From Antedon mediterranea (taxonomy: Eukaryota > Echinodermata > Crinoidea > Comatulida > Antedonidae), in NCBI RefSeq assembly GCF_964355755.1, contig NC_092680.1, positions 2,147,001 through 2,211,000 of the forward strand: a stretch of 64,000 nt of DNA, in the 5' to 3' direction. The notes below the pieces were generated by a model, which saw only the letters and a list, made by a program, of their open reading frames with translations, had not been told where the DNA came from and did not search any database. Both the position numbers and the translations under genes were made by a program. Shown piece after piece: positions 1 to 64,000 of the stretch. Within the stretch, counting starts at the first letter, position 1; each line of letters starts with the position of its first letter.

Positions 1-1588
1 TTACCACACCAACCTTATACCCCTTGGCTACCAAGCGTCGAGCATGAACAAACAGTCGATGGACCGGAATACTTGCGACCATAAAGTTGTGATCAAGGTG
101 GCAGAAAATGTTGAGCTCCTTTCCTGCAATCTGTAAGAAATTACTTATGTTAATGCTTGTACAAATCAGAAATTATTTTGAAAAAAATGTTGCTGGGAGA
201 TTTCCTGAAATTCAAAATGTATAACTCATTCCAAAAAAATATATTTACAGTGCAAGAAACTCATTTCTGAATTGTCATTAAAATTATTATGAAATTTAAA
301 AAATATTAATGAATTGTACACAGATAAATTAAACAAATGTTGAGTTACTATACCTCTGCATCTTCACCAAAGAATTTATATTTGTATCCACACTCAACAA
401 GAAGTAAAGCATCTTTATGTTCAGCTTTCAATTTAATAAATTGCTGTTCCAGAGGGGTGTACTGGCTCTTACTATTTTTATCCTTACCCCTCTTCTCTTT
501 TTCTTGAGAGTCTTTGTCTTTTATATTAGTAAACTTATCTGATCGAACCAATGATTTTCGATGCTTTGCTGTAGTTCTAACCCTCGTTGGTTTGTCTTTA
601 CTACACAAGGAAAAGGAATTTAATTTCTTCTTGGTTGATTTAGAAAGCTGTACATGGTTACTTTCTGTATCTTCTGATTCTGTTAATTTAATAATAATAA
701 CAACGCATTTACTCAATTATTTAATAAGCACTGGATGGAAGAAAGAAAGTAGTGGTGGTATTGAGGTAAAACACATACATTACAACCCAAAAGATTAATA
801 CAGTCGAATCCAACACTGGAATCTCTGAAAACCGCAAGTTCTTTTAAAACAAAAATCCTTTATGTCAAAAAGACTACATTTTTTTTTTCAATTAAAAAAA
901 CATTTGGAATACCACACTTTCAAAAAACCAAAAATATTTGGCCAGCCCAAGGATGTCTGGTATTGGAAGAGTTTGACTGTTTTAAACACACTAAACCTAT
1001 AGCCTGCTCTCCTCTAATAATAGATATTTTAAGGAACAATAACATGTTTTTTTATATTATTATTAAATCAGTGTAAAATTATACCTTTACTTTGACTTAT
1101 TCCAAGTTTCAGCCTTTTTGAAAAAGGAGATTGAACCTCTACCTGAAGAGGACAAAAATTGCATTTTGGAGTAAATATTTAAATTGTTCCATTTTTTAGA
1201 CAGGTAGCCCTAATTTATTTATATAACTATTTATATTTCAATGTTTAGGGGCTGAACCTGATTAGTTTAAACTAATTTTTTAGCCCTTCTATTGATAAAA
1301 TTATTATTATTTGTATGTTACTTTACAATGTTTATAATTTATATTTATGGGTCAAACAATTTTTTTTTAAAATAAATAAATACAATATTATTTCTTGCAC
1401 AATAATCTAAATAGCAAATAGCTACCTACCGATTTTCTTTTGCTTGCATTTGGTGATGTGTTATCATTTTCGAATTCCTCCGTGTCCTCATCACTTTGAG
1501 ACGGACTAAAGAATTTAGAGATGCTAACCTGCGTTTTCTTGTTTGTACTAGTACTACACTTAAAGCGAGATAGATTTTGCTTTGGCAT
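1..1588 (-). CDS. MSH3: DNA mismatch repair protein MSH3, 5' end (3 exons, truncated by window edge)
   Basis: Exons read on the minus strand: 1588-1426, 679-354 and 130-5, followed by a GT donor at 4-3. Phases agree (1, then 0). The ATG at 1588 gives a basic, Ser/Thr-rich N-terminus with a PCNA-binding PIP box, QVSISKFF, near residue 20. Exon 2 ends with [20 protein letters not shown] and [14 protein letters not shown], and exon 3 reads [40 protein letters not shown]. This is the MutS domain I mismatch-recognition region of MSH3. With MSH2, MSH3 forms MutS-beta, which in the nucleus recognises insertion/deletion loops. About 200 residues are present; the family is usually about 1100 aa, so the connector, lever, clamp and ATPase domains lie beyond the left edge. 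It is the left half of a divergent pair with PIGO. Confidence 0.95.
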
Positions 1589-2300
1589 TGCAAATTAGTT
1601 TAACCTTGGAAGTTGTGAACAAATGAAAACAAAATGATGAATTATGAAAAAAATCAAGCAAAGAATGAAAAGAACTTCAGAGGTCAGCTTATGAATGAGT
1701 TTGGATGAGTTTGGAGAGTAAGCAATTTTAGTTTACACAAAATTGACAAACAATTTTCTTAGCCGGCCTTGCTACTACTATTGTAGATGAGGAGCGACCT
1801 CCTATGTATATAGCCACGCGGCTACTACTACTAATCTATACTAAATAATACTAGGCCTATACTAACTAGCCGGGATGAGCCTAGGCTCATCATATAATCA
1901 CACATCGTACTACATGAGTAGTAGCCATATTTTAATCATTTAGTATACTAATACTCTAATACTTTCTTACTTTTTTCAATCGATAGTATATTTTGTTCTA
2001 ACATACACTTTTTATATCGATAAAAGACTCATTACACTTTTCGCCAAATAAGTTTGTTTTGATTATGCATGACATGTGGTTGACCTTTAATTTTTAGTAG
2101 TCTCTATCCAGCTACTTTATTTAGAAAAACAAAATTTAAATATTTATAGATTTTAATATGTACTGTAAAGTAGGCCTAATTCTTGTTTATCACCAATCAG
2201 AACATAATTACAACATTTTAAATACATAGGCCTAATAATAGGCATTTTTATTTTTGTGATTGCGTCTGAAATTTAAATTAAGGATCATTGACCTGGATCC

Positions 2301-3710
2301 AGGTATATTCAGTTTATGGTTTCATGGTCATTCTGACGATGGAGCAATTCTCTACTCCTCTACGGAGCGCCATTTATGTTTGTTTCTTTCTTTCTTTCCA
2401 TTTACAAAAACATCAACAAACATAAATAATCATTACAAAACAAAAGAATGGAAAGAGGGAATCTCTGAAGAAATATGAAAAAAAGCACAAAGGGCATATA
2501 GGCAAACAAAATGTAACTTTTAAGAAAGCAAACTTTTTTTATCTTAACAACAACAAAAAAGATAGTTTTCTCAGAGAGTAAAATGTAAATTTGTAAAAAA
2601 TACTTGTTATAATCAGATACTTGTAATTTATTTTTGTATTAATTTTCTTGTAAAAGTTATAGGATTCTTATGTATAAGAGTCTCATGTATTTCACGCCAA
2701 AGTTCAACCCCTTTACTGACAAAACTTAATGATTTTTTAGTGGTTCTTTTAAATTGTGGGTAGAATTGGTGTTTTTGTCGAGTATATTTATTATGCCTTT
2801 ATTATTTTTACTCAGAAATAGAAATAGTACTACGGTAACTATTCCAGTGGATCAAATTTGGCACCGGTGGAGCACAGTGATAGAATAGAAATAAGTCACT
2901 AATTTAAATATATTTGTATGTTATACACTAAATTTGAATACAGTATCCCATTCGTATCTAACAGTATACACTCACTGAGCTCAATGGATCCAATTTGGCA
3001 CGAGCGGAGCACAGGGATATAAAATAGAAATAAAATCACTAAAATGTTATATTTCATTTTAAACAGTTTGGTATGCCGTGCGTTGTTAAATTATGCAAAT
3101 GAGTTTGTGCAGGTGTATTATGCATTGGGGAAGATGGCATGTTAGTCATTCGCTGTCAATAAATGTTGATGTTGTTAATCTTTACATTAGAAAATTGTTC
3201 AAATCATGTAAATAAAACATTTTCCGTGCGGGAACCTAGCAGCTCTTCTCTTTTAGTTTGTAAAAGTAATCTCGAAAAGAACTGCATGTGGAAAAAAAGC
3301 CCACCCAAGAGTACTAAAAATAAAGGAGCACATGGGCTTCTTTTCGAGTTTTTATGGCAGTCTATTTAATGGAAAATAATGCCATGCAACTTTGTTTCTG
3401 ATTTTGAAAAAGGGCCACTTGTTTAGGCCTGACATTTACAACTTAGTGATTTAGTGACTTTATTTCTATTTTATATCACTGTGCTCCAATGGCGCCAAAT
3501 TGGGTCCATTTGAACACAGTGTATTACCATACGAAGCGATATTAAAAGTAGTGACTTATTTCTATTTTATATCACTGTGCTACCCTGGTGCTAAATTGGG
3601 TCCACTTGAGCAGTTATTAATTTCTATTATTGAAGTTAATAAAGGCATTAATGGCGCTCCATAGAGCAGTAGAGAATGGTCCAGTCGTCAATGACGCTTT
3701 GAATATACCT
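2301..3710. mobile_element. Foldback (long inverted repeat) element
   Basis: The outer ends AGGTATATTC (2301) and GAATATACCT (ending 3710) are inverted copies. Next inward, 2339-2378 (..TCTCTACT..CGGAGCGCCATT) pairs with 3644-3680. Further in, two motifs of the form GGATC.AATTTGGCAC..GGAGCACAG (about 2850-2900 and 2985-3030) occur again inverted at about 3470-3505 and 3570-3610. The arms are imperfect, and the left arm has about 400 bp extra (2379-2790). No transposase-like ORF is present and no target duplication was found. Confidence 0.7.
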
Positions 3711-3721
3711 AATTTTTTTCA

Positions 3722-3771
3722 CAATTTTGAGTAATTTAAAGGGATGGTTACGAAACTACATTAGCGCCTTT
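3722..3771 (+). mobile_element. Solo right end of the 27.0-28.2 kb element family
   Basis: GAGTAATTTAAAGGGATGG followed by TACGAAACTACATTAGCGCC closely matches the right terminus of the 27001-28193 element (ending 28193). No matching left end was seen nearby, so this is a fragment. Confidence 0.65.
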
Positions 3772-4477
3772 TAAACCATGATTAAACCAATATTATATTT
3801 GATTGGACATAGTGATACCATACGACGTACAATAATTATGACATGAACAGCGTTCCATAACAATTGAAAAGCAGACGACATTTCATTGTTTTTTTTCCGT
3901 GCGTAACGTACTGACATGTTCATTTCTACTTCGTCAACACTGCGTCAACAAGATAATAACAACGTTTCAACTTTACAAATATCCACATTTGACAATTGGT
4001 ATAAATGACTATAATATATTTTTTGCTTTGTAAGTGGCTTTTATATAATTTGAATTCTGGAAATGTTATATTCAGGTAATAGGTTGCGTTTACAACTAAA
4101 ACGCTTTACGTTTAAGTGACGAAAAAAACACGTGTGTGTTTATGACTCAAATGGACTTGCTTATCTATTCAAACTTTAGTATATCAATTTTTCTATTTTT
4201 TTAAACAAAATTATATCGTAATAATATAAAATACAACATAACTGGGCTTATTACTTGAATCAAAACATATAATTGTGATGTAGTAGCTCTTTATTTATAT
4301 TTTTTGTCGGATAAAACCCCGGATAAAACATTTTATTACATAAACGATGGTCGTGTGAATATCTCTAAACTAGTTTCTCATTAGGAAGAAGGAAACTTTG
4401 TTTATCAATCACTCACATCCCGAGGAAGCGACCGGTCGATTAAGTTCATTTTTGATTTTATTAGATTTTTTATAAAA

Positions 4478-7400
4478 ATGGCATTAGGAACTAAGTTATT
4501 TTGTATATTATTGTGGATTTCATGTCTTTATGGTGTAAGCATATTTATTTTTACTAAAGGATTTCTATTAAAACGATTAGAAATTCCAAACAAAAGTGAT
4601 TGTTCAATTAGGCTCGAAGAGCAGTCGGTTTTTTCAATGATGACGCCGGAAGAAAGTGTTGGTCCAGGCGACACAGACCCTTCAGATGAGAGCCTAGGAT
4701 CTCGATATTACATTGATAATACATGTACTGCACAGAAACGTTTTAATAAGGCTGTTTTAATTCTCATTGATGCACTTCGTTACGACTTTCTTTTATATGA
4801 TGAATCTTGTGAAAAAACAAAAGTGTTGCCTTTCCAAAACAAATTACCGATCATCAAAACATTGTTGGACAGGAATCCATCGCAATCTCTTCTTTATCAA
4901 TTCATAGCTGATCCGCCTACTACAACTATGCAACGTTTGAAAGGACTTACGACAGGAAGCCTACCAACTTTTGTTGATGTGGGAAACAATTTTGCGAGTG
5001 CAAACGTTGAAGAGGACAATATAATTCATCAATTAGTAAATGCTCATAAAAATGTAACGTTTATGGGTGATGATACTTGGGTATCGCTTTTCCCTGATAA
5101 ATTTGCAAAGTCGTTTCCATTCCCGTCATTTAATGTGAAAGATTTACATTCAGTTGACAATGGAATTATGAGACACCTCCTGCCAGAAATGAATCGGTCT
5201 GATTGGAACATCCTAATAACTCACTTCCTGGGTGTTGATCACTGTGGTCACAGATATGGACCATACCACTCTGCAATGGGTGAAAAACTGTCACAAATGA
5301 ATGAAATGATTAGGTATAATAATATTTATTTTGTCTAATTGAAAAAATATTTTTTTTTTAATTGTTAAAATCTACGAAAATTATACAAAAACAATTGTAA
5401 TATCTAGTTTTAAATTAATCAGTTTCACCATAGAAAAAAATACCACACCAATTTGTTAAATTTTATAATAATTTGATGAAATGACAGAATTAACCTTTTT
5501 TCTATTTGTAGTTTGGTGGCAGACAACTTGGACAATGATACCATTCTGTTGATCTTTGGTGACCATGGAATGACTGGTACTGGAGACCATGGTGGTGACA
5601 GTGATGATGAGCTAAAAGCTGGCTTATTTTTCTACAGTAAAAAGGACCTCAGGATGCCTACAAAAACAGAAATGGTTTGTGTTTCTATTTAGACTTTATT
5701 AGGAAACCTATAAAATTACTATAAAAATAATCACATTTGAAAGAATAGTTGTCTGCTCAAGTATTTTGAAATTTATTATTGTACACAACCTCTCTCCCTG
5801 TATATGTAAAACTAATGCAGAAACACACTTCATAATCTCTAGTAATATTTGATTGACAATTCTTTACCAATTTTAAATTGTGTGTGTATATATTTTTTAT
5901 CCTGTAACATTTTGTTGTTTTGCAGAATACTTTCCAAACTATATCACAGATTGACCTTGTTCCAAGTTTATCTCTCCTGTTGGGAATTCCCATTCCATTT
6001 TCAAGTCTTGGAATGCTCATCCCTGAACTCTTTATGCTTGGTGCTGATGACAAGTCTCCAGAACTACAAAACCAACTATCAGTACTGTCAGAGAAATACC
6101 ATCCAGCTTACTTGAAGATGGAAGCACTGAGAATAAATGCTCTTCAGGTTAAGCGGTACTTGGATACCTACTCTAGAAGGGCAGATGAGTTCCCTTACCA
6201 CATTGCTGCAGTGCTAGAACAGAAGTTCACCAATGCAGAGACACTGTTCCATAATTTACAAAAAGATCTCAGTAGTGAGGAAGTGAAGATCGCTATAGAC
6301 GGTGCCACAGCTATGTATATGGAATACTTATCAGGCGTCAAAGAGATGTGCCGAAGAAACTGGGCCAAGTTTGACCTCTTATCAATGGCATGTGGTGTAG
6401 TTCTTATTGTCAGTACGAGCTTAGCTACATGGGTTGTTCTTAATTTTGTTGAAGGAATTAAAGATAGAGACAAAGTTGAAGAGAATTTGAATTCGCTGCT
6501 TGGAAACATGCTAACAGGGATGATCACCATCTTTCCAATGAGTGTCCTCATCACAAGTCAGGTGGAAGATCTAATGACTGTGAAGACGACCATCTTGTTG
6601 TTCTTCCCGGCGCTAGGTTCCATTCTTGGAAGCCTGCTGTGTGTTCTTCAAACTCAAGGTGTCCCGTCACTTCCTGATGTATCATTCTACATAAAGCGTA
6701 CACCTAAGGAATCTTTCTGTGCTTCTGGACTACTAGTTCTCTATGTAGTGTCACTCACTTCAAACAGCTTTGTTGTGTACGAAGATAGAACAACTGTTTT
6801 TTTACTTCAAACAAGTGTTCTATTATTATATCTTGTATCTGGAATAAAAAGCTTAACGCGTTTGAAAAAGATTAAATCTCGTGATATTGGCCGGATACTG
6901 ACCCATCCTGTTGCCATTGTCACATACTTATTACTTGCTTTCCAAACATGTGTACGTCTATCCTCAAGTTTTCGGACATGTCGTGAAGAACAGGTTCCTT
7001 GTACTCAATCAGATCTCTTGCAACCTCTTCTTGTTTTTGATCCTGAAAACACCTCATATAACAATTTACGGTACATAAAAGCAGTTTTTAGCATTTGTAG
7101 CATCTCATTTCTTTTAAGATTTTGGTTGAAAAAACAAGGAAACCTAAACGGTACATCTATAGCTAGTATATGCATTAAGTATGCGCTGCCATTAAACTCA
7201 TTTTTTATATTCCTCCACTGGGGCATGCAATCTTTGCCAGAGAAAATTCTTGATAAGTTGCCTGCATGGCAACAGACATTTCTTGCAAAATGTGTGTATG
7301 GCCTGACCACCATTTCTGTAGTTTCAATTATCTGGCAGCCATTGTTGATTCATATTCTTGAGCGTAGAACAGAAAGTAAGCGCAAATCGCACGGTGTGGA

Positions 7401-8705
7401 AGGCGACTTGAAGGACCAGATTGTACCACGTCTTTTTGACCACATAAAATCGAATATTAAAGAAAAGCAAGAAGATGAAAAGAATTTCGAAACGCCAGCT
7501 GTGTTTGGTTTAGCCACAACATACTCAGCTTGTCTGCTACAGGTGATTGTCACTATTGTGCTTCTCCTTTCTATGTTGCTTGGTGATGGATTCGCTCCTT
7601 CTTTAGGGTTACTTTGCATACAGGTGTTGCTGTTTCTTGAACTTGTAGCCTGCATTCGACGGGCGCAGCTTAAAGTATTCAGTGCTGTGCCAGAGCTTCA
7701 AAAAATTGGTATTAATGATTCATTTTGTAACACATATATTAATAAGAATAGTAAAAGCGTTCTACTATATTATCAGACTGATTAATATACCTTAAAATTA
7801 ATTGTAACTTTATATAAATGCATGTTCCTATGTGTGTAAACAATCAAAAATATTTGATTTTTTTATGAAAATTATTCATAATTGTTGTTTTTATTATTTC
7901 AGCTCTACTGCATGTTCCTTGGTATATTATCTTTAGCTGGGGATTAATGGCTTCCGAATTCTTCTTTGTAACTGGTCACCATGCTACGTTCCCATCTATT
8001 CAGTTTGAAGCCGGATTTGTTGGTTTCCATGGCGACTTCCCCGTCTACCTCTACTGGGTCCCAGCGATTTTGATTGGTGCAAACACATTTGCTGCAAATA
8101 TCTTGTTTGCTCTTTCATTACCATTGGTCCTATTATGGCCATTTACAAGAGGGAGATTGGAGGATAAGAACTCTGACAAAGAGGGAGAAGTTGTCTTGCG
8201 TGATCATGCAACTGAGCTACGTATTGGCTTGTTTCGTTTGATGGTTCTTTACATCTTATTCCATGGATTCAAGGTACTGTATTAAATATTAAAAGTGATG
8301 TGTCTACATATGGTAGTGATAGGACATCATCATGTCCATATATGGGCACATTACATTTTTTGTCACAAAGTTTAATAGTGTAGCATGATAGAATTATACT
8401 TTTATGTATGTTATTACAAAATCAACAATTTGTTGTCTGAAATAGTTATATTTAAACGACATTTATCCTCAATTTGTTTTATTTTTCAGCTTTTGGGTTG
8501 CATGTTTTCAGCAGCTGTACATCGGCGCCACCTAATGATATGGAAGATATTTGCGCCACGTTACATATTTGACGGTATAGGATTTCTCATCACTTTAACA
8601 TTTGTACTGTTGGCATACCTTCTTGTTCTGAGAACAGACAACCAACTCGCCAAGTGGTTGGCAAGACTTTTTCGAATAATACAATTTTTAAAAGATCCTA
8701 GGTGA
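4478..8705 (+). CDS. PIGO: GPI ethanolamine phosphate transferase 3 (PIG-O), 5 exons, 1122 aa
   Basis: Exons 4478-5313, 5512-5674, 5926-7708, 7903-8273 and 8490-8705 join in phase to 1122 codons plus TGA; human PIGO is 1089 aa. PIG-O adds the terminal ethanolamine-phosphate bridge to the third mannose of GPI precursors in the ER membrane. Residues 5-27 form the N-terminal membrane anchor. The luminal alkaline-phosphatase-fold domain keeps the metal/nucleophile motifs: LILIDALRYDF (D98), PPTTTMQRLKGLTTGSLPTF (Thr about 149-150), GDDTW (D199), GVDHCGH (D254, H255, H258) and GDHGMTGTGDHGGD (D296, H297). Many hydrophobic segments follow in exon 3, and the end retains TFAANILF and RRHLMIWKIFAPRYIF as in animal PIG-O. 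The short exon-3 donor (TTG|GTATTA) was chosen by phase. It is convergent with NGRN. Confidence 0.96.
8294..8383 (-). mobile_element. Palindromic MITE, degenerate copy 1
   Basis: Lies in PIGO intron 4. It has the family core (TAGTGATAGGACATCATCATG, then CATATATGGGCACAT) and the right inner arm, but lacks the left terminus. Confidence 0.75.
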
Positions 8706-9222
8706 TAAAGTGTATTCTTTAATTAGATACATTTCGTGTATACTGTTGATAGCATTATTACTTTTTATCAACCAAAACACACAGTTATGAATACAGTTTT
8801 CTATATGCTGCAACACCTCATCAATTATGAAAATAAGTTATCCTAGTGGCTATATTGGTTACAATATAAAGACCTATGCAGGCTGTTGGACTTTTAAATC
8901 TAAATTGAAAAATGTATGTTGTGTGTTATTATTGATCAAAGATTTATTATAATTTATTAAAAACAAAATTGTTAGTTATATTTGAGCATCTAGTTATAAA
9001 CCAAAATAAGAAACGCCATGAAGGCTACTAACAAGGGACCAATTATGATTGGTCTGTTTCAAAGATCAGTATCTCTAAACGAAACAACACTTGGTCTAAA
9101 ATGTCTGGTCTTCTAAAAAGTCTCGTTTTCATTTCAAACATAGATATTATACCAAGGGAATTATTGTCAAACTATTCATATAGTTTATAGATTTATATTT
9201 AAAATTTTGTTTAAAAAAAAAA

Positions 9223-9267
9223 ATGATTACAATTCAATTCAATTTCTTTGAATTGAATTGTAATCAT
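9223..9267. repeat. Perfect hairpin, 20-bp stem, 5-nt loop
   Basis: 9223-9242 (ATGATTACAATTCAATTCAA) is the exact reverse complement of 9248-9267; the loop is TTTCT. Confidence 0.9.
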
Positions 9268-9518
9268 ACAGTACTGTATTATTATGTTTATGTTATTCAC
9301 ACAAGTGCATAGTATATACGTTTTGTTGTATACACAACAATGAGATTACTACAATATATGTATTGATTTTATTCTGTCTTTTCACAATATTAATATTTGA
9401 TGTATAAATAGATAATGTTAAAATACACAGTACAGTACTATGCTATCTTTAATTTGTATTGTTCCTTATGTTTACAACAAGGTAGATTTATTTTGCATAA
9501 AGAATTATACAACATCTT

Positions 9519-9630
9519 AAGGTCTGTCTACACTATCAAACTAGTGTGTGATGTGCCCAAATATGGAAGTGATATGACATCATGTCCATACATTTTTTTG
9601 TCGCATAAAGTTTGATAGTGTCGACAGAAC
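9519..9630 (-). mobile_element. Palindromic MITE copy 2
   Basis: Starts TTAAGGTCTGTCTACACTATC and ends AGTTTGATAGTGTCGACAGAA. The core is internally deleted. Confidence 0.85.
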
Positions 9631-9785
9631 TATTAATGATCTGAGAAGAAGTATGAGATTACTATACAGTATTTTGAAATACTACAGAAACTTAATGAAA
9701 TACTTTTATTCATTTTATATATAAAATAAAATGTTTTTTATCTTGTCTAATGCAAATGTTTTTTTACAATTTTTTTTTACATTAT

Positions 9786-10825
9786 TTATGATTCTTTGCT
9801 TCTAAACAATCTCCTTTTTTTGTAATTCTTTGACTTCCTATCTCCTTCACCAAGATATCTAGCAGCAGACTGTCTTTTCCCACTCTCAATCAAATCTTGT
9901 GTTGGCACATTTCTAAATCCTTCAGGTAACGCATTATTTGTCTCCACATAAACTCTCTGCGCATCGCCTAATAAAAGACTACGGTTCTTAAGAGCTATTT
10001 TATCCATCTTTTCCATGTTTCTCTCCTGTGGCACAAACTTGCTGTGGAGGACTTTCCTAATGGCATCTTGAGACACCGTAAAACCATCTGCCAATCTCTT
10101 GATGTTCCATTCTTCTGGATGTTCTTGATAGAGAAAGCGTATTTGTTGAATCATGTTGGTTGTCAATAGTCTTGGTTCCTTAGGCTGTGGGAATTGTCTT
10201 CGTATCCTGTTGTATCTCATTGCCTTTTGTCTTCTATTCTGATCTCTGCACAAAAGACAAGAAACAAAATTAATATTGAAACTATCAAGTTTTCAATTTT
10301 AACTTGGAGGCTTCAAAGAAAATTATTGGGATTTGGGCAACATTCTAACAAAAAAAAAGGAAACAGTGGTAGGTAGGCATACTTTAGAATCTTTTCTAAA
10401 ACTTCCGAATCGTTTTCTTCGTCATAATCTAGAGGTGAAAGTCTTTTGTTTATTTCCGTTTCCATTTTTCCGTCTAATTTAGTGGAATCATATTCACCAC
10501 CTCTTCTTCCCGAACCTCTTTTAGAACAAAGTGTTGGCGATACACGATATCTTCTCAAAAAAATTAATAAATTTGACAATCTGGAATTTTTATTTAAGCA
10601 TTTGCAATTTAACCATGTGCTGCTGTTACACGTTACAGTGCCAATAACTTGTGAATACGGATGACTGCTGACGACAAAAGGTTCGATGTTAGGTCTATAA
10701 TTTGTTAATGTACTAAAGCGGGAAAAATTGATTTTCGCCGCGTGGATTTTGGAAATGGCAGAGTCGGTAGGCCTAAGTTGGACAAAATATACCAAACGAG
10801 ATCGAAGAAGTTTCATTGACAACAT
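9786..10825 (-). CDS. NGRN: Neugrin (NGRN), mitochondrial rRNA-associated protein, 2 exons, 300 aa
   Basis: Exons 10825-10383 and 10245-9786 join in phase 2 (AA|A) to 300 codons plus stop; human neugrin is 291 aa. Exon 1 starts at ATG with an Arg/Leu-rich, acid-poor stretch (MLSMKLLRSRLVYFVQ..) that fits a mitochondrial targeting peptide. The neugrin domain lies in exon 2: QNRRQKAMRYNRIRRQ, then MIQQIRFLYQEHPEEWNIKR, LADGFTVSQDAIRKVLHSKF and VPQERN. It parallels human RQKQAIRFQKIRRQ..AMEQIRYLHEEFPESW..RLAEGF.VS.DVIRRVLKSKF. The family is linked to a module that supports 16S mitochondrial rRNA abundance. The C-terminus is basic (KSKNYKKRRLFRSKES). It is divergent with DCP2, with 442 bp between ATGs. 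Confidence 0.92.
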
Positions 10826-11267
10826 TTTAATTATGAGATTTAATATTAATACTAATACAACGATAATATATCACAATAAACAATTATTAAGGCGATCTTT
10901 GTGACTGTCGAGAGAAAACAGGTTCTAACATGGGGGCTGACATCTTGAAAAGTTTGTTTAGGCTTTTAAAGATATTAATTTATGAAATAATATTTATAAA
11001 GATATATATTATTTATCACATTTTCCAACGTTCAAAAAACAATCAATTCATTTTCTATTATTTTTTGTTACACTTAATCTAATATTTTAAATTTTAAATT
11101 GTATTTTGTCTATTTTAAGAAAACAAATGATCAAAAGGTTAGGAAATTAGAGCCAAAACAACAAACAATGAGAAACAGTTGACGGGATTTCCATTTTTTT
11201 TATTTAGATCAAAATATGATTATTTCTTCAAATTTTTTATTTGTAAATTATAGTTAATTAGTTAATA
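10826..11267. promoter_or_regulatory. Shared divergent promoter region NGRN/DCP2
   Basis: 442 bp separate the two start codons, so both promoters and 5' UTRs must lie here or overlap. The sequence is AT-rich with no obvious TATA box at a useful position. No specific site can be assigned. Confidence 0.6.
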
Positions 11268-14200
11268 ATGGATAATGTACCAGAAATACCAGAAGATATT
11301 CTCATCGACCTAATTTCGTAAGAGAAATAGCATTTTTGGTTCTCTATACCTTCCTTGATGAGGAGAGAGGGAGGTGGAGAGCTGAGGCTAGCTCAGCTTG
11401 TCTTTTTCCTCTCTCGACTTTGGTAGTCTGCAGCCACCAGCGGCCAATATTTCAGAAGAAGAAGGTTTTTATAGAGGCGCTTTTTACACCACCACCGCTA
11501 TTGTAAACATACAGTATTATTTAGATTAATGATAATAATAATCCATGAATTACAAATTACATAAAAATGGTATATCACATAAATAATAAAAAATTAAATT
11601 GAGGTGTTGCTATATGTATGTATGATCAAATTTACGCATGAAATTCATTGTTTGACTGTGTGCCGATAAAAAAACTTGACATTAGACACTCGGTCGGTCA
11701 ACCGTGCTAATTATCGCATTGTATCAAACAAATGTAATTACTAATTATTATTTATATTATGTACTTTAATATATAAATGCAATAATTGTATTATTTTGTC
11801 TTTCAGCCGTTTTCTGTTAAATGTGCCATCTGTAGAACGCAATAATCTGATTCGTGTTTGCTTTCAAGTTGAACTTGCTCATTGGTTTTACCTCGACTTT
11901 TATCGACAAGAACAGCCAAGCCGTCTTCCTGGGTGCAGGATTGTAGATTTTGCCAAAGCAAATATCCTTTACTGGTTTTATTTTACTCTATGAATAAACA
12001 AATCAGTTTACCATGAGTCATGTTTAGCATGTTAAAATTATCGAACCAGTGAAAAATGAGTTTAATACATTGTTTACTGACCGGGTATTTATATTACATT
12101 GCCATGAAAATTATTTCTGCTTGTGTGATTGAATTAAAATTACGTTTCGGTAGCCTACTGTAAAAAATAGGGAGTTTTTGCATCATGAGGATGGTAAACA
12201 AAGGGGACAGTAATTAACATTGTATGCCAAAGAGTTGACACATAACTCACTGTGAAATACAAATTGTTCCATGTTTTAACCTTAACTTTGCACACTTTTC
12301 CAAACCTGTCCATATCTCATAGAACACGCAGAACGAACTGAGGAGATTTTGGCTGATTGGAAACAGTACAAAATGAGTGTGCCTACCTATGGCGCCATCA
12401 TTATGGATAAGGATTTAAAACATGTAATTATTAAATCCATTTATTACAAATTGAAGAAACAAATGTTTATGTTGTCATGTTGTCAGTGGGAAGCCAGTGC
12501 CAATGTACTTAATACATACCATTCAAATAGGCGTGATATAAAGTTCTAGATCAGGCACATGTACATTGTAATGTAATGGGTACATGGCTTTACATCCCAT
12601 CTAAAGGACAAGTGACAAGTTATTGAGTGAGAATCTTGTCTAAAGCTCTGTCTACACTATCAAACTTTATGTGACAAAAAATGTGATGTGCCCACATATG
12701 GACATGATGATGACGATATTTAAGCATATCACTACCATATTTGGGCACATCACACTTTTTTTGTCAAACTAATTTGATAGTGTAGACAGAGCATAAGGAT
12801 ATAGCACATTATCTCCAAATCCCTTACCATTACGCCATATTAATCTCTCAGTACCTATTACATAATATTCATAATTATAATAACTTTTGTTGGTTTCTTT
12901 AGGTTTTATTAGTTCAAGGGTTTTGGTCTAAATCAAGTTGGGGATTTCCCAAGGGCAAGGTGAATGAGGAGGAAGCCCCACATGTGTGTGCAATACGTGA
13001 AGTAAGTAACAATATGTTTCTCACTTCTGATGATGAAATAATTGCGAATGAGAATAATTTGTATAGTAGGTCATGGTGTGAATCTAAACCATAGTTTTTT
13101 AAACAAAAAAAATCTTTTTGATAATTATAATTATAAACAGTTTCAGGAGCGTTAATTGTGAAATAACATGTTTGTTTTGTGAAAATATTGTTTAATTTCA
13201 GTTATTTTAGATGATAATTCTCTAGACTAAGCCTAGCTAGCCCTAGGCCAAAATCATCCAGATTTTCATGGAGAAATAACCAATTTTCTGGTAGGCGGGG
13301 ATATGCATTAAAAATCGGGGAAAATCGGAAAAACCCGCTAATTTCGGGTAACTTGGGACCCCTGAATACAGGACAAATTTAGTATGTAGGATATAGTTGA
13401 ACCCCTATTAAGACGACACTTGCGGGACTGAACTTAAGAGTTGGTCATAGGGGTTAAAACATATTGCCCTTCGTTTCAAGTGTCCTCTGAATAAGAGGTT
13501 CTTCTGTGTGCAGTTTAAAATCCATTAATGTATTATTTTTGTTAGAACTGAGCATTATAGTATCATATATGCTATACTTTATTTACTGTTTTTTGTTCTT
13601 TGCTTGTAGGTAATGGAAGAGACGGGATTTGATATAAATGATTTTATAGATGAAGATCAGTATATACAATTAACTATACATGACCAAGTTGCAAGATTGT
13701 ATATAATAACTGGAGTTCCATATGAAACATCTTTTCAACCAAAAACTAGAGGAGAAATAAAGGTATACAATCTATTTCAAATCTATCACATAGGTGATCC
13801 CCCCCCCCCCCCAAATTTTGACAATTTTAATGCAAAAGATAGGACACTAATATCAGTACGGCACCTACAATTTGCATTTTTAGGCCATGCCCCCTCCCCC
13901 CCCCCCCCCTTATTTCATAATCCTGGATCTGCCACAGATTCATACAGTCATGCCAAAAAAAAATCAATTTCAGGTCCATTAAAGAGAAATTCATTACACA
14001 TTCTTTACTTAATTAACGCCCTTTTCTCGCTAATGAAGTAACATTTTTTTCAGGAAATCAAGTGGTTTAATTTAGATGATTTGCCATCACACAAGAAAGA
14101 CAATGCACCAAGAGTTAACTTAGGCCTGAACCAAAATAATTTCTTTATGGTTATGCCTTTCATAAAGTAAGTTATAATATTTCATTCCATATTTTATTTA

Positions 14201-15279
14201 AACATAACCATGAAATGAGTACTATCAAGTACTGCACAGTTACAAAAACATATCAAAATTAATTATTAAAATATTGGGTTACCATTTTGAGGTCACTGTA
14301 TAATGGTTCAATGTCTTGGTTCCAACCTGTAAAGCTCTGTCTACACTATCAAACTTTATGTGACAAAAAAAAATGTGATGTGCCCATATATGGACATGAT
14401 GATGTCATATCACTACCATATTTGGGTATATCACTATCATACTTTTTTGACAAAATAGTTTGATAGTGTAGACATATATTAAGAGCACATCTGATATGTT
14501 TTCACATAACTTTTTTCAATAGACAATTGAAAAAATATGTAAACAAGAAACGATCACAGACAAAAGCGGCAGAAACACCGCTAGATAGCCTCTTACTAAA
14601 CGCTCAAAGCAAACAACAAGTTCAAAAGGTGGAACAGCAAAATTCCCCCGTAAAACCGTCAAAAAATGGCCCACAAGAGACCAAGCAGCTAACTGATAAA
14701 CAGAGGCAACGCCAACAAAAAGCCTTTGCTCTCAAGAACCAAAGTGAGTTCTCGCAATACCTCAAGTTCCGTGACTCTACTGATGGTAATAGTAATGGAA
14801 CACCTGGCAAGAAGCAGGGAGTTCAGAACCAAAGGGGGTCAAGAGGAAGAGGGGCTCAGCTAAAGCAATATCAGATTCTGGTAAGTGTTAGAGTTTTATT
14901 ATTACAATTACAGATATTATGTTTTTACTTATTTAGTTGTTTTATTGTATTCACACTCCAATCCACACCAATTAACTCATGTTTATATAAAGCTCTGTCT
15001 ACACTAGTTTGACCAAAAAAGTGTGATGTGTCCACATTACATGTTCACCATTAATTTATACACTATTTATTGACTCCATTTCAAAGTTCCAATACCTAAT
15101 TTCAATCAAGAATAAACTTTAATGTTTTTATTTTTTAGACTAGAGATAAAAAATCCAAACAAGATGGAGATAGCACACCTACTAAAGATGTGACACCGAT
15201 CAGGTTTTATGCAAAGGCATTCCTTAACTTTGAGATCAATCGTGAAGAAATTATGGCTGCTTATGATGGGCTGTTATAA
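11268..15279 (+). CDS. DCP2: m7GpppN-mRNA hydrolase DCP2 (decapping enzyme), 8 exons, 398 aa
   Basis: Exons 11268-11317, 11807-11961, 12296-12423, 12903-13001, 13610-13762, 14054-14166, 14523-14880 and 15139-15279 sum to 1197 nt, in phase throughout. DCP2 removes the 5' cap of cytoplasmic mRNA, in P-bodies and with DCP1. The N-terminal regulatory domain reads [37 protein letters not shown] and [20 protein letters not shown]. The Nudix domain opens with [19 protein letters not shown]. The Nudix box is G129-K-V-N-E-E-E135..R143-E-V-M-E147-E148-T-G150-F, with all catalytic acidic residues present. Box B follows ([14 protein letters not shown]) and then KKYVNKKR. The C-terminal tail is disordered and Gln/Lys-rich and ends [19 protein letters not shown]. 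Exon 2 to 3 needs an AT-AC U12 intron. Human DCP2 is 420 aa. Confidence 0.96.
11690..11707 (-). repeat. Isolated copy of the 23-bp minisatellite unit
   Basis: In DCP2 intron 1, TCGGTCGGTCAACCGTGC is the exact reverse complement of 18 bp of the unit repeated at 15799-16005. Confidence 0.8.
11962..12295 (+). other. DCP2: U12-type AT-AC intron of DCP2 (intron 2)
   Basis: The 5' end ATATCCTTT (11962-11970) equals the U12 donor consensus. CCTTAAC (12280-12286) matches the U12 branch-site core about 10 nt before the 3' end. The intron ends ..TTGCACAC (AC at 12294-12295). Joining 11961 to 12296 keeps phase 1 (A|TT, Ile) and gives [17 protein letters not shown], parallel to human FAKAVFSHCPFLL. In-frame stop TAA at 12283 rules out an exon start upstream, and there is no AG between 12258 and 12295. 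Confidence 0.92.
12642..12793 (+). mobile_element. Palindromic MITE copy 3 (near full length)
   Basis: In DCP2 intron 3. It starts AAAGCTCTGTCTACACTATC and ends GATAGTGTAGACAGAGC. It is a good reference copy, about 150 bp. Confidence 0.92.
13380..13515. repeat. Worn DNA-transposon-like fragment
   Basis: In DCP2 intron 4: AACCCCTATTAAGACGACAC..CATAGGGGTT..AGTGTCCTCTGAATAAGAGG. The wording recalls Tigger/pogo-type terminal repeats. Related fragments are at 35385-35525 and 43150-43315. Confidence 0.4.
14331..14480 (+). mobile_element. Palindromic MITE copy 4
   Basis: In DCP2 intron 6, about 40 bp before the exon 7 acceptor. Left end AAAGCTCTGTCTACAC; the right terminus is partly lost (GTGTAGACATATATTAA). 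Confidence 0.9.
14989..15045 (+). mobile_element. Palindromic MITE copy 5 (left-end fragment)
   Basis: In DCP2 intron 7: AAGCTCTGTCTACACTAG, then a collapsed arm with GTGTGATGTGTCCAC. The right half is missing. Confidence 0.75.
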
Positions 15280-15289
15280 AAACACTACT

Positions 15290-15410
15290 AAAGCTCTTTG
15301 TACACTATCAAACTTTATGTGACAACAACATTTGATGTGCTCATATATGGACATTATGACCATATTTGGGCACGTCACACTTTTTTATTCAAACTAGTTT
15401 GATAATGTAT
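15290..15410 (+). mobile_element. Palindromic MITE copy 6, 10 bp after the DCP2 stop codon
   Basis: AAAGCTCTTTGTACACTATC at the left, AACTAGTTTGATAATGTA at the right. It lies in the likely DCP2 3' UTR. Confidence 0.88.
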
Positions 15411-15798
15411 TTACTATTATTATTATTACTATTACTCCCTCTTCAAGTATATCCCTGCAAAGCTAAAAACACACCGACATCATTTCCGGATTTTTTTATC
15501 CCAGTGTAAAATTAACATTCATGTATTGTTTATAAAATTGTAAATATAATTATTGTACAATCACAAAAAACAAATACATATTTTATACGTAAAAAACACA
15601 AAATAATTCATGTAATATTACTATCCTGCTGCCTCTCATGCTATTTGAGATTTTCAAAGAAATTGTATGTGTATATAAATGCAAAAACATCTTTGAAAAG
15701 TAAGACTTATTTTTGTTTTAAGCACAAACAAATGTATAGTTGTATTTTTATATGTTTGCACTTTTCTTACTAAAGTGTTTATTACAGTTTAAACTAGG

Positions 15799-16005
15799 CA
15801 CGGTTGACCGACCGAAAGTGGCATGGTTGACCGACCGAAAGTGGCATGGTTGACCGACCGAAAGTGGCATGGTTGACCGACCGAAAGTGGCACGGTTGAC
15901 CGACCGAAAGTGGCATGGTTGACCGACCGAAAGTGGCATGGTTGACCGACCGAAAGTGGCACGGTTGACCGACCGAAAGTGGCATGGTTGACCGACCGAA
16001 AGTGG
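15799..16005. repeat. Minisatellite: nine tandem copies of a 23-bp unit
   Basis: The unit is CA(C/T)GGTTGACCGACCGAAAG + TGG. Copies 1, 5 and 8 have CAC; the others have CAT. Apart from that one C/T site the copies look identical. All three minus-strand frames are open because 23 bp is not a multiple of 3; this is repeat, not coding sequence. Confidence 0.97.
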
Positions 16006-17166
16006 TTCATCGTTTAATGATTTTGACCCTCGGTTGCCAATAGAAATATACATGGTTGCCTTTATTATCATTTAATTTGTTCTATAATGTTTAACACTTA
16101 GTTTACAAATTAATTATGCACAAGGCCGATGAAAGTCTGGATATCTATTTTTTCCATCAATAGTAAATTAATTGTTAAAATTAACCTGCTTATTTTAAGA
16201 CTTTTCATTCATTATAAATAATGTCTCCACATTTTAATACATTTATATTAAATAGAAAAATGCTATGTTATTTCAGTATATCTGTATCTGATCAGCTTTA
16301 TTTTTATACGTTGTGCATAATATTATTTTATCTTGATTTGCCTAGCTTTTGTACTGCTTTGTTTTTAATATTTACAGTACTATGCAAGTTAAACTTATGT
16401 AAGTCAGTACGGAAAACAGCCGTTTTACTGTAAAAGTTTTATCTTTATCTCTGTTGAATGAATGTCAAACAGTTTAACAATAGAATGTATATTTGATTCT
16501 ACTTTTTAGTAAATTTGAATCATTTATTACTAGTTTCTATAGGACAATAGTATTAATCCATAATATTATATAGTAATACTTGTTATATAAATATCAGTCA
16601 AAGTATGTACAGTACAACAATGCAATGTATTTTATAGCAAAACTTCTTTAATTTGAATGCTGTAGCTATAAACAGTGTTATATCCATAATCATCTGTATT
16701 ATCAAATCTATGTATTTTGTCAGGTATAAAATATTTTGATTCTTTCTCTCCCCCCCCCCCCCCCCCAAAAAAAAACAAAAACCAAGCTAGCGAAATGATC
16801 TCCTCTTGTGACTCATAAGCCATGCCGGCATCTTTTTTCTGTGTAGTTGTCATAACATTGCACAATAACCTGTTCAGTAGGTATAATTGTATACTTCTTC
16901 AAAATTACTAATAGCAATAGTGTTCTGTTAAGTTACTGTTTTAGTATTAATTTGCAATGTCTTGTCTAAAACCTGTGTTTTATTCAACATAATATTTCAC
17001 AATAACTATACATCTTAAACCCTTTTAGTGTAGGTATAATTTTATACTTCTTTTGAATCTGGTTAAAAGCAATAAAAACAATAGCAATAATGTTCTGTTA
17101 AGTTTTAATTTGCCTTGCTCACATTATGTTTTGTTTTTATTATTGCATTAGATGAAACTCAAGATA

Positions 17167-17172
17167 AATAAA
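17167..17172 (+). terminator. Candidate polyadenylation signal of DCP2
   Basis: AATAAA in AT-rich sequence downstream of DCP2 on its strand. Other hexamers nearby make the choice uncertain. Confidence 0.35.
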
Positions 17173-17890
17173 GTTTATAAGATGCTCAGTCTTTGGTGAA
17201 TTATGATTATTTACAAGTCTTCATCTCGCAAACGAAATTATGATATGTACTTTTTTAATTACTGATAACTGCTATAAGTCAATATTTGTATGTTTGAATA
17301 GATGCAATATAGGATAATAATTTTACAATTATTTATTTATAATGTGCTTAAGAGAAGATAAAGTTTAAAATTGTCATGGGCTTTACTGATGGTTTTATGT
17401 TATTATATGCATTCAATAATCGAAATGAAACATGAACATTGATTCAAAAGTTATTTAATATTTTATTTTTCAATCAGTGTATCTTAGTTACTGTTAAAGC
17501 ATTACAAATAGTTTATACAGCATAGATACAATATAAAACTTCCTGATGTATAGAACGTGATGATGATGACTTTCTGTTGAACCCTGTTACAAGACTTTCT
17601 GTGCTACCATGAGTTGAAATTGTTGCTTTGTGTCCTACATAAATGTCATAACACACTGCATGCCTGTTCTCCAGCTGAGCTCAGAATTGTATATCATATT
17701 TTCCCTTTGTTTGTACATCTTCACAAGAAAGGGCATTGCAGCTTGAAGTTTTTCATTATCCAGTTTTCTGTGACTGCTCACCATACATGCACAGAGATAT
17801 AGTAATTTTCTCTCTATTATAGTTCTGCTTATCGAGTGATAATTATAAAAGCCGTTCTATTATGCAATCTAGAAGTTTAGGCCTTGCAAG

Positions 17891-18166
17891 CTATGCATCG
17901 TTGAATTCATCTGGCTCTGAGGTGTCGATTGCCTGGACAGTCGGAAACTGCGGTGCAGTTGATGGATCGTTCAGCCTATCCAAAAATGAATTTAGCAATC
18001 TTTTGTTGATATGATCAGTTTGGGTAATTTTTCGTTCCTCCTGTTGATCTCCATTCTCTAAAGATATAGACTCACTTACTGCAGGCGATGGTGAGTGACC
18101 ATTTACAGTGTGATTTTGGCCATTTGTTAGGTTGGCCTGATTCATGTTCCGTTCATTGTTTTCCAT
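17891..18166 (-). CDS. Unrecognised small protein, 91 aa, single exon
   Basis: Starts at ATG 18166; an in-frame TGA at 18196-18194 shows that the ORF does not extend upstream. Residues 1-45 are Asn/Ser-rich and polar (MENNERNMNQANLTNGQNHT..). A more conserved-looking part, KITQTDHINKRLLNSFLDRL, could form an amphipathic helix. The C-terminus is acidic (QAIDTSEPDEFNDA). There is no signal peptide, membrane segment or known motif. I do not recognise the family. It is divergent from the C9orf85 homologue with 393 bp between ATGs, matching the head-to-head pattern of the other genes here, which supports it as real. It could instead be a chance ORF; transcript or orthologue evidence would settle it. 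Confidence 0.6.
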   Translation of the reverse strand: MENNERNMNQANLTNGQNHTVNGHSPSPAVSESISLENGDQQEERKITQTDHINKRLLNSFLDRLNDPSTAPQFPTVQAIDTSEPDEFNDA

Positions 18167-18559
18167 TTTGTTGCTGTGATACTTCCGCAAAAGTCATTGG
18201 AAGAATTCATTTTTAAATGAACCCACATATGCAAATACATACTTGTAATAGCTGTAAGTAATAATAATAATTTGCTGTTAAATTAAATGATATATGTTAA
18301 AATTTATTTTAAAATGATTTAATAATACAGCATATGCAAAGTAAGCATTATTGAAACTAATTATTTTCCTTTATATTAGTAATTACCCCCGTTTATAATG
18401 GTTGCTTCTCAAATAAGAAGAGTAGTTAAAACACGAACAACCAATCATATTAGGGGTTTCCCCGTTTAAAGGTTTCCCTTTTGCATGTGTTGCACAACAA
18501 AACAAATTGTTTAATAACATTTTCACGTTTCAAGTTACACTTTGTACCTTGTTTCTAGA
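18167..18559. promoter_or_regulatory. Divergent promoter region, 91-aa gene / C9orf85 homologue
   Basis: 393 bp between start codons, AT-rich. No defined promoter element stands out. Confidence 0.45.
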
Positions 18560-19628
18560 ATGAGTACTCAGAAAGGTAACACCAAAAAGGCTGGTAGTCA
18601 AAAGTACAAAAATAGGTCTGCTTTCAAGAATGATTTACATGACACAAGTCATAAAACTAAACAGTTAAACACTATGGAAATCACAGGGTTATGTCCACGT
18701 TGTGCAGATATGATAGCATGGAAGATAAAGTACAAAAAGTACAAACCACTGACACAGCCTAAAAAATGGTGAGTGTTTTTCTTTTTTATTATAAATTTCA
18801 GTATTTACTTTTGTAATCTTGGATTTCAAAGGTACATGAGGAAGAATAAATATTTATTCTCAAATTTGTAGATGAAAAAATAGTGTAACATTTTTGCATT
18901 TGTTTTTGCCTTTGTTTTTGCCTAAAGACAAATGTGTTTTAACTATTGCTTTTTCAATATATTACAGCACAAAATGTCAACAAAGGACTGTGAAACATGC
19001 ATATCATATAATTTGTATAAAATGTTCAACTGAAGCTAAAGTGTGTGGAAAATGTGGAGAAAGTGGAAAAGAAATAAGAAGGTATACATACAATAATACA
19101 GAAAAAATATAATATTATTATACTATTTTTAATTGTTCAAGTGTTTACCATTATTATTTATAGAAGGACTGACAGCAAATTATTTCTATGTTTTTTTTGT
19201 ATTATTAGACCTAGTACTGTATTACACATCTATTGATATAATATTTTAGAATTTATTTATATGTTAATTTTATGATTGTTTAGTAATTTTAATTGGAGTA
19301 TATCTTTAATATATAATATATTTCTTTATAATACAGCCACGGATTGAGTTCATCAGAACAGGCCTCAATGGACAGTCAATACCAACAAGAATTAAAAATG
19401 TTACCAGAGAGGAAACGACGGGCATTTTTAAGAAACCAAGAGCTGTATGAAGAAAAGGACAAAGACGAAACTCAAGAGGGCACATCTGGTAATGATACAG
19501 AATTGTATAATGAAAATGATACAAATGAATACACAACTGATAATGATATTGATGAATTAAAGGAACCGGAGAGGGATATAGACGAATTAGGGGAGAGTGA
19601 AAATAATTTAGAAGAGAAAAAAGATTAA
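18560..19628 (+). CDS. C9orf85: C9orf85-like zinc-binding protein (DUF2039 family), 3 exons, 204 aa
   Basis: Exons 18560-18768, 18968-19081 and 19337-19628, both junctions in phase 2, total 615 nt. The start MSTQKGN..GSQKYKNRSAFKND parallels human C9orf85 MSSQKGNVARSRPQKHQNTF.FKND. Four CxxC pairs follow: C45-C48 (CPRC), C70-C73 (CTKC), C86-C89 (CIKC) and C96-C99 (CGKC). They probably bind two zinc ions. KIKYKKYKPLTQPKKC and QQRTVKHAYHIIC are the family signature. The third exon is less conserved and becomes very acidic (repeated DIDEL, EPERDIDELGESENN). The function of the family is unknown. A poly(A) signal AATAAA lies at 19632-19637, only a few bases after the stop, and another near 19679. 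Confidence 0.92.
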
Positions 19629-19807
19629 AACAATAAATTTTAATATTCAGGGAACGTAGTAGCCGCCATATATGACAACAAATAAACAATTTTGAGTCTT
19701 GCAAACTAAAAGGGGGAAAATATTATTTACTTTGCTAGAGCTCGGCTTCCGAGTAAAAATGTATATAAAGTAAAATGTGCACCCCCATTAAAACACTCTA
19801 TGGTCAT

Positions 19808-19922
19808 AAAGCTCTGTCTACACTATCAAACTTTATGTTACAAAAAAATGTTATGACATCATCATATATAGGCACATCACATTTTTTTGTCACATAAAGT
19901 TTGATAGTGTAGACAGAGGTTA
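19808..19922 (-). mobile_element. Palindromic MITE copy 7
   Basis: AAAGCTCTGTCTACACTATC to GATAGTGTAGACAGAGGTTA; shortened core. Confidence 0.9.
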
Positions 19923-20234
19923 AAACACAGTCATTTCTTTATGCCTGATACGATAGTCCCACTCTCATGATTATCGCAGGAGTCTACAACAGTGTCATCT
20001 GAATGTTAGACATGAATGAAAATACTACACTCTTTTTCATATATCATAAAATTTATTCAGCATATTTAATTATAGAAGAACTATACCATTTTTAATTGTA
20101 ATTATTACAATAATATAACAGATGTTGTCACCATCACAGGTGAACACTGGAAATGAAGTAAATAAATACAGACACAACCACAGAAGTTTGAGTTTTTTTT
20201 AAATGTCATGGAATATTATTTGTTATTGTTATCT

Positions 20235-20377
20235 AAAGCTCTGTCTACACTATCAAACTAATTTGACAAAAAAGTGTGATGTGCCCAAATATGGTTGTGA
20301 TATGACATCATCATGTCCATATATGGGCACATCACATTTTTTTGTCACATGAAGGTTGATAGTGTAGACAGATGTTA
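20235..20377 (-). mobile_element. Palindromic MITE copy 8
   Basis: AAAGCTCTGTCTACACTATC to GATAGTGTAGACAGATGTTA; full core. Confidence 0.92.
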
Positions 20378-20706
20378 AGAAAATTATGGCAAAACATGCT
20401 TGTTTGTTTATGGTAAAGTATTCCATACAGAAATATCTCCGAGTCTCAAAACAATAAATGACAAAGATTTTTAGTTAATATTTCCATGTAAACATGCAAC
20501 TATCAAACTGCTAGGAAGCACCAGTTCTAAAATTAAATCTTTTATTTCGGAATCTCTGGTCCATAGGAAGTGAAATTACGTATAAGTTAATTTTAAAAAA
20601 TAGGATAGGATGTTTTATCAGGCTAGTAAAGGGAAATCAAACAGATTTATATTGATCCAACTTCATCATTTCGAGAATTGAGGTGCTAAACATATGGCCA
20701 CATTGA

Positions 20707-20730
20707 TAAAGCTCTGTCTACACTATCAAT
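20707..20730 (+). mobile_element. Palindromic MITE left-end fragment (9)
   Basis: Only AAAGCTCTGTCTACACTATC plus a few bases remain. Confidence 0.7.
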
Positions 20731-20912
20731 TGAAGATAAGACTGTTAGTGCGCAAATGTTGCATCCACAATAAAGCATCAGTTCACACTTGTAGATCTGA
20801 CAAATTCATAACGCTCCAACAATGTCTGATGTATCTTTCCATCAATGAGAAAACCAAGGCTTTTGAACAACAATCTTGTAAAACATACATCATTGTGATT
20901 GATTGAATGTTA

Positions 20913-23900
20913 TCAAACCCATTGCTTAGCAGAGTTTGCTGACAGATCTAGAACCTTCCATGCTGCCTTTGGGTCAAGTATTTCCTGGTCACGACACAAC
21001 ACCCATACATACGTAACTCGCATCACTTTCTCCTGAAATGACAAATAATTAGTTTTATATTTATTTGTTTTATTTAACCTACAATGCAACAGGCTACATT
21101 TTTTCAATACGAGACAATTTTCAATAACAATCACTACTATCTTAACTTAAACATTTTACAATTCTTAAGGCTCTGTTTACACTATCAGAAATATATGGAC
21201 ATGATGATGTCATATCACTACCATATTTGGACACATCACACATTTTTTGTCAAACTAGTTCTATATTTTATATTTGATGTTGTAATTTTTACTTGTTATT
21301 ATAAGCTGATGTAAAGCCCGGCGCACACTAGAGCTTTCGGCCGAGCCAACTGGCACGAGTAACACTTGGCTCACTAAAAAATTTGCCGCAAACTATGATC
21401 GCGTTCTATCGGACGCACACTAAACGCCTTCAGTACGCGATTTTCTGATTGGATAATTACTTACTACGCTATACAGCACGCGGTGAAATATCATAATAAA
21501 TCAGAACATGTCATGCGCAGTGGAATTTTTTAGTGAGCAGGAAGCTCACGTTTGGCGTGGCCGATTCCTCACGAAATCCCCGGCGCACACTGTGAGGCAA
21601 GTGTTACTCGTGCCAGTTGGCTCAGCCGGAAGCTCTAGTGTGCGCCGGGCTTAATCCATTTCCTTCTTTTGTTAAGTGCCCCATGCGGGATGTATAATAT
21701 AATCTTATATTTCACCTCTAAGCAGTCAATATCTGTATAATATTTCACCTCTAAGCAGGCACTATCTGTATAATACTAATCAATACTTACAGGGTCTCCT
21801 TCTACAATTTCTTCTTTCATATTCTTTACTACCATAATTTGTTGGGCCTGGAATGTGATGACTAGAACTGGGCCCTGCTCCATCATCTTGCCCATTGCAA
21901 TCTAATTTCAAGAAAACATATAATTTATGAAAAGAATGTGCCTAATTTGCTTTTTCTTACAAAGAGAGTACAGTATTTTAATCACTATACACAATTTTAT
22001 AAAAATTACAATACTTCTAAATTTCACAAAAACACTATATTCCTAAAAGAATTATGCTTTTAACAATATTCATATAAAAACTTCTGAAAAAAATCAACTT
22101 ACATCTAGACTGTCTATATCAAGCACTCTTGAATCAAATTTGTATCCCATTGCCTTTGCTTGCTGGATAGGAGTTGCTAACTGGCTGTAAGGCTACAAAA
22201 GAGAAAAATAATATTAATTTTTTCTTGACCAAATCATCGCCTAGCCTAGGAAGCAAGGTCTAGGCCTACCGCGGCAAGCACCACTCTGATCGCCACCAAA
22301 TAACTGCCTAGGCTAGGTCTAGCAAAACAGTTGTGTACTAGAAATGACAACATATACAAGTGGCATGTTTGCACTCTAGTTATGATAGTGCACACATGAC
22401 TCATTTCATTGCATCTCATTGGCTAATAATTTTTAAAACACTGCAGCGTTTCACATTTATTTATTTCAGAACTCATGCCATAGACTTCATCTATTCTGTG
22501 GCATTTTGATCTAATAAGCCATTTTGCCACTTCCAGCCAATCAAAAGCCAGCATACTAGATATGTCATTGGTAATATCAATAACCCAAGAATCTTTTAAA
22601 ACTGAATACAAAAAAATGTGTATATACTTACAGCCTCATAGCACCAATCTTTAAGAATTTCTAGATCTCCACGTATCATTGCCTAAAAGAAAAATTTCAT
22701 TTGGTTTTCTAATTATCTGTAATTATTACTACGACCCAGCAAATGAATCTGCTTCTAACCCCAAAAATGATGGCTCATGTTATCACAGATTCATTTTAAT
22801 AATTTACATATTTTTACTACACATGCATATTGTACAATTATTTACATATAAATGTAACATGTGCTCCTTACCTCTAATACATTTGGAATAATTTCTATCT
22901 CGCACATATTTAAAAATTTCTCTTTACTAAATGATGGATCAATTTTGACAATTTCTGTTAATACTTCCGACGTTTCAGTCGGGCTAAACATGCCACCTGA
23001 AATTTAATAAGAAAGTAGTGAATAAAGTATTGATAAAATCAGGTTTTAAATCATAGGTGGATCCAGTCTGGATACCTCTCCCACCCACCTTTCATATTTT
23101 ACAAGGTCCCTTTCTTTTTTTTTAAAGTATAGAATTGTATTTACGTTCTCGCATTGATACACTCAATTTACTCGTTAAGCAACTTTGGGCCTGGTTAGAG
23201 CTTGGATGGGAGACCATCTGGGAATATCGGGTGCTGTATATGGAGCTGGGGTCCAGTTAGGCATTTGAAATCAGCACTCTTATATGGCAGCCCCTGTATC
23301 TAGTATCTGCCTCAGACGTATTGGCTTTTATGCCTTTCCTCTGGTCAATAGGTGGGCACTGGACGAGAGAAGCCCTTGATCAATGTTAGGACCAATCAAG
23401 GTACTTTAAACAGTCCTGGCTTTGTTTGTATCAAACCTGTTAGTGGCGATAATTATTGTTGTTGGTTTCGATTAAATAAGAAAATAATAAAATAAATAGG
23501 CTGATTGGTGCTATCATATTCAATAGTCCCTGCCCATGGTGAAAAACTAGTTCTATGGTTTGAGCAGAATTCAATACATTTTCTATATTTGTCTAATTAA
23601 AGCAAAGTGTGTAGAGTAAAAAACCAACTCTTACCTAGTAAATTACTAACTCTATCTGTAACTGCTTTAGTTGCTCTAACCATCATGTTCTCACTTTCAT
23701 CATATTTTACTTTCCAATCTAAAATTTCTGTACACAAAAATTGATACATCATTAATTATATTAATATATACTACATAATTAATGAATTTTTAAATTTATT
23801 TAGTTATTATTTTTTTAATAAAGCAATTTAAAATTACTTACTAGTAAACACTTGATTATTGTCTGTAAAGTTTTTCCATTGTTCATAAAATTTAGAATCT

Positions 23901-26900
23901 TTATGTAAAACCATTCCTGTATCATCCCTGTGAATTGAAGCAATTAAAGAATAATTGTTGTTATTTATTTAAACTGGGTAACCTCTTCAGTAAAAGTTAT
24001 GATTAGTGGCTATGATGTACTAGTACACCGGGGTAACCCCTACTTGTCTTTAAAGTGCACATGAGCTAGATGTGTACACTGGTTTATAGTCCTTAACCAA
24101 GAAGACTCGTTCTACCACCAGAACCATGGAGCAAATCAGCCTCGAACCATTGCCGATGTTATGGTTACGTCATTACGGTTCCACTGTCCCAACTGCTCGG
24201 CCACTCTATGGCATAATTATAATAAAATCATAACTACAATTCGTTCAATATAGGCACATATACATATTATATTTGAAATGCCTTTTGGCCCTAGTACTGT
24301 AGTGCTACCCCTTAGATCTGCCTCTGTTGCTGGATGTCAACGGTCTGTAGAAGGTCGAATGCAAAATTGATTAATAATTTACATTTACAAATCTATCAGT
24401 ATTATATAAATTGTGCTTACTCATTTATTTCTATTGGTCTGTCAGATTGCATGTTTGCCAAATTCTCTGTCCTTTTCCTCAATTTCACTAAAAAAGTAGA
24501 AGTAAAGAATTGATTATTTTTCAATACAAATCAAACATTTTCTTTTTTTACAGACTCTGTCTACACTATCAAACGTAATATGATGTGCCATATCACTACC
24601 ATATTTGGATACATCACACTTTTTTTGGTAAAACTAGTTTGATAGTGTGGACAGAGCTTTAATGTAATAATTTGGTAACAAGTCATTTGTTGCTTTATTA
24701 TTGGACATGTACATAAGTTCTATAAATTATAGCCAGGGCTAGAAAAAGATAACATATCATATAGCCTGTGATCTTTACCTGGTGCCTTATATGCCCTAGC
24801 CTTGCCAGTCGTGCTCTCATCAATCTCATGTTTTACAGCTTTCACTCCCTGTAAAGAAACACTATTTTAATATTTCAACAACAAACCTGACAGGAAAGGT
24901 GATCTTAGGTTAATAACAGTATTGTTTATGCTTCAGTAGCTTCTCTAATTTGACAGTCTGAGAAAGTGTGATGGGCCCAAATATGGTCAAATATGGTAGT
25001 GACATGACATCATCATGTCCATATATGGCACATCACAATTTTTTTCACATAAGGTTTGATAGTGTAGACAAGGCTTTAGCATACTAAAGTACAGTGTCCT
25101 GAATAAGAGTGTCCCAAAAAATCTATGGCTATTGATGTGTTTAAAGTAACTTTCTTACCTCTGATATAGACTGGAAGGCCTTTGATTTTGAGATGTCTTC
25201 ACCTGATTTGGATACCTTTTGTGCAGCTCCTTTAGCAGTCTTTGAGATGCCTTCAGCCGTATCCATACCTTTCTTAACCCACTCTTGTTTTTGCATTTCT
25301 TCAACACTCTGTTAAACAAATATGGTGGAGATATCTCTAAGTATGGTAGTGATATGACATCATCATGTCCATATATGGGCACATACAATTTTTGAATTAA
25401 ATGGCAAAATCATAACATTTTAAAATATGTTTAAACCAGATGACACTGTCAATCACGTGACCCAAAATATCGAAAATTGAAAGAGGAGTAGGACAATCAT
25501 CGTAACTTTGATCATATATTATATGTCAATTTATAGTTTGGGATTTTTTATAGCTTGAAGTGCCTAGTTCGGCTGTAAACTAATAAGCAGTAGTTACGAT
25601 AGAGTCGACATGTTAGAGATATGTCCAAGTATGGTAGTGATATGACATCATCATGTCCATATATGGGCACATACAATTTTTTTGTCACATAAAGTTTGTA
25701 AGAACATATCACAAAATTATCAGTGTACCTAATAATATCTAGTAATAGTACCTTCAATCATTAAAATGGAAGAAAATAATGCATGGCATGTGAAAACAAT
25801 TTAACCAATCAAATCAGGTGTCTTTTTGGGGTAGCTGCTGGGAATATTTTCCATGAAATTTAGCACCAGTTTGAATTTCTCTCTCTCCGCTAATAAATTT
25901 TATATGCCAGTCACAAGAAAATGGCTAAAATACCTGTTCTACTTTCCCTTTAATTTCAGTAAATGTTTTCTTGAATATTTCACTACTTTTAGTTGTTTCT
26001 GTTCCTAATTCTTCCTGAAAAAGAAAATCATAACAAATAAATAATGACATTGATAAAATGAAATGTATTATATTTATAATATATTTATTTATATAAATTA
26101 TTAAATTTATTATATATTCAATTTTACTTACATATTTTTCTCTAGCTGCCTTTAAAGCATCAGACTGTTCCAATTTCTCTGCTTCCTCCCTGAATTTTTT
26201 AATGTTTTCCTATTCAATTATAAAAAAAATCTAACTAATTTAATTGTTAATTTTCATTAACAACAATAGTTGAAGCCAAATATAAAACACTGGAAACAGC
26301 TATGGAAAGATCTTCAATCAAGGGTGATTCTGGAAGAAATTATTCTTTAAATAAGATTTTATTCTATTCACTTAACAGTAATATACCTTCATGTCCTTAT
26401 TCTTGCTCATCTCTGATTTCAGATTGTCAATAAATTGTCCTATAAAACTTCTGGGTCCTGATTGGTTTGAATATGTTTTTATCTGAAAATTAAATTAAAA
26501 AACAATTTTTTATTTATATCATTTATCAAATTATGCCATTTAATTATTTTTTAGTGGGAAATTCAGCTTTTTGAGACTTTTTGACTTGTGCCCAGGTTTG
26601 AGCAAAAGTCTAAATTGTTGGTTACCCACAATACCTACTTGATGCAAATGTGTTTCTGTTTGATGGTGGTTGCCTTGGTGAAGTAATAAGCAACCTTTAC
26701 CACTATTTGTTGCTGGGACAACATTGCGTACTTGTAACCGCGCCTGGTGTATGACCTGAAAAGAAATATGTAAAAAAATAATTATTATATTAATTAGGCG
26801 TAATATTTAACTTTTTAAATTAAATATAAACTTGTTTCTACTGTATAACAAAATATTATTATTAATTACATATTAAAAAAAATAAAATGCTAGACCTAGA

Positions 26901-28543
26901 AAATATTTCAAATTCAACACAATACAACAAATTCATTAAAAAAATTAAGAAAACTAAAAAGCATTATTTATAAATTTATTTGTGGTATCATATAATGATT
27001 GGCGCTAATGCAGTTTCGTACCCACCCCTTAAAATTACTCAAAATCTTCATCCAACCTACTCACGAGTTGTCTACAACATTCTGCAATCATAAAATTGTA
27101 AAAAATCGATAATTTTTTATTTAAAACTATTTTTAATCAATTAATACTGAGCACCCTTCGGAAATACATCGCCAGCTGCTTAGCTTCGCGAAAATCATCG
27201 CTAGGCCTGCCGATAAAAGTACGGAGGCCTCACAGGACATTAACTCTAAAGAGTAAACAGTTGCGTTCTATAGAGCACGCACCAAATAATTATAATTTTC
27301 ATTATTTCCGACATGCGTTTCGTATTTTTAATAAAGAAAAGAAATACTATACAATTGCTGTATTCATCATTGTGGGTATCATCATAATTATGTTATGTTT
27401 TTAATTTGTTCTTTCATTTTACTAGTAGAATTTCACACAGAAAAGAAGATAAATATGGAACTGCTGACTCTTGAAGATAGTACTGACCAATTTTCCTCTG
27501 TTTTAGTTTATTTTACATTATGGTTTGTAGGTCAAATAAATAAATGAAATGAATAAAAAGAATTAAAAAACAGAAAGATATAATTTATTGAAATGTAATG
27601 TACAGTAATACAATAATTATAATAAAAATGTTTTCCATCAATTACTAGAATTTATTTTACTTCTGCTGACACTGAATACATGATTTCATGTCTATTCATT
27701 AATTTATTTCAACAATATTTTATGAGGGTGGTCCATCCAGCCGAAGCTGATCATTAGGGACCCTTACAAAAAATATAATTTGACAAGATAATAACACACA
27801 ACATTCAAAATAAATAGAATTCAACATAATTAAACACAAAATATTTCTTTATGAAAAAAACGTAAAATCCGTTTCAACAGGAACATGTAAAAAATATTTT
27901 ATTATCGCCATAATATGATCATATAAGAGCGTCCTCTATAGATCGATGCCCTATGAGGCCTCCGTACTTTCATCGGCAGGCCTAGCGATGATTTTCGCGA
28001 AGCTAAGCTGGCGATGGATTTCTGAAGGGTGCTCAATTATTAATTGATTAAAAATAGTAATAAATAAGAAATTATCGATATTTTACCATTTTATGCTTGC
28101 TGAATGCTGTAGACAACTCGTGAGTAGGCTAGATGAAGTATTGAAATCATTTGGAGTAATTTTAAGGGGTGGGTACGAAACTGCATTAGCGCCTGATTTG
28201 TGAATCTGACTAATTAAACTAATACAAATTGGCCATTGCCATTGGGCGAAACGATTCGGAACAAAACGACTTCGCATGATGCAAGAAGGAAAGTTATTAC
28301 TCATGCCTGGAAAATCCAACAAGACGGGGAACATGTGTCTTCTTTCGGGAGGCTACAAATCAACGTTGGCAGGCCTAGGGCTAAAATACGACGGTATTGT
28401 GGTAATTTAAATCAAATTAACATATCCAAATATACTTAAATGTAACCAATGTAAGCGCTACTGTCTACAAACCAAATAATCACTATACTCAATTAATACA
28501 AAGAAATTACCTGACGATGAATTTTGCACATGCTCGCAGCCAT
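20913..28543 (-). CDS. TIMM44: Mitochondrial import inner membrane translocase subunit TIM44, 15 exons, 455 aa
   Basis: Exons: 28543-28511, 26755-26639, 26482-26387, 26209-26132, 26014-25934, 25308-25159, 24848-24779, 24487-24421, 23927-23842, 23727-23635, 22996-22872, 22682-22632, 22192-22103, 21901-21791 and 21032-20913. All phases agree (1368 nt; human TIMM44 is 452 aa). TIM44 tethers mtHsp70 to the TIM23 channel on the matrix side. The N-terminus is basic and presequence-like. Residues about 60-180 are the charged, helical Hsp70-recruiting part (FIGQFIDNLKSEMSKNKDMK, IKKFREEAEKLEQSDALKAA). The C-terminal Tim44 domain shows VLHKDSKFYEQWKNF, DWKVKYDESENMMVRATKAV, LKDWCYEA.YSQLATPIQQA, MGKMMEQGPVLVITFQAQ and VWVLCRDQEILDPKAAWKVL. 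It is divergent with FKRP. Intron 1 carries a 1.2-kb element. Confidence 0.96.
21176..21262 (+). mobile_element. Palindromic MITE copy 10 (right end lost)
   Basis: TTAAGGCTCTGTTTACACTATC, core, then TTGTCAAACTAGTT; the terminal 30 bp are missing. In TIMM44 intron 14. Confidence 0.8.
21312..21654. mobile_element. GC-rich palindromic MITE with about 56-bp inverted ends
   Basis: In TIMM44 intron 14. The left end TAAAGCCCGGCGCACACTAG continues through GAGCCAACTGGCACGAGTAA. The right end is its inverted copy and finishes CGCCGGGCTTAA. The inner part also pairs in places (TTTTTTAGTGAGC / GCTCACTAAAAAATT). There is no ORF. Its ends share the TWAAGC..ACACTA pattern with the abundant MITE family. Confidence 0.88.
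23187..23460 (+). mobile_element. SINE-like element with 5S rRNA-derived head
   Basis: 23187-23238 follows the 3' part of 5S rRNA: GGGCCTGGTTAG, CTTGGATGGGAGACC (the 5S internal promoter box C) and TCGGGTGCTGTA. A non-5S body follows. The 5' half of 5S is missing, so it is not a functional 5S gene. In TIMM44 intron 10. Confidence 0.7.
23970..24212 (-). mobile_element. tRNA-derived SINE, minus-strand copy
   Basis: Reverse copy of the 40.6-kb SINE. Read on the minus strand it shows GTGGCCGAGCAGTTGGGACAG (box A area), GGTTCGAGGCTG (box B), the domain with GACTATAAACCAGTG and TGCACTTTAAAGACAAGTAG, and ends GAAGAGGTTACCC. In TIMM44 intron 8. Confidence 0.8.
24552..24661 (+). mobile_element. Palindromic MITE copy 11
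   Basis: ACTCTGTCTACACTATCAAA to GATAGTGTGGACAGAGCTTT; part of the left arm is deleted. The 30 bp upstream also precede the copy at 54865. Confidence 0.88.
24950..25078 (-). mobile_element. Palindromic MITE copy 12
   Basis: AATTTGACAGTCTGAGAAAG, core with TGGTCAAATATGGTAGTGAC, ending GATAGTGTAGACAAGGCTTT. The left terminus is degraded. Confidence 0.85.
25318..25392 (-). mobile_element. Palindromic MITE fragment 13, abutting TIMM44 exon 6
   Basis: Internal family sequence (AGTATGGTAGTGATATGACA, ATATATGGGCACATACAATT) starts about 10 bp upstream of the exon 6 acceptor on the minus strand, so MITE-derived bases lie in or near the branch-site/polypyrimidine area. Confidence 0.75.
25612..25700 (-). 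mobile_element. Palindromic MITE fragment 14
   Basis: It shares the variants AGAGATAT..CCAAGTATGG and GGGCACATACAATTTTT with fragment 13, so the two probably derive from a local duplication. In TIMM44 intron 5. Confidence 0.75.
27001..28193. mobile_element. Non-autonomous element with about 250-bp inverted repeats and TGATT target duplication
   Basis: The left end GGCGCTAATGCAGTTTCGTA is exactly inverted at the right end (..TGCATTAGCGCC, ending 28193). The arms (27001-about 27260 and about 27940-28193) pair with scattered differences, e.g. CGCTAGGCCTGCCGAT against ATCGGCAGGCCTAGCG. TGATT stands directly outside both ends (26996-27000 and 28194-28198), a 5-bp target duplication. The centre has no transposase ORF. 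In TIMM44 intron 1. Confidence 0.9.
27711..27768 (+). repeat. Dispersed motif, also at 47843-47893
   Basis: ATGAGGGTGGTCCATCCAGC, then AAGCTGATC(A/G)TTAGGGACCC, within the centre of the 27.0-28.2 kb element. It may be the tail of an older retroposon. Confidence 0.6.
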
Positions 28544-28720
28544 TTTGATTTTGTATTGAATCTACAGCGCCCTCTAGTGGCACCAATTTGTTAGGGAATC
28601 CCCCTCTACTATCGATTCATTCATGCGAATCATCATCAACATCATCAGTAGAGATTCCAGAGAGTGAACAAAGTCATCATCATTTTACGCGGAACATAAT
28701 TGATAATTTGATAATTAGAT
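28544..28720. promoter_or_regulatory. Compact divergent promoter region TIMM44/FKRP
   Basis: Only 177 bp lie between the two ATGs. It includes CAT/CATCAT repeats near 28621-28682. No TATA box is seen. Both genes must share most of this DNA as promoter or 5' UTR. Confidence 0.7.
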
Positions 28721-30337
28721 ATGCGTTTGTCGCATAGATGGCAGAAGGTTCTTGTTTTGTTTACAGTCTTAAATTTTCTATTTATGATCTATCTATTATC
28801 GAGGAAACAATGTGACCCTGCATTTTTGGACAACCATCACGCGGATGAAAGGCGTTTGTCAGCCGAACAAGATAACCAGGTTCAGCTATATCGTGATGAG
28901 CCTGAGCCTAGGAAACGTAATGATGGTGACGATGATGATGAATCAGATGATATAACTTTCATATTTAGAGAATTTGAATTTGAAGATAATTGTATTAGTA
29001 AGAGTGATCAGAACATTGCTGAGCATTTTCCAAACTCAAATATTTTAATTGTGACTGACCGTAAACCGTACCCACCGTTATTTAACTTAAATAAAAGGAC
29101 AAAAATAGTGACGTTACTAAATGAACCACACCGTAATATTGCTGAATCAAGACCTGAAAATTATATATTAACAAAATATGTAGTTATCGTACCGGATGGT
29201 ATCAAATTTTTTTCTGATTCTAAGTTAAAAAGTTTTGTAAATGCATTTAAGGAGTTAGAGAATACGAAAGAAGATGTTAAAATTGGAGCGGCTGGATTGG
29301 AACAACTATCAGAACGTGAAAAAGAAGCATCTTGTGAAAATCTTAGATTTGATTATCAAAATTGGACACTTCATTATAGTTACTCGTACAAAGAAACATG
29401 TGATTCTATACGTGGGAATCACGTTGTCGTGATGAGGACGAGCAATTTTCACCTGCTAAGCGCCCCCTATGCACGTCCTATTTTAAATAGTTTATATATA
29501 CAAGCTAATCTTCATAAATGGAAGGTACACTTTTTTAAAGATATAAAATTTTACATCGATGATTGCCATAGTCGTGACGACCAAATAGCGTACAGAAAAC
29601 AACAAAATGAAGTAATGCGTTTGCGCAACATTTACAAACAATTTGGTGTCAAACTCGTCATTCACAGCGACAATGTTCACAATTGGTATGGTTGCAGTAA
29701 AACGAGCGATCGTTGTTTTGATACGGTTTACAACGACATGCCAGAATACTTATACGAGAATCATTGGACACCCCCGTGTTGTATGAAAGCGTTAAGAGAA
29801 ACTGCTAAACACGTTTTTCAAATTCTCGATGACTTGGATATTCGGTATTGGCTAGAAGGCGGAAGCTTGCTTGGCGCCGCACGACATAAAGGAATTATCC
29901 CGTGGGATTATGATGTTGATATAGGAATTTACCTTGAAGACGTCGATAAAATTTCATATCTTCAAGCGGTTAAAAACGGGGGTGGCGTCACAGACGACCA
30001 GGACTATGTATGGGAGAAAGCATGGCCTCACGAGGGGGACTATTTCCGTGTTCAATATAGTTCAACCAATCATCTTCATGTTGATATATGGCCATTTTAT
30101 TCTAGGGATGGCATCATGACTAAAGACTTCTGGTTTGAGGATCATAAACAGGATAAGGAATTCCCAGAACACTTCCTCTTGCCGCTTGTGACTCTAGAGT
30201 TTGAAGGAATGCAAGTAAAAGCACCCAACAATCATAGACAATTTTTAGAATTGAAATTTGGTAATGGAGTAATTGAAAATGCACAATATCCTCAACCAAA
30301 CAGGATTCAAATGGCCAAGGTTGAAGAAGAAAACTAA
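28721..30337 (+). CDS. FKRP: Fukutin-related protein (ribitol-5-phosphate transferase), single exon, 538 aa
   Basis: FKRP adds ribitol phosphate to the O-mannosyl glycan of alpha-dystroglycan in the Golgi. Residues about 11-26 (VLVLFTVLNFLFMIYL) form the type II signal anchor. An acidic, low-complexity stem (DGDDDDESDD) follows at about 67-76. The zinc-binding loop keeps C325-x6-C332 and, after 20 residues, C353-C354, the same spacing as human C289/C296/C317/C318. The catalytic LicD domain reads YWLEGGSLLGAARHKGIIPW, then D396-Y-D398-V-D400-I-G, HLHVDIWPFYSRDG, EFPEHFLLPLV and APNNHRQFLELKFGNGVIEN. Human FKRP is 495 aa with an intronless CDS; the extra length is mainly the stem. ATG 28721 is chosen because it directly precedes the anchor. 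AATAAA at 30958-30963 is a candidate poly(A) signal. Confidence 0.96.
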   Translation: MRLSHRWQKVLVLFTVLNFLFMIYLLSRKQCDPAFLDNHHADERRLSAEQDNQVQLYRDEPEPRKRNDGDDDDESDDITFIFREFEFEDNCISKSDQNIAEHFPNSNILIVTDRKPYPPLFNLNKRTKIVTLLNEPHRNIAESRPENYILTKYVVIVPDGIKFFSDSKLKSFVNAFKELENTKEDVKIGAAGLEQLSEREKEASCENLRFDYQNWTLHYSYSYKETCDSIRGNHVVVMRTSNFHLLSAPYARPILNSLYIQANLHKWKVHFFKDIKFYIDDCHSRDDQIAYRKQQNEVMRLRNIYKQFGVKLVIHSDNVHNWYGCSKTSDRCFDTVYNDMPEYLYENHWTPPCCMKALRETAKHVFQILDDLDIRYWLEGGSLLGAARHKGIIPWDYDVDIGIYLEDVDKISYLQAVKNGGGVTDDQDYVWEKAWPHEGDYFRVQYSSTNHLHVDIWPFYSRDGIMTKDFWFEDHKQDKEFPEHFLLPLVTLEFEGMQVKAPNNHRQFLELKFGNGVIENAQYPQPNRIQMAKVEEEN

Positions 30338-30396
30338 AATTGGAATGCATTTAAAATGAAGCAGTTACTGAATTCTTAAAAATATGTCACCCTGCT

Positions 30397-30497
30397 TTAA
30401 GCTCTGTCTACACTATCAAACTAGTTTGACAAAAAAATGTGATGTGCCCAAATATGGTAGTAGTATGCTTAAGTATGATAGTGTAGACAGAGCTTAA
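30397..30497 (-). mobile_element. Palindromic MITE copy 15, flanked by TTAA
   Basis: TTAAGCTCTGTCTACACTAT to GATAGTGTAGACAGAGCTTAA. The core is deleted on the right. TTAA at both ends. Confidence 0.92.
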
Positions 30498-30650
30498 CAA
30501 AGATAGTCTATTGATGATTCACAACATTACAATTTTTTTCCCTTTTAGTTTAGAAATGTTGTCATTTTCATCAGGAAAACGCATGTTTAATGGGCCAATT
30601 CATAAACATTAAATTAGCCTTGAGCTTGAGGCTAAGTAGACAGTACATCC

Positions 30651-30813
30651 TTAATCTCTGTCAACACTATCAAACTAGTTTGGAAACAAATGTGATGTGC
30701 CCAAATATGGTAGCGATATGCTTAAATATAGTAGTGATATGACATCATCATGTCCATATATGGGCACATCACATTTGTTGTCATAAAGTTTGATAGTGTA
30801 GACAAAGCCTTAA
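30651..30813 (-). mobile_element. Palindromic MITE copy 16
   Basis: TTAATCTCTGTCAACACTAT to GATAGTGTAGACAAAGCCTTAA; full length with an extra TATGGTAGCGATATGCTTAA unit. Confidence 0.9.
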
Positions 30814-31695
30814 AAGTGGCATGTATGTGCTTATTATCATTCACAGTTCATTTGCAAAGATCTTATTGCCATGATAAATTGGCTTAATATTTTGGTTAAT
30901 GTAATTTCTACTTCCTCCGTACGTAGTGACGAACAAAAGATATGTAAATGCAAGCTGAATAAAAAACTTTATTAGATTATAAAAGTCAGGTGGTTCCTTT
31001 AAGTGGCTTACCGATCGGGGTTCAATTTACTGTCAAATATGTCCGGATTTTTTGTTAGGATTGTTTTATTTTGTTTTTAGGTCGACCATCTTATATGTTT
31101 CCCATATATGATTCCCATTTTTAAGGATAGTGAATGAATTTGATATGGTATATTTCTGGCAATTTTCCTAAATATATTTTATTTACATTAGATATAAATT
31201 TAATAGTTCACAATACTGAAAAACATTTTTTTTTTAGATCTGGAAAAAAAAATGGTTTTGACAATTTATTTTGTCTATTTGAGAATATGTATGCACAATT
31301 TATGTGATTTTTTTTTTTTTTAAGAGGGGTTTGGTGGAGGGTAGGTCTATGCAGTAGTTGATTTCCAGGAACTTGATCCTGCCGAATCACTTATCACTTA
31401 TCCTCAATATCACATTACTCAATGATACATATTTATTCTTGACATTCACTTTTAGGAACTTTTGAATACATTATGGCCTTGACTGTTTAGTACACTGGCA
31501 ATTGAGTTGGCTTTGGCCTCTTGTTAGCCCACATACATCTGTTTAAGAAAAGGAAACAAGTTGCTGTATTACAGGATAAATATGATTACTCATCAACAGT
31601 CCTCAAGCTGAGTTCTTACATGTTTTAGTATCTTACCAACAAGTATAAGTAACACATATTAGTATTTACAATATAATTTAAAAGCAATTGTCATC

Positions 31696-31862
31696 TAAAG
31701 CCTTGTCTACACTATAAAATTGTATGTGACAAAAAAATGTGATATGCCCATTTATGGACATGATGATGTCATATCACTACCATATTTAGACACATCATTA
31801 CCATATATGGGCACAATACACTTCTTTTGTCAAACTAGTTTGATAGTGTAGACAGAGCTTTA
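31696..31862 (+). mobile_element. Palindromic MITE copy 17
   Basis: TAAAGCCTTGTCTACACTAT to GATAGTGTAGACAGAGCTTTA. Confidence 0.92.
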
Positions 31863-32101
31863 TAGAGATGTGATTTTGTCATTTAAAGCTCAATAAAAAA
31901 AAAATCACAGTAGATGTGAACATTTTTATCAGATTTCGATTATAAATAAAAATAATTTTCTGGTAAATTCTTTAAACAGGAAGACAAAATATTAAGATGA
32001 AATACAGGGTTATTTATAGCTTATGACACAATCAAGGATTGTCCTCTGAATATTAGGTGCTTCCATATTTATGAAATAGATAATTCCATTTTGGAGCTTC
32101 C

Positions 32102-32254
32102 TAAAGCTCTGTCACTATGAACTAGTTTGACAAAAAAGTGTGATGTGCCCAAATATGGTAGTGATAATGATATAGTACTGATATGACATCATCATGTCCA
32201 TATATGTGCACATAACATTTTTTGTCATAAAATTTGATAGTGTAGACAAAGCCT
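32102..32254 (-). mobile_element. Palindromic MITE copy 18
   Basis: TAAAGCTCTGTCACTATGAA to GATAGTGTAGACAAAGCCTA. Confidence 0.88.
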
Positions 32255-32709
32255 ACAGCTTTCACAACAAAATAATTACACACAAATATTACAGTCAGAA
32301 ATTGTTTATTTCTTGGTAAACATACCAACACTCAATCTTGAAATAAAGTCTATAAACTAATATTTACAAATAATAAAAATGGATTCAATTCAGATTCCTC
32401 AATAAGAGTTTGTTATATTATTATTATATTATGAAATTTTATCACTATAATATGTAAATAAAATATTTAATATTTATTTATTCATAAATAAATTCAGATA
32501 TATTGAATCTATTTGATATAAAGTTCTTAGGTAATTGTGATCCAAACATTGTATTTTCTACCATATAAAATAATGGAAAAAAGATTCATCCAAACATTCA
32601 AGTCAAATGTACATGACTGTACAATTGGACGGAAATTCAAGGTGGATATTCGGACATAATAAAATTCTGGTAGTACTTTGCTGCAGCATAATTGTAATGG
32701 CGTCACTTG

Positions 32710-35700
32710 TCACTTCTTGTTGCTGTCAATCGGTTCCCTGACCAAGTCAAGTAATTTATTCATTTTTGCAATTTGTTCCTCAAGCCCTTCCTTTTTCTAC
32801 AAGAGAGAAAATAGAAGATTTAATTTATGTCAAATTTATGTATCGCTTTTTAACAATTACCAGACTGTCCCAAAGCGCTTTAAATAAAAATGGGTGAGAA
32901 AACAGATTGAATTACAATTATGACCTCACGTATTAAGGGGAGACCTTGATCTTGTTTTGTTGATGAAGGGGTGGGGGGAGGTGGGGTCTTTACCAGACCA
33001 TGGCTATGATTGCTAGGCTATGATTGCTAGAACAAATATTAATAGTTTGGTTCTAGAGAGACTGGAAAAAATCTGTGTGTTATTTTATCAGTCTACAATC
33101 TATTTCATTCTTCGCTCTTTCAAAGCTATTAATTAGCCACTAATAGACAGGAAGCAATGCTGAGTGAACTAGGGGTATTTATAGATGCACAAGATTACGT
33201 TGGATGACAAGTGCAGCATCTCACAACCTTGATTTAAGGAATCATTTTATTCATACTACAAAGGACAAGTAATTGACCGTACATATTTTCAGGTTCAAAA
33301 CTGATAGCTCATAAAATTATACAAGGGCTGCAGCGTCTATAATTAAGCTAGTACTTGGATGTGTATACTCGTATGAATGACAAGTGTTATATCCAACCAC
33401 TTGCAGTTGATGAAAACCTTACCTTTGGATTTTTCTTCCTCAAATTTGGAGATAATTTCATACTTGTAACATAACCTCTGAAAATTAATGTTAAAACATT
33501 TGTTTTGAATCCCTTTTTATCAGATTGGGACATATGGCCACGGTCTTGTGGTTTCTTTATTTGGCAAAAGGAAAGTGATGTGCCCATATATGTACATCAT
33601 GATGTCATATCACTACCATATTTGGGCATATCACTATCATATTTGGGCACATCACTACCATGTGTGGGCACATAACCATTTTTTTAGAGCTTTAGGCATT
33701 GATTACAATGAGGCTAAAACTAATAGGATAATCCTAAATACAATAATAAAGTGTTGTTATCCACTAATAAAATGTTATTAAAAACAATTCCTGTAAATTC
33801 AAATGATTGATTTACACAATCCTATTTATAGTGTCTTACTCCATGTTTGGAATTATAAAATTTAGTTCTAACCTGTCGTCTCCCACTAAAATAATAGGAT
33901 GATCAGGGTTGAAGACAATGTGCGTCAACTTAGTTTTCTTCTTCTGTACAACAGCTTGCTCACAAATTGGTTCATATTTGTTCACACTCAGATCATAGAC
34001 ATGTACCTATTTGTGACAAAGTCAAAAACAAAATGCATATCAAATATATATCCACACAATCTAAAGCTCTGTCTAGACTATCAAACAGTTTGTGACAAAA
34101 AAATGTGATGTGCCCATATATGGACACGATGATGACCATATTCCTATCATATTCGGGCACATCACATGCTTTTGTCAAACTAGTTTGATAGTGTAGACAA
34201 GATTTAAAGGGAGTGGTACGTATTCTGAAGCATGTACTGTACAGTATGTGCAATGTAAAGGAAATTAATATTAATAATTAAAAATGGATCATTTGCAGGA
34301 ATAGCATTTCAACCTCTGCCCATCCACCTTTCCTCACGTTAACAAATGTGTTAATACATACCTTGCCATCTGCAGTAACAGCTGCAAATGTTGTAGAAGA
34401 GTATGGTGCCCAGGCAACATCACCAACTGAATTACCAAGGTCAAAGGTGAACATTGGCTCTTTCCTGCAAGATAATTATTAGCTTATTCATAGATCCATT
34501 CTAAAAGATCTATCTATTTTAGTACTATGTTCCTTTTGAAAGTGATCAATGCATATAAAGAAAAGGACTGCTATTCCTAAAAGAGTAGAGGGTCCTGTGA
34601 AATCTGACCTGCACTGCTTAAATATTTGTTTTTCAATCTAAGGACAGATATTAAAACTAATATTGCACTGTAAATGTAAAGAGACAGAACAAAGCACATG
34701 AATGGAAGATGGACTACGCCCACTTCCACTCCTACAAAAACAAAGTGTTGTTTGTGGCACAGATATGTGATCATATGTGATAAGATAAATAAATGAATTA
34801 CTTGGGATAAGTATGATATGGACTGTAATTCAAAGGATCACAAAGAAGCACATGTCTGAATATGAATGGATGGATTATGCCCACCTACAAAAATTGCTAT
34901 TTGCGGCACTGCAGACTGTGATATATGATAATATTGTATGTAATTGTATATAATATGTGATGATAAATAAATGAATTACTTGGGATAAGTGTGGTCCCAG
35001 ATCTTGACACTCCAGTCAGCACTGCAGGATAAAAAGACATTAGGATGGAAGTAGTTCCATTGCACTCTGTACACTGCCATGTGATGGGCATCAAAGGTAT
35101 CCAGGAATTGGCTGGAATACGCCTTCGAACATTTATGTATTTTGCCTTCTTCTGTTCCAACTAAGAATTGGTAGTCGGTCTTCTTATGGAAGTCAAAGCA
35201 TGTGCCACAACCTATGAATAAGAGAAAAACATGGTTCAGAGAATTTAACCTGTACCACAACCTATGAATAAGAGAAAAACATGGTTCAGAGAATTTAACC
35301 TGTACCACAACCTATGAATAAGAGAAAAACATGGTTCAGAGAAGTTATCCTACTGTCTATGGTTTAAACCTGCAGGATCCACATAGTGTCCCCTCAATAG
35401 AGGTGTCCATGAATAGGGATTAGCATTAGTGTTATAAAACATACAGTATGTCACCTCTTTTGTCTCACAGGAAAGTGTCCCCTTAATAGAAGATTTCCCA
35501 AAAGGAGGGTTCTATAAGAATGTTGGACAGGTCAGAGGTATAGGAAGCTGAACTAAAATCCTATTGACACTAAAATTTTAGTTAAATCCATAATGACCTC
35601 GATTTAGTAGTAGAGCTAACTTACTTAGTGTTGTGATTTGTGTGCCTTCTGGACCTTCTTGTATGGAATCCTCTAGTTTTAACTCAATGACATCAGTATA

Positions 35701-38700
35701 CGTTAACTCATTCTGAAAATAACGTAGACAGAAATCTGTTAATAGTGGATTTTTTTAAAGTGCTGCAATAAAAAATAAAAGCCAAATATTGTATTGTCTT
35801 AACATAAGTATAAAACAACCGATAAACGTATGTTCTTAAGCTCTGTCTTCACTATCAAGCTACTTTCACAAATAAAGTTTGATGTTCCCAAATATGGTAG
35901 TGATATGACATCATGTCCATATATGGGCACATCACATTTTTTTTGTCACATAAAGTAGTGTAGACAGAGTTTTAAACACGAAAGAATTATTGACATACCT
36001 TTACAAGAGTCCATTGCACTACCCTGCCATCAGATGATATTGAAAAGAAATTGAGGTTGTTATCCAGATCATCTTTCTGCCAGCAAATCTAACAACAGAA
36101 ATCATTTAGTTAGGAAGCTTTCAATTTGCGAACTATACATATTGTGTCATTTACGGATCATTTCAAAATCATTCTACTGCAGTTACTGCAGCACTACCCA
36201 AGACGTGCCAAGGCTATGTTAAAGAATCCAGTGAGGAAGCACATTCCAATGTCTCAACTTGTTGACAACGAATTAACATGCGATAACTAATTTTTAGGTT
36301 GCCAAAGATGTTTGTTTCCATACGTTGAGGAGAATAAACCACTAATTTGAGATGTTCTAACCTGCCAGACTGGATCTGTATGTTTTCCTGACTTGGCTGT
36401 GCTTTGGTACATTGGCTTTGTACTGTCATTCGTAAGGTTAAACACTGCCACCGATCCATCGTAAAAGCCTACAGCTACTAGGTACGGGTGTTCCGGATGT
36501 ATATCTAAGCACATGACGCCGCTCTCGGTGTCATAGATGCATTCTGGGAATGATGGATTCTTAAGAGTGTAGAGAAGTAGTTTACCAGGAGATTGCTTAA
36601 CAAAGTCATCTGAAAGAGAGAGAAAAGCTAAGTTTACAAATTGTCCATGTTTTGCTTTAGAAGCCATGCAACACATGTCCAATTTATATTTGTGTGTGAT
36701 CATACGTGACAAAAATTACAATGTTTTCAAGGCACCCATGTACATACAAACTATTCATTCCTGAAGATAAACTAAAACATATTAAATCACAATCATGGCC
36801 ATGTCAATGGGAAATATGCCTTGAAACATAGGGAACTAGCCTACTGTACTACTCCAGAGTAAGGCTTATTTGTGTACCAAACATTTCAATGTCAATATAA
36901 CTTTCAATCAATGGGACAACCTAAATATTTTGTTTAGACTGACTACGTACATGATCCATGTCCTACAGCAAACAAGTCCTTATATTTCGGGTTCCAGCAG
37001 AGTGACGTGACAGCTAGCCTCTTAGCTTTGTCATATGAAAATTTCCACAACGGCAGAAGTGTACCATCTTGGTCTCTGTACTCATCTGAAACATCTTCCC
37101 AGTACTTGAAATCTACAATTTAACAATAATTCAATATTCATATGGTATGGATTTGGTACACAGTAATATGCATGCTTTTCAGTGCCAGGTTTCCTAGTTC
37201 ATATTAAGCTCTGTCTACAATATCAAACTTTATGATGTGCCCATATATGGACATGATGATGTCATATCACTACTATATTTGGGCATATCACTACTATATT
37301 TGGGCAGATCACACTTTTTTGTCAAACTAGTTTGATAAGGTAGACAGAACTTAAACACACACTCATGGAAGGAAATTTAGTGACTTCAGAAAAGCCTTCT
37401 GTTATTAATTTGTTAATGAACACTGAGCTCTGTATGGTTGTGTCATTTTCTCATCAAAAAGAATAGTAAATGTTTGAACTATAAGTTCCACTAAAAAACT
37501 CAGGAACTAGTTGTCAGAAAAAGGTGTTGAAAAAGGAACCGAGTGAACAAACGCATTATGCATAAACCAACGCTTTTAATTCCTGATGAATAAAATACTC
37601 ATGAATGAACATACCCTGTGCTATATCATCATACGTATTTTGGTTGACCATTCGCTCAACAATCTTAGACGCTTTTGATATTCGTGAAATATCGTCTGAT
37701 TGCGTCTCCAATGCGGTGACTTTCTTTTTGTTTTTGTCGTCATCCTTCTTCGATAATGATGACTGTTTCTTTTCTTTTGCTTTTTCCTAAATAATTTGAG
37801 ATAATAAAGTTTATATGTTTGTTTTACTGACATTTATTTTGTATTTTATATTTAAACCAAATCAGGTCATATTAGAAATTTTATATTCTGAAAAACATCT
37901 CAAAAAAATCATTCTAAAGCTCTGTCCACACTAGCAAACTTTATGTGACAAATATGTGATGTGCCCATATATGGACATAATGATGTCATATCACTACCAT
38001 ATTTGGGAATATCACTACCATATTTTTTTTGTTAAACTAGTTTGATAGTGTAGACAGGGCTTAAACACAAAACACTCATTGAAGGAAATTTAGTGACTTC
38101 AGAAAAGTGAAAATGTTGGCATTAGTTAGAAGCTCTTGAATTGTGGACTGACTATGATAAGATTACAACATAAGCTTAGGATAAATATAAAACAAAATTA
38201 GGAAATATTTAAGCTAAAATTAAACAGAAATAAACATAAGAAATATTCTAAAATTTGTTGTATTAAACACCAATTAATATCTGAAAATAACCTAAAATTT
38301 GAATTTAAACAAATCGACGCATTTTTCAAAAACTAATAAAGTATAGTTTGGTTTTTGTCAAATTGTTATTAGGTAAAATAACTGAATTAAATTAATAATT
38401 AGAATATTAAAAATGAATTAAAACATTCTGTGTTAGTATAATCAGTACAAAAAAAAAAAGGTACAATCACAATTTTATTTTAAAAAAGGTTATAGTTGGT
38501 GCAAGTTTTGAGGCTGACTCGAAACAGCAAGTGCTAACAACAAAGAGGGCTCTTCACTATACAATATAAAATAAGCATATATAAGCACAAACAAAATCAC
38601 AATTTCGAAAACAAAAAATACTAACTTATTAGGGACACTAATAAAAAATGGCATAAAAAGTTATAAAAAATGTCAAAAGAAAGTTTGCAGAAGATAAAAG

Positions 38701-41700
38701 GTATTGCACGAAAAGAAAGGGAATAAGGTTAAGGAAAGTGCTTTTCACTGCAAATAAGTTTTGCAAAAAAAAATATACCTCAGCCTGCCATGATCCCAAC
38801 ACACCACCATTAATAGCAAAATATAAGAAACAAACAATAACAACAAAATATGTGATATAATTTACTTTTCAAACGCATGCTATACTTTTATAAATCAATA
38901 ATAGTTATAATATATATATCACTTGCAATGATGAAGGGCTAGTGTTGCCTGAAAGCTCTGCTAACTTTTCTGACTGTTTTACTTTATCGTTTTTATTTAG
39001 CTTTTCGCTTTTTTTTTGTATCTCCATTGAGATCCAGCCACTGATACCCACAGCATTGTCATTTTGTATCTCCATTGAGATCCAGCCACTGATACCCACA
39101 GCATTGTCATTTTTTCAGTTATTTGCCTTTGGATTTATATATATGATATAGTTAATATTAAATACTATCACAATTATATGTAAAAGATTAAAAATGTTAT
39201 TGTTGCAGATATGAAAACAATAACAGCAATATTAATCATATTTAAAATCTCTTTTTGCAGTTTTAGCAACATAAATGGATGGTCTCATTTCAAACCATTA
39301 GCAAAATTATATCCCATGAACCAATCATGATTATTTAGTCTAAATTTAGATTGAAATATGACCTGTACTGACCTGTCGTTCCAGATCCTCAATGTAGGCA
39401 TCATATATCTCCCATTGATTGGCAGTGGCGGAGAAGTTGGCTCTTGGCGGAGGTTCTGTCGCTGTTCCTCTCTCCTGTTTAGAAAATGTCAAAAACACAA
39501 TCAAATACAATTGTATAATACTGTACAGATAATCTATGAAAACTAGAAACTCTCCGAAAACCAGACTTTTGCACTACCCTACTTTTTGGAAAACCAGCCA
39601 TGTTATGCCAGGCCAAAGGCGTCTTGTGAGACCAAAATTGGTCAATAAAAAGGACCTCTCAGTCATGACAGACATTATTGATACATATTGAATCATTATC
39701 ATAACAAAGGCAAATGAAGTAACAGCCTCTTCAACAGGTAAGACAACTCAGAAATAACAGAGTCGCGCTATTACGTGTCTAGCTTACCTGGATAGATCGA
39801 CACAGCTTTGCTTTAATCTCTAGCAATAGCTTCTTACACTCTCAAACACAATGTACGGTTGGGCTATAGTTCAATACAATAGGCTATTGTTTTTCCAGTT
39901 AAGCTAGCACTCATAGACTACCAACATGATTAATAATAATTAATATGATTTGTTGCTTACTCTGTATGGATTGTTATAGGTCTGTGAGGCTCTTTCCGAA
40001 AAATTGAATTGATTTGTTAGTTTTCCCGTCTCAGAGCCTTTACCAGGTGCTGGAGTAGTGCCTTCCTCCTCTTGTTTCTCCCCTGCCTCCTCAGCCTAAA
40101 ACACAAACAAATAATACAACAAATCAGACAGATTTATGATGAAGGCTTAACACCAGAGTTGAACATGCAGTAGTATAGTAGTACACTGAAGGTTGTAATC
40201 TATATAGCTCTGTCTATACTATCAAACTAGTTTGACAAAAAAAAGTATGATGTGCCTAAATATGGTAGTGATATGTCCTAATATGGTAGTGATATGACAT
40301 CATCATGTCCATATATGGGCACATCGCTCTTGATTAGAAACAAAAAAATGAATTCAGACATCACAGCACACGTTTATGATTATTAAGAAAAAAGATTGTG
40401 TTAACATCACTTGATTTTATCTCAGAAAATATGGCATAGCTACTGAAGGAAGAAAAACAAGAACTAGAGATTTTTAATTATATGAAGTTATATATATGGT
40501 GCCATTGGTTGGTAAACATGCAATTGATATGAATCCCTAGGTCATTTCATTCTCCACAGCAATTATGATCACAATAAAGTGAGTGAGTGGCTGAGCGGTT
40601 AAGACAGTGGAACCATAATCACGTAGCCATAACATCGGCAGGGGTTCGAGGCTTACTCACTCCATGGTTCTGGTGGTAGAACGAGTCTTCTCGGATAAGG
40701 ACTATAAACCGTAGGTCCAGTGTACACAACTTGCTCGTGTGCACTTTAAAGAACCTAGTACATCTTTCGAGACGAGTAGGGGGTTACCCCGGTGTATTAG
40801 TACATCACAGCCACTGATCACCAACTGGGCCCTCTGGGAGATCAGTCTTTGACTGAAGAGGTCACTCAGTATAAAGATAAAACAAACAAACAAACAAAAC
40901 AAACAAAGAAAAACCTACTAATGAATCATAAAGAATAGAAAAACACACTTTGTTAATAGAATCCTAACTTAAATCAGTACCTCTTTGTTTCAAACTATTT
41001 TTCCAATGACTGAAATGTCATTGTCATCTAATCAGTGATAGAAAGAATTATTTAAGGTATGGTTAGTACAGATCTTATATTTAAATAGAGTACACATTAA
41101 ACCATTGTTTAGTAGATTTAAAACATCTTTTATTTGATCATAGAACTTTCACACTCATCACTTACTTTCTCAACTTTCTTTTCGGTCTTAAAGAAAAAAA
41201 CATTGACAACATGTAAAAGACTAACATTAGGATAGCTGGGAAAAAAGTTAAATAAAAAAGAAAAAAACATACTTTCAGATAAATATATCCAAGTTTTTGG
41301 GGTTGCATTCCTGTGTGGAAATTAGGCTAGAAATTATACTTTTTAAATGAGTGGTTTTTTTCTATTTATTTAACAAAATATTTTTCTACATTTTTTAAAA
41401 TGATTTATTTATTTTTAATAATTTCTTCAACATTTTTTTTTTTTTATGAGTATTGATTCTAATTGAACAATTGTAAAACTCCAAAATGTATCGTAGATGG
41501 AGAAGCATTCTATATACTTAAGTTGAGAGTTTACGATTTTTCTTTTTCTGCATTTTTTAAATAACAAGAAATTGAATTGAATTGTACCTCTCCTTCTGGC
41601 TTTTCTGCTTCACCTTCTTCCCCATCTTCTTTCTTTTCTTCATCAACTTCACTGATAGCTTGCTCACTTATTGCTATTTTGAAAGAAATTAAATTTATTA

Positions 41701-44700
41701 TTACAAAAATTTCTGTTGATAACTACGCAGAAGGTGAATTCTGTGTCAAGTTTGGTTCTTCATTATTACTCATAATTCGACAGGTGAAAAATTGTATTAT
41801 AATTCAAACAAACTCAATATGGTTGGTATTAGGCCTTTGATAACCCAGTGGCTTGAACAAAGATTGTTCTTTTCTTGCGACAACCGGACGACTTTATTTC
41901 TTGTTGCTACATCACTGCAATATAAAGATCTCTAATGAAGATTGAAACGATCTAAAGTATATACACTGTTTAAGTAATCAATTACACTTTTTCAAAAACT
42001 GTTCTCATTTCAGTCAAGATATTGTTAATATGACAATAACTTATTCTATGTAATTTAGATGCAATGAAGTTTGCTTGACATGGTCATGAAATAAAAAAAG
42101 CAGTAAAACGTTGATGAAAGACTATGAGAGCTGTAAAAACATGCAGTATAATCAAAACAAATTAACAACAAACAAATCTTCACACATCACTTTTAACATT
42201 AAAACATCCCAGAATGCAACATTTCGCAGTCACATGTACTTCTGGTTCCTTGCTATTGTACATTACGTCGTAGAGTTTGTCTGTTGACAAAAATGTTAAA
42301 TACACAGTGTGCACCCTATTTTGCTTTGAAGCTAAGCTATGCAACATGGAGATTTACAAATAAATGTTAAAATAAAGCAAGGCATACACTCAAAAACTGC
42401 ACAATAAAAAGCAAATGAGGAATTTTATTTGCCACTGATACACAAACCATGTTTCAAATTAAAACTGTAGCAGTGGCGGATTCAGGATTTTGAAATAGGG
42501 AGAGAGGGGGAGGGCAGGCAGGGCCTAAAAGTAGTAAATGAAGTGTTGAACTTAATTTGATGTCCTATATTTGCATTACAATTTGTGAGGGGGGCTTGGT
42601 CAGCTGAAGCTGAATCTGCCTCTAGTACTGTAATGGGATATAATAGGAAAGGACTGTATTCGTATTGCTTACATTATTGAATTTTTAATGTAACCGGTGT
42701 ATTTAGGATGATCTTAAAAGCAAAATGCAGTTTTAATGAGATGCTGCTAATTATCATGCAAAAAATATAAATTTGCATCACATACCACTGTGCTTACTAA
42801 CAGAATGACGATCTATAAAGTTAATAAAAGTAAAATAAACAAAAATATATAGTAAAAAAAAATGGGTTACAGTTTTCATAGGTTTATTAGTTTAAATGTA
42901 TAGTAATAACACAATTTAAGTACAGATTAGATCAAGGAAATCTAACAGGATGCTGGAGATCAAATAGTTTATCTGTGGCTGCGACACGATCAGTTCCACA
43001 CCTCTTAACATATTATTCATGATCGGTTCCCATTAGAGACGTAATGCAAGGACGTAACGCAACGTAAATGAGTTAATCAATCACAAGCGATGAATTATTC
43101 AAACTGTCGATTGTCATTGGTCAACACGCTTGTCCTTGTGTTAATTTAGTGGGAATTAAGCTTAATTGGACACTTTCAAGATCAACAAATTGTCCTCTTC
43201 ACTAGGTGTGTCCTCTGAATATGAGTTTGACATTGTTAAACATATATTTTTCCCCTTGTTAATGGGAAAGTGACCTCTTAAAAAGGATTTTCCAAAAGAT
43301 TCTACTGTATAAGAAGAGTTAAATAAATAAGTGATTTATACCTTCACTAGCTCCTTGTTTACTCTGCTGCCTCCTTGCCTCATCAGAATCTTTATGGATC
43401 ATGTTTCCATCCAGAGAAAAATGGATGGCAAGTTGATCAACATGAGATGTCTGCTTAAAGCATTTCTCCTGCAAGAAAACAGTATTAAATAACAATGAAT
43501 GAAAGAGCGAGCAAACAAATTATAGGTCTTAAAATTAATTACTTTGTTTAGTGCACTCACCTTAAAATTATACCTAACAATATTTTTTGGAGCATGGGGA
43601 TTGTTAGCTGTTAAAATCCTGGTAAATTCTTCTTTCATTTCCTTTAAAAATATAAGAAAAGACAAACAATTGTTGATAAAAGTAAATAAAATAATAACAA
43701 TTTTTTGGATACCAATTTTACTATAATTATTTTACTCTAGGAAGTAGAAAGTGTGATGTCCTCAAATATGGTAGGGATATGCCCAAATATGGTAGTGATA
43801 TGACATAATTATGTCCATATATGGGCACATTTTAGTGGGCATGTTAGATATCAATCTATACTCACTGCTTCAGTCAACTCCAACTGATCATCTGGTTTTA
43901 TAAGTGTCTTTGTCTGAAAGAGTGAAAAACAAAAAGTTATTTTATCAAAAATGTTTCATTTACATTTTTCACATTTATTAATTAGGAAAAGCTTTTTGTT
44001 TAGTGTATTTAATAACATGAACTTTACCTGCATCCATTCTTCTCCATGTACCTGATCACCTACTTCAGTCATGTCGTCATCATCCTAAATGAAAATACAC
44101 AAACCAAAAGTGGTGTTGTTAGTCTATGAGTGCTAGCTTACCTGGATAAACCGACATTGGCCCATTCTCTCAGAGAAGATACCTACAACTCAAATTATTA
44201 AATATATATAAACACCCTTGTCAGATAATGGTTCATTCCATGAAAATGTGTAAGTTGCTGTAAGTGTTCCCTTATATTGGTTCAAAAATTATAAATAATC
44301 AATATTTGTAATGTACTGCAATGGTGCTCAATGGTAAATATGTCAAAGTTTATTATACCTTGATGACTTTTCCTGGTGCAATGCTGACCCGTTGAGGGCG
44401 ACCAGCCTGCTTTGTTTTACCAGCACCAGCTTGTCCAGCCTTTCAAAATGATAAAAATAATTATTATATTAAATTATTTAGTCAAACAATTATTTTGGGT
44501 GCTAAATCTTGGCTCTTAATTTTAGAAGTGTGAAAACCTGAACTGTAAATTATATCACCTAAAATAATTATGAAATGGTCTTCCATACATCAGTGTTGCC
44601 TAGTTCAACTGAATTGCTCAGCGCGATTTGAAATTGTGAAACGATTTCGTTGCACAATTTTAAATTGTGCAAATCGTTCAATCATTTTGCCAGACGCATC

Positions 44701-45013
44701 CTGATTTAATTGACAGGATAGATGTGGCCTACACAGAGTTGTACCCACAAACACAGCATGTATTGTATGTCGGGTTTGTTCTTTTTTTTGTCCTCTACAA
44801 AATCTTTAATTAACACACAGATAAAATCCCCAGCCACTCTCAACTCTGGCTACTACAGAAAATGTTTTATTATTTATTCTTTTCGGCTCTATAAAAAAAA
44901 TCATCACCAAGTCCAAGTCCAAAACAAAGTCCTACAAACAAACATAATGTAATATTATTAGTAGTATAATAGTAGTAATGTACCTGCTTTTTTGCAGCAC
45001 CTTTAGGTGGCAT
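32710..45013 (-). CDS. DNAI1: Dynein axonemal intermediate chain 1 (DNAI1/IC1), 20 exons, 712 aa
   Basis: Exons: 45013-44984, 44439-44359, 44084-44028, 43913-43866, 43641-43561, 43468-43342, 41673-41588, 41186-41166, 40095-39961, 39474-39373, 37786-37615, 37112-36951, 36609-36362, 36088-35999, 35712-35625, 35211-34980, 34464-34362, 34006-33873, 33477-33423 and 32796-32710. All phases agree (2139 nt; human DNAI1 is 699 aa). It is an outer-arm dynein subunit that anchors the arm to the ciliary doublet. Family signatures are [20 protein letters not shown] (about residues 76-95), [33 protein letters not shown] and [14 protein letters not shown] repeats fill about 325-670 ([46 protein letters not shown]). 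The start MPPKGAAKK is basic. Glu/Lys-rich exons 7-9 include a 21-nt microexon. Confidence 0.96.
33572..33687 (+). mobile_element. Palindromic MITE copy 19 (partial, internal units repeated)
   Basis: AAAGTGATGTGCCCATATAT, then three TATCACTACCAT.TTTGGGC-like units. Termini absent. In DNAI1 intron 18. Confidence 0.8.
34062..34206 (+). mobile_element. Palindromic MITE copy 20
   Basis: TAAAGCTCTGTCTAGACTAT to GATAGTGTAGACAAGATTTAA. In DNAI1 intron 17. Confidence 0.9.
35171..35340. repeat. 50-bp tandem triplication across a DNAI1 3' splice site
   Basis: CCACAACCTATGAATAAGAG plus 30 bp repeats with period 50, from about 35205 to 35340 (three copies; the last two are almost identical). Each copy carries, on the minus strand, TTCTCTTATTCATAG followed by GTTGTGG. 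Only the innermost copy (AG at 35213-35212) begins the true exon 16. Confidence 0.9.
35385..35525. repeat. Worn DNA-transposon-like fragment
   Basis: In DNAI1 intron 15: AGTGTCCCCTCAATAGAGGT .. GAAAGTGTCCCCTTAATAGA, similar to 13380-13515. Confidence 0.4.
35835..35974 (-). mobile_element. Palindromic MITE copy 21
   Basis: TTAAGCTCTGTCTTCACTAT to AGTAGTGTAGACAGAGTTTTAA. In DNAI1 intron 14. Confidence 0.9.
37204..37354 (+). mobile_element. Palindromic MITE copy 22
   Basis: TTAAGCTCTGTCTACAATAT to GATAAGGTAGACAGAACTTAA, with two 21-bp TACTATATTTGGGCATATCAC units. In DNAI1 intron 11. Confidence 0.9.
37915..38064 (+). mobile_element. Palindromic MITE copy 23
   Basis: TAAAGCTCTGTCCACACTAG to GATAGTGTAGACAGGGCTTAA. 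In DNAI1 intron 10. Confidence 0.92.
39014..39109. repeat. 48-bp tandem duplication
   Basis: TTTTGTATCTCCATTGAGAT plus 28 bp occurs twice with no visible differences, in DNAI1 intron 10. The period is a multiple of 3, so short ORFs run through it; it fits no DNAI1 exon. Confidence 0.95.
40205..40326 (-). mobile_element. Palindromic MITE copy 24 (right end lost)
   Basis: TAGCTCTGTCTATACTATCA, full core to ATATATGGGCACATCGC, then it stops. In DNAI1 intron 8. Confidence 0.88.
40578..40905 (+). mobile_element. tRNA-derived SINE with AAAC tail
   Basis: The head has pol III box A (TGGCTGAGCGG, 40588-40598) and box B (GGTTCGAGGC, 40643-40652). A central domain follows (TCTCGGATAAGGACTATAAA, then GTGCACTTTAAAGAACCTAG) and an (AAAC)n tail from about 40880. 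In DNAI1 intron 8. It is not a tRNA gene: the cloverleaf is incomplete and the body is 300 bp. Confidence 0.87.
42786..42812 (-). other. DNAI1: Candidate 27-nt cassette exon of DNAI1
   Basis: Between exons 6 and 7 on the minus strand: acceptor CTTTATAG, 27 nt, donor GTATGTG. It would keep phase 1 and add nine residues (about RHSVSKHSG) within the charged linker. Not included in the 712-aa model. Confidence 0.35.
43150..43315. repeat. Worn DNA-transposon-like fragment
   Basis: In DNAI1 intron 6: TTGGACACTTTCAAG .. GTGTGTCCTCTGAATATGAG .. GGATTTTCCAAAAGATTCTA. Confidence 0.4.
43749..43829 (-). mobile_element. Palindromic MITE fragment 25
   Basis: Core only: AAGTGTGATGTCCTCAAATA to CCATATATGGGCACATTT. 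In DNAI1 intron 4. Confidence 0.82.
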
Positions 45014-45469
45014 GCTGTTTACGTTTAAATGCAACTTCTACTTCAAAATAATGATTTAATGAAGAAAAAGACCTGTTTGTAAAACTGGTTGCGATCAATG
45101 GTGGTGAACTAGCAGTCTGTTGTTAAGGGAAATAAAATACTTTAAATTGAAAATGAATATTAAATATTTGTAAAATTATCAAGTGTACTAAACGAAATTA
45201 TTATTAAAATTAAAATTTGTATTTAATTTGTTAACTATAATAAAATTAAAACTGTTAAAATAAGTAATTAACTCTGTATATATAAAAGAATTATATACTG
45301 CTTCCCACAGTGCATTGTGTCAGGAAGGAACATCATCTTTAAAGGTTAAAGGTCATAAATCTTTTGGGAAAAAAAACACGGAGAATTCAAGATGAGCAAG
45401 TGAAAACAGCTGGTCAAAAGTTAGAAAGTCACCTAATACACACATTCTTCTGTGTTCTTTCTTTTTAAA
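45014..45469. promoter_or_regulatory. Divergent promoter region DNAI1 / downstream gene
   Basis: 456 bp between ATGs. It contains a DR1 nuclear-receptor-type site, AGGTTA-A-AGGTCA (45343-45355), and TGTTTAC (45016-45022), a forkhead-like core next to the DNAI1 start. Functions of both sites are inference. Confidence 0.5.
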
Positions 45470-48400
45470 ATGGATGATGATGAAACAGATAGTGGTTATA
45501 ATACTTCAATAAATGAACCTTTGAAGGTAAAAATATATCAATTAAATTTCAGTTAGGCCTAGCCTACTCCAGCCCTACTAGCCTGGCCTACATTTTTTTC
45601 TTGCCTGCGATACACCACCGAGCGCGAGAAGGACTCGACGAGTACCGCTGAGGTCGGGTGACAGGGGAGTGTCTAGCTAACTAATAATGGTGATCATGTA
45701 CTAAAGCTCTAAACAGTATCATAAAACTAGATAGCAAGTATCAAGTATTTCAAATTTATATTCTATTATTTTAATTTTATTTAATTACACCTAACTAATG
45801 CTAATTTAAATTTAATACTAAAAATCTAATTTCTAAAATAAATGAACAAAACAAAAAGCTAGGCCTACTTAACTTACTGTATAGGCCTAACTAACTAGTA
45901 GTGGTACTGTACATGTCATTTATTTGTATCTTAAAGCTAGTTTATATTTATTAGTGACTATTATTGGGCCTCCTATTATGCCCCTTTTTATTTAGGTTAG
46001 TTTTTCTTGGAGGCCCCTTTCATTTCATCGACTGTACCTTAAATTAATTTATTATGCTAAAATAATACTTATTACATTTTCTTTATTGCAACTTGATTTG
46101 ACAAATTGAAGTTTAGCAATTATACATGTCGATATTTAAAATATTAAAACGGACACACAATTATTGAAAATGCAAACAAAATACAAAAATCCTTATATTT
46201 GTACTTGTTTTATTAATACACTAGGTTTTTTTTTATTATCTTTTATTATCATGTAGCAACTTCTTTAGATAATTAAACACAATTGTACAGTGGAACAAAC
46301 CAAAGTCATAATGGGATTTTTAAAATATAGCTATAACTTCAGTAACTGCAGTAAAATAATGTGACAGAAAAACACAAGAACTTTTAAAACAGTTAAGTTT
46401 TTGTATTCTAATAAGTGCCTCACAAAATACTGTAGGCAGTATAATTATTCTTATGCATTGATTGAATATTATTTCGTTTAATAGATGGAGAATTCCAATG
46501 GAACAACACCAACTGACATAGCAACTGATTCTTTGAAAGGTGTTCGTCGACCAACATCTTTACAAATTAAATTAGGTAAATAACTATTAATTTCATTATC
46601 TCTCTCAGTATCCCCCCCCCAAAAAAATAAGAATATTCACAAATTTCAAAAAAATTTGACTTATTAAGAATGGATGGAAAAAGATGAGAATTAAGCTCTG
46701 TCCACTCTATCAAACTACAAGTTTGACAAAAAAAGTGTGATGTGCCCAAATATGGTAGTGATATGCTTAAATATGGTAGTGATATGACATCATCATGATC
46801 ATGTACTGTATATGGGCACATCACATTTTTTGGTCACATAAAGTTTGATAGTGTAGACAGAGGTTTACAAGAATAGGAGTGAGAATTATCAAAGATGAGT
46901 GGACACAAGTTATGTCCAGTGGTAGAGAAGTTTATTTGTGGGTATAAAAAAAACAAGGGCGAGAGAAAACATAAAAACGGTACTTGTTATGAATCCAGAG
47001 GTTTCTTGGGTGAGAATGAGATGTGTGTTAAATTAGTCTGAATGAAAGACCTTAAATATAGCTTTGGTTGAATATTTGATAGGTTTGTGTCTGTCAACGC
47101 CAAGCCAATCCGTCACAATTAAACTTCTTCTCTATGTTGGATTTTATTCAATAAGTTCTTTCCACTTGGAGGTGGAAGATGGCTGATTTTCATAGTTTTC
47201 CGATGCCCATGTATAGACACATATTAAAAATTATGTATTATATTGAATATAATATCTCTTCAATGTGAACATAACATATTTTTTATCTTTTATTAATCAT
47301 TATTTCCTTCATATCACATTTCATATTTTAGTTTTATTGTCTTTATGATCATTATATTACTGTAGCATTGAGATTTAAACTTCTGTGCTTTAATTGTTTT
47401 TTTATATCTCAAAATGAACTTTAGTATTTCTTTTTATTGACACAAATTGAAATTGGATAGAGAAAATCAATAATAGATTTATTTTAATATTTTTTTAAAG
47501 AATTGTTTATTGTTTTGTGTTCTGAATAAAATTTGTGTTGGTTTGCATTAGGTTGATATGAAGTTTGTGGTTCATAACGTTTATTTCTAAAAAGTTCATC
47601 AACGTTTCAAATATACTTTGATAGTCCTCATTATCGTTAGTTTTCTCAAAACCATAATTATTAAACACTTCATTAAACACATCTAATAACATGAGTTTAT
47701 AAGAAATCACAATTTACAGTACTTATACTACACATTTAAATTCGCAAACAGGCTTCCTTTTAAGCCTATTCAAGATATATTGTCCCCCTAAAAAATATTT
47801 TTTTTATATGACATTTTAAATGTCTTTTTTTATTTTATCAATATTTAATGAGGGTGGTCCATCCAGCATAAGCTGATCGTTAGGGACCCTCAAACAATAC
47901 AAACAGTAAATACAAAATAAACTATAAAAACACAAAATTAACAAAGATAAAAAAATAAATATAAATATACACATAAATGTCACATAATAGTTATTCACTT
48001 TGACCGAAACTGGATTGAAAAAAAAATGTTACCTAAAAAAATGTAATTTAAAGCAAAAAAAATACTTATATTGTCTGTCAGTGTCTGACAATCGTATTTT
48101 GGTTAAAATTAACCATTTCTGCAAAATGGCCTATTCAAAGTCGGATTTTATTAATCTTCATTTTTCATGTTTTTGTGGACAATACATCTTATCACTCCAT
48201 TTTTAATCCCATTTTTATTTGTTAGTTTAACATTTTGGATGTGTTTGTATTATTCCAAAAATATATTCTTTTAATTTTCTTTTTAGGTGATTGAACTTTC
48301 CTAAATTAAAAATAAGGATGAAATTGATACTTTAATTAAATGACTACCTTTGAATTACTAAAAAGGATACAATGTATGTGATGACTTAATTAATCTGTTA

Positions 48401-51400
48401 AAAACTTTATCTTCATTTATTATGACCTTATTGATTTGGCATCCAATAAATATTAAGACAAAGTATGCAGGTGCTGTAAATAGTACAGTGGCTCGCAGTG
48501 CGGACACAGTCTATGACGTCGTTGAACGAATTGCCTTGATTTTGCATATGTAACGTCAGGTTTAGATTGCAAAGTCATTGATGCGCACGAGCTGTCGATG
48601 AATACTTCTGAGAGAAATTAATTATGTTATTACAGTTCTAGTTCTATTACAGCATTTCACTGTGTAGAGTAAGAACTGTGAGCTCAGTGTGTTTATTACT
48701 GAAACATATTGAGACATATTTCTTTATGTGTGGTCTTCATATTCTTTGAGAAATGTTTCTTGTGTCACAAAATGTTAATGAAATTGAATCTGGGGAGATA
48801 GAAATATTTTGTATTGCGAAAGGTAAGGCTCCTTTGAACAAGTTAATCAAGTAAATAGCATCTGAAATAGTTTAGTTTAGTTAATTTGTAATCAATTTAT
48901 AATTATTTATTGTTTACCAGTTCTTGCTTGTTATGGTGTATACAACAAATCATAGGAGGTTTTCATAGCTTATTATACTGGTTTCAAGGAATTGTTATAC
49001 AAAACTTTCCAAACGTCACAGGTTATTCAGATTTGTGTAGTTTATTTACCTTGGTTGCTGAGCTACCTGTACCTGGCTTGTTATGAACTGTAATAATGTA
49101 TTGTTTTTCATTTTTGATAATAAAAAGATATTTTATGTATTATAACATTCAAACACCCAAATGTAAATCGTCTTACAGCTCTGTGTTTCTAAATTGAGAC
49201 CTTAAGACTTTAATTGTAATTTGCACCTGGATTTGACGCAATTCATAAAAATGTTTATTAACAATGACATCAACCTTTTTTTTATTTGACGTAAGCATTT
49301 CCCATTTAAGGGTAGAAAAAAAAGGTTACAGTACATTTTTTTTTTTGAATAAGACTTCTTACACTGTGCAGACTTTTTTGTGGTACAATAATGTTGACTT
49401 AACAATAAATTCATTCAATTCTTTTATACATTTCAGAAAAACAAAGAGAGGCTGATAGAAAATCCCAAAGAAATAACCATGAATATGCATTAATCGACCA
49501 ACAACCGCGGAAGACACCTCAGTTAGTGTCACGGGAACGGCTTGCGGTTCCGTGGAAGAATTCAGTGCACGAGGGAAGTAGCCAACCATTAGTAACCATA
49601 GACAGTGAAAGGTATGTGCGATTTATCCAATGATGACCTAAATGAATGAATTATTCGGTGTCAACAGTAGTGTTACTGTCCTTTTTCCATATGCTCTTCT
49701 TTCTTTTAAATATTACAACATCGTTTTATTTTTTAATTTAGGTCGGGTTATCATTTAAATTAGAAACATGTTCCTTTACATTGGGTACTGTGCAAGAGTT
49801 GATGATTTCTTAGTATTATTAATAGTATTGAGTGATATTTATGGTGTTTGTGTACTCCACATGTTTCCTACAGTACTGTATCTAAAAATAATATTTTTGC
49901 GTCCTGGATAAGTAAGTATGTTATAAACCACCCTTTCCCAAATTCTGAGCATGCCATTAGATAATTAATTATCTTCAATTCACTCCCCCCACAAATTAAA
50001 CACTGCTCTTCTGGTGCCTTATTTAAAAAATTGCTCAAAACTTATTTTTTCGACCACTAACATGCCCAGCACCTTTGATTTTGTACCTCGGTCTTTGAAT
50101 TGACGCTTTATAAATTTTGATATAATAATAATAATAATAATAATAATTAATAATCAATTGGCTTAATATGCAAATGAGGCAAGAGAGACTACAGTAACTT
50201 CCTAGTCCCTCCAAAATTAGTTGCATAAGAGAAGATAATAAAAATGATTGCCTAAATGTCCTCATGGTTAAATGTCCTCATGGTTAAACTTCAAATTGTG
50301 TTTTTAAATGACTCTGTTAGTGTTACCTACGTTGTGCAATCATGCGTGTAATTTGAGTAATGCATACAATGGACTTTTCTCACCTTCATTCAATAGGTCA
50401 TGTGATAGTTTGCTTTTGCAATATTTCCGCATGGATAGTCAAAGGAGACGGTGTTTGCCTGTTTTTAAAAACAAACAGTGTGCAGTATATTTTTGTAGTA
50501 CCTAGCTTACCTGAAAAAATTGAAATTGTCCTTTACTTATAACTGTATCCTCTGACCTACTCTTTTCAACTGTTTGTATAATACCAGGAAGGAATCTAAA
50601 TAATTTCTTCATGGTAACTTGAAGTATGTTCTGAGAAAGCAACACTAACATTAACAATGTTTTATATATTTTTTGAAGTAAATAGTTTAATTTTGCTGTC
50701 TAGACCAGAGGCGACTAAATCTGGCCAGATGCTATAATTTTGATTCAAGTGGCTATTAAAAGGTACTCCGGTACTTCAAATGGATAATTATACCAATAGG
50801 AATTTTGATTTCATTTGGAAAAACTATATAATTAGTTTATGAAATAGATGTAAATTGAGATTTATAGCATACTAATACAATCATTAAACAAAATAGACAC
50901 TAAGCCACTTTATCCATTCGGTTGATTTTGATATCACCAGCAATCGCCAATGATAATAGTTTAAGATTTTATTATTCATTTTATTAATAACCTTAATATA
51001 CAAACTTAATTCTCACACCGAATAACAAATTAAAAATGAACAATATATTTGAATACGATCATAGAATTAATGGACTTACTTCAGTAAACGAAACGTAGCA
51101 ATCAATATTTAAGTGGCTATTTGGAGAGTGCTTGTCAAGGATAGCTAATCTCTTAAAGGCTGTCAAAGAAAATTCATAATCAGAAGTTTTATGAATATCC
51201 ATATATATTATCAATCATATGATACTGTACTGCGTAAAGCCCCTACACTATCAAACTATGTGATGTGCCTAAATATGGTGGTAATATGGCCAAATATGGT
51301 AGTGATATGACATCATCCTGTTCATATATGGGCACATCACATTTTGTCACATAAAGTTTGATAGTGTAGACAGAGCTTAACATAACAACAAAGTTATGAT

Positions 51401-54400
51401 GAGGTTTATAATGTCTTTCAACACTGTATGAACCGATAGATTAATTATATTGATAAGTTCACTACATTTTGGTCATACAGTATGTTACATTCTGACTATA
51501 TATGAGTATGAGTATATTTATTCATAATTTGTAAAATCACAATACTTTACTATCCCATAGCAGTGGTCAAACTTTGAATTGAAATTTTGGTAGGCTTTCG
51601 TTGGCCAAGAAAATAGTGATTGTTATCATTTTCTGATCTTAGTAGAGTATATAAAGCTCTGTCTACATGATCAAAATATTGTATTTTGACAAAAAAAAGT
51701 GTGATGTGCCCAAATATGGTAGTGATATTATTACATCATCATGTCCATTTTGGCACATCACATTTTTTTGTCACTTAAAGTTTGTTAGTGTAGACAGAGG
51801 TTTAGAACTTTAGTTTCAATATACAGTGGTATAATTTAATCTACATGATGTCTGAGTGATTTTCATTGCAACATAATTAAACCTATACTTGAGCATTTGA
51901 TAAACTATCTTATGCTTGCTATTAAAGTAATTACTTATGTTCAAGTACTGTATGGTATAGATTTACTTCATGAATTCTACGAACAAGCACTGTCATGTCA
52001 CAACCTTTCATAGAGTTATTGAATAGATGCAGTAGTTGCTTATCCAAGTCCGAATTTTTCACGTCTTATGTGTTTTGTCCAATTACTTACACTGTACAGT
52101 TACACCAATAATCAAGAATTTTTTGTCAGATAATATTCTGATTTATATACAATAAAAAGTTACACAATGCCATCATTATTGGTTGGTAAATTGGCTGCAT
52201 TTTGATTTTCTCTCAAACACCAAGTCTAATAAGTCTATACTATCAAACTAGTTTGACAAAAAAAGTTTGATGTGCCCAAATATGGTAGTGGTATGACATC
52301 ATCATGTCCATATATGGGCACCTCACATTTTTTTTCTCTGATAAAGTTTGATTTATGTAGAATGAGCTTAATACAAAAATGAGAAAGTTTGAGAAACACC
52401 TGAGATGGAGAAAGAAAGCTATTGTTTATTTATCCAGTGAGTTCACTCTTCTCTGGTTTATCCAGGTAAGCTTGACTGTATTAATAGTCAACTACTGTAC
52501 ATTTTTAAAGTAACTTTACATAAAAATAATTTTCTTATTTCTTTAACAGTATAGTACAAACTGTAATGCCACTGTATTCAATGATAACATCAATAATTTT
52601 GATTTTACTCAGTTCATGTGACTGTCTACTCTTCCTGTAAAGTCATTATACATCATTTGAATACAATAATCCAGGGCTTTCAGCAGCTCAGAACCATTAC
52701 GGCTTATGGTATAATCAAGCTAGCATTATCATCACATCAAATTCTCTGCTGATCAATTTTTTTTTAAAGTGTAATTACTTAATAACTTTTTAGTCAATCA
52801 GTCTGCGTGTTAGTCCAATTGGATACATTAATACTGTATTTCATGGGTTTCTGAATAGCTCTGTCTCGTTCATATAAATTAAATTGTTCACATTAATTCC
52901 TAGAAAACCTTGAAAAAAAAAACCCTTGAAATTTCCTCTCGTTCCTAGATACTTCTTTTCTAGATTACATACCTTTGGAGAATATTTTATGAGGCAGCTT
53001 CTTTTGAAAAAGCTTGGTAATACATCATTGATCGAATCCGCATTTCAATGTTGTTCTTTTTAGGTGAACGTAATTTAACGCATTCTAATCGATATAATGG
53101 TTTATTTAACCTATTTTGTAATAATTTATTAAATTTTAATGGATATAAAAATACATATATATTACTTTTAACTAGAAAACTGTACAGGTGCGCTCTTGAT
53201 TAGGAGACCGTCTGGAAATATTGTGCGGGTGCAGTATAGACCAGAGAGTAATGGTGTAATGGGAATCGGTTTAGCATGGGTTCAAGCCTGTCTGTGCTAT
53301 TGATTTTATCCTTAATAATAATAATAATAATAATAGGAAAGATGCTTTATTCTCATTGCCTTGTCCTTCGGATGAAACCTAAGGCCGTTATTCCCGTGTA
53401 TATACAGTGCACTTAAAAGAACTTGGTACACTATTTGAAAAGAATAGGTGATTATTGTCTCCCGGTCTGCTGATCTCGTAGGCGCTGCAATGCTGGCTTC
53501 TGTGGGTCTATAGATGGCATAATCCCAATTTCCTCAGCTTCCAGCTTGATGACAATAGTTACTACCTTTACTGTACTTTCTAATGAAATACTGTATCTTT
53601 ACTTCATTTACTGTAAAAGAATTTACTTACGCAATCCAATCAATATGACATAAGCCATGTTATTCTACTTTCAGCTGATTTGATAGCTTAGAATTAATCA
53701 GTTTTATTAAATTATGTCCCAAAAAGATTGTTTATTTGGCATCAAACTGTAGGCTGAATTTCAAATTGAACGATGAATGTACTTTAGTTACAAAAATCTT
53801 AGTGTACTGTAGTTGCCAAAATGTGTAGGAGACTCCATTCTGAATTTAAAGATATTTTGTGGAGAAGAAAAGTTGATTAGTCGATGTGTGCTGTGCATGC
53901 ACATTGACAAGTAACAATACAGCATAAATACAGTTATGAAACGCCATGTGTGCCAAAATGTGGGAAGTAAAATCTTCTACAATTGTATCCATTTGAATGT
54001 GTTTACTAAACTGCTTTTTCTTTACAGTTTAGTCCATCTACATCATATTACATGTTTGTAAATTTATTTTGCTTTACAATTGTATGGATCTTCTGTCCTT
54101 TTTGAAAAATAATTTATTATGTAAATCCATTTTAAAAAGCTACGATACATTATCACTTTATGTTCGGATTTTAAAGGAAATTGATAATGTACTCTTTGTA
54201 CCAGACTGTCCACTGCATTATTAAATGAAACGACTGTCCATAGCAGATTATTCAAGATTTTATTGGTACCTTTTACTATAGTATACTTTACAAAATATCA
54301 ATATCAATTAAAATGTATTATTGTAGTGTATCTGTTAAAGTGATTTTTGTAAGCGTTTACTACAACACAAAGTCACCTTATGAATTGCTTGTTCAGAGTA

Positions 54401-57400
54401 GAGTTTCAGCAATTTTATATACATCTGCCTCGCAGGTTATTACGATTCGATTCCCTTTTCTGATAATATAAATTGGAACAGATTAGAATCAATATTATTA
54501 AATTAATATTTATGTCAGCCGATTCTTGACACCTGCGTTATTTATCTTGCAGCGAAGATGAGTTCGATGTAGTCACGCTAACTTCAACACCTTCGCAGGT
54601 AAGTTCATTATCTCTTTATACTGTTTAAGTTAACACTCGTATTTCAGTACTAAGAAACGAATGAAACACGCTTGTGGACGGTTGTCGATGATTATGTAGC
54701 TTTATGTGCAGATCATATCCTTGCTATGTTTATCATGTATGGCCTATAGTACACTAACATATGAAGCTCTGTCTATCAAAACACTAAAAAAAAGGGCAGT
54801 AAGAATTTATTATTTTTTATAATCTTGCTTTCAATACAAATCAAGCATTCTCTTTTTTTACAGACTAAAGCTCTGTCTACACTATCAAACTTTATTTATG
54901 CGACAAAAAAATGTGATGTGCCCATATATGGACGTTATGATGTCATATTACTACTATATTTGGGCACATCACTACTATATTTGGGCACATCACTACTATA
55001 TTTGGGCACATCACTACTATATTTGGGCACATCACTACTATATTTGGGCACATCACTACTATATTTGGGCACATCACACCTTTTTTTTTGTTAAACTACT
55101 GTAGTTTGATAGTGTAGACAGAGCTTTACACGTACATTCTATGTATCTTACTGTAGGCCTACATGTACTTTGCTATTTCACACTATTCCTATTCAATTGT
55201 TTTACTTCAGTCTAATTAAAGTCTATTTTGCTATTGTTATCCTAGTGTAAGCTATAAGTACAAAACGTGATAATATTGTAATTATTGAAGCGTCCATCTA
55301 CATTTTTTTGTTACTTAAGCTCTATCAAAAAACTGTGATGTACCCAAATATGATAGTGATATGCTTTAATATGGTAGCGATATGACATCATCATGTCCAT
55401 ATGTGGGCACATCACATTTGTTGTCACATAAACTTTGAGAGTGTGGCTAATGGTCCTATCAGTTCATTCACTTTGTTAAAACGTGTTTCTCACTAGTTTC
55501 ACAACTAAAATGTATTTATGGATTTTATAATATTCATAATAAACAAAATAATGTTGATAATTGCTTTTCCAATATAGGTAGATGTCAAAAATTCAGTTAT
55601 TAAATACAAAAATCAATAAACATATATTATGCAAATTTTAAATATCAATTGCCAGTATGAGTTATGTTTAAATGTCAGTTATCATAATTTACACGGTATA
55701 CTAATGAGTTTTTAACGAGCTACTGTTCTGTAACTCAATATGTGCTTTATTTTTGCTTTTATTGTAAAATTTACAACGCGACTTACAAAAGCTTGAATAC
55801 AAATTTGATTACTGTACAAGAACCTATAGTGTTGAAGACAAAGCATTGTGGTTAAATTGTGTTGTAATAATAAAACAAATGGAAAACAAATTGATTTAAA
55901 ATTGAAATTTTAAATTGTATTGTATACAGGTAAATACTGTATAATTCACTGATGTGCGGCTAGAGTTTTAAAGGAAAAACCCAGACTGTGCTGAATTTAG
56001 CTGGTGGATCAGCGCAATTTTTACCCTCCAATACAATGCAATTTCTGGGGACCTAGAGGTCCATATTTATAAAATGTTTTTACCTTGGCCCCAACCATGG
56101 TGGGACGGAGGCGGAATATTCATTTCGTTGGTCCAGCTTGGTTATTGGACCTCATCTTGGTCCCGGGAACCAGATTTTATTTAGGTCACGAAAATAAAAA
56201 GTTTGTGGAATGCTGGCTTAAAGCAGTTCCACACTACCTGTACCTGTACTACAGAGTAACGAAATAAAGAATTTTTTTAGTTAAGTATAGTATACTTAAG
56301 TTTTTTTTTTTTTTTTTGTGAATGTGAATGTATTTATATATATATTATTTTGTATCATGTATTAATAATTATTGTTATCACTAAACTGTAGTAGTCTGGT
56401 ACTACTAATGTATAACTATAAATACAGTAATGATTAACAGGCTATACCTTACATTAAATATATTTACTTAGGCGTCATGTCAAAATGTTTCAAAACGATA
56501 ATTATGCGTGAAACGCGGTTCAGATTTCTTTGACCGTTTAACGCGTTAAACGTCTTAATCAAGCTCATTAATTGTACTCATTAAATATTCAAAGCTTAGG
56601 ACCGCCTACTATTACGTCGGTAAAAAAGACGCGATTAACGCGAACATCGCGGTTCAATGTAATACTATTTTGAAATCGATTTTGCGTCGAACCCCGCGTC
56701 GAACACAACGATAAAAATGCGTTTATTTTAGGGTCAGGTCCTATGACAACAAAGAAATCGGCTGATAATGTAGACCTATTCCCCGGTCTATACATATACT
56801 GTCGTGTACGTATACATACATAAAATAAATGGGGAAACCCCGTAGGCTTCATTAGCCTATACTGTACCGTATACGTTTTTTTTTTGTATAGCCGAATATA
56901 ATACTAAATAGCTTGATTTGAATGTTTAGGAAGATTCAGTATTTTAGTTCATTGAAATGTATGCATTGTTTATATGTTAAGTGTGTCCTTATTTTATGAT
57001 TGTCATCATAAAATACTTCATTAATTTATATTATCAATTCAGTCAATGTCACATGGTCGTGGGCATATTAAGAAACGACATTGTTTTGGCCATGTGCTCC
57101 GACGATCCAAAGGATCGGCAGAGGACCGTTTCCTTAAACGTTCTTCCACCCTATGCATATTGTGTACACGTGCTCTGCCGTGGATACAAAGGACTGTTTT
57201 GTTTTACGCGCATACCTAGCAATAACAGGCTCTTTCTTTAAATGTTCTTCCACCCTATGCATATTGTGTACATGTGCTCTGCTGTTTATGAAAATCAGAT
57301 TTATACAAGATTTATTTAATTATACTATACTATACTGAAGTTGTTTTTCAGTAGGGTGATAAGTAGGGTGTTTCGTAGTTATTCAATTTTAGAGAACAAA

Positions 57401-60400
57401 GCTAGAATAGGCCTCATAAACAACAAATAAACTTGAAATGTATGCTATATAGGCCCGTATATAGGCTATTCATAATAAAACAATTGAAAAAACGAAAATC
57501 CATCAATGTTCCCCATTTATTTTCCCAGGGTCAAAGTGGTCAAAATAAATACAATATTTACAATAAATATATATATTCCTTCATATGGTAACTAAAACAT
57601 ACTCCACGCACGGAGGACCCGAGATGTAATCGGGAATAACTACCTCCCAACTCATGGACGTACTATATTCAGTTCCGAAGCAAAAGCCACACGCAAATAC
57701 CATTGTTCTTAAAAGATAAATAAAACAAAGCATATTCGAATAAAACAATAGTAGGCTACTGTCTTTGCTTTGTTGACTAATTTAATACGCCTTGGTGGGT
57801 CGCCTAAACGAACAACATGGTAGGTGTAGGCCAGCAGCATTCAGCAAGCTAGACTTGAACTCGTTAGGCCTACTTTGACGAGTTAGTTATCCGCACAGCA
57901 AAATCCACTTGCCCGTCATTACGTTACTTACTTTAGAATATTGCGCACAGAAAAAAAAGTATGCCATTATAGAATAAAATAATATTTTGTTGTTATATGG
58001 TGAATTCTGTATATTTTGGATCATTGTACAGTATACACATTCATGGGTATCACTTTTTATTCGGAGGAGCTATAACAGATTGAAATTGATTGATTGATAA
58101 AATACTGCAAAGATAAAAATAGGTGACCCACATCATTCAATTTTTTTGACGTGATGACGTTATCAAATAAAAAATAAATGTCACCTTCCGGAAAGATAAT
58201 GGTCTAAGCACACTGACATCGCGAGATTCGCGTAAATGAATGTGAAACGTAATGACGTGATCGCAAAAAAAACAACATTTTTTGGGGATTCAATAAGGGG
58301 AAAATATTTTGTTTACAAAAAATAACAATTATAATATTATTAAAAGATGCAACCTATGTCTACAAAAAAATAGTAAGTTGACATTTCACTTAACCAAAGA
58401 AATGAATTAATCAGCATAATGCAGAATAGATGGACAATATAGGTACTTATAGACACAAAAGACTACTAGCCAATGAACAATATGTGGATGCTTGCATAAA
58501 TTAACTACATAAACAGTCTCTTCCTGTGCACTATTAAGTATTATTACATTGTGCAAAATGTTTAACATTTTAACTCAGCAAATTAAAATAACGGTCTTTT
58601 TTATTGGCGCGGAAAAGGGTACTCAAAATACAGTATAAATTTGAATACTGTATTTTATCCACAAATGAGGTTTGGAAAATACGGTATACAAAATACGGTA
58701 TATCTTTTGGAGCGCCGTTTCCGCTGCCAAAAATATACAGTAACGTAAATGCGGTTTATATAATACAGTTAAAAAATGTTGCTCTGTTTTTGTATCATGC
58801 CTTCTGTATTTCAAATCAGGGAGATGTAAAATCTCCCTGATCAAATCACGCAGATTATTATTACCTTTGATTCTTTATTGGTATTATTATAGAGTACATG
58901 TTCATCGTCAAGTTTCTGTTAATAATTTTCTCATTTTTGTATAGGACTATGTACAACAGTACAATGATGGTACATGGAGGTATAAAAATATTGTTATACC
59001 TCCATGGATGGTACAATCATTGTTTAAAAGTGAAAAAAAACATTGGTTCATTTTTTTTGTATAATTATTATGATGCTTTAGTTTTATTTCCTGAATGTAA
59101 AAGCTGTGCTATTTTACGAATTCCTATTTTAACCACCACGTATTATTCATGGATCAATAAATAACAAAAGCTTTAACAAAACAATGCTTTGCAATTAGGG
59201 CCATCAATGGCCGATGTCGGCATTTAAGATACATCGAAAGAAAACAAAAATAAGCAAAATAATTATATATTATTATAGATACTAAAAATGTTTAATAAAA
59301 GTTTTGTTTAATTTCAATTGGTGGTTTGTCATCTTGTCTTTAGTATTGTTTGGGAAAAAATAATTAATAAAAAATGTTTCTTTATTTGAATAAATCGTTC
59401 GGTATGGAATATTTTTAAAATACATTAGGCCTAGTTATAAGTCATTGTGTCCCGTTTTATTTTATGATTGAAAAATCGTCACGATAAATATAAAGAAGTT
59501 ATAGTCCTCCCCACCCAAAATCCAAAAATAAAATAAATATTTTTCTTAACAAAAAATAACTGAAGTAGCCTATACACATTAAGCGCCACGTTAGTGCAGT
59601 TTTCGTAGACGTTCGCATTGAAAACGAAATTCTTAAAGCCTGTTTTCCACTAAGCGAATTTAGTCGTGTGAATCAAACATTTCACGTATTCGCACGCGCA
59701 GTTTTCCATTGCACAAGAAAAATGTTAGGCTTTACGCAGCCCTTAAACAAAAGTATGTCGGCAAAAAAAAGATTTTAAAAATGGCGGCGTGAAAAATAAA
59801 AATAATATAGTCCAGTATAGTATCAGAACGTTCAATCGGTCGCTCAAAAAGACTGCCGACAGAAGACCGTAATTAAAAGTACAGACCTAGTTTTTTTTTG
59901 GTCACATGGCATGAAACACGATACTCTCTGCTGTTTACCGCAACCTCTCACATGTTTTCTTCCCTCCATCCAAATTCCAGTCGGGCATTTTCTTTACGCA
60001 TGTAATGATTATTTAAAAAGCCTATCTTAAATCATGAAATATATGTTTAGGCCTATTTTGCATATATTTTGTTGGTGGCCTAGCCTAGATGTCTTTATTT
60101 TTTTATATAATTCGCTAACCCAACCTCTCCGCGTGAGCTAAAGGCCCCTTTCCCAACGGGCCCGATGTCGTCTCGTCGACGGATGACCGGCCAAATTAGG
60201 TTAACCTAACCATGGAGTAAAGAATATTCTTTACTCCATGACCTAACAGCATAGGGCGGCTACAAAAATTGACGTCTTCTAGCTTTAGATATAGGATTTT
60301 AAATAGCGAACAATACATTGTTGTTTGCAATGTCCATGCTTCTAAAGGCGATAACAATGGTGTTTAATATTCCCTACGCACCACCCTATGATCGACGCGT

Positions 60401-62323
60401 AGATAATTTATTAATTAGGATTATTAAAGACTGTATACAAAAGCATTACAAAAAAATGTTATAACAGTAGAAATTGAACTGTGGTAGCAGTAGAAATTCA
60501 TTTTCTTGGTTAAGTTTTGACAGTAGTTTTAGTATAAAAACGTGGGCAGTGGAGTATCAATCATAAAACGACTCAATACTCCACCTATCAACATCGCACT
60601 ATAATGGCACTGCGGCGGGAATGATGGGCTGCCAAGAGTGATCGGCTTTTGTTGTTTACTGAGCCAACTTTAAATAGGTATTTTATTTGTATTACAGTTG
60701 CATTTTACAGTTATTACACATTCGGCTATCTGCGATTTCATTGTTTTTTAGGTTAATAATTGTTATGTATTATGAGATCGCAACGCACCTTAAATCAAGG
60801 ATAGGTTCAGCGTATGTACGGCCTAGCGGCGATCGATTGACAACGTACCAACTTACTTTTACGATTTAGTTTTTTCTTTTTTACGAAATATACGCGTGTA
60901 ACGAAAAAAACGATTTATTATTGTTACGTTTAACGCGTTTATGCAAATATTTAGTCAAGCATGCAGTGGGGGCGGGACTAATATTGAGCTGTGCATATTA
61001 GCGTTTTTCACGTTGTTTCACAATTGGAAGTCACGGTCAAGTTTAAAGAACAAAAGAATACGCGTTTCACGCATAGTCATCGTTTTTAAACATTTTGATA
61101 TGACGCCTTACCAACGTTTTCTTTTGGCTTTTTTAGTTAAGTATAGTAGTATAGTTAAGATTTTTTTTTTTTTTTTTTTTGTATTAACTTATGATTTTAT
61201 GTGAATGTATTTTTTATATATTATTTTGTATCACTATGTATAATTGTTATTACTATACTGTATATGAAACCATTTCAATATTAACTATCATGATAATTTG
61301 AATATCCTCATCAACAAATATTTTTGTTACTACTTCCTCTTTATGTATATATATATAAATATATTTAACTAAAATGTATCAACAAATATTGCTACAGTAT
61401 AGAGTACTAATTTTAATTCAAATTAGCTTAAGTATCCGTATCCGTCATTTTATGTTAATTGTGTTCAATATGGATGCACCACTTCCTGTGTGTGCCACCG
61501 ATGTAAAGGTGCAATTTCCAAATAAATTGATTGATTGATACAGGTACAGGTACAGGTGGAAGTACCACATTCAGGTGCTACAGTGGGAAGTACCACATTC
61601 AGGTGCTACAGTGGGAAGTACCACATTCAGGTGCTACAGTGGGAAATACTTTTGAACTATACAATTTTGGAATCCTTATGACAAGGGTGCTCTTTTGAAT
61701 GAAATTAGAATTGAAATTGGTTTTGTACTCATTTAAACAGGGGCTCATCTTAACTTAAAATATTCGTAATTGAACAGGGCAAGTATTTGAACACGAAAAG
61801 TATAAAATTCAGTGAATCGTCCTCTCTATAAATGGTTCCATCTGTAAAAAACGTCTTTATATTACTGTACATCATCATTTTTAGTAATGCATCTTTTAAA
61901 CTCTGTCTGCACTATCAAAAAGTGTGATGTGCCCAAATAGGGTAGTGATGCTTAAATATAGTAGCGATATGACTTCATCATGTCCATGTATGGGCACATC
62001 ACATTTTTTTGTCACATAAAGTTTGATAGTGTAGACAGAGCTTTACACCACCATTTTTAGTAATGCATCTCTTTATTGTTTACATAATGATATATTCACA
62101 GTAGAGAAGTATAAGATTGTTAATCATCCTAATATTTAGTCCTAATCCCTTCGCTTCAACTTGGTCACCTGTGACCGCTCTTTCTAGCGTCAAACTCACG
62201 TACTGTGTGTAATAGAGCATCATTGTTATAATTACAGCAGTCATATTGTGTTTTTCTCCTCACGTTTAGCATCGACTCTCGTCTCCCAACGGACTTAATG
62301 TATCACAGAATCCATCCTCTAAG
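45470..62323 (+). CDS. Unrecognised spliced gene, 5' part (at least 5 exons, 141 aa seen, continues past the window)
   Basis: Candidate exons 45470-45526, 46485-46575, 49437-49611, 54553-54598 and 62270-62323 have GT-AG borders and agreeing phases (0, 1, 2, 0, 0), with no stop in the joined frame. The start MDDDETDSGYNTSINEPLK is acidic. Then come KGVRRPTSLQIKL, a charged stretch (EKQREADRKSQRNNHEYALI), PQLVSRERLAVPWKNSVHEG, an acidic SEDEFDVVTLTSTPS and Ser/Asn-rich HRLSSPNGLNVSQNPSSK. It looks like the disordered N-terminal region of a larger cytosolic or nuclear protein. No domain or family is recognised. The last exon is the least certain. A second first exon is possible at 48753-48822. 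Introns are long (up to 7.7 kb) and filled with repeats. It is divergent with DNAI1. Confidence 0.55.
46691..46866 (-). mobile_element. Palindromic MITE copy 26
   Basis: TTAAGCTCTGTCCACTCTAT to GATAGTGTAGACAGAGGTTTA; duplicated TATGGTAGTGATATGCTTAA unit. Confidence 0.92.
47843..47893 (+). repeat. Dispersed motif, also at 27711-27768
   Basis: AATGAGGGTGGTCCATCCAG, then AAGCTGATCGTTAGGGACCC; about 90% identical by eye. Confidence 0.6.
48514..48558. promoter_or_regulatory. Two CRE-like sites upstream of the candidate alternative exon
   Basis: TGACGTCG at 48514-48521 (plus) and TGACGTTA read on the minus strand at 48558-48551. Both resemble CREB/ATF sites and lie about 200 bp before the candidate first exon 48753-48822. 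Confidence 0.35.
48753..48822 (+). CDS. Candidate alternative first exon of the 45-64 kb gene
   Basis: ATG 48753 opens MFLVSQNVNEIESGEIEIFC + IAK and ends AAAG|GTAAGG in phase 1. That is exactly the phase needed to join the exon at 49437, giving a different N-terminus without the MDDDETDSGYNTS leader. Supported only by phase and donor quality. Confidence 0.35.
49975..50150 (+). mobile_element. Retroposon 3'-end-like relic with (ATA)n tail
   Basis: CACTGCTCTTCTGGTGCC .. GACGCTTTATAAATTTTGAT, then (AATAAT)n. The layout fits the 3' end of a non-LTR element. No reverse transcriptase remains. Confidence 0.4.
51235..51380 (-). mobile_element. Palindromic MITE copy 27
   Basis: TAAAGCCCCTACACTATCAA to GATAGTGTAGACAGAGCTTAA. 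Confidence 0.9.
51652..51803 (-). mobile_element. Palindromic MITE copy 28
   Basis: TAAAGCTCTGTCTACATGAT to GTTAGTGTAGACAGAGGTTTA. Confidence 0.9.
52228..52372 (-). mobile_element. Palindromic MITE copy 29
   Basis: TAATAAGTCTATACTATCAA to AAAGTTTGATTTATGTAGAA + TGAGCTTAA. Confidence 0.88.
53189..53535 (+). mobile_element. SINE with 5S-derived head and shared central domain
   Basis: 53189-53246 resembles the 5S 3' part (TTGATTAGGAGACCGTCTGG, then GTGCGGGTGCAGTA). GGGTTCAAGCC follows (box B-like), an (ATA)n tract at 53313-53335, and the domain CCTTCGGATGAAACCTAAGG .. CCCGTGTATA .. GTGCACTTAAAAGAACTTGG, which is also in the tRNA-headed SINEs at 40.7 and 24.0 kb. Confidence 0.65.
54865..55128 (+). 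mobile_element. Palindromic MITE copy 30 with expanded internal 21-bp array
   Basis: TAAAGCTCTGTCTACACTAT to GATAGTGTAGACAGAGCTTTA. The internal unit GGGCACATCACTACTATATT + T (21 bp) is repeated about six times (54961-55078), making this the longest copy (about 264 bp). Confidence 0.95.
55315..55450 (-). mobile_element. Palindromic MITE copy 31 (degraded ends)
   Basis: TTAAGCTCTATCAAAAAACT, core, CACATAAACTTTGAGAGTGT. Confidence 0.85.
56278..56395 (+). repeat. Duplicated segment, copy A
   Basis: AGTTAAGTATAGTATACTTA, poly-T, GTGAATGTATTTATATATAT, ATTATTTTGTATCA. Similar to 61136-61262; both lie in the large intron(s) and near CG-rich words such as TTTAACGCGTT. Confidence 0.7.
57090..57292 (+). 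repeat. Imperfect direct duplication, about 105-bp spacing
   Basis: GTTCTTCCACCCTATGCATA + TTGTGTACACGTGCTCTGCC (about 57139-57180) recurs at about 57243-57284 with a few changes. Confidence 0.8.
58625..58656. repeat. Hairpin, perfect 12-bp stem
   Basis: AAAATACAGTAT and its inverse ATACTGTATTTT, separated by 8 nt. Confidence 0.85.
58816..58840. repeat. Hairpin, perfect 10-bp stem, 5-nt loop
   Basis: TCAGGGAGAT / ATCTCCCTGA. Together with 58625-58656 it may mark a small foldback element. Confidence 0.85.
60211..60240. repeat. Perfect 30-bp palindrome
   Basis: CATGGAGTAAAGAAT (60211-60225) is followed directly by its exact reverse complement, with no loop. Confidence 0.95.
61136..61262 (+). 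repeat. Duplicated segment, copy B
   Basis: AAGTATAGTAGTATAGTTAA, poly-T, GTGAATGTATTTTTTATATA, TTATTTTGTATCAC; partner of 56278-56395. Confidence 0.7.
61558..61646 (+). repeat. 28-bp tandem repeat, three copies
   Basis: GGAAGTACCACATTCAGGTG + CTACAGTG three times, preceded by short ACAGGT repeats and a TTGATTGATTGA motif. Confidence 0.95.
61896..62045 (-). mobile_element. Palindromic MITE copy 32
   Basis: TTAAACTCTGTCTGCACTAT to GATAGTGTAGACAGAGCTTTA. An about 20-bp direct repeat (CATTTTTAGTAATGCATCT) flanks it on both sides (61876-61894 and 62052-62070). Confidence 0.92.
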
Positions 62324-62480
62324 GTGATACCTTCTTAGTGACTGTTTGAATGATATGCAACAGATTTTGAATGATGTGTATTTAGTATTAACCAAAATAT
62401 TTATGATCAGTATAAGCTCATGCACTGTACCTTATATTGCAACAAATTTGAGGAAAATTAGTAAAAGCAGGTGGGATTAT

Positions 62481-62650
62481 GCTTAAATGTTGTCTATACT
62501 ATCAAACTAGTTTGACAAAAAAAGGTGTGATGCGTCCAAATATGGTAGTGATATGCTTAAATATGGTAGTGGTACTATAGGACATCATCATGTCCATGAC
62601 CACATCACATTAGTTTGTCACATAAAGTTTGATACTGTAGACAGAGCTTG
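62481..62650 (-). mobile_element. Palindromic MITE copy 33
   Basis: GCTTAAATGTTGTCTATACT to GATACTGTAGACAGAGCTTG. Confidence 0.88.
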
Positions 62651-63737
62651 TTTCTCTTTCTCCAGATTATTAAAATAACATCCACTTTTTATTGGCAGCA
62701 AGAATCTTGAATTAATGTAATTAATAAATTAAAAAAATTAAAAATTTCAGCTGCTACTATGCAAAAACAATGATTATTTTACTGACCATTGTTGACCGTC
62801 CGAATGACCACTTGAGCACCTTGCATTTTCTGTAATGAATTTTTTGTAAATTAAAACATTTTGGATGAAATTCTGATTTTGAGATCAATTTCGGTTTTCG
62901 GAGAGTCCAGTTTTAGGACTCACTGGTTTGACCATAGAACTGTAATTGAAGATGGAATTTTGATTTTTCCAGTAATATGGTACGCTGTATACTGTAATTA
63001 CAAAGAGTTATTGAGCTTGTACTGTAATAAATAAATACAAAATATGTCAAAGTATAGATACAAAATACTAACCTAACCCAACATGTACTAAACCTCTGTT
63101 GTATTATTTAATTCATTATTTTATTCAATTGCTTATTATATTATATTTCTTATTATTAATTTGTACTAATTTGTTTATTAATGTTATTGTTAGTATTTAT
63201 TTACAATCTTAACTTAAATTTGTTATTTTCTTTTTTTAAACTAACTACCTCAATTATGCATTCATTTTAATATTCCTTAAACAAATTTACAGTATACCCT
63301 ATCTCTAGAAATGGTTAAAAACATAGCAAAGACCTTTAAATAATAATGTAGATAAATAGTAAATTTAACAGACCCAAATGCTTGTTCTGTTAGTAGCCTA
63401 GTAGTAGTGTGGTTTCAATTATATACTGTAATAATTAATGTATTTAGATTTAACACCCAAGATACAGAAATAAACCAATTGTTTAATAAACTGAAAAATT
63501 ACATGAAAACGAATATTATTATACAAATATTACCTGCTTGGTAGTGAAATATAACATTTGAAATCCCTGAGGGAGGTTTTTTGTCTTGAGGGACTATATT
63601 TTTCTGAGGCGCAAGTGTGCCCTTGGTTAGTTGGAGTGAATACTAAATGATTTTTTACTACTACAAAAAAAAGGTTGTCAATGTCATGTCAACCGTCTGA
63701 TAATGATATAAAGACACAAACCGTGAATCTGGCATGT

Positions 63738-63888
63738 GTAAAGCTCTACTGTCTACAATATCAAACTATTTTGACAAAAAAAAGTGTGTGATGTGCCCAA
63801 ATATGGTAGTGATATGACATCATCATGTCTATATGGGCACATCACATTTTTTTGTCACATAAAGTTTGATGGTGTAGACAGAGCTTAA
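63738..63888 (-). mobile_element. Palindromic MITE copy 34
   Basis: GTAAAGCTCTACTGTCTACA to GATGGTGTAGACAGAGCTTAA. Confidence 0.9.
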
Positions 63889-64000
63889 TGTTGGTGAAAT
63901 TAAATCAATTGTGTAGTATAGGAATTCCCAAAAAAGAATTTTTGTTTGATCATTATATAATATTTTAATAATATGCTGTAAGTGTTTATAGTGTAGATCT

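Follow-up and report, generated by a model that had tools for sequence, protein, structure and literature searches.

We identified a putative U12-type AT-AC intron in the DCP2 gene of Antedon mediterranea. It would be intron 2 of this single-copy gene, is 334 nt long, lies in phase 1 and occupies positions 11962–12295 on the plus strand of the window, that is, the 64,000-nt stretch of DNA that was analyzed. Based on the splice motifs, the gene model, an enumeration of possible joins and the box A scores of the resulting proteins, we assign a probability of about 95% to this reading.

The gene model predicts a complete DCP2 gene of eight exons on the plus strand (11268–15279), encoding a protein of 398 amino acids in an intact frame. 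Exon 1 (11268–11317) is coding, carries the ATG start and is followed directly by a U2-type GTAAGA donor. Exon 2 (11807–11961), assigned by the gene model and by a genome match to PF05026, encodes box A and ends with FAKA and the first base of an Ile codon. The rest of box A and the beginning of the Nudix domain are encoded by exon 3 (12296–12423), according to the gene model, Pfam and the alignment to solved Dcp2. Exons 4 (12903–13001) and 5 (13610–13762) belong to the Nudix domain by gene model and Pfam, while exons 6 (14054–14166), 7 (14523–14880) and 8 (15139–15279, including the stop codon) follow from the gene model. Six introns (1 and 3 to 7) have GT-AG termini; intron 2 is the sole exception.

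In a Pfam search, the 398-aa product covers the full profile of DCP2 box A (PF05026) with 103 bits, followed by the Nudix domain (PF00293) with 69 bits. The protein also matches solved S. pombe Dcp2 chains (E ∼3e-62), and its Nudix domain matches a solved DCP2 (NUDT20) chain at 7e-60. The gene model and these homologies support the predicted identity of the gene as DCP2, in agreement with the original prediction. The DCP2 gene of the window was the only place found in a search of the genome for the box A family, and no other DCP2 genes were detected in the viral contigs or prokaryote genome contigs searched. The upstream neighbor, arranged head to head with DCP2, is a Neugrin-family gene on the minus strand (9786–10253; PF06413, 72 bits).

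Two kinds of repeats were observed around this gene. A short palindromic repeat, AAGCTCTGTCTACACTATCAAA ... TTTGATAGTGTAGACAGAGC, whose ends are reminiscent of a MITE, a type of small non-autonomous DNA transposon, is present at 12643–12797 (DCP2 intron 3), 14332–14480 (intron 6) and 9520–9631, with further copies in the window, across which its end motifs recur widely. About 0.5 kb past the DCP2 stop codon, nine 23-bp units of GGCATGGTTGACCGACCGAAAGT are arranged in tandem (15797–16005), and a single inverted partial copy of this unit is found in intron 1 (11690–11712).

Intron 2 starts with ATATCCTTT and finishes with CCTTAACTTTGCACAC. The minor-class consensus comprises the donor ATATCCTT, the branch site TCCTTAAC and a terminal AC (PMC2831892). 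The predicted 5′ splice site at 11962–11970 is an exact match to this donor, also when it is written as ATATCCTT(T). The branch-site candidate CCTTAAC (12280–12286) lies within ACCTTAAC, which shows one mismatch to the 8-base consensus. Nine nucleotides separate its end from the end of the intron, and the candidate branch A, either 12284 or 12285, is positioned 10–11 nt from the last base (10 nt for 12285). The intron terminates with AC at 12294–12295, and both the AT and the AC coincide with the exon boundaries that protein homology demands. The positions, motifs and phase proposed for this intron were correct. Another AC at 12286 would also be in frame, but it lies within the branch site and lowers the box A score by 7 bits; it was rejected as an alternative end. 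A copy of a repeat was ruled out as the origin of intron 2, since its sole other match in the genome comprises 49 bases at 85% identity.

We estimated how often such a combination arises by chance from simulated sequence, with the donor and the branch site/AC spaced 60–2000 nt apart. By itself, the donor 9-mer has no significance (one found versus 1.5 expected in 64 kb). In contrast, simulation predicts 0.02 occurrences per 64-kb strand of the exact donor together with branch site and AC, and one is found, at DCP2 intron 2. Because these motifs also match the exon boundary and the phase expected from protein homology, we consider the contribution of chance negligible. Predicted duplexes of the intron with U11 and U6atac outperform about 97–98% of shuffled sequences. 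The branch site is A/T-rich, and 1509 of 5000 shuffles pair with U12 equally well, so the U12 duplex adds nothing to the argument.

The removal of intron 2 by ordinary U2-type splicing, with a shortened box A, was weighed by enumerating all GT-AG, GC-AG and AT-AC joins with donors at 11820–12000 and acceptors at 12200–12423. Read-through from exon 2 encounters a TGA at 11991–11993, and in the frame of exon 3 a TAA is located upstream at 12283–12285, with no AG separating it from the conserved block; the next AG downstream ends at 12322. Both the in-frame stop and the missing AG had been pointed out before and were found again here. The frame does stay open in 27 GT-AG and 18 GC-AG joins within these ranges, but all of them cost residues of the conserved domain, at least 22 for GT-AG and at least 17 for GC-AG. 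These losses are those of the least harmful joins: given the stop at 12283–12285 and the absence of an AG until 12322, even the best of them drops 17 residues. Accordingly, box A scores 100 bits with the AT-AC join but drops to 78 bits when the best GC-AG join is used; two of the mildest GT-AG joins reach 69 and 67 bits. Within the enumerated range, the conserved block is not preserved by any GT-AG or GC-AG join, and the proposal that no legal GT-AG path exists thus holds, the least damaging one losing 22 residues. One detail has to be modified. The GT at 11975 was described as the only one nearby and as being in the wrong phase; it is indeed in phase 2, and no other GT follows FAKA before the stop at 11991, but a further GT is present at 11943 inside exon 2, where its use as a donor would cost conserved residues. 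Moreover, exact U12-type motifs are situated at the boundary defined by homology, and no GT-AG or GC-AG join is needed to explain them. We therefore regard ordinary splicing at this position as very improbable.

Even less credible is a small extra exon hidden within 11962–12295 between two U2-type introns. No feature supporting such an exon was found, and the stretch from the stop at 12283 to the FQTCPYLI block contains no AG acceptor, so that no upstream exon could be joined by a U2-type intron. In addition, the direct AT-AC join already gives a gap-free alignment across the junction to solved fission-yeast Dcp2, and hence no exon is missing. Alternatively, the major spliceosome could excise the intron despite its AT-AC termini. 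U2-type AT-AC introns do exist, and those of sodium channel genes carry a G at +5 (PMC2831892), but in intron 2 the donor matches the minor class perfectly, with a C at +5, and is accompanied by a CCTTAAC branch site; we would give this possibility hardly any weight. A U12-type AT-AC intron thus stays the preferred reading, based on its motifs, the frame argument and homology as well as on the machinery genes and a positive control described below.

Genes for the minor-class snRNAs are present in the same genome, all above the Rfam gathering score: U12 (126 bits), two U11 genes (89 and 83 bits), U6atac (137 bits) and U4atac (98 bits). A weak second match to U6atac (C7:8523554–8523655; 33.7 bits at a gathering score of 33) contains deletions and is probably a pseudogene. 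CENATAC (CCDC84), on which almost every A-type minor intron depends in human cells (PMC8280824), is represented by five collinear exon matches on contig C8.

PHB2, whose fly and human genes each have a U12-type intron with AT-AC ends (PMC2831892), served as a positive control. The query was a human PHB2 sequence, used as a probe only. The corresponding gene harbors an intron (C3:7912030–7914702) with the donor ATATCCTTTC, the branch site CCTTAAC and an AC end; its comparison with the fly and human intron is at the level of gene and intron class. Within this genome, the introns of PHB2 and DCP2 have the ATATCCTTT donor, the CCTTAAC branch site and the AC end in common, whereas they differ in phase and length (phase 0 versus phase 1 and 2673 nt versus 334 nt in PHB2 and DCP2, respectively). 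Together with the gene model, homology and the machinery genes, this control supports the earlier assignment of the DCP2 intron to the U12-type AT-AC class.

Given the sequence, the reading-frame argument and the genes of the minor-splicing machinery, we infer the following splicing event. U11 would bind the donor ATATCCTTT and U12 the branch site CCTTAAC, U6atac would then take the place of U11, and the minor spliceosome would ligate position 11961 to 12296. If intron 2 were retained, the stop codon at 11991–11993 would lead to a 78-residue product without the catalytic Nudix domain, and we would expect the cell to degrade such a transcript. The established minor-splicing pathway accounts completely for intron 2.

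AT-AC introns of the minor spliceosome are a rare but well-known class. DCP2 intron 2 is therefore a new example and not a new phenomenon. It resembles U12-type A-type introns in its exact donor, branch site, AC end and phase 1, in being one minor intron among major ones and in the presence of a minor spliceosome in the genome; the sole difference is the host gene, DCP2. Vertebrate genomes contain hundreds of minor introns, and about 22% of the 770 human ones are AT-AC (PMC6717393). A search of paper main texts combining DCP2 with minor-intron terms retrieved none that was relevant by title and abstract; the human DCP2 orthologue may already be listed in supplementary gene lists, online catalogues or databases.

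In human cells, U6atac can limit genes with minor introns and responds to p38 stress signaling (PMC3728624). Both properties make a limit on decapping capacity through minor splicing, put forward earlier as an inference, a reasonable idea, and decapping might be regulated or limited in this way. We consider it improbable that the A-type intron makes DCP2 output limited by minor-spliceosome activity, with decapping depending on U6atac or CENATAC levels, so that minor splicing and mRNA decay would feed back on each other. If this were true, the clearance of unspliced minor-intron transcripts would also depend on the levels of U6atac or CENATAC. With the intron described here, a core enzyme of mRNA decay would join the set of genes dependent on minor splicing, at least in this animal.
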